DNA from: Nitrososphaerota archaeon
GTDB lineage: Archaea > Thermoproteota > Nitrososphaeria > Nitrososphaerales > Gagatemarchaeaceae
Reading direction: 5' to 3'
Assembly: GCA_028866945.1 (NCBI GenBank)
Contig: JAGWHE010000008.1
Span: 1-39,881, forward strand
DNA: 39,881 nt
Shown: one piece after another, positions 1 to 39,881 of the stretch
How positions within the stretch are numbered: the first letter of the stretch is position 1
Layout: each line of letters opens with the position of its first letter
Program-made: the position numbers and the translations under genes
Notes under the pieces: model-generated
The model's input: only the letters and a program-made list of their open reading frames with translations
What the model was told of the DNA's origin: nothing
Databases searched by the model: none

Positions 1-1
1 G

Positions 2-739
2 TCCGAGTGGTACGGCCTCCACTTCCCCGAACTGATCCAGATGGTCCAGGACAACGTCGCGCTTTGCAAGATGATTTCCGAGATCGGAGGGAGGGAGGGG
101 TTCGCCCCCGAGAAGCTGCAGGGGCGCGGGTTCACGGAGAAGAAGGTGGCTGCGATCATGGAGGCGAAAGAGAGGTCGAAGGGAGGGACGATCTCAGAGG
201 GTGACATTTCGAGGGTGAAGACGCTGGCGACCCTGGCCGTCCAGCTCAGCACGCTGAGGGGGGCGTTGAACGACTACGTCGAGTCCCAGATGAAGAAGGT
301 GGCGCCCAACGTCGCCGACGTGGCCGGGGCCACCATCGGGGCGCGCCTGATGGCCAAGGCCGGAGGCCTCGACAGGCTCGCGATACTCCCTGCGAGCACC
401 ATCCAGATACTGGGCGCGGAGAAGGCGCTGTTCAGGTCCCTGCGGACCGGCGCGCGGCCCCCCAAGCACGGCATCCTGTTCCAGCACCAGGCGGTCCACA
501 TGGCCCCCAAGTGGCAGAGGGGGAAGATCGCGCGCACCCTGGCGAACAAGATAGCCATCGCCGCCAGGGTCGACTACTACCGCGGCTCCGAGGACCTTTC
601 GATCAAGGCGGGGCTGGACAAGCGGCTGGAGAGCATCAAGCAGAGGTACAAGGACCCGCCCCAGCGCAAGCCAGAGTCCAGGGAGAGGCCGAGGCGGGAA
701 GGCCGCCCCCAGAGACGCGAGAAGTTCAGACGGCGTTGA
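2..739 (+). CDS. nop5: Nop5/Nop56/Nop58 C/D-box RNP core protein, 5' end cut by window edge
   Basis: This is the scaffold of the archaeal C/D-box sRNP, which bridges L7Ae and fibrillarin for guide-directed rRNA 2'-O-methylation. The frame is open from base 2 and begins in the family motif EWYGLHFPEL, so the true start lies outside the window; the ATG at 41 is internal. About 245 residues are visible: the end of the coiled coil, then the Nop domain (GATIGARLMAKAGGLDRLA, then GAEKALFRSL, PPKHGILFQH and the lysine/arginine-rich RNA-binding helices), and a basic Arg/Lys tail typical of the family. The stop TGA at 737-739 overlaps the TTG start of fibrillarin, its protein partner, so the two are probably translationally coupled. 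Confidence 0.95.
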   Translation, partial: SEWYGLHFPELIQMVQDNVALCKMISEIGGREGFAPEKLQGRGFTEKKVAAIMEAKERSKGGTISEGDISRVKTLATLAVQLSTLRGALNDYVESQMKKVAPNVADVAGATIGARLMAKAGGLDRLAILPASTIQILGAEKALFRSLRTGARPPKHGILFQHQAVHMAPKWQRGKIARTLANKIAIAARVDYYRGSEDLSIKAGLDKRLESIKQRYKDPPQRKPESRERPRREGRPQRREKFRRR

Positions 740-1389
740 GCCTGCTCCTCAGGGAGGAGAAGGCCGGGAGGACAGGCCTCCTCACGAGGAACCTCGCCCC
801 GGGGAAGAGGGTCTACAACGAGGACCTTGTCATGCGCGGTGGCTCGGAGTATCGCACCTGGGACCCCTTCAGGAGCAAGCTGGCGGCGGCGATACTCAAG
901 GGGCTGCCTGCGGAGGTCATCCCCGAGGGAGGGAAGGTGCTGTACCTCGGGGCGTCGACCGGGACGACGGCCTCCCACGTCTCCGACCTGCTGGGGCCGA
1001 AGGGGCTCCTGGTCGGCGTGGAGTTCGCGCCCAGGGTCGCGAGGGAGTTCGTGGAGCACGTGGCCAGAGAGAGGCGGAACGTGATCCCCTTCGTCGCCGA
1101 CGCCAGGGACCCCTCGAAGTACTCGGTGGCCCAGGTGGACGTGGTCTACTGCGACATCGCCCAGCCCGACCAGACCGAGATCGCGCTGGCAAACTGCGCC
1201 AGGCTACTGAAGAAGGGCGGGACCCTGCTGCTGGTGGTCAAGGCGAGGAGCATCGACGTGCTGAAGGAGCCGAGCCAGGTCTTCTCGGAGGAGAGGGCAA
1301 AGCTGGAGAGGGCCGGGTATCGCGTCAGGTCGGCCTACGAGCTGAGCCCCTTCGAGAAGGACCACGCGCTGATCTACGCGACCAGCTAG
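736..1389 (+). CDS. flpA: Fibrillarin-like rRNA/tRNA 2'-O-methyltransferase
   Basis: This is the catalytic subunit of the C/D-box sRNP and uses S-adenosylmethionine to methylate ribose 2'-OH groups. The 217-residue product matches archaeal fibrillarin length. It shows the N-terminal TRNLAPGKRVYNEDLV region, EYRTWDPFRSKLAAAI, SAM motif I (VLYLGASTGTTASHVSD), the acidic loop GVEFAP and the catalytic stretch VYCDIAQPDQTEIA. The TTG at 736 is chosen because it overlaps the nop5 stop (TTGA) and gives the family N-terminus; the much longer open frame starting near 511 only shadows nop5. It ends four bases into the convergent rnhB gene. Confidence 0.95.
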   Translation: MSLLLREEKAGRTGLLTRNLAPGKRVYNEDLVMRGGSEYRTWDPFRSKLAAAILKGLPAEVIPEGGKVLYLGASTGTTASHVSDLLGPKGLLVGVEFAPRVAREFVEHVARERRNVIPFVADARDPSKYSVAQVDVVYCDIAQPDQTEIALANCARLLKKGGTLLLVVKARSIDVLKEPSQVFSEERAKLERAGYRVRSAYELSPFEKDHALIYATS

Positions 1390-2048
1390 GGCGAGCCGAC
1401 GCCGGGCTCCCCGATGGTGTGCCAGGTCTTCCAGCTCTTCCGCACGCAGGGAGGGAGCGGTTCCCCCCGCTTCATCCACTTCGAGAAGAAGCTCCTCGTC
1501 GCCGGGTCGGACGGGTACCCCGAGCCGAAGTCGCCGTGTGCCTCCCTGAGCAGGGCGACCTGCCTGTCGCGCTCGACCTTGGCGATGATCGAAGCGGCGG
1601 AGACGATGGGGAAGTCCCTGTCGGCCTTGTGGAGGGCCACCACCTTGCACTTCGCGGCCAGGTTGCTCGCGATGTCGTTCCCGAACCGCTGGGGGACGGT
1701 GTCGGAGGCGTCGACGGTGACGTGCCGCGCGCCGAGCCGGTCGATGACCTTGGCGAAGTAGACCGCCTCGAGGTAGTTCAGCTTGCGGAGCTTCCTCCCG
1801 TGGATGACGACCTCGTCGATCTCCTTCGGGGTCACGCTGGCCCAGTGCACCTTGTCCGCGGCCTTGAGTATCTCAGGGTAGAGCTCCTCCCGCCGCCTGG
1901 GGGAGAGCTTCTTCGAGTCCTTCACCCCGAGCTCCTGGAGCTTCGCCACCCCTTTGCGCGACGCCGACACCCCCGCGACCACCAGGGGGCCGAGCATGCA
2001 CCCCCTCCCCGCTTCGTCCACGCCGCCGACGAGGCCGGCGCCGGTCAA
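1386..2048 (-). CDS. rnhB: Ribonuclease HII
   Basis: This enzyme hydrolyses RNA in RNA-DNA hybrids and cuts at single ribonucleotides in DNA. The 220 residues carry the N-terminal active-site motif GGVDEAGRGCMLGPLVVAG, the VKDSKKLSPRRREELY segment, the acidic VDASD motif and the C-terminal GSGYPSDPATRSF segment, so the acidic metal-binding residues appear complete. The start is TTG at 2048, overlapping the stop of the upstream THEP1-like gene as TTGA, so the pair is an operon with coupled translation. The 3' end overlaps fibrillarin by four bases on the opposite strand. Confidence 0.93.
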   Translation of the reverse strand: MTGAGLVGGVDEAGRGCMLGPLVVAGVSASRKGVAKLQELGVKDSKKLSPRRREELYPEILKAADKVHWASVTPKEIDEVVIHGRKLRKLNYLEAVYFAKVIDRLGARHVTVDASDTVPQRFGNDIASNLAAKCKVVALHKADRDFPIVSAASIIAKVERDRQVALLREAHGDFGSGYPSDPATRSFFSKWMKRGEPLPPCVRKSWKTWHTIGEPGVGSP

Positions 2049-2599
2049 ACCTTGGGACCGCCCGAGGCGTCGAGCAGGGCGGCGGCGACCGCGTCAGCCA
2101 CCCCGTCTCTGTTCTCGACCGTGAGCACGAAGGACTCCTCCGCCTTCGACTTCAGCTCGCTGATCAAATCGTCCTCCAGCCTTTCGTGCACGACGGCGAC
2201 GATGGGCTTCCCGGACGCCACCGCCTTGGACACGGCCCGCCTGAACTCCGGGCTGACCAGCTCCATGGGGCCCAGCTCGTCGATCACTATCACCTCGGAG
2301 CCCACGACCGCCGCCTCCACCCCGGCCGCCCCCACCCTCGAGAGGTCGGTGAGGTTGACCCTGTACCGCCCGACCCGGGGGCCGAACTTCGACGCGACCG
2401 ACGCCAGCTCCCCCTTCCTGCCGCTGGTGAGGTCCCTGACCTCGAAGCCGACCCTGCTCCCCCCTGAACGCAGCTCGGCGGTGGTGCACCCTCCGACGAT
2501 CACCCCGGCGCTCTTGAGCTTCATGACGACCCTGGACACCAGGGTGGACTTGCCCACCCCCGGCGGGCCCGTGACCAGCCAAATCCGAGACAAGGACAC
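2045..2599 (-). CDS. THEP1-family nucleoside triphosphatase
   Basis: A P-loop NTPase of the THEP1/NTPase_1 family, which hydrolyses NTPs in vitro and whose cellular role is unsettled. Walker A is GPPGVGKST near the N-terminus, followed by the family segment TTAELRSGGSRVGFEVRDL, and Walker B is VIVIDELGPMEL. The open frame runs upstream to 2941, but that part is antisense to trm1; GTG at 2599 (product MSLSRIWLVTGPPGVGKS) gives the usual length of about 184 residues and follows a purine-rich GGGGGAG. TTG at 2593 is the alternative. It is coupled to rnhB by a TTGA overlap. Confidence 0.88.
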   Translation of the reverse strand: MSLSRIWLVTGPPGVGKSTLVSRVVMKLKSAGVIVGGCTTAELRSGGSRVGFEVRDLTSGRKGELASVASKFGPRVGRYRVNLTDLSRVGAAGVEAAVVGSEVIVIDELGPMELVSPEFRRAVSKAVASGKPIVAVVHERLEDDLISELKSKAEESFVLTVENRDGVADAVAAALLDASGGPKV

Positions 2600-2653
2600 C
2601 GTCTCCCCCGCCTCTGGTACATGAAGGTACCACCGCCGGCCCCGACGGAACCC

Positions 2654-2660
2654 TTTATCA
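2654..2660 (+). promoter_or_regulatory. TATA-like box of trm1
   Basis: TTTATCA lies about 30 bases before TTG 2688, the spacing expected for a leaderless or nearly leaderless archaeal transcript. It is the reason for preferring TTG 2688 over GTG 2664. Confidence 0.4.
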
Positions 2661-2687
2661 CGCGTGGCGGAGCCCGAGGGCGAAGCG

Positions 2688-3926
2688 TTGGAGCTCTCGA
2701 AGCACAAGGAGGGGACGACCAGGCTGTTCGTCCCAAGCGTGAGCGTCAGCACCGTCCCCCCGCCGACCTCGCCAGTGTTCTTCAACCCGGCCGCGTCGCT
2801 GAACAGGGACGTCACCGTGGCGATCTCGGCGGCCGAAGGAGGGGAGACATTCTGCGACGCCATGGCCGGGGTGGGGGCGAGGGGGGTCCGTGTCGCCAAC
2901 GAGGTGGAGGGGGTGTCCAAGGTCGCCATGGTGGATTTCAACGCCGGCGCCCTGCGACTCGCGAAGCGGTCGGCCGCCCTGAACAGGGTGGCCGGGAAGT
3001 GCTCCTTCGTCGGCGCCGAGACTTCGTCCTACCTGTACTCGCGCTTCGGGAGGGACCAGCGGTTCGACTACGTAGACGTGGACCCCTTCGGCACCCCGGT
3101 CAGGCAGCTTCAGGCCGCGCTCTCCGCCACCGCGGACGGGGGCATCCTCTCGCTGACGGCGACCGACACGGCCGTCCTCTGCGGGGTCCATAGTGAGACC
3201 TGTGCCAGGCGCTACGGCTCCTTCCCGCTCAACAACGCCTTCCACCACGAGACGGGGATCAGGATACTCCTCGCGGCCATCGTAAGGAGCGGCGCGTCCA
3301 TTGACATCGGGGTCGCCCCGGTCGCGGCGCACTCCACCAGGCACTACCTGCGGGTCTACGTCCGGGTGCTGCCGGGGGCGTCGAAGGCCGACTCGGCGCT
3401 TGGGGGGCTCGGGCACGTGTCGTGGTGCCCTGCCTGCGGAGAGGTCCGCAAGTCTGGGGGCCAGGCGGAGGTGTGCGCGGCCTGCGGCAGGAGGACGAAG
3501 GTGGCCGGCCCCGTCTGGACGGGGGCGGTCGCGGAGGAGCCCCTGGTCGCGGCGGCCAAGAAGGAAGCGCTGGGGAGGGGGCTGGCCGAGGCTGCGGAGG
3601 TCCTCGGGTCGCTCCTGGGGGCCAACGGGTTCCCCCCGTGGAGCTTCGACATCGACGGCGTCTGCTCCGAGCTGAAGGTCTCCACCGTGTCCGAGGTCGC
3701 GGTCTACAGGAACCTGCTCCGGGGAGGGCACAGGGTGATGAGGACCCCGTTCGAGAAGACCGGGATGAAGACCGACGCCGGGCACGCGGAGGTCGTCGAG
3801 GCGGTGGAGGCTGCGAGCAGGGAGGGCGCTAGCCGGGAGGAGCTGGCTTCAGGCCCTCGCAGTAGTAGTAGAGCTCGGAGCTCTCGTTCCGGCTCGCCGC
3901 CGGCTTCACGACCCGGACGCTCCTGA
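2688..3926 (+). CDS. trm1: tRNA (guanine(26)-N(2)) dimethyltransferase Trm1
   Basis: It dimethylates G26 of tRNA using S-adenosylmethionine. Family marks are FFNPAASLNRDV, the SAM-binding DAMAGVGARGVR, the catalytic DVDPFGTPVRQLQ, an ALCG-like segment (AVLCGVHSETCARRYGSFPL) and a C-terminal CPACG/CAACG zinc ribbon. Start: a TATA-like TTTATCA at 2654-2660 lies about 30 bases before TTG 2688, which gives the family N-terminus; GTG at 2664 is the alternative. The last 33 or so residues are low-complexity Ser/Arg/Pro and lie antisense to the end of rrmJ, so they are probably a dispensable extension. Confidence 0.93.
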   Translation: MELSKHKEGTTRLFVPSVSVSTVPPPTSPVFFNPAASLNRDVTVAISAAEGGETFCDAMAGVGARGVRVANEVEGVSKVAMVDFNAGALRLAKRSAALNRVAGKCSFVGAETSSYLYSRFGRDQRFDYVDVDPFGTPVRQLQAALSATADGGILSLTATDTAVLCGVHSETCARRYGSFPLNNAFHHETGIRILLAAIVRSGASIDIGVAPVAAHSTRHYLRVYVRVLPGASKADSALGGLGHVSWCPACGEVRKSGGQAEVCAACGRRTKVAGPVWTGAVAEEPLVAAAKKEALGRGLAEAAEVLGSLLGANGFPPWSFDIDGVCSELKVSTVSEVAVYRNLLRGGHRVMRTPFEKTGMKTDAGHAEVVEAVEAASREGASREELASGPRSSSRARSSRSGSPPASRPGRS

Positions 3927-4437
3927 ACATCTCCTTGAGGAAGACCCTGACCTCCTGAGACCTCTCCCCCTCGAACAGCTTGCAGAAGACAACCCCGTCC
4001 TCTTTGAGGAGGCTCCGGGCGAGCTCGAGGACCCTCATGGTGAGGTCGATCTGGCGGGTCTGGTCGAGCTCCCACACCCCGGTCACAGTGGGCGCCAGGT
4101 CGGAGAGGATGACGTCCGCCTTCCCGCCCAGCGCTTTGCTCACCTTCTCGGCTACGGCCGGGTCGTGGACGTCCATCTTGATGGAGACGACGTTCTTCTC
4201 CCTGAGCCTGATCGGGCTGACGTCCACCCCCACGACCACCCCGTCGGGCCCCGCGAGCTGCGACGCCACCTGCATCCAGCCTCCGGGGGCGGCGCCGAAG
4301 TCCGCCACCTTGTACCCCGGCCCGATGATCTCGTACCTCTCGTTCGCCTCGATGAGCTTGAAGGCTGCCCTGCTCTTGTACCCCTGTTCCCGGGCCAGAC
4401 GCCTGTAGAGGTCGCGGCGCGCCTCGTTGAGCCTCAA
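3829..4437 (-). CDS. rlmE: 23S rRNA uridine 2'-O-methyltransferase RrmJ/FtsJ family
   Basis: A 202-residue RrmJ-family SAM methyltransferase. It has the hallmark start RDLYRRLAREQGYKSRAAFKL with the catalytic lysine, motif I VADFGAAPGGWMQVAS, GVDVSPI, the aspartate motif VILSDLAPTVTGVWELDQ, and the late catalytic lysine in VFCKLFEGE. The start is TTG 4437, which overlaps the cdd stop as TTGA and gives the correct family length; the longer open frame to 4713 is antisense noise. It is the last gene of the minus-strand gar1 operon and ends inside the 3' tail of trm1 (convergent overlap of 98 bases). Confidence 0.93.
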   Translation of the reverse strand: MRLNEARRDLYRRLAREQGYKSRAAFKLIEANERYEIIGPGYKVADFGAAPGGWMQVASQLAGPDGVVVGVDVSPIRLREKNVVSIKMDVHDPAVAEKVSKALGGKADVILSDLAPTVTGVWELDQTRQIDLTMRVLELARSLLKEDGVVFCKLFEGERSQEVRVFLKEMFRSVRVVKPAASRNESSELYYYCEGLKPAPPG

Positions 4438-4844
4438 GTCTTTGAGAGCTCGTCGGGCTTGAAGTGCCCGGGGAGGAGGGACTCGGCCGTCGTGTCCTCG
4501 GAGAAGCCGTCGGTCCCGCGCCTCAGGACCTTCATGCGGGGGTTGAACTCCACCATGACCTGGCGGCAGGCGCCGCAGGGGGTGGTGAACTCGTCGGACT
4601 TGCCGACGACCGCGATGGCCGTTATGTTTCTGGCCCCCTCGGAGACCGCCTTGAAGATGGCCGTCCTCTCCGCGCAGCAGGAGAGGCCGTAGGACGCGTT
4701 CTCGATGTTGCACCCGGTGTAGACCGAGCCGTCGGACGCAAGCACCGCTGCGCCGATCTTCACCCCCGAGTAGGGCGAGTAGGCGCGGGCCCTGGCCGTC
4801 TTCGCCGCGGCCACCAGGTGGTCGTAGCGTCCTCGTGCCGCCAT
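4434..4844 (-). CDS. cdd: Cytidine deaminase
   Basis: A homotetrameric-type cytidine/deoxycytidine deaminase of pyrimidine salvage, 136 residues. The zinc site is complete: CNIENASYG, then CAERTAIF with the catalytic glutamate, and PCGACRQVMVEF with two more zinc cysteines. The start is ATG 4844. It lies 10 bases after the rpc34-like stop and is coupled to rrmJ by TTGA, so it sits in the gar1-tfb operon rather than with other nucleotide genes. Substrate specificity cannot be told from sequence alone. Confidence 0.93.
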   Translation of the reverse strand: MAARGRYDHLVAAAKTARARAYSPYSGVKIGAAVLASDGSVYTGCNIENASYGLSCCAERTAIFKAVSEGARNITAIAVVGKSDEFTTPCGACRQVMVEFNPRMKVLRRGTDGFSEDTTAESLLPGHFKPDELSKT

Positions 4845-4854
4845 GCCTCGGTAC

Positions 4855-5379
4855 CTATCTGGCGGGAGCCGCCGCCTGCTCCGGTGCGGGGTTGCGCGCG
4901 GCCATGGACTCCTGGATCACCCAGGGGCCGATCCAGGGGCAGACGTAGGGGCTGATCTCCCCTTCTATGGAGCACTTCGGCTCGTACTGGCAGACGATGC
5001 AGGGAGCCTTCTCGATGGAGGTCATGTCGGTGGGGAACCTGAGCGGGGTGAGCTTGTAGGTCCACCTGCCCTCTTCGAGGACCTTCACCCGTCCGATGAG
5101 GCCCCTCCTTTCGAGCCGGATGGCGAGCCTCGAGCCGTCCCTGCTGGTCAGCCCGAGCTCCTTCCAGATTTCGCTCTGGAGGACCCCGTCCCTCCCCCTC
5201 TCGACGACCAGCTTGTAGACCCTGGAGGTGAGGTCGACCAGCTCCTCCTCCGTCCGCTCCACCGGCTCCTCGGGCTCTTCCTCCCTGCTCCGCTGCGCCC
5301 TCGGCTGGCGCTTCGCCCTCTTGGCCTCCTTCGTGGGGGCGGCCTTTGGCTTCGCCTTCGCGCGCTTGTCTTTCTTCAT
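4855..5379 (-). CDS. RPC34/RPC39-like winged-helix transcription factor with FeS-type cysteine cluster
   Basis: A 174-residue protein resembling the archaeal orthologue of Pol III subunit RPC34/hRPC39, known from Crenarchaeota and Thaumarchaeota. The first 45 residues are Lys/Arg/Glu-rich and probably disordered. Residues 46-112 form a winged helix (LVDLTSRVYKLVVERGRDGVLQ, then LAIRLERRGLIGRV). Residues 113-150 carry four cysteines, C127, C130, C136 and C147 (CIVC, EPKC, YVCPW), matching the cubane-cluster signature of hRPC39. Its ATG at 5379 overlaps the tfb stop as ATGA, so a general transcription factor and this RPC34-like protein are made from one mRNA. The assignment rests on motif pattern, not a search. 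Confidence 0.8.
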   Translation of the reverse strand: MKKDKRAKAKPKAAPTKEAKRAKRQPRAQRSREEEPEEPVERTEEELVDLTSRVYKLVVERGRDGVLQSEIWKELGLTSRDGSRLAIRLERRGLIGRVKVLEEGRWTYKLTPLRFPTDMTSIEKAPCIVCQYEPKCSIEGEISPYVCPWIGPWVIQESMAARNPAPEQAAAPAR

Positions 5380-6323
5380 TTCTGCGGCAGGAACTCCTGT
5401 CTAATCACGAAGTTGTCGAGAATCTCCCTGCACCTATTTCTTACGGTCACCTCGGTGACCTCGGCGAACTCGGCCACCTCCCTCTGCGGCAGGTGCTCCC
5501 CCACCATCACGGAAGAGAGGTAGACGTAGGCGGCGGCGAGGCCGGCCGGGGCCTTCCCGCTGGAGATCTTCGAGTCGCTGGTCTTGCGCGAAAGGGACAG
5601 GGCCAGGTGCTCGACCCTGGGGTCGATCTTCGCCATGTTCACCAGCTTAGAGATGTACTTCTCCACCGACGGCGGCGGGACGTACTCCTTCTCAACCTCC
5701 TTCAGCACCAGCCTGAAGTAGCGGGCGACGCTCCCCTTCTCCATCCCTGCGGCCCGGGCGACCTCCTTCAGGGTCCGTGACACTCCGCACTTCCTGCAGG
5801 CGAGGTAGACGGTGGCGGCGGTCATCCCGAGTATAGACTTGCTCTTCGCGACCTTCATCTTCGCGGAGGTGCGGTAGATCTGGGCCGCGGTCTCGGCGAC
5901 GTTGTCCGGGAGGTTGAGCGCTTCGCAGAGCTCGCTTATCTTCGATAGTACGTTGGAGAGACCCCTCTCCTCGCTGTTGACCGTCCTGGTCCTGCTCTGC
6001 CACTTGCGCATCTTCTCGACGGTGGCCCGCATGGCCGGGTCGAGGTACTTGCCGTGGGAGTCGCGCATGGTCCTGCTGATCTCCGTGCTCAGCCCGAAGT
6101 CGTGGAGCGCCAGGGTCGTGGGAGAGCCCACCCTGACCCTCTTGTTCTTCTCCTCGAGGTCCATGGCCTTCCATTCGGGCCCCGAGTCGGCGGGGGCGAC
6201 GGCGACGTAGCCGCAGGTGGGGCAGACCTGTTCACCTTTCTCGGCGTCCCCGATCAGGCGATTGCCGCAGACCGGACAGGAGGTCCTGTAGCCGTCGTCT
6301 CTGCTCGAGCTCCAGAGGCTCGT
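5376..6323 (-). CDS. tfb: Transcription initiation factor B (TFB), apparent near-cognate ACG start
   Basis: The archaeal TFIIB homologue, which recruits RNA polymerase to TBP-bound promoters. From ACG 6323 the product is 315 residues: a zinc ribbon with C16, C19, C34 and C37 (SCPVCG, VCPTCG), the B-reader/linker (EWKAMDLEEKNKRVRVGSP, HDFGLSTEI), then two cyclin folds (LSNVLSKISELCEALNLP; VEKYISKLVNMAKI) ending in the second-repeat helix-turn-helix EVTEVTVRNRCREI. ATG 6164 is the first standard start but would remove the zinc ribbon. Between the in-frame stop at 6407-6405 and the ribbon there is no ATG, GTG or TTG; ACG at 6323-6321, four bases after the gar1 stop, is the best candidate. A one-base assembly error is the alternative. 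Confidence 0.93.
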   Translation of the reverse strand, partial: TSLWSSSRDDGYRTSCPVCGNRLIGDAEKGEQVCPTCGYVAVAPADSGPEWKAMDLEEKNKRVRVGSPTTLALHDFGLSTEISRTMRDSHGKYLDPAMRATVEKMRKWQSRTRTVNSEERGLSNVLSKISELCEALNLPDNVAETAAQIYRTSAKMKVAKSKSILGMTAATVYLACRKCGVSRTLKEVARAAGMEKGSVARYFRLVLKEVEKEYVPPPSVEKYISKLVNMAKIDPRVEHLALSLSRKTSDSKISSGKAPAGLAAAYVYLSSVMVGEHLPQREVAEFAEVTEVTVRNRCREILDNFVIRQEFLPQK

Positions 6324-6327
6324 GTTC

Positions 6328-6549
6328 TCAGCCCTCCAAGAAGAGCGGGTCGCCGGGCTTCCCCAGCCTGCTGGTAATGACCGCGATGGATGCGTACGGC
6401 GCCCTCATGGGGCCGATGAGCTCGGCTACCCTCCCGACCTTCTTCTTTCCAGAGTCGAAGACGAAGGCGCCAGGCCTGACCTCCTTCGAGAGGCGCGCGA
6501 TTAGTCGGCCGCTCTTCGCCTGGTGAAGGATTATGCCGACCTGAAGCAA
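6328..6549 (-). CDS. gar1: H/ACA RNP protein Gar1
   Basis: A 73-residue Gar1, the accessory protein of the H/ACA pseudouridylation complex that binds Cbf5. It has the small beta-barrel motif GIILHQAKSGRLIARL, PGAFVFDSGKKKVGRVAELIGPM and APYASIAV, as in archaeal Gar1. The start is TTG 6549, about 29 bases from a TTTAAA TATA box at 6576-6581, so the transcript is probably leaderless. It is the first gene of the operon gar1-tfb-rpc34-cdd-rrmJ. Confidence 0.88.
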   Translation of the reverse strand: MLQVGIILHQAKSGRLIARLSKEVRPGAFVFDSGKKKVGRVAELIGPMRAPYASIAVITSRLGKPGDPLFLEG

Positions 6550-6575
6550 GAGTGCCGCACGGCCGCTCTCCTGCC

Positions 6576-6581
6576 TTTAAA
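6576..6581 (-). promoter_or_regulatory. TATA box of the gar1-tfb operon
   Basis: TTTAAA on the minus strand, about 29 bases before the gar1 TTG, in the 48-base gap after srp19. The spacing predicts a leaderless mRNA. Confidence 0.55.
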
Positions 6582-6597
6582 CCTTCGTAGAATCCGA

Positions 6598-6915
6598 CTA
6601 TTTTTTCCGGGGCTGGGCCTGGTGTTTCTGGGCGAGCCCCCGGACAGTCGACAGCTCCTTTGCGACCTTCAGCAGGAGCGCGTGCTTAGGTGGGGCCTTG
6701 GCGACGGAGACGTACCCCGACTCTTTGGCTGCCTTGGGCGGATACCTCGCAGTCTGGGGCTGGGGCTGGATGTTGAGCCTCCGGCACGCCTCGCCGAGCT
6801 CCGCGAGGGTCGGGGCTCTGGTGGCAGTGCTTAGCGGGACCCTGCGGCCCTGGCTCCGCTTCAGCTCTGAGTCGAAGTAGTCAAGCCAGAAGATGTAGCG
6901 GTCGTAGTCCTTCAT
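6598..6915 (-). CDS. srp19: Signal recognition particle 19 kDa protein
   Basis: SRP19 binds helices 6 and 8 of 7S RNA and helps assemble SRP54 for cotranslational protein targeting. The 105 residues start with the family signature YDRYIFWLDYFDSELKRSQGRR, followed by a VPLSTATRAPTLAELGEACRRL segment, and end in a basic tail. ATG 6915 overlaps the rps8e stop as ATGA, so it is cotranscribed with that ribosomal gene. Confidence 0.92.
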   Translation of the reverse strand: MKDYDRYIFWLDYFDSELKRSQGRRVPLSTATRAPTLAELGEACRRLNIQPQPQTARYPPKAAKESGYVSVAKAPPKHALLLKVAKELSTVRGLAQKHQAQPRKK

Positions 6916-7298
6916 TTCTTGGCCGTCAGCACCGCGTTGACGACTCCGTCCGCCGTGGGCCTGGAGGTGACCACGGCCTCCCCCGCTTCGGTCTCAAGAA
7001 CAGCGCCCCTGGTTATCACGCCCCTCCTCTCGTAGTCTCTGTTGGCGGGGCTCTTCTTCACCCTGAGTATCTTCGACTTGCTCGCCTTCCCCGACTTGTC
7101 GGAGACGTTGGCGAAGTCAGCCCTGATGACCCCGCTGGTGGTGTGACCCCCCCTCCTGTTGATGGGCCTGCTCGACGCCGCGCCCACGAGGGGCTCGATG
7201 GCGTAGCCGTCCTTCTCATAGGCCCTGCGCCCCCTCGACGGCTTGGATCTGCCGCCGGTGGGCCTGCGCTTCGTCAGGTTTTCGATAGGTCGGGTCAT
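6912..7298 (-). CDS. rps8e: 30S ribosomal protein S8e
   Basis: A 128-residue S8e of the small ribosomal subunit. It has the typical basic N-terminus TRPIENLTKRRPTGGRSKPSRG and YEKDGYAIEP, then the beta-rich body (NRDYERRGVITRGAVLETEAGEAVVTSRP) and the VVNAVLTAK end. The ATG at 7298 gives the family start; the frame stays open to 7331, but those residues are not family sequence. It precedes srp19 (ATGA overlap) and follows scpB by 48 bases. Confidence 0.93.
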   Translation of the reverse strand: MTRPIENLTKRRPTGGRSKPSRGRRAYEKDGYAIEPLVGAASSRPINRRGGHTTSGVIRADFANVSDKSGKASKSKILRVKKSPANRDYERRGVITRGAVLETEAGEAVVTSRPTADGVVNAVLTAKK

Positions 7299-7346
7299 CG
7301 GTGAAACCTCTGGGCCGCCCCGCCCGAGCATGATGTTAAGGTTTCG

Positions 7347-7886
7347 CTATTTCAGGGTCAACGTCCGGTTCTCGAGCTGCCTCTTCAGGGTCGTGATCTC
7401 GGTGCTGAGCCCGAAGTACTCCGCGAACCTGGAGGTGGTCCTGTAGGCGCGCGCCCTCCCCTGCCTCTCGCCCGCGATGAACCCCACCTCCTCCAGGTCC
7501 TTCAGGTGCTGGTACACTGTCGAGCCGCGCCTTACGACGAGCTCCGAGGACGTGATGGGCTGGAAGAAGGCGATGAACGAGAGGGTCCTGAGCGCAGCCC
7601 TGGAGAGCAGGGGCCGCGTCGCGAACTTGCGGGCGGTCTGGGTGTACTTCGCTTTCAGCTGCATCGCGAACCTCGGGCCCGCGTACTCCACCACCTCGAC
7701 GGCGAGCATGTTCCCGTTGATGGCCTTCGCCACCTCCCTGGCCATGGCGACGGCCTTGCGGTCCGAGGCCGTGCCGGCCGCCTTCGCTATCTCTTCAACA
7801 GTGAGGGGCCGCCCGGCTGCGTAGAGCGCCGCCTCGACCTTGGCCACCAGGTCCTTGGGGAGGGACTCGGCTGACTGCTCACTCAA
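7347..7886 (-). CDS. scpB: Segregation and condensation protein ScpB
   Basis: A winged-helix kite subunit of the SMC-ScpA condensin, 179 residues. Residues 12-90 form the first winged helix (LVAKVEAALYAAGRPLTVEEIAKAAG) and residues 91-165 the second (LSRAALRTLSFIAFFQPITSSELVVRRGSTVYQHLKDLEEVG), which is the ScpB pattern. The start is TTG 7886, overlapping the scpA stop by eight bases. It is the third gene of the operon smc-scpA-scpB. Confidence 0.9.
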   Translation of the reverse strand: MSEQSAESLPKDLVAKVEAALYAAGRPLTVEEIAKAAGTASDRKAVAMAREVAKAINGNMLAVEVVEYAGPRFAMQLKAKYTQTARKFATRPLLSRAALRTLSFIAFFQPITSSELVVRRGSTVYQHLKDLEEVGFIAGERQGRARAYRTTSRFAEYFGLSTEITTLKRQLENRTLTLK

Positions 7887-8541
7887 GCTGTCCCACCGAC
7901 ACTACCAGCGCGTCTACGTCGGTCTCCTCCTGGTTGATGACGACCTCGCCGCTGTTGGCCGCGAAAAGGAGGAGGAGGAAGACGCGGGCGGCGTCGATGG
8001 GCTTCAAACCGCGGACTAGCTCTGAAAGCAGAGCCTTCCCGGTCGCCCTCAGCCTCTCGACGAGTATCTTCCGGAACTCGGAGAGCATCACCTGAAGCGA
8101 GACCACGTAGTTGTCGAAGTTCGGCGGCGGGAGGTCGGCGGGACCGAGCGGGTTCTGGTCGCCTCCCTCGTCCTGGACCACGATCTCCTGGAGGATCCGG
8201 CCCAGCTCGTCGAAGAGCTCGTCGATGTTGGTGGAGTAGATCTCGTACCTGAAGGGCATGACGATGATCTGTGGCGGCTCGCCGGCGTTGGGGAGCCTGT
8301 GCTGCATCCTCAGCCTTTCGAACAGGAAGAGGGTCTCGACCTTGAGCCTGTAGATGGTGGCCGAGGAGAGCGCTGCGGTCCCTGCGGCCCTCATGTCGAT
8401 GAACTCGGACTGGGATATCGCCTTCAGGAACATGTCTAGGAGCTCGGTGAGGTTGATCTCCCAGGGGCTCTTGCGCTTGGCCAGCGAGGGGTCGATCAAG
8501 ACGTTGAGCGGAGGGCGGGAGAGGAGGTTGCCGCTAGGCAC
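7879..8541 (-). CDS. scpA: Segregation and condensation protein ScpA (kleisin)
   Basis: The kleisin that closes the SMC ring, 220 residues. The N-terminal helical domain (WEINLTELLDMFLKAISQSEFIDMRAAGTAALSSA, with YRLKVETLFLFERL) binds the SMC neck, and the C-terminal winged helix (LVRGLKPIDAARVFLLLLFAANSGEVVINQEE) binds the SMC head. The start is GTG 8541, overlapping the smc stop by eight bases; the 3' end overlaps scpB by eight. Confidence 0.9.
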   Translation of the reverse strand: MPSGNLLSRPPLNVLIDPSLAKRKSPWEINLTELLDMFLKAISQSEFIDMRAAGTAALSSATIYRLKVETLFLFERLRMQHRLPNAGEPPQIIVMPFRYEIYSTNIDELFDELGRILQEIVVQDEGGDQNPLGPADLPPPNFDNYVVSLQVMLSEFRKILVERLRATGKALLSELVRGLKPIDAARVFLLLLFAANSGEVVINQEETDVDALVVSVGQLE

Positions 8542-11500
8542 TTCGAGGCACCTCGGCCGGCTTGTAGTGCACCACCCTGGACATCCCTCCGGCCGAGTAG
8601 ACGCCGTAGGTGATGTCGCTCGCGGAGACGAAGACGTCGCGCAGGGTGATGGCGATTATCTGGGCCTCCGACGACTTCTCCTTCAGGAACTTCGCCAGGC
8701 TCTCGGAGTTGACCGCGTCCAGTGCCGCGTCAATCTCGTCGAAGAGGTAGAACGGGTGGCTCTGGACCGCCTGCATGGCGAGTATCATGGAGACCCCGGT
8801 CACGGCCCTCTGGCCTCCGCTGTGCTGGGACGACTCGCGGAGCCCGTTCCCAAAGTCGGCCCGCATTATCACTCCGCCGGCGAAGAGCTCGTCCGGGTCC
8901 TCGAGCTCCAGCAGCGCTGCCCCTCCGGTCAGCTTCTCGAAGATGGCGCTGAACTCCGACCCGACCTTGTCGAAGGCGGCCATGAACACCTTCCTCTTGT
9001 CTGCCTCGACGCTCTCGATGAATGTGATTATGGAGTTGCGCTCGTTCTCGAGCTCGTTGTGCCTCACCGAGAGGCTCTTGTAGTTCACGTACATCTCGAC
9101 GTACTGCCTGTCGGCGCCCCTGTTCACCGAACCCAGGGCGCTCTGGTACTCCTGCTGCAGCTCGGCCAGGAGGGACTCGCTGCTTTCGAAGAACTCCAGC
9201 TCCTCGGCGTAGCCGAGCATCCTCAGGCTCCCCAGCGCCTCCTCGACCCTCTCCTGTGTCCCCGAGGCCTGACCCGAAAGCGCGAACAGGTCCTTCTGGT
9301 GCCCGGCGATCGAGCGGGCGACCCCGTCCCTCTCCTCCTTCAGCCTCTTCGCCCTGGCGTCGAAGTCGTCGAGGACGGGCTGGCTCCGCTTCGATGACTC
9401 CATGAGCTTCGAGATCTGCGACTCCAGGGAGTTCTTCTGTTCGGTGAGCTCCCTTATCCTCCGCGGCGCCTCCCTGACGAACTGCTTGTTGGACTGCAGG
9501 TCCTCGGTGGCGTTGGCCAGGTCGAGCTGGTTGTCCTCGAGGGCCCTCAGGAGGACGTTCTCCAGGTTCGCCTTTTCGCGGCTCAGGGTCAGGTTGAGGT
9601 CCTGGATCCTGTTGCGTGTGGTGTCTATCTCGTTCGACAGCGACTGCTTCGCCCCGTCGACCTCGGCGAGCATCGAGTCCAGGCCCAGGGCCTGGGCGTC
9701 GGCCACCACCTGCTGCAGCGAGGCGATCCCCTTGCCTATGGAGTCCTTCCTTTCGAGGTTCGTCTTGAGCCTCTCCTCGAGGCGGGCGACGGTGCTGACC
9801 TGCTTCTCGTACTCGGCGTTCATCGACCTGAAGATGCTCTTGTACCTGTTGGCCATCCTGGTGATCGTGGTGGCCTCGGCCTTCAGGCTGGTCGTGGTGA
9901 CTATCTTCTTGACCCTCTCCTTCATCAGTGACTTCGACTCCGTCTCGATGGTCTCGAGCTCCGAGCGCCTCCTGTCGATGGCGCCCTTGAGGGCCCCGAC
10001 GGCGTCCTCGACCTCGCTGACCCCCTCGATGTTCTCGAGCCCCTCCATCAGGTTGACCATGAGCTCCTGGTAGCCGTAGCTGAACGCCCTCCCGCCCTGC
10101 TCGAACGTCTCTCCGGCCAAGGTCACGGCGCGGACCCCCTCGGACGCGAGGATGTACCCCACCGCCTCGGTCTCGACCAGTATCGAGTCCCCGGCGAGGA
10201 AGTTGACCAGCCCCTGGAACTCGTCTTCGGACTTTATCACGTCGGAGAGCGGCCCGACGACCCCCGCTGACTTCTCCACGTCGAGGGCCTTCACGTCCTC
10301 CACCTCGCTGAGCGGGATGACGGAGAAGCTCTTCGCCTTCAGGGACTTTGCGGCCTTGATCAGCTGGGTCATGGACTTCAGGTCCTGGACGAGGAAGGCG
10401 CCCATCCACCTCCCCAAGATCGCAGTGACCGCCTTCGAATACTGCTGCTGGTACTTCAGCACCTGGCCGAAGCGGCCGACGTAGCCGGGGACCCCGCCCT
10501 GGTCGCAGAACTCCTGCAGTTTGAGCTGCCCGCTCCTCTCCCCCGCGAGGCTCTCGGACATGTGTCTGAACGCCTCCTCCCTCGAGAGCTCCGCCGAGGC
10601 CTTTTCGAGGATCTTCGACGCGCCCTGAATCGTGGCCACAAGTTTCTCCCTGGTCTTCTCGGAGCCGCTCAGGCCCTCGTCCAAGGTGTTGAGCTCCTTC
10701 GTCGAGGTGTCGTAAAGCTCGAAGAGCTGCTTTGTGCTCGCCTCCAGCTTGCCGAGGACCTCGGAGTAGCCGTCGACCCTGAGCTTCAGCTCGTCGAGGC
10801 GCTTCTTCTCCACCCCGAGGCTGGCGTTGGTCGCGTTGATCGCCAGGTCGACCTGGGTCTGCTTCTGGCCGAGGTCCGCGAGCCTGACCTGGACCTTCGC
10901 CGTCTGCTTCCCCTTCTTCTCCATGGTCCCCCTGAGCTCTTCGCCGGCCCGGAAGAACTCCTTGAGCCGCTGAGCGAGCTCGGCGTGCTTCGCGTCCAGC
11001 TTCTCGATCTCTGCTGTGAGCTGCCTGACGGTGGTTCCCGCCGAGTTCGCCTCCCTCTGCTTCTCGGAGACGACCTGCTTCAGCTGGGGGACCGTCTCAC
11101 CCTCCAGCTCGGCGACGTTCGCTTCGGAGGACTTGAAGTCAGACTCCATTGTCTCGAGCTCGTTCCTCAGCCCCGCCAGCTGGAACTGGAGCTCCACGTG
11201 GCTCGCCCCCCCGCCCTGTATCACTTCTACGATGAACTTCGTCTTCTCGGTATCGACCTGGCCGATGCGGTTCTCCAGCTCCACCAGCCTCGCACCCATG
11301 TCGCTGAGCTTCCCGTTGAGCTCCTGCTCCTGGAAACGCAGGTCCGCGAGCCTGGACTTCAGGTCTCCGACCCGCTTCGATGTCAGCACAGCGTTGAGCC
11401 AGTTGATCTGCGATTCGAGCTGGCCGAACCTTACCATCTCCGTCCTCTGGGAGTCGAGCGACTCGAGGGTGCTCTTCATCTCCCCGATGCGCGCCATCGC

Positions 11501-12094
11501 GACCTCCAGCCTCTGGTCTGCCTGGCTGAGCTGACGCTGGGCCTCGGCCTTGCGCTCGTCGAACTTCGATATGCCCACGACGCTTTCGATCACCCTCCTC
11601 TTCTCCTCCGGGGTGAGGTCGGCCATCTTGGTCGCCGCCCCCTGGGCGACGATGTTGAACCCGCCAGGCGCGAGCCCGGCGATGTCGATGATGTCTGCCA
11701 GCGCGCCCCTGGTGCTCTTCCTTCCGTTGATGTAGTAGGAGTTGTCCCCGTCCTCCCTGAGCTCGCGCGTCAGCGTCACGAGGTCAGAGTCTACGGGTAT
11801 CGCGCGGTCGGAGTTGTCGAACTGGAGCGTCACGCGGCAGGCGTTCGGCTTGCCGGCCGAGCCTCCGTCCTCGGACCGCGGATCGAAGATCAGACCGGAG
11901 AGCCTTCCGTTGGCAGCCCTGAGCGACTTTGGCGAGTTCTCCCCGATTGCGAAGGCGATGGCGTCGGCGAGGTTGGATTTGCCGCTCCCGTTCGGGCCGG
12001 TGATCACGGTGAACCCCTGCTCGAAGTTCACTACGACTGTCCGAGGGCCGGAGGACTTGAACCCGCGCATCTCCAGCCTTCGGATATACGTCAC
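8534..12094 (-). CDS. smc: Chromosome partition/condensin protein SMC
   Basis: A 1186-residue SMC ATPase for chromosome compaction and segregation. The Walker A GPNGSGKSNLADAIAFAIGE is near residue 35. Long coiled coils flank a hinge at roughly 510-670 (VPGYVGRFGQVLKYQQQYSKA to YGYQELMVNL). The C-terminal head has SGGQRAVTG, Walker B PFYLFDEIDAALD and a D-loop region. The ABC signature reads HSGGQ where LSGGQ/E is usual. GTG 12094 gives the standard start TYIRRLEMRGFKSSG about 40 bases after a TATATCC-type box; the open frame to 12217 is upstream noise. It is the first gene of smc-scpA-scpB. Confidence 0.95.
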   Translation of the reverse strand: MTYIRRLEMRGFKSSGPRTVVVNFEQGFTVITGPNGSGKSNLADAIAFAIGENSPKSLRAANGRLSGLIFDPRSEDGGSAGKPNACRVTLQFDNSDRAIPVDSDLVTLTRELREDGDNSYYINGRKSTRGALADIIDIAGLAPGGFNIVAQGAATKMADLTPEEKRRVIESVVGISKFDERKAEAQRQLSQADQRLEVAMARIGEMKSTLESLDSQRTEMVRFGQLESQINWLNAVLTSKRVGDLKSRLADLRFQEQELNGKLSDMGARLVELENRIGQVDTEKTKFIVEVIQGGGASHVELQFQLAGLRNELETMESDFKSSEANVAELEGETVPQLKQVVSEKQREANSAGTTVRQLTAEIEKLDAKHAELAQRLKEFFRAGEELRGTMEKKGKQTAKVQVRLADLGQKQTQVDLAINATNASLGVEKKRLDELKLRVDGYSEVLGKLEASTKQLFELYDTSTKELNTLDEGLSGSEKTREKLVATIQGASKILEKASAELSREEAFRHMSESLAGERSGQLKLQEFCDQGGVPGYVGRFGQVLKYQQQYSKAVTAILGRWMGAFLVQDLKSMTQLIKAAKSLKAKSFSVIPLSEVEDVKALDVEKSAGVVGPLSDVIKSEDEFQGLVNFLAGDSILVETEAVGYILASEGVRAVTLAGETFEQGGRAFSYGYQELMVNLMEGLENIEGVSEVEDAVGALKGAIDRRRSELETIETESKSLMKERVKKIVTTTSLKAEATTITRMANRYKSIFRSMNAEYEKQVSTVARLEERLKTNLERKDSIGKGIASLQQVVADAQALGLDSMLAEVDGAKQSLSNEIDTTRNRIQDLNLTLSREKANLENVLLRALEDNQLDLANATEDLQSNKQFVREAPRRIRELTEQKNSLESQISKLMESSKRSQPVLDDFDARAKRLKEERDGVARSIAGHQKDLFALSGQASGTQERVEEALGSLRMLGYAEELEFFESSESLLAELQQEYQSALGSVNRGADRQYVEMYVNYKSLSVRHNELENERNSIITFIESVEADKRKVFMAAFDKVGSEFSAIFEKLTGGAALLELEDPDELFAGGVIMRADFGNGLRESSQHSGGQRAVTGVSMILAMQAVQSHPFYLFDEIDAALDAVNSESLAKFLKEKSSEAQIIAITLRDVFVSASDITYGVYSAGGMSRVVHYKPAEVPRSA

Positions 12095-12130
12095 AGGAAG
12101 ATTAGCCCCGTAATAGACACGTTCGATACG

Positions 12131-12138
12131 GGATATAA
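12131..12138 (-). promoter_or_regulatory. TATA box of the smc operon
   Basis: TTATATCC on the minus strand, about 40 bases before smc GTG 12094, giving a leader of about 15 bases. It is the only good TATA element in this part of the divergent gap. Confidence 0.45.
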
Positions 12139-12140
12139 GC

Positions 12141-12380
12141 GAATCGGAGTCAGATTCGTAGCCGGAAATCCGACGTCTATCGCCGGCGCAGGGTCTTTTT
12201 CCGGTGCAAAAGCCCACAACTCGAAGAGGGGTTGTAGATGGCCCGTTTCAGCCTCTGCTGGTCCCTAAGCACACGAAAGCACCTCGGCAGCCCCAGAGCG
12301 CCCAGATTCGCGTTGTTTCAAAAGGCGGGCCGGGGGCAGGGATCGGCCGGCGGCGTCCGACTGGCACCGGGTGGCACAAG
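12141..12380. other. 240-base divergent intergenic region, no gene recognised
   Basis: This lies between the smc promoter and the peptidase promoter. No family-like protein, tRNA or known RNA was recognised. A small hairpin (ACAAC at 12216-12220 with GTTGT at 12231-12235) and a GGCCG/CGGCC pair are present but not convincing as an RNA gene. Confidence 0.5.
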
Positions 12381-12390
12381 GTAGTAATAA
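12381..12390 (+). promoter_or_regulatory. TATA-like element of the M24 peptidase gene
   Basis: GTAGTAATAA lies about 27 bases before TTG 12413 and so argues for that start rather than the upstream GTG 12371. Confidence 0.35.
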
Positions 12391-12412
12391 CGTGGGCAGG
12401 GCGGAGTCGGCG

Positions 12413-13456
12413 TTGACGGTGTTCTCGCAGAGGCGCAAGAGGCTCCTTTCCATGGCCGGAGGCAAGCAGGTGGCCGTCTTCACCGCGCCGAATCTCTTCT
12501 ACCTGACCGACTTCTTCGGCGGAGGCGCCGCGGTGGTCCGTCCCGACAAGACGGTGGTCGTCACCTCTCCGCTGGAGGCGGACAGGGCGGGGGAGGTGTG
12601 CAAGGAGGCGGAGATCGTGTTGGTCAAGCGGTGGAAAGACGTGCAGGGCGAGGTAGAGAAGCTGCTCGGCCGTGACAGCGCGGTCGTGGACCGGGCCGCG
12701 CCCGGCGAAGAAGAGAAGTTCGTCGCCCGGCCGCAGATGTTCGTCGACGCCCGTCGGGCCAAGGACTCCGTCGAGATAGAGCGGATCAGCAAGGCATGCT
12801 CGAAGACAGACAGGACGTTCGAAGCGCTCGAGCGGGCCCTGAAGCCTGGCAGGACAGAGTGGGAGCTCGCGGGCGAAGTGATGAGGGTGGCGCTGGAGGA
12901 GGGGCTTACGCCCTCGAACTCCGAGTCTTCACTCGGGCCGGTGATAGTAGCGTCGGGGCCGCACGGGGCCTACGGCCACTCTGAGCTCTCGGACAGGAGG
13001 GTGAAGGACGGAGACTTCGTCGTGGCGGACCTGTTCTTCAGGTACGAAGGATACAACTCGGACGAGACGAGGACGTTCGCGGTCGGGACAGTCAGCGCGG
13101 AGATGAAGAGGCGCTACGCGGTGGTGAAGGAGGCGCAGGAGGCCGCCCTCGACGCGGTCGGAGTCGGCGTGGAGTGCGGGAATGTGCACGACGCGGCGGT
13201 GGCGGTGCTGAAGAGGAACAGGGTGGACAGGTTCCTCAACCACAGCGTCGGCCACGGGGTCGGCATCGACATCCACGAGATGCCTGGGATCTTCCACGGG
13301 AACGAGGTGAAGCTGGAGCTCAACGACGTGATAACGGACGAGCCAGGGATCTACTTCGTGGGCAAGTATGGCATACGCATCGAGGACACCGTCTGGGTCG
13401 GAAAGAAGCCGGTCACCCTGACGAAGTACACGAAGGAACTGGTCACCTGCGGGTAG
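12413..13456 (+). CDS. pepQ: M24-family Xaa-Pro aminopeptidase/dipeptidase
   Basis: A cytosolic metallopeptidase that removes residues next to proline. An N-terminal creatinase-type domain (VAVFTAPNLFYLTDFFGG) is followed by the pita-bread domain with all five metal ligands in order: Asp in VADLFF, Asp in YNSDETRTF, His in HSVGHGVGIDIHE, Glu in DEPGIYF and Glu in IRIEDTVWV. TTG 12413 is placed about 27 bases after a TATA-like element and gives a 347-residue protein; GTG 12371 is the longer alternative. The stop overlaps the convergent pantoate kinase gene by 14 bases. Whether it acts as aminopeptidase or prolidase cannot be decided here. Confidence 0.9.
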   Translation: MTVFSQRRKRLLSMAGGKQVAVFTAPNLFYLTDFFGGGAAVVRPDKTVVVTSPLEADRAGEVCKEAEIVLVKRWKDVQGEVEKLLGRDSAVVDRAAPGEEEKFVARPQMFVDARRAKDSVEIERISKACSKTDRTFEALERALKPGRTEWELAGEVMRVALEEGLTPSNSESSLGPVIVASGPHGAYGHSELSDRRVKDGDFVVADLFFRYEGYNSDETRTFAVGTVSAEMKRRYAVVKEAQEAALDAVGVGVECGNVHDAAVAVLKRNRVDRFLNHSVGHGVGIDIHEMPGIFHGNEVKLELNDVITDEPGIYFVGKYGIRIEDTVWVGKKPVTLTKYTKELVTCG

Positions 13457-14357
13457 CCCTGAGAACCCCTGCCCTGACCTTCCCTATCTCGAAGGTGTCC
13501 ACGCGGACCCCCGAGCCCAGCCCCCGCAGCGCCCGGACCACCCTCGGCGCCCGGTCGACGTCGACGACCGCGTGGGCGGAGTAGCCGATCATGTTCTGGC
13601 TGGCGCGGGTCGCGCCCGCAGCCTTCGCCGCCGCTATGGCCTTCTTCACTTCCGGAGACTCGAGCCCCAGCTTCGCGGAGAACGCCTCCCCCTCGGCGGC
13701 GAGGGTCTCGATGGAGGGGTCGGAGAGGAACCCCTGGAGGGCGGCGTACCCCAGGCCGTTGATCTTCTCCCCCATCTTCGGTGACGAGAGGGCGTCCTTC
13801 TTGTCGTAGGGGGCGAAGTACGCGGTGACTATCCTCGTCCCCCGGGGGACCTTCACCATGGCGAACTTGGCCGTCCCGGGCTCGCCAGGGGAGGTGATGG
13901 CCCCTGCCCCGACGTGGTCGTAGACGACGGAGACGGTCCCCAGCCCGGTCTGCTCCATGATCTCCGCCTGGTGGGCGAACCTTGCGAGCTCCAGCTTGGG
14001 CTTCCTCACCCCCAGGGCCGCCGCAGCGGCGTACACTGCGGAGGTGGCTGCCGCGCCGCTGGAGCCGAACCCCGAGCCGATGGGAGTGTCGACGCGCTGG
14101 TCGACCCTGACCCCTTCGTCCGAGCGGCCGAAGGTCGAGAGCATCAGGGAGACGGCCCTCCGAGTGGTCCGTGCGTCATAGGAGAGGTCGCCGTTCACCC
14201 GGGTGGCGACGCCCCTGGCCGGGGCCGGGCGCGCCCAGGAGGTCGTCCCTTTGGAGAGGATGTAGCCGCCCCCGGTGGCGCCTATGGGCCCCGGGGAGCC
14301 GTCGTTCTTGATTTCAAAGAAGTTCGTGATGGCGGACGGTGCGAACGCCGCCTTCGT
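13443..14357 (-). CDS. Pantoate kinase (GHMP family), apparent ACG start
   Basis: An archaeal GHMP kinase that phosphorylates pantoate in coenzyme A synthesis. From ACG 14357 the product is 304 residues and starts KAAFAPSAITNFFEIKNDG, matching the pantoate kinase N-terminus, then GATGGGYILSKG, the ATP loop PIGSGFGSSGAAATSA and the C-terminal GATRASQNMIGYSAHAVVD. The first standard start, GTG 14198, would delete the first beta strands. Upstream of the ACG the frame is closed by TGA, and no ATG, GTG or TTG lies between. The ACG is one base after the stop of the THUMP gene. Third gene of the sua5 operon. Confidence 0.88.
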   Translation of the reverse strand, partial: TKAAFAPSAITNFFEIKNDGSPGPIGATGGGYILSKGTTSWARPAPARGVATRVNGDLSYDARTTRRAVSLMLSTFGRSDEGVRVDQRVDTPIGSGFGSSGAAATSAVYAAAAALGVRKPKLELARFAHQAEIMEQTGLGTVSVVYDHVGAGAITSPGEPGTAKFAMVKVPRGTRIVTAYFAPYDKKDALSSPKMGEKINGLGYAALQGFLSDPSIETLAAEGEAFSAKLGLESPEVKKAIAAAKAAGATRASQNMIGYSAHAVVDVDRAPRVVRALRGLGSGVRVDTFEIGKVRAGVLRATRR

Positions 14358-14358
14358 C

Positions 14359-14871
14359 CTAGGTCGCCCGCTTCAGCTTCTGGATGCTTACGATGTCGTG
14401 GGGGGAGATGACGCTTACCCCGGCGTATTCCCCGAATATCTCGAGGAGGACTATCTTGTCCGGGGAGTCGAGGCTCACCTTCCTGTCGACCACGTCGGCC
14501 AGTGCGTCGATGAGCTGCTTGTCGGTGTAGGGGGAGTCCCTCGACTCGATGGTGATCCTGAACGTCTCCCCGGGGCCGATGGAAGTCGAGAGCTCCTTCA
14601 CCGCCTTGACGATCTCCGCCGCCTTTGTGTCGACGACCTTGTCTACCGGGATGACCCTGAGGATGTATCTGACCCTGAACGGCTCGGAGCGGACGAAGTC
14701 CGTCAGGAAGGAGAGGAGGGCCTTGGGGTTCTCCACGTCCACCTCGATGACCCCGTCGTAGGCCGACCGGTCGATGACCACCTTGCGTATCCCGGAGAGC
14801 AGGGCGATCTCCTTGAACTCCGCCGAAGCCTTCGCTTCGAGCCCCTTCGCCGAGGTCACTACTAGGTTCGT
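14359..14871 (-). CDS. THUMP-domain protein (Tan1-like), start ACG 14871 or GTG 14859
   Basis: A 166-170 residue THUMP protein related to Tan1/THUMPD1, which binds tRNA and supports N4-acetylcytidine formation in eukaryotes; the archaeal role is inferred. THUMP core features are the hydrophobic strand RYILRVIPVDKVV and GETFRITIESRDSPYTDKQLIDALADVVDRKVSLDSPDKIVLLEIFGEYAGVSV. The family usually begins NLLVTT; here the frame reads ACG AAC CTA GTA GTG ACC, so NLVVTSAKG is kept only if translation starts at ACG 14871 or further up. Starting at GTG 14859 would cut this strand. It overlaps the sua5 end by 10 bases. No acetyltransferase domain is present. Confidence 0.82.
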   Translation of the reverse strand, partial: TNLVVTSAKGLEAKASAEFKEIALLSGIRKVVIDRSAYDGVIEVDVENPKALLSFLTDFVRSEPFRVRYILRVIPVDKVVDTKAAEIVKAVKELSTSIGPGETFRITIESRDSPYTDKQLIDALADVVDRKVSLDSPDKIVLLEIFGEYAGVSVISPHDIVSIQKLKRAT

Positions 14872-15476
14872 CGGCCTTCCACTCGGCTCTCGACCCCGAC
14901 TGGACCAGTTCTTAAGATTGTGACCGCGTCACCGGACACCTGGACGACCGTCGATTCCTTCCCCTCCAGTGCCCCGCCGTCGAGTATGAGATCCACGGAG
15001 TCCCCCAGCTGGTCAAGGGCCTCGCCGGCCGTCCTTGAGGAAGGGCTCCCCGAGCGGTTGGCGGAAGTCCCTGCTAGCCACCCCCCGCAGGCGTCTATGA
15101 GCCGGATGCAGGCTCGCAGGCCTGGGACCCTCACCCCCAGGTTGCCCGTACCCTGGGTGAGCTGCGCGGGGACCTTCACCCTCAGGGGCGCCACTATCGT
15201 GAGGGGGCCCGGCCAGTGCGCCCTGGCAAGCTGGAGGGAGGCAGGGTTCAGGGCCACCAGCTCGGCCGCCTTCCCCTCCGAGCTGCATAGGACCGGGACC
15301 GCCTTGGAGCCCCTCCCCTTCGCCCTGAACAGCCGGCCGACGGCCTCCTCGTCGAAGGGGTCGCACCCCAGGCCGTAGACAGTGTCGGTGGGGTACACCA
15401 CCAGGCCCCCGGCCCTGACGACGGCCTCGGCTTTCACGATCGAGGCTCGGTCCATGGGGAGCACAGGCGCTGGCAT
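14862..15476 (-). CDS. sua5: Threonylcarbamoyl-AMP synthase (Sua5/YrdC family)
   Basis: It makes threonylcarbamoyl-AMP from threonine, bicarbonate and ATP for the t6A37 tRNA modification. The 204 residues are YrdC domain only, without the C-terminal Sua5 domain: GGLVVYPTDTVYGLGCDPFDEEAV, the FRAKGRGSKAVPVLCSS segment, HWPGPLTIVAP and VRVPGLRACIRLIDACGGWLAGTSANRSG. ATG 15476 lies 30 bases from a TATA box, so it is probably leaderless. It heads the operon sua5-THUMP-pantoate kinase, putting two tRNA-modification functions beside coenzyme A synthesis. Confidence 0.9.
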   Translation of the reverse strand: MPAPVLPMDRASIVKAEAVVRAGGLVVYPTDTVYGLGCDPFDEEAVGRLFRAKGRGSKAVPVLCSSEGKAAELVALNPASLQLARAHWPGPLTIVAPLRVKVPAQLTQGTGNLGVRVPGLRACIRLIDACGGWLAGTSANRSGSPSSRTAGEALDQLGDSVDLILDGGALEGKESTVVQVSGDAVTILRTGPVGVESRVEGRRT

Positions 15477-15502
15477 TGCAAAGTTCCCTTGCAGACCGCG
15501 AG

Positions 15503-15510
15503 ATTTAATA
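15503..15510. promoter_or_regulatory. Bidirectional TATA element between sua5 and the acidic microprotein
   Basis: ATTTAATA reads as a TATA box on both strands (TTTAATA forward, TATTAAAT reverse). The sua5 ATG (15476) and the microprotein ATG (15536) each lie about 30 bases from its centre, so one element could drive two leaderless transcripts. Confidence 0.5.
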
Positions 15511-15535
15511 GTGCACTTGAAATCGCCGGGCCGAC

Positions 15536-15628
15536 ATGTCCGAAGAGGATCAGGAACTCGACGAGGACCTGGACGAAGACCTGGACGAAGACGGGTGGGA
15601 AGAGGACTCGGACGAGGACACCTCCTAG
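15536..15628 (+). CDS. 30-residue highly acidic microprotein
   Basis: ATG 15536 to TAG 15628 encodes 30 residues, 19 of them Asp or Glu, with the repeated unit LDED three times and a single Trp. There is no cysteine and no membrane segment. The ATG lies about 30 bases after a TATA element and tpiA has its own TATA box, so this short frame looks like an independent leaderless gene rather than a leader peptide. No function can be assigned; such acidic peptides may bind basic proteins, but that is a guess. Chance occurrence cannot be excluded for so short a frame. Confidence 0.5.
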   Translation: MSEEDQELDEDLDEDLDEDGWEEDSDEDTS

Positions 15629-15670
15629 AAGGACCTCCTGAACCGAGACCGATTCAACCCGCGGACTACA

Positions 15671-15677
15671 GTTTAAG
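15671..15677 (+). promoter_or_regulatory. TATA box of tpiA
   Basis: GTTTAAG lies 28 bases before tpiA GTG 15702, the spacing for a leaderless transcript. Confidence 0.5.
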
Positions 15678-15701
15678 ACACCTAGAGGAATCTCCGAAGG
15701 G

Positions 15702-16373
15702 GTGCCGGCGAGGACCCTCATCGTCAACTGCAAGAACTACAACGAGGTCCTCGGGGAAGGGTCGATACGCCTCGCCCTCGCCGTCAGGAGGGTGGCCGAG
15801 GCGACGAAGGTCAACGCGGTGCTTGCCCCGCCCACCCCTATGCTGGGGCTGGTGGCGTCGAAGACGGGGGCCAGGGTGTTCAGCCAGACGGTCGCGAGCA
15901 AGACCGGGGACAAGACCACCGGGGCGATTCTCCCCCAGGCGGTGAAGGCCGCGGGCGCGGCCGGGACGATTCTCAACCACAGCGAGTCGAGGAAAACTCC
16001 GGCGGAGCTGTCGAAGCTGGTCCCGATGCTCGCCGGGATGGGGCTCGAGGTCTGCCTCTGCGCGAAGACGAGTGAAGAAGCGGCCAGGCTGTCGAAGCTC
16101 GCCCCCGCCTACGTGGCCGTGGAGCCCCCGGAGCTCATCGGGTCTGGGGTGGCGGTCTCGAGGGCCAAGCCGGAGCTCATCCAGAGGACGGTCTCAGCCG
16201 TGAGGCGGACGGGGTACGTCGGGAAGATCCTCTGCGGCGCGGGGATAGTCAGCGGCGAGGACGTCAGGGCGGCGGTCAAGCTCGGGACGGACGGTGTCCT
16301 GGTGGCGAGCAGCGTGGTGAAGGCAGCGGACTGGGAGGGGAAGGTCAGAGAGCTCGCTAATTCTCTGATGTGA
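15702..16373 (+). CDS. tpiA: Triosephosphate isomerase, archaeal type
   Basis: It interconverts dihydroxyacetone phosphate and glyceraldehyde 3-phosphate. The 223-residue length is that of short archaeal TIMs. The catalytic residues are all visible: N9 and K11 in IVNCKNY, H93 in LNHSESR and E141 in VAVEPPELIGSG; the phosphate-binding GAGIVSGEDV and GTDGVLVASSVV follow. The start is GTG 15702, 28 bases from its TATA box. Its neighbours glutamate dehydrogenase, fructose bisphosphatase and aldolase form a gluconeogenesis-type block, each apparently with its own promoter. Confidence 0.94.
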   Translation: MPARTLIVNCKNYNEVLGEGSIRLALAVRRVAEATKVNAVLAPPTPMLGLVASKTGARVFSQTVASKTGDKTTGAILPQAVKAAGAAGTILNHSESRKTPAELSKLVPMLAGMGLEVCLCAKTSEEAARLSKLAPAYVAVEPPELIGSGVAVSRAKPELIQRTVSAVRRTGYVGKILCGAGIVSGEDVRAAVKLGTDGVLVASSVVKAADWEGKVRELANSLM

Positions 16374-16388
16374 GAACCGACTCATTTC

Positions 16389-16397
16389 ATTATATAC
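16389..16397 (+). promoter_or_regulatory. Strong TATA box of glutamate dehydrogenase
   Basis: ATTATATAC lies about 26 bases before gdhA ATG 16419 in an unusually AT-rich stretch for this GC-rich DNA, suggesting a strong, leaderless promoter. Confidence 0.6.
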
Positions 16398-16418
16398 AAT
16401 GTTAAAAGGACGGCCAAT

Positions 16419-17708
16419 ATGGCTCAAAAGTACGAAGTGAGACAAATGCAGCAAACACAGCAAGTCAAACCCAACCCGTTCGAAAACGCCCTCGAGCAGC
16501 TGAGGATAGCTGCCGAGTATCTCAAGCTCGACGACGGAATCCACCAGATGCTAGCCCATCCAAAGAGGCAGCTGACAGTCTCCCTCCCAGTCAAGATGGA
16601 CAACGGTCAGACCCACGTGTACACCGGTTACAGGGTCCAGTACAACGACGCACGGGGCCCCTTCAAGGGGGGAATCAGGTATCACCCCGGCGTGACTCTG
16701 GACGAGGTGAAGGCACTGTCTGCCTGGATGACCTGGAAGACCAGCGTCGCCAACATCCCCTACGGAGGCGCCAAGGGGGGCATCATATGCGACCCGAAGC
16801 ACATGTCCATGGGGGAGAACGAGCGACTGACCCGCCGGTACGCGGCGGCGATCGCACCGATCATAGGGCCCTACCAGGACATCCCTGCCCCTGACGTCTA
16901 CACCAACGCCCAGACGATGGCGTGGATCCTCGACACCTACAACACCCTTGAGGGGTTCATGTCGCCGGCCGTCATCACAGGGAAGCCCATCTCACTCGGA
17001 GGCTCTCTCGGAAGAGACAAGGCCACCGGGCGGGGCGCGGTCTACACCACCGTGGAGGCAGCCAAGGCGAACAAGATCGACCTGAAGAAGGCGACCTTCG
17101 CGGTCCAGGGGTTCGGCAACGCCGGCTCCAACTACGCGGAGATCATGCAAACCTACGGCCCCAAGCTGATGGGCGCCAGCGACTCCAAGGGCTCGATCAT
17201 GAGCAAGGGGGGCATGGACGCGAACAAACTCATCGCCTTCAAGGAGAAGACCGGCTCGGTGGTGGGCTTCCCCGGAAGCCAGGCCATCTCGGACAAGGAG
17301 CTCCTTCAGATGGACGTCGACATCCTCTGCCCCGCGGCCCTCGAGAACGCCATACTCCCAGACACAGCCAAGGGCGTCAAGGCCAAGATCATCGCAGAGT
17401 GCGCCAACGGCCCCACGACCCCAGAGGCGGACAAGGTACTGCACGCCAACAAGGTCTTCGTGATCCCCGACATCCTGGCCAACTCGGGCGGCGTCATCGT
17501 GAGCTACCTCGAGTGGGTCCAGAACCTCGAGAGGAACTACTGGACCGAGGACGAGGTCAACTCCATGCTGGAGAAGAAGATCGTCTCCGCGTTCCGCGAC
17601 GTGCACGCAGCCAGCCTGAAGCACGACGTCGACATGAGGACCGGCGCCATGATAGTGGGCGTCGGCAGGGTGGCCGATGCCGTCAAGATCCTAGGCGTGT
17701 TCCCATAG
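16419..17708 (+). CDS. gdhA: Glutamate dehydrogenase
   Basis: A 429-residue hexameric-type glutamate dehydrogenase, linking 2-oxoglutarate and ammonia to glutamate. The substrate domain has KGGIRYHPGVTLDEVKALS, MTWKTSVANIPYGGAKGGI with the catalytic lysine, and DIPAPDVYTN. The Rossmann domain has FAVQGFGNAGSNYAE, followed by CPAALENAI, ECANGPTTPEAD and IPDILANSGGVIVSYLEWVQN. The first 15 residues are Gln-rich. Cofactor preference for NAD or NADP is not clear from the motif. It may be the main ammonia-assimilation or glutamate-catabolism enzyme; no glutamine synthetase gene is in the window. Confidence 0.95.
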   Translation: MAQKYEVRQMQQTQQVKPNPFENALEQLRIAAEYLKLDDGIHQMLAHPKRQLTVSLPVKMDNGQTHVYTGYRVQYNDARGPFKGGIRYHPGVTLDEVKALSAWMTWKTSVANIPYGGAKGGIICDPKHMSMGENERLTRRYAAAIAPIIGPYQDIPAPDVYTNAQTMAWILDTYNTLEGFMSPAVITGKPISLGGSLGRDKATGRGAVYTTVEAAKANKIDLKKATFAVQGFGNAGSNYAEIMQTYGPKLMGASDSKGSIMSKGGMDANKLIAFKEKTGSVVGFPGSQAISDKELLQMDVDILCPAALENAILPDTAKGVKAKIIAECANGPTTPEADKVLHANKVFVIPDILANSGGVIVSYLEWVQNLERNYWTEDEVNSMLEKKIVSAFRDVHAASLKHDVDMRTGAMIVGVGRVADAVKILGVFP

Positions 17709-17725
17709 GCACCGAGTGAGCGGAC

Positions 17726-17765
17726 GCCCCGGCGAAGAGCCGGCGGCGCCCTCCTCCCGTTTTTC
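17726..17765 (+). terminator. Possible terminator after gdhA
   Basis: A GC-rich hairpin (CGCC and CCGGC at 17726-17734 pair with GCCGG and CGGCG at 17740-17749, with one bulge) is followed 11 bases later by TTTTT at 17761-17765, in the gap between convergent gdhA and fbp. Confidence 0.3.
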
Positions 17766-17773
17766 GACCGACC

Positions 17774-18679
17774 TCAGGGGGCACGCTGCTTCGACGAGAT
17801 GCTCCCTTCGAGCTCGCGGACCAGTCCGGCGCTCCCGATGTACAGGGGTGCGGTCTCCGCGAGGCCGGCAGGCTCGATGTCGAGGATGTTCCCAGAGCCG
17901 TCGCTGGCGTACCCGCCGGCCTGCTCGTTGATGTAGGCCATGGGGGCGCACTCGTACAGCACCCTGAGCTTCCCCCTGGGCTTCTTCGTCAGCGCGGGGT
18001 ACGAGAAGATCCCGCCCCTGGCGAGGACCTGGTTGTAGTCCCCGACGAACGTCCCGCAGTACCTGTTGCGGAGCCCTCTCGGCTCTAGTGAGTGCCAGAA
18101 AGCGGAGACCGGCGGTATCCAGTCGGCCCGGGCGCCCCCGAAACCGTAGACTTCGGGCTTCTCCGGGATCTTCAGATTGACCCCGAGCAGCTGGAAGGAC
18201 ATGGCGCTCCCGTCCCTCACTGCGACGAACCTGTGGACCCCCTTGCCGAAGGAGAAGGTCAGGGTGACCATGGTGCCGTAGGTGACGTACAGGGCGCCGG
18301 CCAGGGCTCTCCCCGAGGCGGGGAGCTTCCTGGTGTAGAAACCGAATATGCTCCCAAGCGGGTTGTTGGTCTCGACGTTCGAGCTCCCGTCGAGCGGGTC
18401 CATGGCGACGCTGACCGACCCCTTGGAGACCACGGGCTCTTCCATCTCCTCGGAGGCCACCTCGGCGACCAGGCCGGTCGAGGTGAGGGCGTCGACGAAG
18501 AGATCGTTGGAGAAGACGTCAATCGCCTTCTGGGTCTCCCCGGAGGGGTTGGTCTCCGAGAGGAGCCCGGATTTGAACGGGACGCTCTCCCAGACGCCTA
18601 GGCTCGCGGCGGCGATGGCGGAGGTGAGCGCTGCGAGGTCGTCGGGAGCGTTCAGCCTCAGGAACTCGTCGAGCTTCAA
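17774..18679 (-). CDS. fbp: Class I fructose-1,6-bisphosphatase
   Basis: It hydrolyses fructose 1,6-bisphosphate in gluconeogenesis. The 301-residue protein is of the Fbp class I/SBPase type: the metal-binding SEEMEEP (E77, E78), the hallmark MDPLDGSSNVETNNPLGSIFGFY (D94, D97) and the late YECAPMAYINEQAGGYASDG with its glutamate ligand. TTG 18679 is about 29 bases after a CTAAAT box. Many archaea instead use the bifunctional aldolase/phosphatase, so a class I phosphatase divergently paired with a class I aldolase is notable. Confidence 0.93.
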   Translation of the reverse strand: MKLDEFLRLNAPDDLAALTSAIAAASLGVWESVPFKSGLLSETNPSGETQKAIDVFSNDLFVDALTSTGLVAEVASEEMEEPVVSKGSVSVAMDPLDGSSNVETNNPLGSIFGFYTRKLPASGRALAGALYVTYGTMVTLTFSFGKGVHRFVAVRDGSAMSFQLLGVNLKIPEKPEVYGFGGARADWIPPVSAFWHSLEPRGLRNRYCGTFVGDYNQVLARGGIFSYPALTKKPRGKLRVLYECAPMAYINEQAGGYASDGSGNILDIEPAGLAETAPLYIGSAGLVRELEGSISSKQRAP

Positions 18680-18704
18680 CTGCAGCCGTCCCGGTCGGCG
18701 TGTG

Positions 18705-18711
18705 ATTTAGA
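18705..18711 (-). promoter_or_regulatory. TATA-like box of fbp
   Basis: TCTAAAT on the minus strand, about 29 bases before fbp TTG 18679. Confidence 0.4.
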
Positions 18712-18754
18712 GGTATTCGGGAGGCCCCGTGAGATACGCGGCGGGGTAAGACTG

Positions 18755-18760
18755 TTAAAT
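18755..18760 (+). promoter_or_regulatory. TATA box of the aldolase gene
   Basis: TTAAAT lies about 27 bases before ATG 18784. It and the fbp box are separate elements about 50 bases apart in the 104-base divergent gap, so the two genes can be controlled independently. Confidence 0.5.
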
Positions 18761-18783
18761 AGCAAAGGGCTGAGCCGGGGTTC

Positions 18784-19533
18784 ATGAACAAGGAGAGGAT
18801 GTCCGCGTTCCTGACGGAGGGGAGGAGCATGTTGCTGGCCTACGACCAGGGGCTCGAGCACGGGCCGTCCACCGACTTCAACGATAGGAACGTCGACCCG
18901 GCGACCATAATGGACATCGCAGCCAAGGGGAAGTTCAACGGTGTCGTCTTCCAGAAGGGGGTGGCCGAGAGGTTCTACGACAGGAGGGTCCCGCTGATAG
19001 TGAAGCTCAACGGCAAGTCCAGCCTCCCGAAGGGGGAGCCGGTCTCCAGGCAGGTCTGCAGCGTGGAACAGGCCGTGTCGCTGGGGGCGAAGGGGGTCGG
19101 GTACACGATATACCTGGGGAGCGAGTTCGAGTCGAAGATGTTCCGGGAGTTCGGGAAGATCCAGGAGGAGGCCCACGAGAAGGGAGTCCCGGCCATTGCG
19201 TGGATCTACCCGCGCGGCGCGTCAGTGCAGAACGACACGTCGAAGGAGGTAGTCGCCTATGCGGCGAGGGCGGGGCTCGAGCTGGGCGCCGACGCCGTGA
19301 AGATCAAGTACACCGGGGACCCCCAGACGTTCTCCTGGGCAGTGAAGTCGGCCGCCGGGGTCAAGGTCTTCATGAGCGGAGGCCCGAAGGCGCCCACCGA
19401 CGACGACTTCCTGAGGCAGGTGAAAGGGGTCATGGAGGCGGGAGGGACCGGCGTCGCGGTAGGGAGGAACGTCTGGCAGAACGCGGACCCCCTGGCCATG
19501 GCCGACAAGCTGCGTAAGACCGTCTTCGGCTAG
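18784..19533 (+). CDS. fba: Archaeal class I fructose-bisphosphate aldolase (DhnA/FbaB type)
   Basis: A Schiff-base aldolase that interconverts fructose 1,6-bisphosphate and triose phosphates. The 249 residues show the N-terminal LLAYDQGLEHGP, KLNGKSSLPKG, the barrel strand VGYTIYLGSEFE, AIAWIYPRG, the lysine-bearing DAVKIKYTGD (K173/K175) and the phosphate-binding FMSGGPKAPTDDDF and GGTGVAVGRNVWQ. Related DhnA proteins include the aroA'-type ADH synthase, but this sequence and its pairing with fbp fit the aldolase. It ends six bases before the convergent ABC permease gene. Confidence 0.92.
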   Translation: MNKERMSAFLTEGRSMLLAYDQGLEHGPSTDFNDRNVDPATIMDIAAKGKFNGVVFQKGVAERFYDRRVPLIVKLNGKSSLPKGEPVSRQVCSVEQAVSLGAKGVGYTIYLGSEFESKMFREFGKIQEEAHEKGVPAIAWIYPRGASVQNDTSKEVVAYAARAGLELGADAVKIKYTGDPQTFSWAVKSAAGVKVFMSGGPKAPTDDDFLRQVKGVMEAGGTGVAVGRNVWQNADPLAMADKLRKTVFG

Positions 19534-19539
19534 AGCACC

Positions 19540-20490
19540 CTACTTGGAGAGGAGTCTCCAGGAAAGGACTATCCCGAGCACCGAAAGGATCGCGGCGAAG
19601 GCCGTCAGTACCCCGAAGTCCACCCAGAGCGGAGCGAGCACCTTGTACCCTGCGGCGGCTGCCGCAGACGACCCTGAGCCGAGGAGCATCTGCCTCACAC
19701 CGTCCACGGCGTAGCTGACGGGGTTGTACCCTACGACCCCCTGGAGCCAGGCGGGCATCGTCTTGACCGGGAGCATCGCGTTGCTGGCGAAGAGGAGGGG
19801 CAGGTTGAGCAGGTTGATGATGGCCATCTGCGTCTGCCAGTCGCTGGACCTCAGGGCGAGCATCACGAAAAGGGACGAAAGGCCGAAGGACATCAGGAAG
19901 AGCATGAGGAACGACCCTGCGACAGTGAGGACGCTGAAGTTGGCCGTATCCATCCCCAGTGCGATGGCGATGCCCAGGACTATGGCCGCCTGGATAAGCG
20001 AGCGGACCACGCTCTGCAGCACCTTCGAAGTGACGATGGCCCCGCGGCCTACCGGGGTGCTCATTGCCTTGTTCATGAACCCGAACCTCCTGTCCCAGAC
20101 AACGGACATGCCGGAGAAGGCGGCGGTGAAGAGTATGATGAAGGCGAGCATGCCCGCCCCGAGGTAGGAGAAGTAGCTGGTCGTGCCGAAGGTCTGCAGG
20201 TTGATCGCGCTTACGGCCGCCGGGGGAAGGGTGCTCGGGATGAGCCCGGAGATGTTGAAGGCCTTGCCGAAGAGGCCTAGCCACACGACCGGCTGGACGA
20301 GGGAGATGATGAGCTGTATCGGGTTCTTGTACCATTTCACCAGGTCCCTGTTGGTCAGCGCCCAGAGCCCGTGAAGCGGGCTCTTGTTGAGCTGGGGTGC
20401 CGCCCTGAAGGCCTTTTCAGCCTCGCGCTCCCGCCGTTCGAGTGCCTGCTCCTTGGCTGTGACCGTCGACCGCGAGATGTCCTCTGTCAT
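19540..20490 (-). CDS. ABC-2 type exporter permease (DrrB-like)
   Basis: A 316-residue membrane protein with a 45-residue charged cytoplasmic N-terminus followed by about six hydrophobic segments (LIISLVQPVVWLGLFG; GMLAFIILFTAAFSGM; AAIVLGIAIALGM; SFLMLFLMSFGLSSLFVML; the NAMLPVKTMPAWLQ re-entrant region; and FGVLTAFAAILSVLGIVL). The NPVSYAVDGVRQMLLG motif is typical of the ABC-2/DrrB family, whose members export lipids or hydrophobic drugs. It lies seven bases after its ATPase partner in the operon padR-ATPase-permease. Substrate unknown. Confidence 0.9.
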   Translation of the reverse strand: MTEDISRSTVTAKEQALERREREAEKAFRAAPQLNKSPLHGLWALTNRDLVKWYKNPIQLIISLVQPVVWLGLFGKAFNISGLIPSTLPPAAVSAINLQTFGTTSYFSYLGAGMLAFIILFTAAFSGMSVVWDRRFGFMNKAMSTPVGRGAIVTSKVLQSVVRSLIQAAIVLGIAIALGMDTANFSVLTVAGSFLMLFLMSFGLSSLFVMLALRSSDWQTQMAIINLLNLPLLFASNAMLPVKTMPAWLQGVVGYNPVSYAVDGVRQMLLGSGSSAAAAAGYKVLAPLWVDFGVLTAFAAILSVLGIVLSWRLLSK

Positions 20491-20497
20491 CAGGCGA

Positions 20498-21502
20498 TCA
20501 CCGGCGGGCCCTCATCATGGTCACACGCTGCTTGAACGCGTCCATCTTGTTGGCGTCTTCCTCCCTGATGCTCTTCCCGGTGAACTCCAGGTACGCCTCG
20601 TCCAGGGTCGGCTTTGTCAGCGAGATCTTGGTCACGTGGAGCCCCTTGGACCTGATGATGTCGATGATCTTAATGGAGGACTCCTCGCCGACCTCCGATT
20701 TTATCCTGTATTCGTGCCCCGACTTCTTCACTTCCTTCACGAGGGGTATCCCCGCGATGTCGGCCGATATGTCCGGGCCCGGCTCTGCGACCCCGACAAC
20801 TATGATGTCCCCTCCGATGCTCGCCTTCAGCTCGGTGGGTGTGCCGATCTTCACGATGTGCCCGTGGTCGATGATCGCGATTCTGTCGCATAGGGAGTCC
20901 GCTTCCTCGAGGTAGTGGGTCGTGAGGAAGAGCGTCATCCCGTAGTTCTCCTTGAGCATCCTGATGTAGTTCCAGACCGCCGTCCTCGTCTGCACGTCCA
21001 GCCCCAGCGTCGGCTCGTCGAGGAAGAGCAGCTTGGGATAGTTGATCAGCCCGCTCGCCAGCTCCAGCCTCCGCCTCATGCCGCCGGAGTAGGTGCTCAC
21101 CTTCCTGTTCGCCGCATCCTCGAGCTCTACGAGCTTGAGCAGCTCCATGGCGTGGGGCTTCGAGTTGCTGCGCGGTATTCCGTAGAGGTCTGCGCAGAGT
21201 ATTATGTTCTGGAGGCCGGTCAGGTCCTCGTCCGCGGTGTACTCCTGCGGGACCACCCCCACCCTCCGTCTGACTTCGTTGGGGTGCTTGTGGATGTCGA
21301 GCCCGTTGATCTCGGCGTCCCCCGAAGTGGCCCGCAGAAGGGTCGTGAGCATGTTGATGGTGGTGGTCTTCCCCGCTCCGTTCGGCCCTAGGAAGCCGAA
21401 GATCTCCCCCTCCTTGATTTCGAAGGTGACCCCGTCGACCGCCTTCAGGCTCCCGAAGACCTTGGACAGGCCCTGGACTTTGACTATCGGTTGCTGGCTC
21501 AT
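20498..21502 (-). CDS. ABC transporter ATPase (DrrA/NatA-like)
   Basis: A 334-residue ATP-binding subunit. It has Walker A GPNGAGKTTT, Q-loop VVPQEYTADEDLTG, signature YSGGMRRRLELASGL, Walker B LLFLDEPTLGLD and switch histidine LTTHYLEEAD. After residue 220 a C-terminal domain (VGVAEPGPDISADIAG to SLTKPTLDEAYLEFTGK) is of the type found in DrrA exporters. ATG 21502 overlaps the padR stop by four bases (ATGA) and the permease follows by seven bases. PadR control upstream suggests induction by a small hydrophobic compound. Confidence 0.93.
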   Translation of the reverse strand: MSQQPIVKVQGLSKVFGSLKAVDGVTFEIKEGEIFGFLGPNGAGKTTTINMLTTLLRATSGDAEINGLDIHKHPNEVRRRVGVVPQEYTADEDLTGLQNIILCADLYGIPRSNSKPHAMELLKLVELEDAANRKVSTYSGGMRRRLELASGLINYPKLLFLDEPTLGLDVQTRTAVWNYIRMLKENYGMTLFLTTHYLEEADSLCDRIAIIDHGHIVKIGTPTELKASIGGDIIVVGVAEPGPDISADIAGIPLVKEVKKSGHEYRIKSEVGEESSIKIIDIIRSKGLHVTKISLTKPTLDEAYLEFTGKSIREEDANKMDAFKQRVTMMRARR

Positions 21503-21936
21503 GCGCTACGTCCCACCTTTGCGAGCCTCTCTGACAGCTCCTTTATGTGCGAAGCGTTCTGAGAAACGTCGGCGTCCTTCGCCCGGCTGAGGTCCTCGAG
21601 ATACGAAGTGTAGCTCGATATCACTTCTATCGCGCCCCCGACCGTCCTGGGCTGCGGTGCGCCGCCGTCCCCCCTGAGGAGCGGCCTTTCGATCTCCGCC
21701 CTGCCCTCCTCGGTCAGGGAATACCTGTCGTCGCCTGAGCGGCTGAGGACACCCTCGGAGACCATGTTCTTGAGCATCGGATAGATGGACCCCGGCGAAG
21801 GCCTCCACCACCCCTGAAGGTTCCCTTCCATTATGTCCATGATCTCGACCCCGGACTTTGGTGTGTCGCGGACGATGTACATTATCCACTTCCGCAGCCC
21901 CTTGTGGGTCCGCTTCGTCCAGTCTATGCTGAACAG
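21499..21936 (-). CDS. PadR-family transcriptional regulator, start codon uncertain (CTG/ATA/ACG)
   Basis: A winged-helix repressor of the PadR family controlling the downstream ABC exporter. The family core SGVEIMDIMEGNLQGWWRPSPGSIYPMLKNMVSEGVL is followed by the wing and a short C-terminal helix. The standard start ATG 21882 would remove most of helix 1, which is present in frame as DWTKRTHKGLRKWIMYIV. Upstream there is a TAG at 21948 and no ATG, GTG or TTG; CTG 21936, ATA 21927 and ACG 21918 are the candidates. An inverted repeat sits immediately upstream, as expected for an autoregulated PadR. Confidence 0.85.
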   Translation of the reverse strand: MFSIDWTKRTHKGLRKWIMYIVRDTPKSGVEIMDIMEGNLQGWWRPSPGSIYPMLKNMVSEGVLSRSGDDRYSLTEEGRAEIERPLLRGDGGAPQPRTVGGAIEVISSYTSYLEDLSRAKDADVSQNASHIKELSERLAKVGRSA

Positions 21937-21948
21937 TGTTTCACGCTA

Positions 21949-21969
21949 CCGATATCGGAACAATATCGG
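21949..21969. promoter_or_regulatory. Inverted repeat, probable PadR operator/promoter
   Basis: CCGATAT (21949-21955) and ATATCGG (21963-21969) are perfect inverted repeats with a 7-base spacer. They contain the only AT-rich promoter-like sequence before padR, so a bound dimer would block TBP. Confidence 0.55.
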
Positions 21970-21992
21970 AACTATTTCAACTTTTTCCCGAG

Positions 21993-23174
21993 TCAGGCGG
22001 GGCGCCTGAAGGTCGAAGCCGAGGCCAGGAGTGCCCCCGCGGCCAGGACGCCCCCCAACAGGAAGAGCCCCTGGACGCCTGCCCCGGGGAGGATCAGCAC
22101 CGCCGCCGCCGGGGTGATGAACTCCGCGACGGCCGAGGAGGCCTGGAAGGCGTAGCTCGCGTTCATGACGTCCCCTCCGGCGCTGGAGAGCGCGAAGTAG
22201 TTCGCGATGGGGAAGACGAGCGCGTGGGGGACGCTGAAGAGGAGCATCCCTGCGACGAAGTACGGCAGGCTCGGCGCAAGCCCTACCGTGAGCGCGCTCA
22301 GCAGCAAAAGGGCGGCCGAGAATGTCAGGAGCTTCCCGAGCCCGGCCTCGAGCCTGACGGCCGCGAGCCTGAAGGCGAGCGACAGGACGAACACGGCCGT
22401 GAAGATCAGCAGGGCGTCGGTCGGGGCGACCGCGAACTTCTCCTCCGCGCAGACTGCGCCGTACGACAGGAACACGGGGAGCAGAAGCGAGTAGAGCAGG
22501 TTGACCAGGGTAGCCCTACTGAAGGCCTCGTTCCTGACCGCCCTCAGCAGCGCCCGGGGAGAGAAGGCGGACGGCCGCGGACGGTCAGAGGCGGCGCCAT
22601 GCCCCAACGTCGCGCCCGCAACGCCGACGGCGCACACCGCGCAGAGGGCGAGGAAGGCGCCGGAGAAGCCGTAGGCCGGGAGCGCGGCATATGCTGCCAA
22701 GGGACCGAGGATCAGTCCGACCCCCAGGGCCGTCGAGTAGAGACCCATGCCGGAGAAAGGCTTCCCGGCGCGCGAGTCGGCGTGCATGAAGGCGGAGAGG
22801 AAAGGTTGCGGGAGGCCCACCCCGACCCCCGAGGTCAGAATGAAGGCCGGCGCCGAGCCTCGCCCGCCGAGGGCGAGACCGAGCATGGAGCCGGCGACTA
22901 GGGCGAAGCCCGCCACGGAGGCGTAGGTCTGGTTCCTGAGAGCGAGGACGGCCGCGGCCACGCCGACGGCGTTCCCGACCCAGAGCAGGAGGACGAACAC
23001 TCCCGCCTCTGGCGCCGAGGCGGCCAGGGCGTCGATGGCGAAGAGAGGGATGACTATGACCAGGGCCGACGTCAGCAGCCGCACGGACATGGCCAGGACG
23101 AACCCCGTCCCGAGGTAGCTCCCCCTGTATCCCGTGGCCTCTCTCCCCTCCTCAGGCCGCCCGGCCGTACACAT
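21993..23174 (-). CDS. MFS transporter, 12-helix type
   Basis: A 393-residue, very Ala/Leu/Gly-rich membrane protein with about twelve hydrophobic helices and a central basic loop (around ASDRPRPSAFSPRALLRAVRNEAF) between the two halves. The pattern is that of the major facilitator superfamily; residues PFSGMGLYSTALGVGLILGPLAAY around helices 4-5 fit MFS motif C. Substrate cannot be predicted. ATG 23174 overlaps the end of the glycosyltransferase gene by 23 bases, so it is cotranscribed with the sulfosugar locus and might move a precursor or a glycolipid-related compound; this is inference. Confidence 0.85.
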   Translation of the reverse strand: MCTAGRPEEGREATGYRGSYLGTGFVLAMSVRLLTSALVIVIPLFAIDALAASAPEAGVFVLLLWVGNAVGVAAAVLALRNQTYASVAGFALVAGSMLGLALGGRGSAPAFILTSGVGVGLPQPFLSAFMHADSRAGKPFSGMGLYSTALGVGLILGPLAAYAALPAYGFSGAFLALCAVCAVGVAGATLGHGAASDRPRPSAFSPRALLRAVRNEAFSRATLVNLLYSLLLPVFLSYGAVCAEEKFAVAPTDALLIFTAVFVLSLAFRLAAVRLEAGLGKLLTFSAALLLLSALTVGLAPSLPYFVAGMLLFSVPHALVFPIANYFALSSAGGDVMNASYAFQASSAVAEFITPAAAVLILPGAGVQGLFLLGGVLAAGALLASASTFRRPA

Positions 23175-24192
23175 CCAACAGCTTTCGCCCTATGAGCTCC
23201 GGGGAGAACCGGGCCTTCACCCTCTCCTGGGCGGCGCGCCCGACCTTCGACCTGAGCGAGGGGTCGCCCGCGAGCCGCGCGAGGCGCTCAGCGAAGCCTG
23301 CGGCGTCCCCCGGCGGCGCAAGCAGTCCAGACACCCCGTCCTCCACAACTTCGGATATGGAGGGGAGCGAGGTCGACACCACAGCTATGCCTCTGCTCAT
23401 CGCCTCGGCGACCGTCATCGCGAAGGCGTCGGCCCTGGTCGGAAGCGCGAGAATGTCGGTGAAGGGCCAGAGCTCCTCGGAGAGCGCTTTGTGCGAGGCC
23501 CGCTCGAAGTATGAGATCCTTCTGTCGCTCCTGATGTCGTCCAGGGCCTTCCCCTGGGCTCTGCCCACGTAGTTCAGCCTGCATCCGGGGGCGTCCAGGG
23601 AGGCGAAGGCGCCAAGGACGACGTCGCCCCCTTTCCTTGCAAAGTCCCTGCCGATGAACAGGATGTTGCACCCCTCGTGCGGGCGGCCGACGGAGAGCGC
23701 GTCGAAGGGGGGCGGGACGACGGCCACCTTCGCCTGGTCCACCCCGTCCGCTTCGAACCCTCTCTTCGCCCACTCCGTCCACGTCACCACCCCGGCGCAG
23801 CCGCGCGAGTTCAGGTAGGAAGAATAGCCGTCGGTGATCGACTTCCTGACGAACCCCCCTATGTTGTTGTAGCCTCCGAGGTACTGGCCCAGCGACTGGT
23901 CGCTTTCGTGGACCCAGGGGACGGTGAACTTGCGGACGTCCCAGAAGAAGCTATGGACCATGGACGCCCTGCTCTCGTCGAGGGGGAAGGCGTGCTCCAG
24001 GGCGAACTTCACCGCGGCCAGTCCCAGGTTGACCGGAGAGAGGGTGTACTGGCCCGTGCTGGTCGGGACCGAGACCCTGTCGGTGACGTGCGTGTACTCG
24101 ACCCCCGGGGGCGGATGTCGGAACCGCCTGAGGGGCCCCGCCCGGGGGCGCCCCGTGAGCGGGTCTGCGGGAGAGATCAGTAGGCACTTCAG
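23152..24192 (-). CDS. Glycosyltransferase family 4 (GT-B), start CTG 24192 or ACG 24228
   Basis: A GT-B retaining glycosyltransferase. The C-terminal half has the donor-site features NILFIGRDFARKGGDVVLGA, the LPTRADAFAMTVAEAMSRGIAVVST motif with the EX7E-type glutamates, and SEVVEDGVSGLLAPPGD. The N-terminal strand KCLLISPADPLTGRPRAGPL is typical of residues just after the initiator, and the codon there is CTG at 24192 preceded by AAGGCGG. In-frame ACG 24228, four bases after the previous stop, is another candidate; the only standard start, GTG 24306, lies far inside the previous gene in a different frame. It probably transfers a sugar, perhaps the sulfosugar made by its neighbour. Confidence 0.85.
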   Translation of the reverse strand: MKCLLISPADPLTGRPRAGPLRRFRHPPPGVEYTHVTDRVSVPTSTGQYTLSPVNLGLAAVKFALEHAFPLDESRASMVHSFFWDVRKFTVPWVHESDQSLGQYLGGYNNIGGFVRKSITDGYSSYLNSRGCAGVVTWTEWAKRGFEADGVDQAKVAVVPPPFDALSVGRPHEGCNILFIGRDFARKGGDVVLGAFASLDAPGCRLNYVGRAQGKALDDIRSDRRISYFERASHKALSEELWPFTDILALPTRADAFAMTVAEAMSRGIAVVSTSLPSISEVVEDGVSGLLAPPGDAAGFAERLARLAGDPSLRSKVGRAAQERVKARFSPELIGRKLLDVYGRAA

Positions 24193-24232
24193 CCCGCCGC
24201 CTTGGGCTCGCGCGAGCCCGGTGGTCGTTCCT

Positions 24233-25507
24233 TCAGTCGCTTCCGGCAGGAGGCTCCCTCGCGTACTCGACGACCTCCTCCCACGGAGACCAGCCGGTAA
24301 GGTCACGGGGGAGGCGGAACCCCTTGGAGGTTATGGCCTTTCGCCCGCCCCAGGGCACGGAGGGCGCCACCAGCGAGCTCATCTTCGAAGCCCTGGCCTT
24401 GTTGGCTATGACCGTCCGGAAGATCTCCCTCAGGACGTCGTCCATGTCCTTGGTCCTCCTGAACCCCAGGGACGGGAGGACCCTGTGCTCCACCTTGTAG
24501 AAGTGCTCCTCCTTCTCGACGCGGGGGTTCGCGACCCTTTCGAACCCCGGGCGCATCCCGAACTCCTCGGCGATGCGCGCCACCCTGCGGGCCAGCTGAA
24601 GGGTGTCGAATGTCTCGTCTATCTGGTTGACCAGGCGGTACTCCCCCGCGGCGGGCGGGTTGGCCAGCAGCAGGCTGAGGCACTGGACGCTGTCGTAGAG
24701 AGACAGGTACCCCCTGGACTGCCTCCCCTTCCCGTAGATCAGGAGCTTGTCGAGGAGGACGGCCTGGACGACGTACTTGTTGATCACCGTCCCCCAGATC
24801 GAGTCGAAGTCGAACCTCGTGGCCAGGGAGTCGTCGACCACTTCGTCGGTCATCGAGCCGTACACCACTCCCTGCATCACGTCCGTGCTGGTCAGCCCGT
24901 GTATCTTGTTGGCGAGGAGTATGTTGTGGGTGTCGAAGATCTTGCTTAGGTGGTACCAGCTCTGGCCGGTCCGGGGGAACATCAGCTGGTCCTTCCTCCC
25001 GTTCCGGGATACTGTGACAGGCCCTTCGGGGATCTCGACGTTGGGGGTGCCGTACTCTCCCATGGTCCCCATCTTCAGGAGGTGCGCTCCGGGGACGTGC
25101 CTCGTCATCGAGAAGACCACGTTCAGGTTGGTGGCGACGTTGTTCAGCTGGGTGTAGAGCGCGTGCTCCTGGTCGACCATGCTGAAGGGGGCGCTCCGCT
25201 GCTGGGCCAGGTGGACCACGCTCTTCGGGAGGTGCCGCGCGATGACGGCGTCGACTGCGGCAGGGTCGCGCGCGTCCGCCTCCACGAAGGTGATGTTGGA
25301 CCTCCCTGAGGCCTTCTCGTAGGCTGATATGCGGGCAGAGGGGGTGCCTATCTTCACCAGCGAGTCCGCGCCCACCGATGCGACGAGCCTTCGCGTGACC
25401 AGGCTGTCCACAATGACTACTTCTGCGTCAGACCTCCATGCCAGGTGCAAGGCCAACGGCCAGCCGATGTAGCCGTCGCCCCCGAAGATGACCGTCGCGT
25501 CTTTCAG
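24233..25507 (-). CDS. UDP-sulfoquinovose synthase-like NAD-dependent enzyme (SQD1/Agl3 family), near-cognate start
   Basis: SQD1/Agl3 enzymes make UDP-sulfoquinovose from UDP-glucose and sulfite; in Sulfolobus the sugar goes into N-glycans. This protein has the Rossmann motif ATVIFGGDGYIGWPLALHLA, then VVHLAQQRSAPFSMVDQEHALYTQLNNVATNLNV, LLKMGTMGEYGTPNVEIPEG, the catalytic WYHLSKIFDTHNI (Tyr and Lys) and TDVMQGVVYG, all close to the family. The standard start TTG 25456 would cut off the NAD-binding glycines. CTG 25507 gives 424 residues; ACG 25495 gives 420. A stop lies upstream in frame, with no ATG, GTG or TTG in between. It is the first gene of a three-gene operon. Confidence 0.88.
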   Translation of the reverse strand: MKDATVIFGGDGYIGWPLALHLAWRSDAEVVIVDSLVTRRLVASVGADSLVKIGTPSARISAYEKASGRSNITFVEADARDPAAVDAVIARHLPKSVVHLAQQRSAPFSMVDQEHALYTQLNNVATNLNVVFSMTRHVPGAHLLKMGTMGEYGTPNVEIPEGPVTVSRNGRKDQLMFPRTGQSWYHLSKIFDTHNILLANKIHGLTSTDVMQGVVYGSMTDEVVDDSLATRFDFDSIWGTVINKYVVQAVLLDKLLIYGKGRQSRGYLSLYDSVQCLSLLLANPPAAGEYRLVNQIDETFDTLQLARRVARIAEEFGMRPGFERVANPRVEKEEHFYKVEHRVLPSLGFRRTKDMDDVLREIFRTVIANKARASKMSSLVAPSVPWGGRKAITSKGFRLPRDLTGWSPWEEVVEYAREPPAGSD

Positions 25508-25560
25508 CGACGCATCTCGACCCGAGCCGAGTGGGGCACGCTTTCAACTGGGTGCCCCCG

Positions 25561-25568
25561 TATATATT
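25561..25568 (-). promoter_or_regulatory. TATA box of the sulfosugar operon
   Basis: AATATATA on the minus strand lies about 57 bases before CTG 25507, leaving a leader of roughly 30 bases. That leader contains the minimal frame ATG CGT CGC TGA (25515-25504), whose stop overlaps the CTG. Confidence 0.55.
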
Positions 25569-25604
25569 GGCCGAGGACTGTCCGTATGAACGCAGCGTTC
25601 ACCC

Positions 25605-25889
25605 CTAGAGGGCGACGCCGAAGGCGGAGAGGAAGGCCTCTGCCCGCTGGAGCTCCCTGACGAAGGTCTTGCCCTTGTCGGTGATCGTGTAGTATCTGCT
25701 CTCGCCGTTGTTCACCTCGTCGAGCAGCCCCCTCTTCTGCAGCTCCGAGACGTGCTTCATCATGCGGTCGTGCGGGAGGTTCGCCCTCTGGAGTATGCGC
25801 GTGGGTTTCGCGTTCCCCTCGTCCTCCGTGGCGAGGAGGATGTCGAGGTAGATGCGGATGGTGCTCCTCTGCTTCTCAGTTCCCGCCAT
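25605..25889 (-). CDS. Winged-helix regulator, HTH_45-like
   Basis: A 94-residue winged helix-turn-helix protein of the type common in Thaumarchaeota and Crenarchaeota (HTH_45-like). Helix 1 is TIRIYLDILLATED, the recognition region PTRILQRANLPHDRMMKHVSELQKRGLL, and the wing ESRYYTITDKGKTFV; a final helix could be a dimer interface. ATG 25889 is chosen (25898 is possible). It overlaps the 3' end of the upstream seven-helix membrane gene, suggesting a membrane sensor and cytoplasmic regulator pair. Confidence 0.8.
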   Translation of the reverse strand: MAGTEKQRSTIRIYLDILLATEDEGNAKPTRILQRANLPHDRMMKHVSELQKRGLLDEVNNGESRYYTITDKGKTFVRELQRAEAFLSAFGVAL

Positions 25890-26544
25890 CAGGTCCACTC
25901 CTCAGGACGAACAGCAGCAGGAGGCCGAACCCCGTCAGCTGCACCAGGTCGCCTGCTAGGTAGAGGAGGCCGGACGAGAGTAGAGATGCTGACAGTTTGG
26001 CTATGTGGGCGAGGAGGATCAGGGCGAACGCCCCCATGACCGTGAGCGCCAGCCGGTTCCGGTTCTCGCCGTAGATCAGCAGCCCCTGGAAGACGATGAG
26101 CGCGACCAAGACCACCAGGATGAGCTCCCCGAACTCGAGGACGTGGGTCCCAAAGAGCAGCAGGGACGATGGGGTGGAGGCGATCTGGAGGGCGCCGACG
26201 GCGGCAGCCGCCGCGGCGATTTTGAGGCCCCCCTGGACCCTCCGGGAGTAGCTCACGGCGATCATCAGGTAGGCGACGGCCTGGAGTGCCAGGTAGACCA
26301 GGGTGGCGCTGTACACGAAAATCCCCCGGTCTGCGATCTTGCCTGCGTCGAGGTCGAAGAAGATGAACGCGGAGGCCTGGGCGAGGAGCCCAACGCCGAG
26401 CATCATGAACCCGAGGCTCAGGGTCTTGAGGAACCCGGAGCCGGTGACCCTGCCGTACCTGTAGGCATAGTAGCTGACCGCGAGCGCGACCAGCCCTCCG
26501 AGCAGGTTCAGGACGGAGTTGAGGAGAAAGTACGCGTTCACCAC
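25876..26544 (-). CDS. Seven-helix integral membrane protein of unknown function
   Basis: The 222 residues form about seven hydrophobic helices (NSVLNLLGGLVALAVSYYAY; LGFMMLGVGLLAQASAFIFF; LVYLALQAVAYLMIAV; IAAAAAAVGALQIA; ELILVVLVALIVFQGLLIYG; TVMGAFALILLAHIAKL; LAGDLVQLTGFGLLLLFVL) with a short Gly-rich tail. There are no catalytic motifs and no retinal-binding lysine pattern that I can place. GTG 26544 is followed by a second GTG codon. It overlaps the winged-helix gene by 14 bases and may signal to it; this is inference from gene order. Confidence 0.78.
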   Translation of the reverse strand: MVNAYFLLNSVLNLLGGLVALAVSYYAYRYGRVTGSGFLKTLSLGFMMLGVGLLAQASAFIFFDLDAGKIADRGIFVYSATLVYLALQAVAYLMIAVSYSRRVQGGLKIAAAAAAVGALQIASTPSSLLLFGTHVLEFGELILVVLVALIVFQGLLIYGENRNRLALTVMGAFALILLAHIAKLSASLLSSGLLYLAGDLVQLTGFGLLLLFVLRSGPDGGN

Positions 26545-26750
26545 TGGCCGGAGCCCCCCTCGTCGCTCGGCCCGGCTGCGGCGCCCGCCGCCTTCATGGG
26601 TGCTAGACGCATCGAGCTTTCACAGTCGCGCCGCGGGTCGATTTAGGCGTTGGGATGGGCGCCCCGGGACGCCGGAAGACCACGCCGCCAGGCCGCAGGC
26701 TGGCTGAGCTCCGCTGGGTGAGCTAGCACCAGAACCCCCTGCGTCTCTGG

Positions 26751-26763
26751 ACGCCAATGGCGT
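26751..26763. promoter_or_regulatory. Perfect palindrome upstream of the CopD-like gene
   Basis: ACGCC-AAT-GGCGT lies eight bases before the TATA box TTTAAAAA (26771-26778) of the next gene, where the BRE and an activator or repressor would bind. Confidence 0.4.
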
Positions 26764-26770
26764 TCCGGCG

Positions 26771-26778
26771 TTTAAAAA
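26771..26778 (+). promoter_or_regulatory. TATA box of the CopD-like gene
   Basis: TTTAAAAA lies about 36 bases before ATG 26811. The upstream ATG 26757 would fall before this box, which is why 26811 is preferred. Confidence 0.5.
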
Positions 26779-26810
26779 CCGGATTCCGTGGGGAAGTCTG
26801 CTCGACCACC

Positions 26811-27317
26811 ATGCTCACGACTGCGATCCTCGCCTGGCTTCACGTGTTCTCTGCGATGATGTGGCTGGGAGGAAGCATCACGTTCGGGTTTGTCATCGCG
26901 CCCGGGATGGCGAAGCTTTCGCAGGCCGGGTCGGCGGAGTTCTTCCTGAAGATAGCCCCGAGGGTCGTTAGGTTCTTCGAAATCACATCGGGGATGACGG
27001 TGCTGTTCGGGGCCCTTCTCGCCTACGTGGGGATATCCAACGGCGACTTTCCGGGGCTTGCCTGGGGAACCTCCTGGGGGGTGGCCATCTCGGTGGGAAT
27101 CGCGCTGGGCTTGACATCCTTCCTGGTTGGCTTGGCCATGGTGGGGCCCTCGCTGAAGAGGGTCGTGGCGATAATCGGCGAGATGCAGAGCGGCGAACAG
27201 CAGGGGTCACAGGAGAAGCTCGGGAAGGCGCTGAAGAGAACAAGAATCAGCGCTACGGCGGACGTCTTCCTCCTCATCCTGGCGCTCGTATTCATGATCG
27301 CCGCAGGCTTTTACTGA
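26811..27317 (+). CDS. CopD-like four-helix membrane protein
   Basis: The 168-residue protein has four hydrophobic helices. The first, ILAWLHVFSAMMWLGGSITFGFVIAPGM, with its LHV...WLGG...P pattern, resembles the CopD/copper-resistance-D and related DUF families; the others are around ITSGMTVLFGALLAYVGI, SWGVAISVGIALGLTSFLVGLAM and ADVFLLILALVFMIAAGF. A basic loop precedes the last helix. A copper link is suggested by the copA-hma genes 1.5 kb away but is not shown by any metal motif. It appears monocistronic. Confidence 0.75.
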   Translation: MLTTAILAWLHVFSAMMWLGGSITFGFVIAPGMAKLSQAGSAEFFLKIAPRVVRFFEITSGMTVLFGALLAYVGISNGDFPGLAWGTSWGVAISVGIALGLTSFLVGLAMVGPSLKRVVAIIGEMQSGEQQGSQEKLGKALKRTRISATADVFLLILALVFMIAAGFY

Positions 27318-27382
27318 GGCGCAGCTGCGCGAGGGCTCTGCAAGGCGAGGGCTTGGCCGGAATCGAAGGCTCGGCCAGCCGA

Positions 27383-28678
27383 CTAGGCTGACTCGATTGC
27401 CCTTTGCCCCGCCAGGGCGTGCGGTTCCAGGACGGAGGAGAGCCCGTCGAGGGCGACTCGGACTGAGCCCAAGTCGAGCTTGGCCGAGTCTCTGCTCAGG
27501 TCCCCGCAGTATTTCGCCAACTCGGTCGCCCTCTCGTGCAGGAGCACCCAGGCGGCGTGCCTGTGGGGGAGAAGGTACTCCCTCGGGTACATCTGGAAGG
27601 ACGGCCCTGCCGTGAGGCCGGGGTGGCGGGGCCCGACGGGGAGCCGGGTGAGCTCCTTTCCGAGGGGCTTCAGGACATTCACCATGAGCGCGACTGCGCC
27701 ATCGCTGAGGGCCTTTTGCTCCGCCTCGGACGTCTCGGAGTGTGTGAAGAACCTCGAGAGGAGCTGGAGGGCGAGCTCGTAGCTGGCGTTGAAGAGGTCC
27801 GATACCCGCGCGGTTAGGGGGTCGGTTATCTGGGCCATGCCCCGGGCGTCTGGGGTGCGTCTGGCCGCTGCCGGGATCGAGGGGCGCGCAGGCTCGAAGT
27901 TCGTGTCGTCCTTCTTCATCGCGATGTATTCGCCCAAGACCTGGTAGAACTTCCCGAAGTGCGCGTTCTTCCAGTTACCGCGGGCCCCCTCCCCCTCGGT
28001 GATTATCGACTCTGTGGCACGGCCCGACGACTTCACGTCCGTGACCGCGACGAGCTCAGGCCACCCGAAGAACTCCTGGGTCGCCTGATGCCTCGGTGAG
28101 CCGACGAAAAGGCGCCGCTCGCCCAGCTTCTCCGCCATATGCACGAACCCCTGCTCGATCCCCCGGTAGAGGTGCCCTACGGTCGCGAAACCCTGCTGCT
28201 CGGGGACGATCCCGTCTCCGGCCGTGTTGGGCGCGGCCGCTGCGCCAGCCTCGAACCCCGGGGCGTCGTCGAGCTCGAACCTCTCTGGACGTTCGAGGTA
28301 GAGGAAGTGGCGGAGCGCCTTCTCGCCGAAAGGGAGGAGGGCGAGCTGGATGCCTGGGGCGAAGTACTTCGGGGGGTGAGGGAAGTTGGGGCGCCCGAAG
28401 AACGGGGCGGCCCCCACCGAAATCAGGAGGTTGTTGACCAGCGCGAGATGGAGCATCTCCTGGGCGGCCACCCCTGAGACGACCCGGCCCCAGCGCTTGA
28501 CAGCAGCCAGCTGGTCGGGGGCAAGCCCTTCGTCCGGCCTGTCCTTCAGGGTGAAAGACGCGAAGAGGTACCCGCACATTATCATGTGCTCGAGCGCGGC
28601 GGCCTCAGAGAGCATGAAGATCAGCTCCTCCCTCGTCTCGATGAGTATGGGGCGCTCTTCTGGCGGACTCTCGGGCAC
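27383..28678 (-). CDS. Ferritin-like VioB/iminophenyl-pyruvate dimer synthase-domain protein
   Basis: A 431-residue protein whose first 230 residues look like the ferritin-like domain of VioB/RebD-type proteins (iminophenyl-pyruvate dimer synthase). E30 in ALEHMIMCGYLF and E74/H77 in AAQEMLHLALVNNLLISVGAAP provide an EXXH half-site, followed by GRPNFPHPPKYFAPGIQLALLPFGEKAL and YRGIEQGF. The second half is helical with no known motif. In bacteria such proteins couple oxidised amino acids in violacein-type pathways, but no amino-acid oxidase is nearby, so the substrate is unknown. GTG 28678 is about 27 bases from its TATA box. It stands alone. Confidence 0.8.
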   Translation of the reverse strand: MPESPPEERPILIETREELIFMLSEAAALEHMIMCGYLFASFTLKDRPDEGLAPDQLAAVKRWGRVVSGVAAQEMLHLALVNNLLISVGAAPFFGRPNFPHPPKYFAPGIQLALLPFGEKALRHFLYLERPERFELDDAPGFEAGAAAAPNTAGDGIVPEQQGFATVGHLYRGIEQGFVHMAEKLGERRLFVGSPRHQATQEFFGWPELVAVTDVKSSGRATESIITEGEGARGNWKNAHFGKFYQVLGEYIAMKKDDTNFEPARPSIPAAARRTPDARGMAQITDPLTARVSDLFNASYELALQLLSRFFTHSETSEAEQKALSDGAVALMVNVLKPLGKELTRLPVGPRHPGLTAGPSFQMYPREYLLPHRHAAWVLLHERATELAKYCGDLSRDSAKLDLGSVRVALDGLSSVLEPHALAGQRAIESA

Positions 28679-28700
28679 TGGCTCCGAGGGCCCTCGCGGC

Positions 28701-28708
28701 GTTAAAAA
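28701..28708 (-). promoter_or_regulatory. TATA box of the VioB-like gene
   Basis: TTTTTAAC on the minus strand, about 27 bases before GTG 28678, consistent with a leaderless mRNA. Confidence 0.5.
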
Positions 28709-28801
28709 CCCTGCCGACGGCGAAGTCGGTCCAGGCGGTCAACCGCGTCTGCGACGTCGGTCCGTGGCGCGGTCCCGCTGCGCTCCGGGGGCGGCCTTCG
28801 G

Positions 28802-29014
28802 TCAGCGTGCGAAGATTATCTTGCCGCCCAGCCCGGCCTTCTCGGCGATCCTGGAGATCTCCTCCCTGAGGCGCTCCCTTTCCAGCTTCGCCTCGTCGAA
28901 GACGACCACTATCTTGTTGGTGATGGGGAGCTCCTTCACTTCGAGGACCCCCTCGACCTTCGAGAGGGGGCGCCTGAACACCGGGGAGCAGGCTATGCAG
29001 TCGACGGTCTGCAC
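28802..29014 (-). CDS. Small HMA-type metal-binding protein, start uncertain
   Basis: A copper-chaperone-like HMA domain: the metal loop VDCIACSPVFRRPLSKVEGV (CxxC) followed by LEVKELPITNKIVVVFDEAKL and a helix. The GTG at 29014 leaves only five residues before the first cysteine, too few for the first beta strand. That strand is present upstream in the same frame (DIAFTVQTVDC), so translation probably begins earlier, for example at CTG 29062 or ACG 29017, or by readthrough of the copA TGA 29080-29078, which is in the same frame with no other stop between. It probably delivers Cu(I) to CopA. Confidence 0.8.
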   Translation of the reverse strand: MQTVDCIACSPVFRRPLSKVEGVLEVKELPITNKIVVVFDEAKLERERLREEISRIAEKAGLGGKIIFAR

Positions 29015-29077
29015 CGTGAACGCGATGTCGCGCCGCCGATCGGCCCCCGCCTGCGCAGGCAGTTCGCTCCCCTCCCC

Positions 29078-31177
29078 TCACAGCTCGGGCTTGAACCGCC
29101 TCAGCGCGAGGGAGTTCGTCGTCACGCTGACTGAGGACAGGGCCATGGCGGCCGCGGCGAGTATAGGGTTGAGCAGCACTCCGGTGGCGACGTAGAGCAG
29201 GCCGGCTGCCACCGGAATCAGGGCGATGTTGTAGCCGAAGGCCCAGACCAGGTTCTGCCTCACCTTGCTCATGGTCCTTCGCGAGAGCTGGATCCCGGCC
29301 ACGACATCCCGCACGTCGTCCCGCATGAGCACCAGGCCGCCAGTCTCGATGGCTATGTCAGACCCCGAGCCCATGGCGATCCCGACGTCTGCCTGGGCGA
29401 GGGCGGGGGCGTCGTTGATGCCGTCGCCCACCATGGCGACGACCCTGTTGCCCTCCTTCTGCAGCTGCTTCACCACCGCAGCCTTCCCGTCGGGGAGGAC
29501 CTCCGCGAAGTACCTGTCAATACCCACCTGGCGCGCGATGGCGGCGGCGGTCTCTGCGTTGTCTCCGGTAAGCATCATGGGCTCCAGCTTCATCTCCTTC
29601 AGCTTCCTGATGGCGTCGGCCGCGTGTTCCTTGAGGGTGTCGGCGGCTGCGACTATCCCGGCCAGGCTGCCGTCGACGGCGAGGACCATGGCGGTCTTGC
29701 CGTCCTTCCTGAGGGCCGCAAGCCGTCGTGAGACATCGTCTGGGACCTTGACCTTGAAGGCCTCGAGCGCCTTCGCGTTGCCGAAGACGATGTCCTTCCC
29801 GTGGTATGAAGCCAGGACCCCCTGACCGGTGACCGACTGGAACGAGTCCGGGTCGGGCACTCCGTCCTCCCCAAGGTCACTTCGCGCCCTTTCGAGCACG
29901 GCAGCGGCCAGCGGGTGCTCGGACCGCTTCTCGGCGATCGCCGCCAACCTGATGACGTCCTTCTCACCGAGGGCCGAAAGCGAGACGACGTCGGTCACCG
30001 ACGGCTTCCCCCTGGTAAGCGTCCCGGTCTTGTCGAAGACTATGGTGTTGATCTTCTGCATGCGCTCGAGGTACTCCCCGCCCTTGATCAGGATCCCGTT
30101 CTCGGCCCCCTTGCCGGCGCCGGTGACCACCGCGGCCGGCGTCGCCAGTCCGAGCGCGCAGGGGCAGGCGATTATGAGCACTGCGACCGCAGTCGTGAAC
30201 CCGAACCCGAAGGATTCGCCTGCGACCAGGGTCCAGAACCCGAAGGACGCCAGGGCGACGGCGATAACCACCGGGACGAAGTACGCGGAGACCTTGTTCG
30301 CGAGCCTCTCGATGGGGCCTTTGCTGGCCTGGGCTTCCTCCACGACCCTGATGATCTTAGACAGGGTGGTGTCCGTCCCGACGCGGGTGGCCCGCATCTT
30401 CAGGGAGCCGGTGCCGTTGAGCGTCGCCCCGATAAGGCCGCTGGCCGGCTGCTTCTCCACGGGGATGCTCTCCCCTGTCACCATCTTCTCGTCGACCGAG
30501 GAGTGCCCCTCGACCACGGTCCCGTCGGTCGGGATCTTCTCGCCGGGCCTGACCAGAAGCAGGTCTCCCACCCCGACCTGGTCCAGGGGGACCTCCTCCT
30601 CTGAGCCGTCCGCCCGTATCCTCCTGGCGGCGGGCGGCTGAAGTGCGAGGAGCTTGCGCACCGATTCGCTCGCCCTCCCCCTGACGAACTCCTCGAGGAG
30701 CTTGCCCACGAGGATGAGCACTCTGATGAGGGCAGACGTGTCGAAGTACCACGCCCCGTTCGGGAGCTCGGCCGGGAAGACCACGTAGGCCGCGCTGTAG
30801 ACGTAGGCGGAGGACGTCCCCACCGCGATCAGGACGTCCATGTTGGACGCCCTCATCTTCAGCGCGTTCCAGGTACCCTGGTAGAACCTCCAACCTGCGA
30901 CGAACTGGATCGGGGTCGCAAGGGCCAGGAGGACCCAGCCTGTGCCGGCGAGAGACAGCCATGCGGTGGCCGGGACGTACGAGAGGATGAGGATGGGGAT
31001 GGAGAGTGCCACGCCGAGGGCGATGTTCCGCTTCAGCACCTTCAGCTGGCGTTCAGGCTCGGTGAAGGTCTTGAGGCAGGCCTCGCTGCAGAAGTAGTAG
31101 GTGGTCCCCCTGACGGTCGCGTGAAGGGATCCCTCCGACTCCTCGACGAACATGCCGCAGACCGGGTCGGTCGCCAA
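29078..31177 (-). CDS. copA: Copper-exporting P1B-type ATPase with N-terminal YHS domain
   Basis: A 699-residue Cu(I) efflux pump. Residues 1-42 form a YHS/TRASH-type domain (DPVCGMFVEES, YYFCSEACLKTF; C7, C30, C34) instead of the usual N-terminal HMA. Then come membrane helices, the actuator loop VTGESIPVEK, the transmembrane metal site ACPCALGLATP, phosphorylation motif DKTGTLTRG, SEHPLAAAVLERA, TGDNAETAAAIA and GDGINDAPALAQADVGIA. The YN and MALSSVSV residues of the last helices support copper specificity (P1B-1). TTG 31177 is the start. It is followed in frame by the small HMA protein. Confidence 0.95.
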   Translation of the reverse strand: MATDPVCGMFVEESEGSLHATVRGTTYYFCSEACLKTFTEPERQLKVLKRNIALGVALSIPILILSYVPATAWLSLAGTGWVLLALATPIQFVAGWRFYQGTWNALKMRASNMDVLIAVGTSSAYVYSAAYVVFPAELPNGAWYFDTSALIRVLILVGKLLEEFVRGRASESVRKLLALQPPAARRIRADGSEEEVPLDQVGVGDLLLVRPGEKIPTDGTVVEGHSSVDEKMVTGESIPVEKQPASGLIGATLNGTGSLKMRATRVGTDTTLSKIIRVVEEAQASKGPIERLANKVSAYFVPVVIAVALASFGFWTLVAGESFGFGFTTAVAVLIIACPCALGLATPAAVVTGAGKGAENGILIKGGEYLERMQKINTIVFDKTGTLTRGKPSVTDVVSLSALGEKDVIRLAAIAEKRSEHPLAAAVLERARSDLGEDGVPDPDSFQSVTGQGVLASYHGKDIVFGNAKALEAFKVKVPDDVSRRLAALRKDGKTAMVLAVDGSLAGIVAAADTLKEHAADAIRKLKEMKLEPMMLTGDNAETAAAIARQVGIDRYFAEVLPDGKAAVVKQLQKEGNRVVAMVGDGINDAPALAQADVGIAMGSGSDIAIETGGLVLMRDDVRDVVAGIQLSRRTMSKVRQNLVWAFGYNIALIPVAAGLLYVATGVLLNPILAAAAMALSSVSVTTNSLALRRFKPEL

Positions 31178-31216
31178 TTTTGCCCAGTATCACGCTTCCT
31201 GGGGCATCCGCTCGGT

Positions 31217-31245
31217 GCCCCCTCTTTTATTTTGCCGAGGGGGGC
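31217..31245. promoter_or_regulatory. Inverted repeat around the copA TATA box
   Basis: GCCCCCTC (31217-31224) and GAGGGGGGC (31237-31245) are near-perfect inverted repeats flanking TTTTATTTTGCC, the AT-rich promoter element of copA on the minus strand. It is a probable operator for a metal-responsive repressor; no such regulator is encoded nearby. Confidence 0.5.
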
Positions 31246-31260
31246 GAGCGCACCGGGGAC

Positions 31261-31347
31261 GACCAGCCCAGGCCCCGAAGGCCCTGGTCGGATTCAAACG
31301 CCCTACGACAGCATACACGATACGACGAGTAGCTCCGTGCGTCGGAG
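31261..31347. other. Two strong hairpins in the copA/small-protein divergent gap
   Basis: GACCAG (31261-31266) pairs with CTGGTC (31284-31289), with an inner GGCC/GGCC helix; CTCCG (31333-31337) pairs with CGGAG (31343-31347) over a 5-base loop. They may mark a small RNA or the regulatory region of the flanking genes. No protein-coding frame is evident here. Confidence 0.3.
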
Positions 31348-31384
31348 TCTCTGCGGGGGGCGCGAGGTCAGCCAGTTCCGAACC

Positions 31385-31392
31385 GTTTTTAT
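31385..31392 (+). promoter_or_regulatory. TATA box of the 52-residue membrane protein
   Basis: TTTTTATC lies about 44 bases before TTG 31432, leaving a leader of roughly 17 bases that includes GGCGACG. Confidence 0.4.
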
Positions 31393-31431
31393 CATGATGA
31401 GACGCGGGACGACGTCAGGCGACGTGGTAGA

Positions 31432-31590
31432 TTGGTGGTCTTCACTACCGAGAAGGTTGTCATCATTGTTGTGGCCACCCTCATAGTGATCGCCCTGGCG
31501 TACATCTTCCGGTTCGGAAGGTTCTCCCGAAAGAAGCAGAAGGGAGCAAACGCGGACAGCAGTCAGCCGACTACCTCAGGCTCAGGCTAG
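31432..31590 (+). CDS. 52-residue single-pass membrane protein
   Basis: TTG 31432 to TAG 31590 encodes one hydrophobic helix (VVIIVVATLIVIALAYIF, residues 9-26) followed by a basic stretch (RFGRFSRKKQK) and a Ser/Thr/Gln tail. The positive-inside rule predicts a cytoplasmic C-terminus. No family was recognised; it is not TatA-, SecG- or Sec61-beta-like in any motif I can see. It stands 76 bases before an ABC transporter operon in the same direction and could be an accessory peptide of it. GTG 31435 is an alternative start. Confidence 0.55.
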   Translation: MVVFTTEKVVIIVVATLIVIALAYIFRFGRFSRKKQKGANADSSQPTTSGSG

Positions 31591-31666
31591 TGCGGCCCTG
31601 TGCGATGCAGCATCGAAGGGAATCCTCGAGAAGTGCGGCAGAGTCGGCCGATGAGCGAGACCTAGC

Positions 31667-32584
31667 TTGATCGACACCGAGAACCTGACGAAGAACTTCG
31701 GCAACGTGAGAGCGGTTGATTCAGTCACCCTTCACGTCGACGGGGGAGAGGTGTTCGGGTTCCTAGGCCCCAACGGGGCTGGCAAGACGACCACCGTCAG
31801 GATGTTGGCCTGCCTGGTCGGCAAGAGCTCAGGGAGTGCCAGAATAGGAGAGTACGAGATCGCGAACAAGGAAGACCAGCCGAAGATCAGGAGGATGATC
31901 GGTCTGCTGACAGAAAACGTCGGGCTCTACGAAGAGCTGAGCGCCTATGACAACCTGGACTTCTACGGCCGCTTCTACAAGCTTGCAGAGCAGAAACGGA
32001 GGGAGAGGATCGAATATCTCCTAAAGCTCCTCGAGCTGTGGGACAAGAGAGATGTGGCGGCCGGGACGTTCTCGAAAGGAATGAAACAGAAGCTGGCGAT
32101 CGCGAGGGCCCTGATTCACGACCCTGAGGTCCTCTTCCTGGATGAGCCGACCGCGAATCTCGACCCCGAAGCCTCGAAGACCGTGAGGGACTTCATCGTC
32201 GAGTTAAAGAAGGAGAAGAGGACGATCTTCCTGAACACGCACCTTCTGGACGAAGCGGAGAGGGTCTGCGACCGCGTGGCCATACTGAAGACAAGGCTGA
32301 TCAGCATCGGCAGCCCACAGGAGCTGAGGCATTCGCTCTCAGGCAGGAGGGTGAAGGTCCAACTTCAGCACGTGGACGATTCCATGGTCGCCGCGGTGAA
32401 GAAGATGGGATATCAGCTAGGAGAGGTGACCGCGAACAGCATCGTCGTCAGCCTGAAGGACCCTGAAAATGAAAACCCGGCGATTCTGCGGTCCATACAA
32501 AGTGCCGGGGGGAGGGTGGTCTTCGTCACCGAGGTGGGCCCCAGCCTGGAAGACGTGTACCTGAAGCTCGTGAGGGGAGAATAG
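31667..32584 (+). CDS. ABC transporter ATPase (NatA-like), second system
   Basis: A 305-residue ATP-binding subunit with Walker A GPNGAGKTTT, signature FSKGMKQKLAIARAL (Lys replacing the second signature glycine, as in many NatA-type proteins), Walker B VLFLDEPTANLDPE and H-loop LNTHLLDEAERV. A C-terminal domain follows residue 220. Start TTG 31667. The permease follows by six bases. It is only distantly like the exporter ATPase at 20.5-21.5 kb, so the two systems are not a recent duplication. Substrate unknown. Confidence 0.92.
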   Translation: MIDTENLTKNFGNVRAVDSVTLHVDGGEVFGFLGPNGAGKTTTVRMLACLVGKSSGSARIGEYEIANKEDQPKIRRMIGLLTENVGLYEELSAYDNLDFYGRFYKLAEQKRRERIEYLLKLLELWDKRDVAAGTFSKGMKQKLAIARALIHDPEVLFLDEPTANLDPEASKTVRDFIVELKKEKRTIFLNTHLLDEAERVCDRVAILKTRLISIGSPQELRHSLSGRRVKVQLQHVDDSMVAAVKKMGYQLGEVTANSIVVSLKDPENENPAILRSIQSAGGRVVFVTEVGPSLEDVYLKLVRGE

Positions 32585-32590
32585 GATAGC

Positions 32591-33328
32591 ATGGACCTCC
32601 AGAACGCATGGAACGTCGCCCGGAAGGACTTCAAGATATACAGGAGGAAACCCTCGGTCATATACGCGACGGTCGCCATGCCGCTCATCGTCGGGGTCGT
32701 GTTCCCGCTCATCGTTGACTACTCGATGAGCAGGGGGGCGAAGAGCCTCACAGCGGCGGCCGCCCCCGGGTTGATGGATTCGTTCTCCATCTGGTTCATC
32801 ATAGCCGCGGCGATAATTCCGACCGCAATAGCGTCCTACAGCCTGGTCGGCGAGAAGATACAGAGGAGCCTCGAGCCGATGCTCGCCACCCCCATGTCGG
32901 ATGGAGACATCCTGCTGGGCAAGACCTTGTCGGCGCTGCTGCTTCCGCTAGGGGCGCTCTACACCGGCTCGGTGTCTTTCATGGTGCTCCTGGATACCTT
33001 CACGCACGGCCTGCTGGGGTACAACTACTATCCGAACTGGCACATCGCCGCCATCCTTTTCGCGGCGCCATTCGCGGCGCTGCTCAGCGTGGAGGTGAAC
33101 GTGATCATCTCCGCCAGGATGACCGACGTGCGCAGCGCGCAGCAGTCTGGGGCTCTGCTCATGCTCCCGTTCGTAGGGGTGTTCCTGGCTTCCGAGCTTG
33201 GTTTCTTCGAGCTGAACGACACCAACCTGGTAATCCTCGCCGGAGTCCTCGCGGCAGTCAGCGTCGCCATGTTCTTCGTGGCGAAGGCTGCGTTCCAGAG
33301 GGAAGAGATACTCACACGGTGGAAGTGA
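32591..33328 (+). CDS. ABC-2 type permease (NatB-like), second system
   Basis: A 245-residue membrane protein with six predicted helices: VIYATVAMPLIVGVVFPLIV, FSIWFIIAAAIIPTAIASYS, LSALLLPLGALYTGSVSFMVLL, WHIAAILFAAPFAALLSVEVNVI, GALLMLPFVGVFLASELGFF and LVILAGVLAAVSVAMFFVAKAAF. The intracellular EKIQRSLEPMLATPMSDGDILLGK segment is the ABC-2 coupling motif. It forms a unit with the ATPase just upstream and is followed by a hairpin that may end the transcript. Confidence 0.9.
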   Translation: MDLQNAWNVARKDFKIYRRKPSVIYATVAMPLIVGVVFPLIVDYSMSRGAKSLTAAAAPGLMDSFSIWFIIAAAIIPTAIASYSLVGEKIQRSLEPMLATPMSDGDILLGKTLSALLLPLGALYTGSVSFMVLLDTFTHGLLGYNYYPNWHIAAILFAAPFAALLSVEVNVIISARMTDVRSAQQSGALLMLPFVGVFLASELGFFELNDTNLVILAGVLAAVSVAMFFVAKAAFQREEILTRWK

Positions 33329-33329
33329 G

Positions 33330-33356
33330 AAGGATGCCGGCTCCCCTGGGCATCTT
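33330..33356 (+). terminator. Possible terminator hairpin after the second ABC permease
   Basis: AAGGATGCC at 33330-33338 pairs with GGCATCTT at 33349-33356, with one bulged base. No long T-run follows, so confidence is low. Confidence 0.25.
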
Positions 33357-33403
33357 GCCCGGACGGCCGAATGGGGAAGGCGGACGGTTCCAGCGATACA
33401 AGA

Positions 33404-33476
33404 TAGCCCGGCTAGGATTCGAACCTAGGTCGAAGGCTCCAGAGGCCCCCATCCTTGACCACTAGACGACCGGGCT
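33404..33476 (-). tRNA. tRNA-Gln (anticodon CTG)
   Basis: A 73-base cloverleaf. The acceptor AGCCCGG pairs with CCGGGCT, followed by discriminator A. The D arm contains TAGTGGTCAAG, the anticodon stem GGGGC/GCCTT encloses loop CTCTGGA with anticodon CTG, and the T arm CTAGG-TTCGAAT-CCTAG is perfect. The 3' CCA is not encoded. A TATA box lies about 30 bases upstream at 33503-33509. No intron. Confidence 0.95.
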
Positions 33477-33502
33477 GCGAATTCAGTTCGATTTCGGTGG
33501 CG

Positions 33503-33509
33503 ATAAAAG
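33503..33509 (-). promoter_or_regulatory. TATA box of tRNA-Gln
   Basis: CTTTTAT on the minus strand, about 30 bases before the tRNA 5' end and just after the aminotransferase stop region. Confidence 0.45.
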
Positions 33510-33513
33510 CGTT

Positions 33514-34668
33514 CTACCGTTTCTTCTTCTGCCTGGCCACTTCGACGCGTCCAGGGGCCAGGCCGAGCTTCTCCATGACGCCGCCCATGGAGTCGAGCGC
33601 CCCCCTGAGGGTCTCCGGCTCGAGGATGCCGAAGTGACCTATCCTGATCATCCTGTCCCTGTCGTCATAGATCCCCCTCGAGACCATCACATGATGCTCC
33701 TCCTCCAGGGTCTTCTGGATGGGGCCAGCCTTCCCCTCCTCGACCCAGAACGACGTGACCGTGTCCGCCCTGTGGCCTTCGTCCGCCACGAACTTCTGGC
33801 CCCAGGCGTCGACCCTCTCCCTGGTGAGCTCTCCGAGCTTCCTGTGGCGCGCCCACCTGTTTTCGATCCCTTCGGCCTTCACCTCCAGCAGGGCCTCCCT
33901 GAGCGCCAGGAGGACCTGGGTGGCAGGGGTAGCCAGGTACATCTTCGGGTCTTCCATCACGGGCTTCCACCTCAGGAGGTTCATGTAGTAGGATTCGATC
34001 GGCGCCTTCCGCTTCTCCATGTGTTCGACTGCCTTCCCGGATACGGCCAGGAGCACCGCGCCGGGAGCCCCAGCCAGGGCCTTCTGGGACGCGGTGAAGA
34101 CGACGTCTGCCCCGAGCTTGTCGAAGTCCAGGGGCTCGCCGCCTATGGCGCAGACCGAGTCGACCACGCAAAGGACCCCCGCCTTGGAGCACTCCTCGAC
34201 GAGCTCCGGGACTGGGTTGATGACCGAGCTCGAAGTGTCCACGTGTGTGATGAAGACCACCGAGTATCTGTTCTTCCTTAGCCTGCGCCTGAGCGTGTCG
34301 GGGTCGGCGCCCATGCCCCTGCCGAACTCCAGGCTGTCTGCCTTCGCCCCGTGAATCTGGTTGAGGAGCAGCATCCGGTGGCCGAAGTAGCCGTTCACTA
34401 GTGTGAGGGTCCTGTCTCCGTGCGACACCAGGCTCACGACCGACGACTCCATCCCTATCGTCCCGGAGCCGGTGTAAACGAACTGGGCCCCCTTTTCATT
34501 CTTGAAAACGTACCTGGCCAGCTGGATGGTCTCCTTGAAAGTGGAGTAGAACTCTGCGCCGACGTGCGGGAGCTGGGGCCGGGCCATCGCCTCCCGGACG
34601 CGCCTTGACAAGTTGGTCGGTCCCGGGATCAGAAGCAGGGTGTCATCCAACTTGGAACCCTTGGCCAC
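33514..34668 (-). CDS. Class V aminotransferase (alanine-glyoxylate/serine-pyruvate type)
   Basis: A PLP enzyme of 384 residues. It has the family start LLLIPGPTNLSRRVREAM, FVYTGSGTIGMESSVVSLV, the VDTSSSVINPVPEL region, VVDSVCAIGGEPLDFDKLGADVVFTASQKALAGAPG with the Schiff-base lysine, and the C-terminal IRIGHFGILEPETLRGAL. Archaeal members act as serine-glyoxylate, serine-pyruvate or phosphoserine-type transaminases. The SerB-like phosphatase just upstream on the same strand makes a serine or glyoxylate role plausible. GTG 34668 is the start. Confidence 0.9.
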   Translation of the reverse strand: MAKGSKLDDTLLLIPGPTNLSRRVREAMARPQLPHVGAEFYSTFKETIQLARYVFKNEKGAQFVYTGSGTIGMESSVVSLVSHGDRTLTLVNGYFGHRMLLLNQIHGAKADSLEFGRGMGADPDTLRRRLRKNRYSVVFITHVDTSSSVINPVPELVEECSKAGVLCVVDSVCAIGGEPLDFDKLGADVVFTASQKALAGAPGAVLLAVSGKAVEHMEKRKAPIESYYMNLLRWKPVMEDPKMYLATPATQVLLALREALLEVKAEGIENRWARHRKLGELTRERVDAWGQKFVADEGHRADTVTSFWVEEGKAGPIQKTLEEEHHVMVSRGIYDDRDRMIRIGHFGILEPETLRGALDSMGGVMEKLGLAPGRVEVARQKKKR

Positions 34669-34699
34669 ACCTCTCTCAGAGGGAGTAAAAAGGCTCTCC

Positions 34700-35332
34700 C
34701 TATCGTATGTGGTTGAAGATCTCGCCCAGGCTGTCTATGTGTATGATCTCGGGGTCGGGGACCCTGGTCGTGTGCGCCAGCATGAACCCGAGCCCCGCGG
34801 ACTTCAGGAAGGCCAGGTCGTAGGTGGTGTCACCCACCGCGATGGACTGCTTGGGATGCACCCCGACCTTGCGGAGAAGCTTCTGGTATGCCAGGTCCTT
34901 GCGGGTGGGGTCCACCCTGCCGATGCCATGCTGGAGGAGGACTCCGTCCCTGCTGAAGCGGAGCCCGTTGGCGACCATGTAGTCCATCCCGAGGTCCGAC
35001 GCCACTTCCTTTGCAAGCATGTCTATCCCCGAAGTGACGAGCGCCGTCTTCATCCCCATCTCTTGGAGCTCTTCCATGACCTTCGGCGCCTCCTTCCGCA
35101 ACTTGTAGCCGGAGAGTATTTCCCCGATCTGGGCCTTCGTCACCCCCTTGGGCCAGGAGGAGATGTCCCTCCGCATGAACTCCCTGTAGTCGATCTTCCC
35201 CTCGGTGTAGAGCCTCAGAGAAGCGGCGCCGAGGTGCTCGGTCCCGAAGGCCCTATGGATGGCTACCCAACTGCTGTTGTGCTCCAGGACCGTCCCGTCC
35301 ATGTCGAAGCTCGCGAGCTTGAATCGACTCAT
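34700..35332 (-). CDS. serB: HAD-family phosphatase, phosphoserine phosphatase-like
   Basis: A 210-residue HAD hydrolase of the SerB/PSP type: catalytic ASFDMDGTVLEHNSSW (D10, D12), motif II ALVTSGIDMLA, the motif III lysine in DPTRKDLAYQKLL and motif IV AVGDTTYDLAFLKSAGLGFML. The cap is alpha-helical as in phosphoserine phosphatase. ATG 35332 overlaps the argS stop as ATGA. It sits between argS and the class V aminotransferase, which together could complete serine synthesis from phosphoserine; other phosphate substrates are possible. Confidence 0.82.
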   Translation of the reverse strand: MSRFKLASFDMDGTVLEHNSSWVAIHRAFGTEHLGAASLRLYTEGKIDYREFMRRDISSWPKGVTKAQIGEILSGYKLRKEAPKVMEELQEMGMKTALVTSGIDMLAKEVASDLGMDYMVANGLRFSRDGVLLQHGIGRVDPTRKDLAYQKLLRKVGVHPKQSIAVGDTTYDLAFLKSAGLGFMLAHTTRVPDPEIIHIDSLGEIFNHIR

Positions 35333-37239
35333 ATCCGGTCCTTGACTGGTATCCCCATGAGCCTCATGGATTCCGCCAGGACCCTGCTTGCGGCGTCGAC
35401 GAGCGCCAGCCGCGCGTCTCTAAGCTGGGCGTCCTCCTCTTTGTTGACGGGGACCCTCTCGTAGAAGTCGTTGAACGCGACCGCCAGTTCGTGGGCGAAC
35501 CGGGCGATCTCCTTGGGGGAGAGGAACTCCTCCGCAGTCTCCGCGCTGATGTCTAGCATGGACATCTGCTTGGCCAGCTTGAGCTCCTTGGGGTTGGTGA
35601 GCTTGGCTGCGGACTTTTCGTCGATGGCCGGCTTCCCCTCGGTCTTGTCGAGTATCCTCCTCGCCCGGGCGTAGGAGTAGAGAAGGTACGGGCCGGTGTC
35701 GCCCTGGAAGCGCAGGGCGTCGTAGATGTCGAAGACTATCATCTTGTCGGGGTCCTGCTTCAGGAGCTCGTATCTGAGGGCCGAGACCGCGACAGCCTCG
35801 GCGACGTCGTCGACCCAGGCCTCTGGCTCCGAGAGGTTCCTCCTCCTGGTCTCTGACTTGGCCTTGTCCCTCAGCCGGTCGAGCATGATGTCGACGTTGA
35901 CGTAGAGGCCCTTCCTCCCGGACATGTGGGCGAAGTCTCCTTCGATGGCGAACCCGAGCTGGGCGGCGGTGTTCTTCGAGAGGGACACCACCTCGTAGCT
36001 CCGGTGGAGGTACCGCTTCGAAGACCCCTCCCTGATTCGGTCGAGTACCTTCGAGACTATGCGCTGGAGGTAGCTCTGCCTCGTGTCGATTACCGCGATG
36101 GCTAGCCTCGCCCCGCCGAAGCGCACCCTTCCCTTCTTTCCGTCCAGGGTGGTCGAATAGAGCACCCCCGCGGGCTGGCTCACCGGGTAAGTTTCGTAAC
36201 CGAAGGGGTCGCCGATGAGCCCAATCTTCCAAGCCGCGTATGGGATGTCCTTGGCTACGTAGACGGCGGTTCCGTCCGACCTCACGACCACCTTCTCCTC
36301 TCCTGTCTCTGGGTCGGGGATGACCCAGGTGCCTTTGTTCTCTCCCTCGGTCTGGAACTTGACGTATCCCATCTTCTTCAGTGACTCGAAGATCTGCTCC
36401 CACATCCCCGAGTGCACGAGCTGGGACTCCCAGTTGAGGAGGTCGTAGGTCGCGCCGAGCCGCCAGCAGGTAGCGAGCTGGGCTGCGAGTATCTTCCGCA
36501 CTATGCCCCGGGCGTAGTCGGCGGTTTCCCCGGTCCCTTTCTCGATCTCCTTCAGGACGAACGACTGCTTCTCCTTCAGCGAGGGGTCGTTTTCGTACGC
36601 TTTGGTCACCTTCGTGTAGACGCTGTCTCCACAGTAGATGTCGTACTTCACGCCCGGGGGCGCCTCGTCGGAGAACCCAAGGAACTTGAACCCGACGATG
36701 ATGTCCGCCACCTGGGCCCCCGAGTCGTCTACGTAGTTGAGCGCCTGGACCTGTTGGCCCATGTACCGCATTACCCTCACGAGCGAGTCCCCGAGGACGA
36801 GATTCCGCGCGTGGCCGATGTGAAGGGCCTTGTTCGGGTTGACGTTGGTGTGCTCGATCGCCACGACCTCTCCCTTTTCTCTGACGGCACCCAGGTCGCC
36901 CGATGATATGGCAGAGATCGAGTCCGTCATGAATCGAGGGTGGTTGATCTGGAAGTTGACGTACCCTCCCCTGTGGGGGGACACAGCGCCGATGTACCGT
37001 TTCTTCTTTGCCAGCTCCATCGCCTTCGACGCGATTTCGATGGCCACGTCCCCGGGACTCTTCCCCGCTTCCTTGGCGATTCTGATGGGGGTCGCGCTGG
37101 CGAGGTCTCCGTAGGTGTCGTTGGGGGGGAGGCTGACCTCGACCTGGAGGTCCTTGAAACCCAGGGCTCTGCATGAGTCAGCGAGGACTTCTTCCACCTC
37201 CGCCTGGAACTCGAGGAACTTCAATCTGGGCTCCTGCAT
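35329..37239 (-). CDS. argS: Arginyl-tRNA synthetase
   Basis: A 636-residue class I synthetase. The N-terminal Add-1 domain (KDLQVEVSLPPNDTYGDLAS) is followed by the HIGH motif in HTNVNPNKALHIGHARNLVLGD, the Rossmann fold (VVRSDGTAVYVAKDIPYAAWK), a KMSKS-like MSGRKGLYVNVD, and a helical anticodon-binding domain (GPYLLYSYARARRIL; LARFAHELAVAFNDFYERVPV-like end). ATG 37239 follows TGAGG; the open frame to 37437 is upstream noise. A tRNA-Arg gene lies 1.4 kb away, past the next gene. Confidence 0.95.
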   Translation of the reverse strand: MQEPRLKFLEFQAEVEEVLADSCRALGFKDLQVEVSLPPNDTYGDLASATPIRIAKEAGKSPGDVAIEIASKAMELAKKKRYIGAVSPHRGGYVNFQINHPRFMTDSISAISSGDLGAVREKGEVVAIEHTNVNPNKALHIGHARNLVLGDSLVRVMRYMGQQVQALNYVDDSGAQVADIIVGFKFLGFSDEAPPGVKYDIYCGDSVYTKVTKAYENDPSLKEKQSFVLKEIEKGTGETADYARGIVRKILAAQLATCWRLGATYDLLNWESQLVHSGMWEQIFESLKKMGYVKFQTEGENKGTWVIPDPETGEEKVVVRSDGTAVYVAKDIPYAAWKIGLIGDPFGYETYPVSQPAGVLYSTTLDGKKGRVRFGGARLAIAVIDTRQSYLQRIVSKVLDRIREGSSKRYLHRSYEVVSLSKNTAAQLGFAIEGDFAHMSGRKGLYVNVDIMLDRLRDKAKSETRRRNLSEPEAWVDDVAEAVAVSALRYELLKQDPDKMIVFDIYDALRFQGDTGPYLLYSYARARRILDKTEGKPAIDEKSAAKLTNPKELKLAKQMSMLDISAETAEEFLSPKEIARFAHELAVAFNDFYERVPVNKEEDAQLRDARLALVDAASRVLAESMRLMGIPVKDRI

Positions 37240-37296
37240 CCTCACATGATAAAAGCTATCGGGAGGGACGGAGGTCTGCCTCAGCTCGAGGGTCAG

Positions 37297-37302
37297 TTTA
37301 AA
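37297..37302 (+). promoter_or_regulatory. TATA box between argS and the MFS gene
   Basis: TTTAAA, palindromic, lies about 34 bases before the MFS TTG 37334 and about 60 before argS ATG on the other strand. A second AT-rich element (CTTTTATC) lies only about 10 bases before the argS ATG. Confidence 0.45.
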
Positions 37303-37333
37303 GCGGGTTGGCAGCCGGGAAGACTTCCTGAAG

Positions 37334-38575
37334 TTGGACAGCCCTTCTGACCAGGAAGTGCAGGTGACCGACGGACGGTCGCTGACGTTCCTTGGCGCGC
37401 TGCGGGTCTTCAGGAGCGTCTCTGCGGGGATGGTCAATGTCGCCTTCCCATTCCTCGTCTTGTCGCAGCTGCAGCTAGGCGACTACCTCCTCGGCGGCAT
37501 TTACGCGGCCGCGACGATCGGGACCGCGCTCATCGGTCTCGCTTTCGGGTTTTCTGCGGATATGGTGGGGAGGAGGGCTTCGTTCGTTGTTGCGCTTGCG
37601 CTCCTCCCTGCCAGTGCTTTCATCCTGGCGGCCACGAACAGCACACCGGCCCTGGCGGTGGCAGCAGTTGTAGGGGGCATCTCGGCGACCGGGTCCCTCC
37701 CCGGAGGCGGTGTGGGGGGTGCGGCGCAGCCGATACAGGCCACGCTCACCACAGAGCTGACGTCCAGGAAGGATAGGACGAGGTACTACTCGCTCCTCGC
37801 GTTCATCTCGGGTGTCGCCGCAGCGGCGGGGGCATATCTTGCGGGGCTTGCCGTGCTGCAACAGGTCTTCGTCGCCGCTGCCTTGCTCGGCGTGGTTTCG
37901 GTCCTCCTTTCCCCGTTCGTCAAGATGAAGAAGACAGTAAGAAAGCGGACTAGGCTCGTCTCTGGAGGGGCGATCGGGAAGTTCAGCCTGACTGGGATGC
38001 TCAACGGCCTCACCCAGGGGCTGGTCACGCCTTTCCTCATCCCGTTCTTCATCACAATCTACGGAGTGTCCAGGCCGGAGATGGCTCTGTACGCAGGCGC
38101 CTCAGGGGTAGTCGCCTCATCTGCGCTGCTCCTCGCGCCCAGGATTGAGCGAACGCTTGGGTTCCTAAGGGGGATCGTGACCACTCGGGGCGCCTCAATC
38201 GCCCTGGCAGTCACCCTGCCACTCGTCAGGCTCTTCCCTGTGTCGTTGGCGATCTACATGCTACTCCCCGCGACAAGGGTGATGGCGCTGCCGATTCAGC
38301 AGTCGGCGATGATGGACCTCGTCGCGGGGGATGAGAGAGGGGCAGCTTTCGGGATCAACCAGACGGCCAGGCTGCTTTCTTCCTCGGCCGGGACATATCT
38401 TGCCGGGTTTGAATTCGGATCCCTCGAGCTGGACCCTGCAGCCTTGGACGTCCCGTTCGGGCTGTATGCGGTAGTCCTCGCAGTCAACCTGGGGCTCTAT
38501 TGGGGGTTCTTCAGGAAGTACAGGCCCCCTCCCGAGGTCACCCCTTCACTCTCCGGAGGCGGGGAGCGACCTTAA
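37334..38575 (+). CDS. MFS transporter
   Basis: A 413-residue membrane protein with about twelve helices in two halves. The first half has the MFS loop 2-3 motif GFSADMVGRRASFVVAL (GxxaDrxGRR) and a Gly-rich linker (SLPGGGVGGAAQPIQATL). A basic cytoplasmic loop (KMKKTVRKRTRL) separates the halves, and the second half repeats the pattern with GDERGAAFGINQTARLL. Start TTG 37334. Substrate unknown. It is not closely similar to the MFS protein at 22-23 kb. Confidence 0.88.
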   Translation: MDSPSDQEVQVTDGRSLTFLGALRVFRSVSAGMVNVAFPFLVLSQLQLGDYLLGGIYAAATIGTALIGLAFGFSADMVGRRASFVVALALLPASAFILAATNSTPALAVAAVVGGISATGSLPGGGVGGAAQPIQATLTTELTSRKDRTRYYSLLAFISGVAAAAGAYLAGLAVLQQVFVAAALLGVVSVLLSPFVKMKKTVRKRTRLVSGGAIGKFSLTGMLNGLTQGLVTPFLIPFFITIYGVSRPEMALYAGASGVVASSALLLAPRIERTLGFLRGIVTTRGASIALAVTLPLVRLFPVSLAIYMLLPATRVMALPIQQSAMMDLVAGDERGAAFGINQTARLLSSSAGTYLAGFEFGSLELDPAALDVPFGLYAVVLAVNLGLYWGFFRKYRPPPEVTPSLSGGGERP

Positions 38576-38599
38576 CTCCGTCCCCACCGAGGGCCGCTC

Positions 38600-38689
38600 G
38601 GGCCCGTAGCCCAGCACGGACAGGGCGTCAGCCTCCGAAGCTGAAGTGCGAAAGCTCAGAGACCGTGGGTTCGAATCCCACCGGGCCCG
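38600..38689 (+). tRNA. tRNA-Arg (anticodon CCG) with enlarged variable region or small intron
   Basis: The acceptor GGGCCCG pairs with CGGGCCC, discriminator G. The D arm GCCC-AGCACGGACA-GGGC, the anticodon stem TCAGC/GCTGA with loop CTCCGAA (anticodon CCG) and the T arm GTGGG-TTCGAAT-CCCAC are all perfect. Between the anticodon and T stems there are 20 bases instead of about 5. The extra 15 bases look like an imperfect copy of the adjacent CGAAGCTGAAG (CGAAAGCTCAGAG). I could not form a convincing bulge-helix-bulge splice motif. Confidence 0.9.
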
Positions 38690-38721
38690 TTCGAGTATTA
38701 CGTTTTCATACATCATAATAC

Positions 38722-38729
38722 TTTTAACC
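38722..38729 (+). promoter_or_regulatory. TATA box of the toxin-antitoxin operon
   Basis: TTTTAACC lies about 28 bases before TTG 38753, in an AT-rich stretch after tRNA-Arg. Confidence 0.5.
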
Positions 38730-38752
38730 AAGGTTGCCGTCCCGATTCTGTA

Positions 38753-39262
38753 TTGCCGGTAAGCAACTCCAGCCCTCTGATTCACCTCGCGCGCCTTGGG
38801 AAGCTCCGGTACGTCAGAGAAGCGTTTCCTTCGTTGATCGTGCCTGGTGGCGTGAGGCACGAGACCATTGAGAGGGGGAAAACCAGTGGGCATAGCGATG
38901 CACTCCTACTCGAGAAGCTCGAGAAAGAGGGGTGGCTGAAGGTCGCCGGGTTCAATCGCCCCTCGTCGGAGAAGGTGGCGCGGGAGCTGGCAGATGTGGT
39001 AGGCAGAGGAGAGGCGGAAGCAATCGCGCTGGCTGTAGAGAGACACGACCGATTGTTGATAGACGACCAGAAGGGAAGGCAGGTTGCAACACTCTATGGA
39101 ATCGAAACTACGACAACGCTGGGCCTTCTCTTCGAGTTGCTGATAAATGGGATATTGCCGAAGGCAGACTACAGGAGGAACGTAAGGAACTACGCGGCAC
39201 AGGGTTGGATTGCTCCAGACGTGGTTCAAGAATTTCTTGACCAGGGTGAAAGAGTTGAGTGA
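38753..39262 (+). CDS. PIN-domain toxin (DUF3368 type)
   Basis: A 169-residue PIN-fold ribonuclease, probably the toxin of a type II system. Family marks are VSNSSPLIHLARLGKL with the first acidic/Asn site, PGGVRHE, the GRGEAEAIALA motif, LLIDDQKGRQVA with paired aspartates, and TTTTLGLLFELL. These match DUF3368 proteins, where NSSPLI replaces the usual DTSVLI. TTG 38753 lies about 28 bases from a TATA box. Codon use is more mixed and GC lower than in the core genes, suggesting transfer. The antitoxin gene follows with an overlap, the reverse of the usual order. Confidence 0.85.
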   Translation: MPVSNSSPLIHLARLGKLRYVREAFPSLIVPGGVRHETIERGKTSGHSDALLLEKLEKEGWLKVAGFNRPSSEKVARELADVVGRGEAEAIALAVERHDRLLIDDQKGRQVATLYGIETTTTLGLLFELLINGILPKADYRRNVRNYAAQGWIAPDVVQEFLDQGERVE

Positions 39263-39578
39263 ACGAATCTCCTTTGTTGTGCCGAAGCCACTCAGAAAGC
39301 AATTGAGGGAGCTCCAAGAACTGACAGGAGAAGACCAATCGAGTCTGCTGAGGCGACTCTTGGACAAGGGCATAGAGGATGTAAAGATGGACATCGCCGT
39401 AGATACTTACGTAAAGGGGAAGGCGTCCTTGGAGAAGTCCGCGGGGATTTCTGGTTCATCTCTGTGGGATTTCCTCGATGAGCTAAGGAGAAGGAACGTG
39501 ACTCTCAAGTACTCGGTGGCTGATGCAGAGAGTGAAATCCGGAGGGCAGTCGAGCATAGGAAGGGCAAATCTGCCTAG
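39246..39578 (+). CDS. Antitoxin, ribbon-helix-helix plus UPF0175-like
   Basis: A 110-residue protein. The first 50 residues look like a ribbon-helix-helix (RISFVVPKPLRKQLRELQELTGEDQSSLLRRLLDKGIED). Residues 52-95 resemble the UPF0175 antitoxin core (DTYVKGKASLEKSAGISGSSLWDFLDELRRRNVTLKYSVADAESE). UPF0175 proteins commonly pair with DUF3368 toxins. GTG 39246 or TTG 39255 lies inside the toxin end, giving an overlap of 17 or 8 bases. It likely represses its own operon and neutralises the PIN protein. Confidence 0.8.
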   Translation: MKELSERISFVVPKPLRKQLRELQELTGEDQSSLLRRLLDKGIEDVKMDIAVDTYVKGKASLEKSAGISGSSLWDFLDELRRRNVTLKYSVADAESEIRRAVEHRKGKSA

Positions 39579-39881
39579 GAGAGGGACCCGACTTCTTGCA
39601 CGAGTCTTGGGCTACAGTCTGTTTCCCGATATTCTCTCGAGGGCATGGATGGTCAATGCGGCCCGGAGTACGCTTCCTGGACCCGTTTGAAAGCCTACCC
39701 CGCCGGGCCCGTTTTTAGAATAGCTCACAGTGGGCTCTGTCTACCAAAAGGAGGCTGATTCGAGCCTATTATCGTTATTGCGATTTGCGGTCGCCAGGAC
39801 TTCCGCCCGTGTTCCCAAGCTTGTTAACAGCTTGATTCTGGCTTATTCGGTCAAACAGAACTCATTTTGAGTTTGCGGGCC
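39579..39881. other. 303-base stretch to window end, no gene recognised
   Basis: No family-like frame. It holds GGCCCGG (39660-39666) inverted against CCGGGCC (39703-39709) followed by TTTTT (39712-39716), an 11-base copy of the tRNA-Arg 3' end at 39703-39713, and a CAAGC/GCTTG hairpin at 39816-39834. Confidence 0.4.
39660..39716 (+). terminator. Inverted repeat with T-run, possible terminator or tRNA remnant
   Basis: A 7-base perfect inverted repeat with a 36-base loop is followed by TTTTT. The loop contains GTTTGAAAGCC, faintly like a T arm, so a degenerate tRNA fragment is possible. Confidence 0.3.

Follow-up and report, generated by a model that had tools for sequence, protein, structure and literature searches.

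The small HMA protein encoded just downstream of copA in the window, by which we mean the whole stretch of DNA analysed (39,881 nucleotides, one of the 73 contigs of a draft genome), is probably the product of a separate CopZ-like chaperone gene that is translated from a near-cognate start codon, CTG 29062. The features that bear on this reading, which was reached by sequence comparison, are as follows (G-numbers denote genomes, G000 being that of the window and the others those of relatives).

28802–29062, minus strand: HMA (CopZ-like) gene, 86 codons plus TGA when counted from the proposed CTG.
28988–28999, minus strand: CxxC metal-binding motif (C-I-A-C), both Cys invariant in nine of nine sequences.
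29012–29014, minus strand: GTG, the earliest standard start codon of the HMA frame; it lacks a Shine-Dalgarno sequence (-1.5 kcal/mol), and its use would truncate strand 1 and give a 70-aa product.
29012–29026, minus strand: IAFTV, core of HMA strand 1 (E10–17 in the structural model), its first four codons lying upstream of GTG 29014.
29060–29062, minus strand: CTG, the proposed near-cognate start, at +18 (counted between the first bases of the copA stop and of the CTG); at this distance G027 has TTG and G008 has ATG.
29071–29075, minus strand: GGAGG, Shine-Dalgarno sequence in the intergenic gap, 8 nt ahead of the CTG; its duplex with CACCUCCU has an energy of -10.6 kcal/mol.
29078–29080, minus strand: TGA, stop codon of copA; the CopA C-termini of close relatives finish at the same place (RRFKPEL, RRFKPKL).
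29079–29081, minus strand: GTG overlapping the copA stop (GTGA); it belongs to a 158-aa ORF in another frame and, being out of the HMA frame, is not the HMA start.
29078–31177, minus strand: copA, from a TTG start at 31177 to a TGA stop; it encodes a P1B-1 copper ATPase that carries a YHS domain at its N-terminal end.

The upstream gene carries the motifs of a P1B-1 Cu+-ATPase. The signature of this class consists of CPC in TM6, YN(x)4P in TM7 and MxxSS in TM8 (PMC5552934), and CopA has CPC at residue 338, NLVWAFGYNIALIP at 642 and MALSS at 678, with N(x)6YN(x)4P also present. The protein scored 608.4 bits against NCBIfam ATPase-IB1_Cu, for which the cut-off is 397, and matched the Pfam families YHS (residues 3–43), E1-E2_ATPase and Hydrolase. 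The same Pfam search returned no HMA match in CopA, so the preliminary description was right that this CopA has a YHS domain and lacks an N-terminal HMA. Its observation that the frame stays open past the copA stop was equally accurate: the copA frame continues after the TGA as GEGSELPAQAGADRRRD and then IAFTVQTVDCIACSPVFRR..., through an intact HMA protein up to the TGA at 28804–28802 (minus strand), with 21 sense codons (29077–29015) between the copA TGA and GTG 29014. In close relatives the end position of CopA is unchanged, the stop being TGA or TAA. An Rfam scan of the junction (E up to 1) gave a single match, to sX5, at chance level (16.4 of 50 bits, E 0.91) and on the other strand, and an RNA element at the copA–HMA junction was accordingly discarded as a candidate. 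Downstream of the HMA gene and on the same strand, positions 27383–28678 encode a ferritin-like protein (PF12902), which scored 70.7 of 1250 bits against VioB, far under the cut-off.

The small protein is HMA-like by both profile and fold. Against the Pfam HMA model, the 74-aa HMA sequence scored 23.4 bits (E 7.8e-5) and thus marginally missed the curated cut-off of 24.8; in the search of the draft genome the score was 22.7. A family profile built from the window sequence and eight relatives matched the metal-binding domains of copper ATPases in PDB (best E 5.8e-14), as well as Enterococcus hirae CopZ (1cpz) with E 2e-6. The AF2 model of the CTG-initiated protein showed the order E-H-E-E-H-E, with strand 1 at residues 10–17 and a mean pLDDT of 74.8, a middling value obtained with an alignment of only 2 sequences. 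When this model was submitted to Foldseek, the best matches were MerP, RAN1 and CopA domains, and the CopZ structures 2qif, 1cpz and 1k0v were among the matches (E 1e-3 to 1e-2). A ferredoxin-like fold in a protein of about 70 residues is therefore what both the AF2 model and Foldseek indicate. At the same time, the NCBIfam CopZ model (chaper_CopZ_Bs) gave only 19.3 bits against a cut-off of 91, which means that the protein lies outside that model, and we use "CopZ-like" in the sense of working like CopZ. The Pfam HMA search of the draft genome hit two places, and the HMA in the window alone has CxxC. The second HMA-like domain (L088, G000:C64:59943-60107, plus strand) is without CxxC and has GMSDPGKAQ at the motif position. 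It is plausible that the HMA protein complements the HMA-less CopA as a separate chaperone.

The HMA gene is conserved in related genomes. By HMA identity, its closest relatives are G027 (70%), G024 (65%), G018 (60%) and G008 (55%); for G024, the CopA identity is 78%, which makes this genome as close as the other near relatives. The dN/dS of the HMA was 0.14 (0.188/1.318) against G027, 0.32 against G018 and 0.34 against G008, and although these ratios are rough, dS approaching or exceeding 1 in several pairs, the comparison indicates purifying selection on the HMA coding sequence. Ahead of GTG 29014, the four strand-1 codons keep F and T across four genomes, with variation at the third bases. 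Moreover, none of the nine aligned family members lacks strand 1, and F3 is invariant among them. Given the synonymous changes that preserve F and T and the purifying selection on the HMA, translation of strand 1 is very likely.

Where does translation begin? A start at GTG 29014 would lose IAFT of strand 1. The preliminary description had placed strand 1 upstream of the only standard start; IAFT indeed precedes GTG 29014, but this codon is the first standard start and not the only one, deeper GTG codons occurring in the HMA frame at 28981, 28939 and 28909. It had also suggested a near-cognate start in the linker, either CTG 29062 or ACG 29017. Only the CTG part of this suggestion held up: CTG 29062 is at the likely start position of three close relatives and has the strongest Shine-Dalgarno match of the window starts tested, whereas ACG 29017 has a weaker one (-4.8 kcal/mol) and is inside strand 1. 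Of the four closest relatives, three have their likely HMA start at +18 (TTG in G027, ATG in G008) or +19 (ATG in G018). The window linker and that of G027 are of equal length, and hence there is no indel between them. Some observations count against a CTG start. In G027 a GTG at +3 is another possible start, albeit with a weak Shine-Dalgarno (-2.7). G024 is an exception in that its start is not at +18, the candidates being GTG at +5 and ATG at +29, neither in the copA frame, and the Shine-Dalgarno of G008 is weak (-3.8). At the same site the values for G027 and G018 are -9.9 and -10.5.

The anti-Shine-Dalgarno sequence CACCTCCTTA was read from four 16S genes of the genus, the G000 assembly having given no 16S match. 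A 16S match elsewhere (G003:C22:83272-85569) spans 2298 bases against a model of 1478 positions, which suggests that this rRNA gene is interrupted by an insertion or intron. The energy at CTG 29062 (-10.6 kcal/mol) is better than that of the best of 26 other starts in the window (-9.7), a comparison set hand-picked from the ORF list, with several real-looking genes omitted and some longest-ORF starts surely wrong. Equally strong matches were found at 3 of 302 internal in-frame CTG codons, 4 of 408 internal ATG, GTG or TTG codons and, when every codon was counted, 107 of 6747 internal ones. The median over the 26 longest-ORF starts was -4.75 versus -3.7 for the 408 internal ATG, GTG and TTG codons; thus the use of Shine-Dalgarno sequences in the window is modest and no rule for all genes. 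CTG itself makes up 307 of 7527 codons (4.1%), and the chance of meeting it at one given place is about 1 in 25. Taken together, a conserved coding sequence with no standard start upstream and a suitably spaced ribosome-binding site form the pattern that would mark initiation at CTG, and on these comparisons CTG 29062 is the best candidate for the HMA start.

We surveyed HMA domains in the order and found 85 places in 70 of 400 genomes, 76 of them stand-alone and 9 in long ORFs. No ATG, GTG or TTG was present between the preceding in-frame stop and the match in three of the 76 stand-alone places (the window, G220 and G233), a test that is looser at a few of the 76, where the match begins inside the domain or, in one case (G043), contains TAA. 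G220 is from another family, and the CTG of its HMA gene aligns with the TTG start of a genus mate, G229. This locus (L093, G220:C214:6323-6487, minus strand, with 18 preceding bases) includes no in-frame standard start before strand 1; a short way upstream the sequence is AT-rich and promoter-like, and the gene could be leaderless. The G233 locus (L107, G233:C105:2516-2686, minus strand), from a genome listed at 8% contamination, has no ATG, GTG, TTG or CTG from the in-frame TAA to strand 1 (TAA AAA TTA GAA AAA GCA). What is unusual about the window HMA is the absence of a standard start, not the sharing of a frame with copA.

The frame relationship was assessed in the genus, where a CopA search of 31 genomes gave 30 places in 25 genomes. 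An HMA lies within 700 bases downstream at 17 of these places, and none was found within that distance at the other 13, of which at least three are on loci that end too early to judge. Among the CopA genes without such a neighbor are L063, L065, L066 and L068–L070 (G002, G004, G025, G009, G026 and G023); because CopA relatives of this kind exist, an adjoining chaperone gene is not universal in the genus. Relative to copA, the HMA is in frame in three of the 17 pairs (the window, G027 and G008), in phase 1 in three and in phase 2 in eleven, with the number of independent pairs nearer 15 than 17, since the L059/L073 and L061/L062 junctions look identical. On these counts, an HMA in the copA frame is no commoner than expected by chance. 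In all 16 pairs beside that of the window, an in-frame ATG, GTG or TTG lies ahead of strand 1 with no stop intervening, and a further CopA-adjacent HMA gene, in G030, has TTG. In four loci (L052–L055, from G021, G015, G012 and G019, respectively), a start may overlap the copA end by 4 bases (TTGA or ATGA), and in the same genomes GGAGG sits within the copA codons for R-R-F, where it could serve the HMA. The family thus includes copA–chaperone pairs of two layouts, one with a 4-base overlap (TTGA/ATGA) and the other with a short gap and its own Shine-Dalgarno sequence.

Several other explanations of the junction have to be weighed against a CTG start. The preliminary description had raised the possibility that readthrough of the TGA yields some CopA with a C-terminal HMA, and the open frame from copA into the HMA in the window, G027 and G008 is what such a mechanism would need. 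Nevertheless, the two findings that it had named as speaking against a junction of this kind both emerged among relatives: a standard HMA start is present upstream in every pair but that of the window, and the frame changes between the genes in 14 of 17 pairs. Moreover, the three in-frame pairs have different stops (TGA, TGA and TAA), and the linker residues are unconserved (GEGSELPAQAGADRRRD versus VGGIELSTTIPKGKPQE). The search of relatives for a CopA with a fused C-terminal HMA, which the preliminary description had recommended, also came out negative: the survey of 400 genomes of the order yielded 9 long HMA-ATPase ORFs, none of them a C-terminal fusion; in each, the HMA precedes DKTGT and lies close to the N-terminus. 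A conserved readthrough fusion is therefore not supported, being rejected on frame, linker, stop identity and the fusion survey, and we regard the production of some fused CopA by readthrough as very unlikely, rare accidental readthrough in the window species being possible.

The remaining alternatives concern the start itself. The true base at 29062 may be T, or strains may vary, in which case the gene would have an ordinary TTG as in G027, and the C would be an assembly error or a minority variant. CTG and TTG are a single T-to-C substitution apart, G027 with its equal linker has TTG at this very place, and the window comes from a draft assembly; yet a second HMA gene, that of G220 from another family, likewise has CTG aligned with TTG, and a consensus sequence should seldom carry a wrong substitution at any one given base. 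We consider this explanation unlikely. Still less can be said for translation from GTG 29014, which would produce a protein of 70 residues that lacks most of strand 1. Although this is the first standard start in the frame, the missing segment is conserved throughout the aligned family, F3 included, and forms a strand in the AF2 model, and no Shine-Dalgarno sequence precedes the GTG. Strand-1 conservation and the missing Shine-Dalgarno led us to reject this start as highly improbable. Scarcely credible is a start at GTG 29081, overlapping the copA stop, followed by a frameshift in the linker into the HMA frame. G015, G012, G019 and G021 do have a possible start at the equivalent overlap (TTGA/ATGA), but in the window the frame of this GTG differs from that of the HMA, and the linker is as long as that of G027, where GTGA coexists with TTG and GTG starts in the HMA frame; it was on linker length that this candidate was dismissed.

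If CTG 29062 does serve as the start, it would be selected by the strong Shine-Dalgarno sequence within the 15 nt that separate it from the copA stop, and ribosomes finishing copA may feed the HMA gene by termination-reinitiation. In such coupled translation, the weak codon could be offset by the strong ribosome-binding site. In Haloferax, reinitiation at gaps of 13/14 nt is substantially below that seen with the native overlap and varies between 40 and 60%, and gaps of about 20 nt almost abolish coupling (PMC10666635). As to the codon, CUG performs poorly as a start in E. coli in vitro (PMC11497404), and a 2021 review describes aIF1 as favouring discrimination against non-canonical starts and gives non-canonical events in archaea as demonstrated only for elongation and termination (PMC8211752). 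On the other hand, Ribo-seq in Methanosarcina mazei assigned CTG starts to 5% of 314 unannotated small ORFs (PMC11456600). The HMA protein itself most likely binds Cu(I) through its CxxC motif and would pass it to the YHS-type CopA.

A broader interpretation is that archaea of this order keep CTG by selection as a real start for small metal chaperones, with the weak codon offset by a strong Shine-Dalgarno sequence in the window or possibly by a leaderless 5' end in G220, and that this sets chaperone output relative to CopA. We offer it tentatively, as a possibility that is rather doubtful at present. If true, it would add to the small ORFs known from Ribo-seq a conserved archaeal gene whose function can be predicted and which starts with CUG. 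Gene callers restricted to ATG, GTG and TTG would shorten or overlook the HMA protein. If confirmed, the junction would also offer a defined natural site for measuring archaeal CUG initiation, with close relatives that have TTG or ATG.

CopZ of Enterococcus hirae and Bacillus subtilis, a chaperone encoded together with copA, resembles the HMA protein by profile (1cpz) and in Foldseek (2qif, 1cpz, 1k0v). In both of these bacteria copZ precedes copA. By comparison, the HMA gene in the window is downstream of copA and has a candidate CTG start. Fusion proteins are represented by CopA of Archaeoglobus fulgidus, in which one of the two metal-binding domains is C-terminal. With its two metal-binding domains (PMC11970713), that protein resembles what a readthrough fusion would give, but no C-terminal HMA fusion is among the 9 long HMA ORFs that the survey of the order yielded. 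The metal-binding motifs differ as well, being VDCIAC in the window and MxCxxC in CopZ (PMC7558416). In E. coli, a CopZ chaperone is made from copA by programmed frameshifting, which likewise ties a free HMA protein to copA translation (PMC7558416). There, however, the HMA is recoded from copA itself, whereas that of the window would be a separate downstream gene with its own start. The termination-reinitiation pairs described in Haloferax volcanii (PMC10666635) are likewise on the same strand with a Shine-Dalgarno sequence at the junction, and cousins of the window pair share their 4-nt overlap; unlike them, the two genes of the window are 15 nt apart, and the second has a putative near-cognate start. 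Finally, the idea of a CTG start in archaea is not new, since small ORFs of Methanosarcina mazei have already been listed with CTG (PMC11456600), and these too encode small archaeal proteins. Those ORFs were unannotated, in contrast to the window, where CTG would initiate a conserved chaperone gene whose relatives have standard starts.
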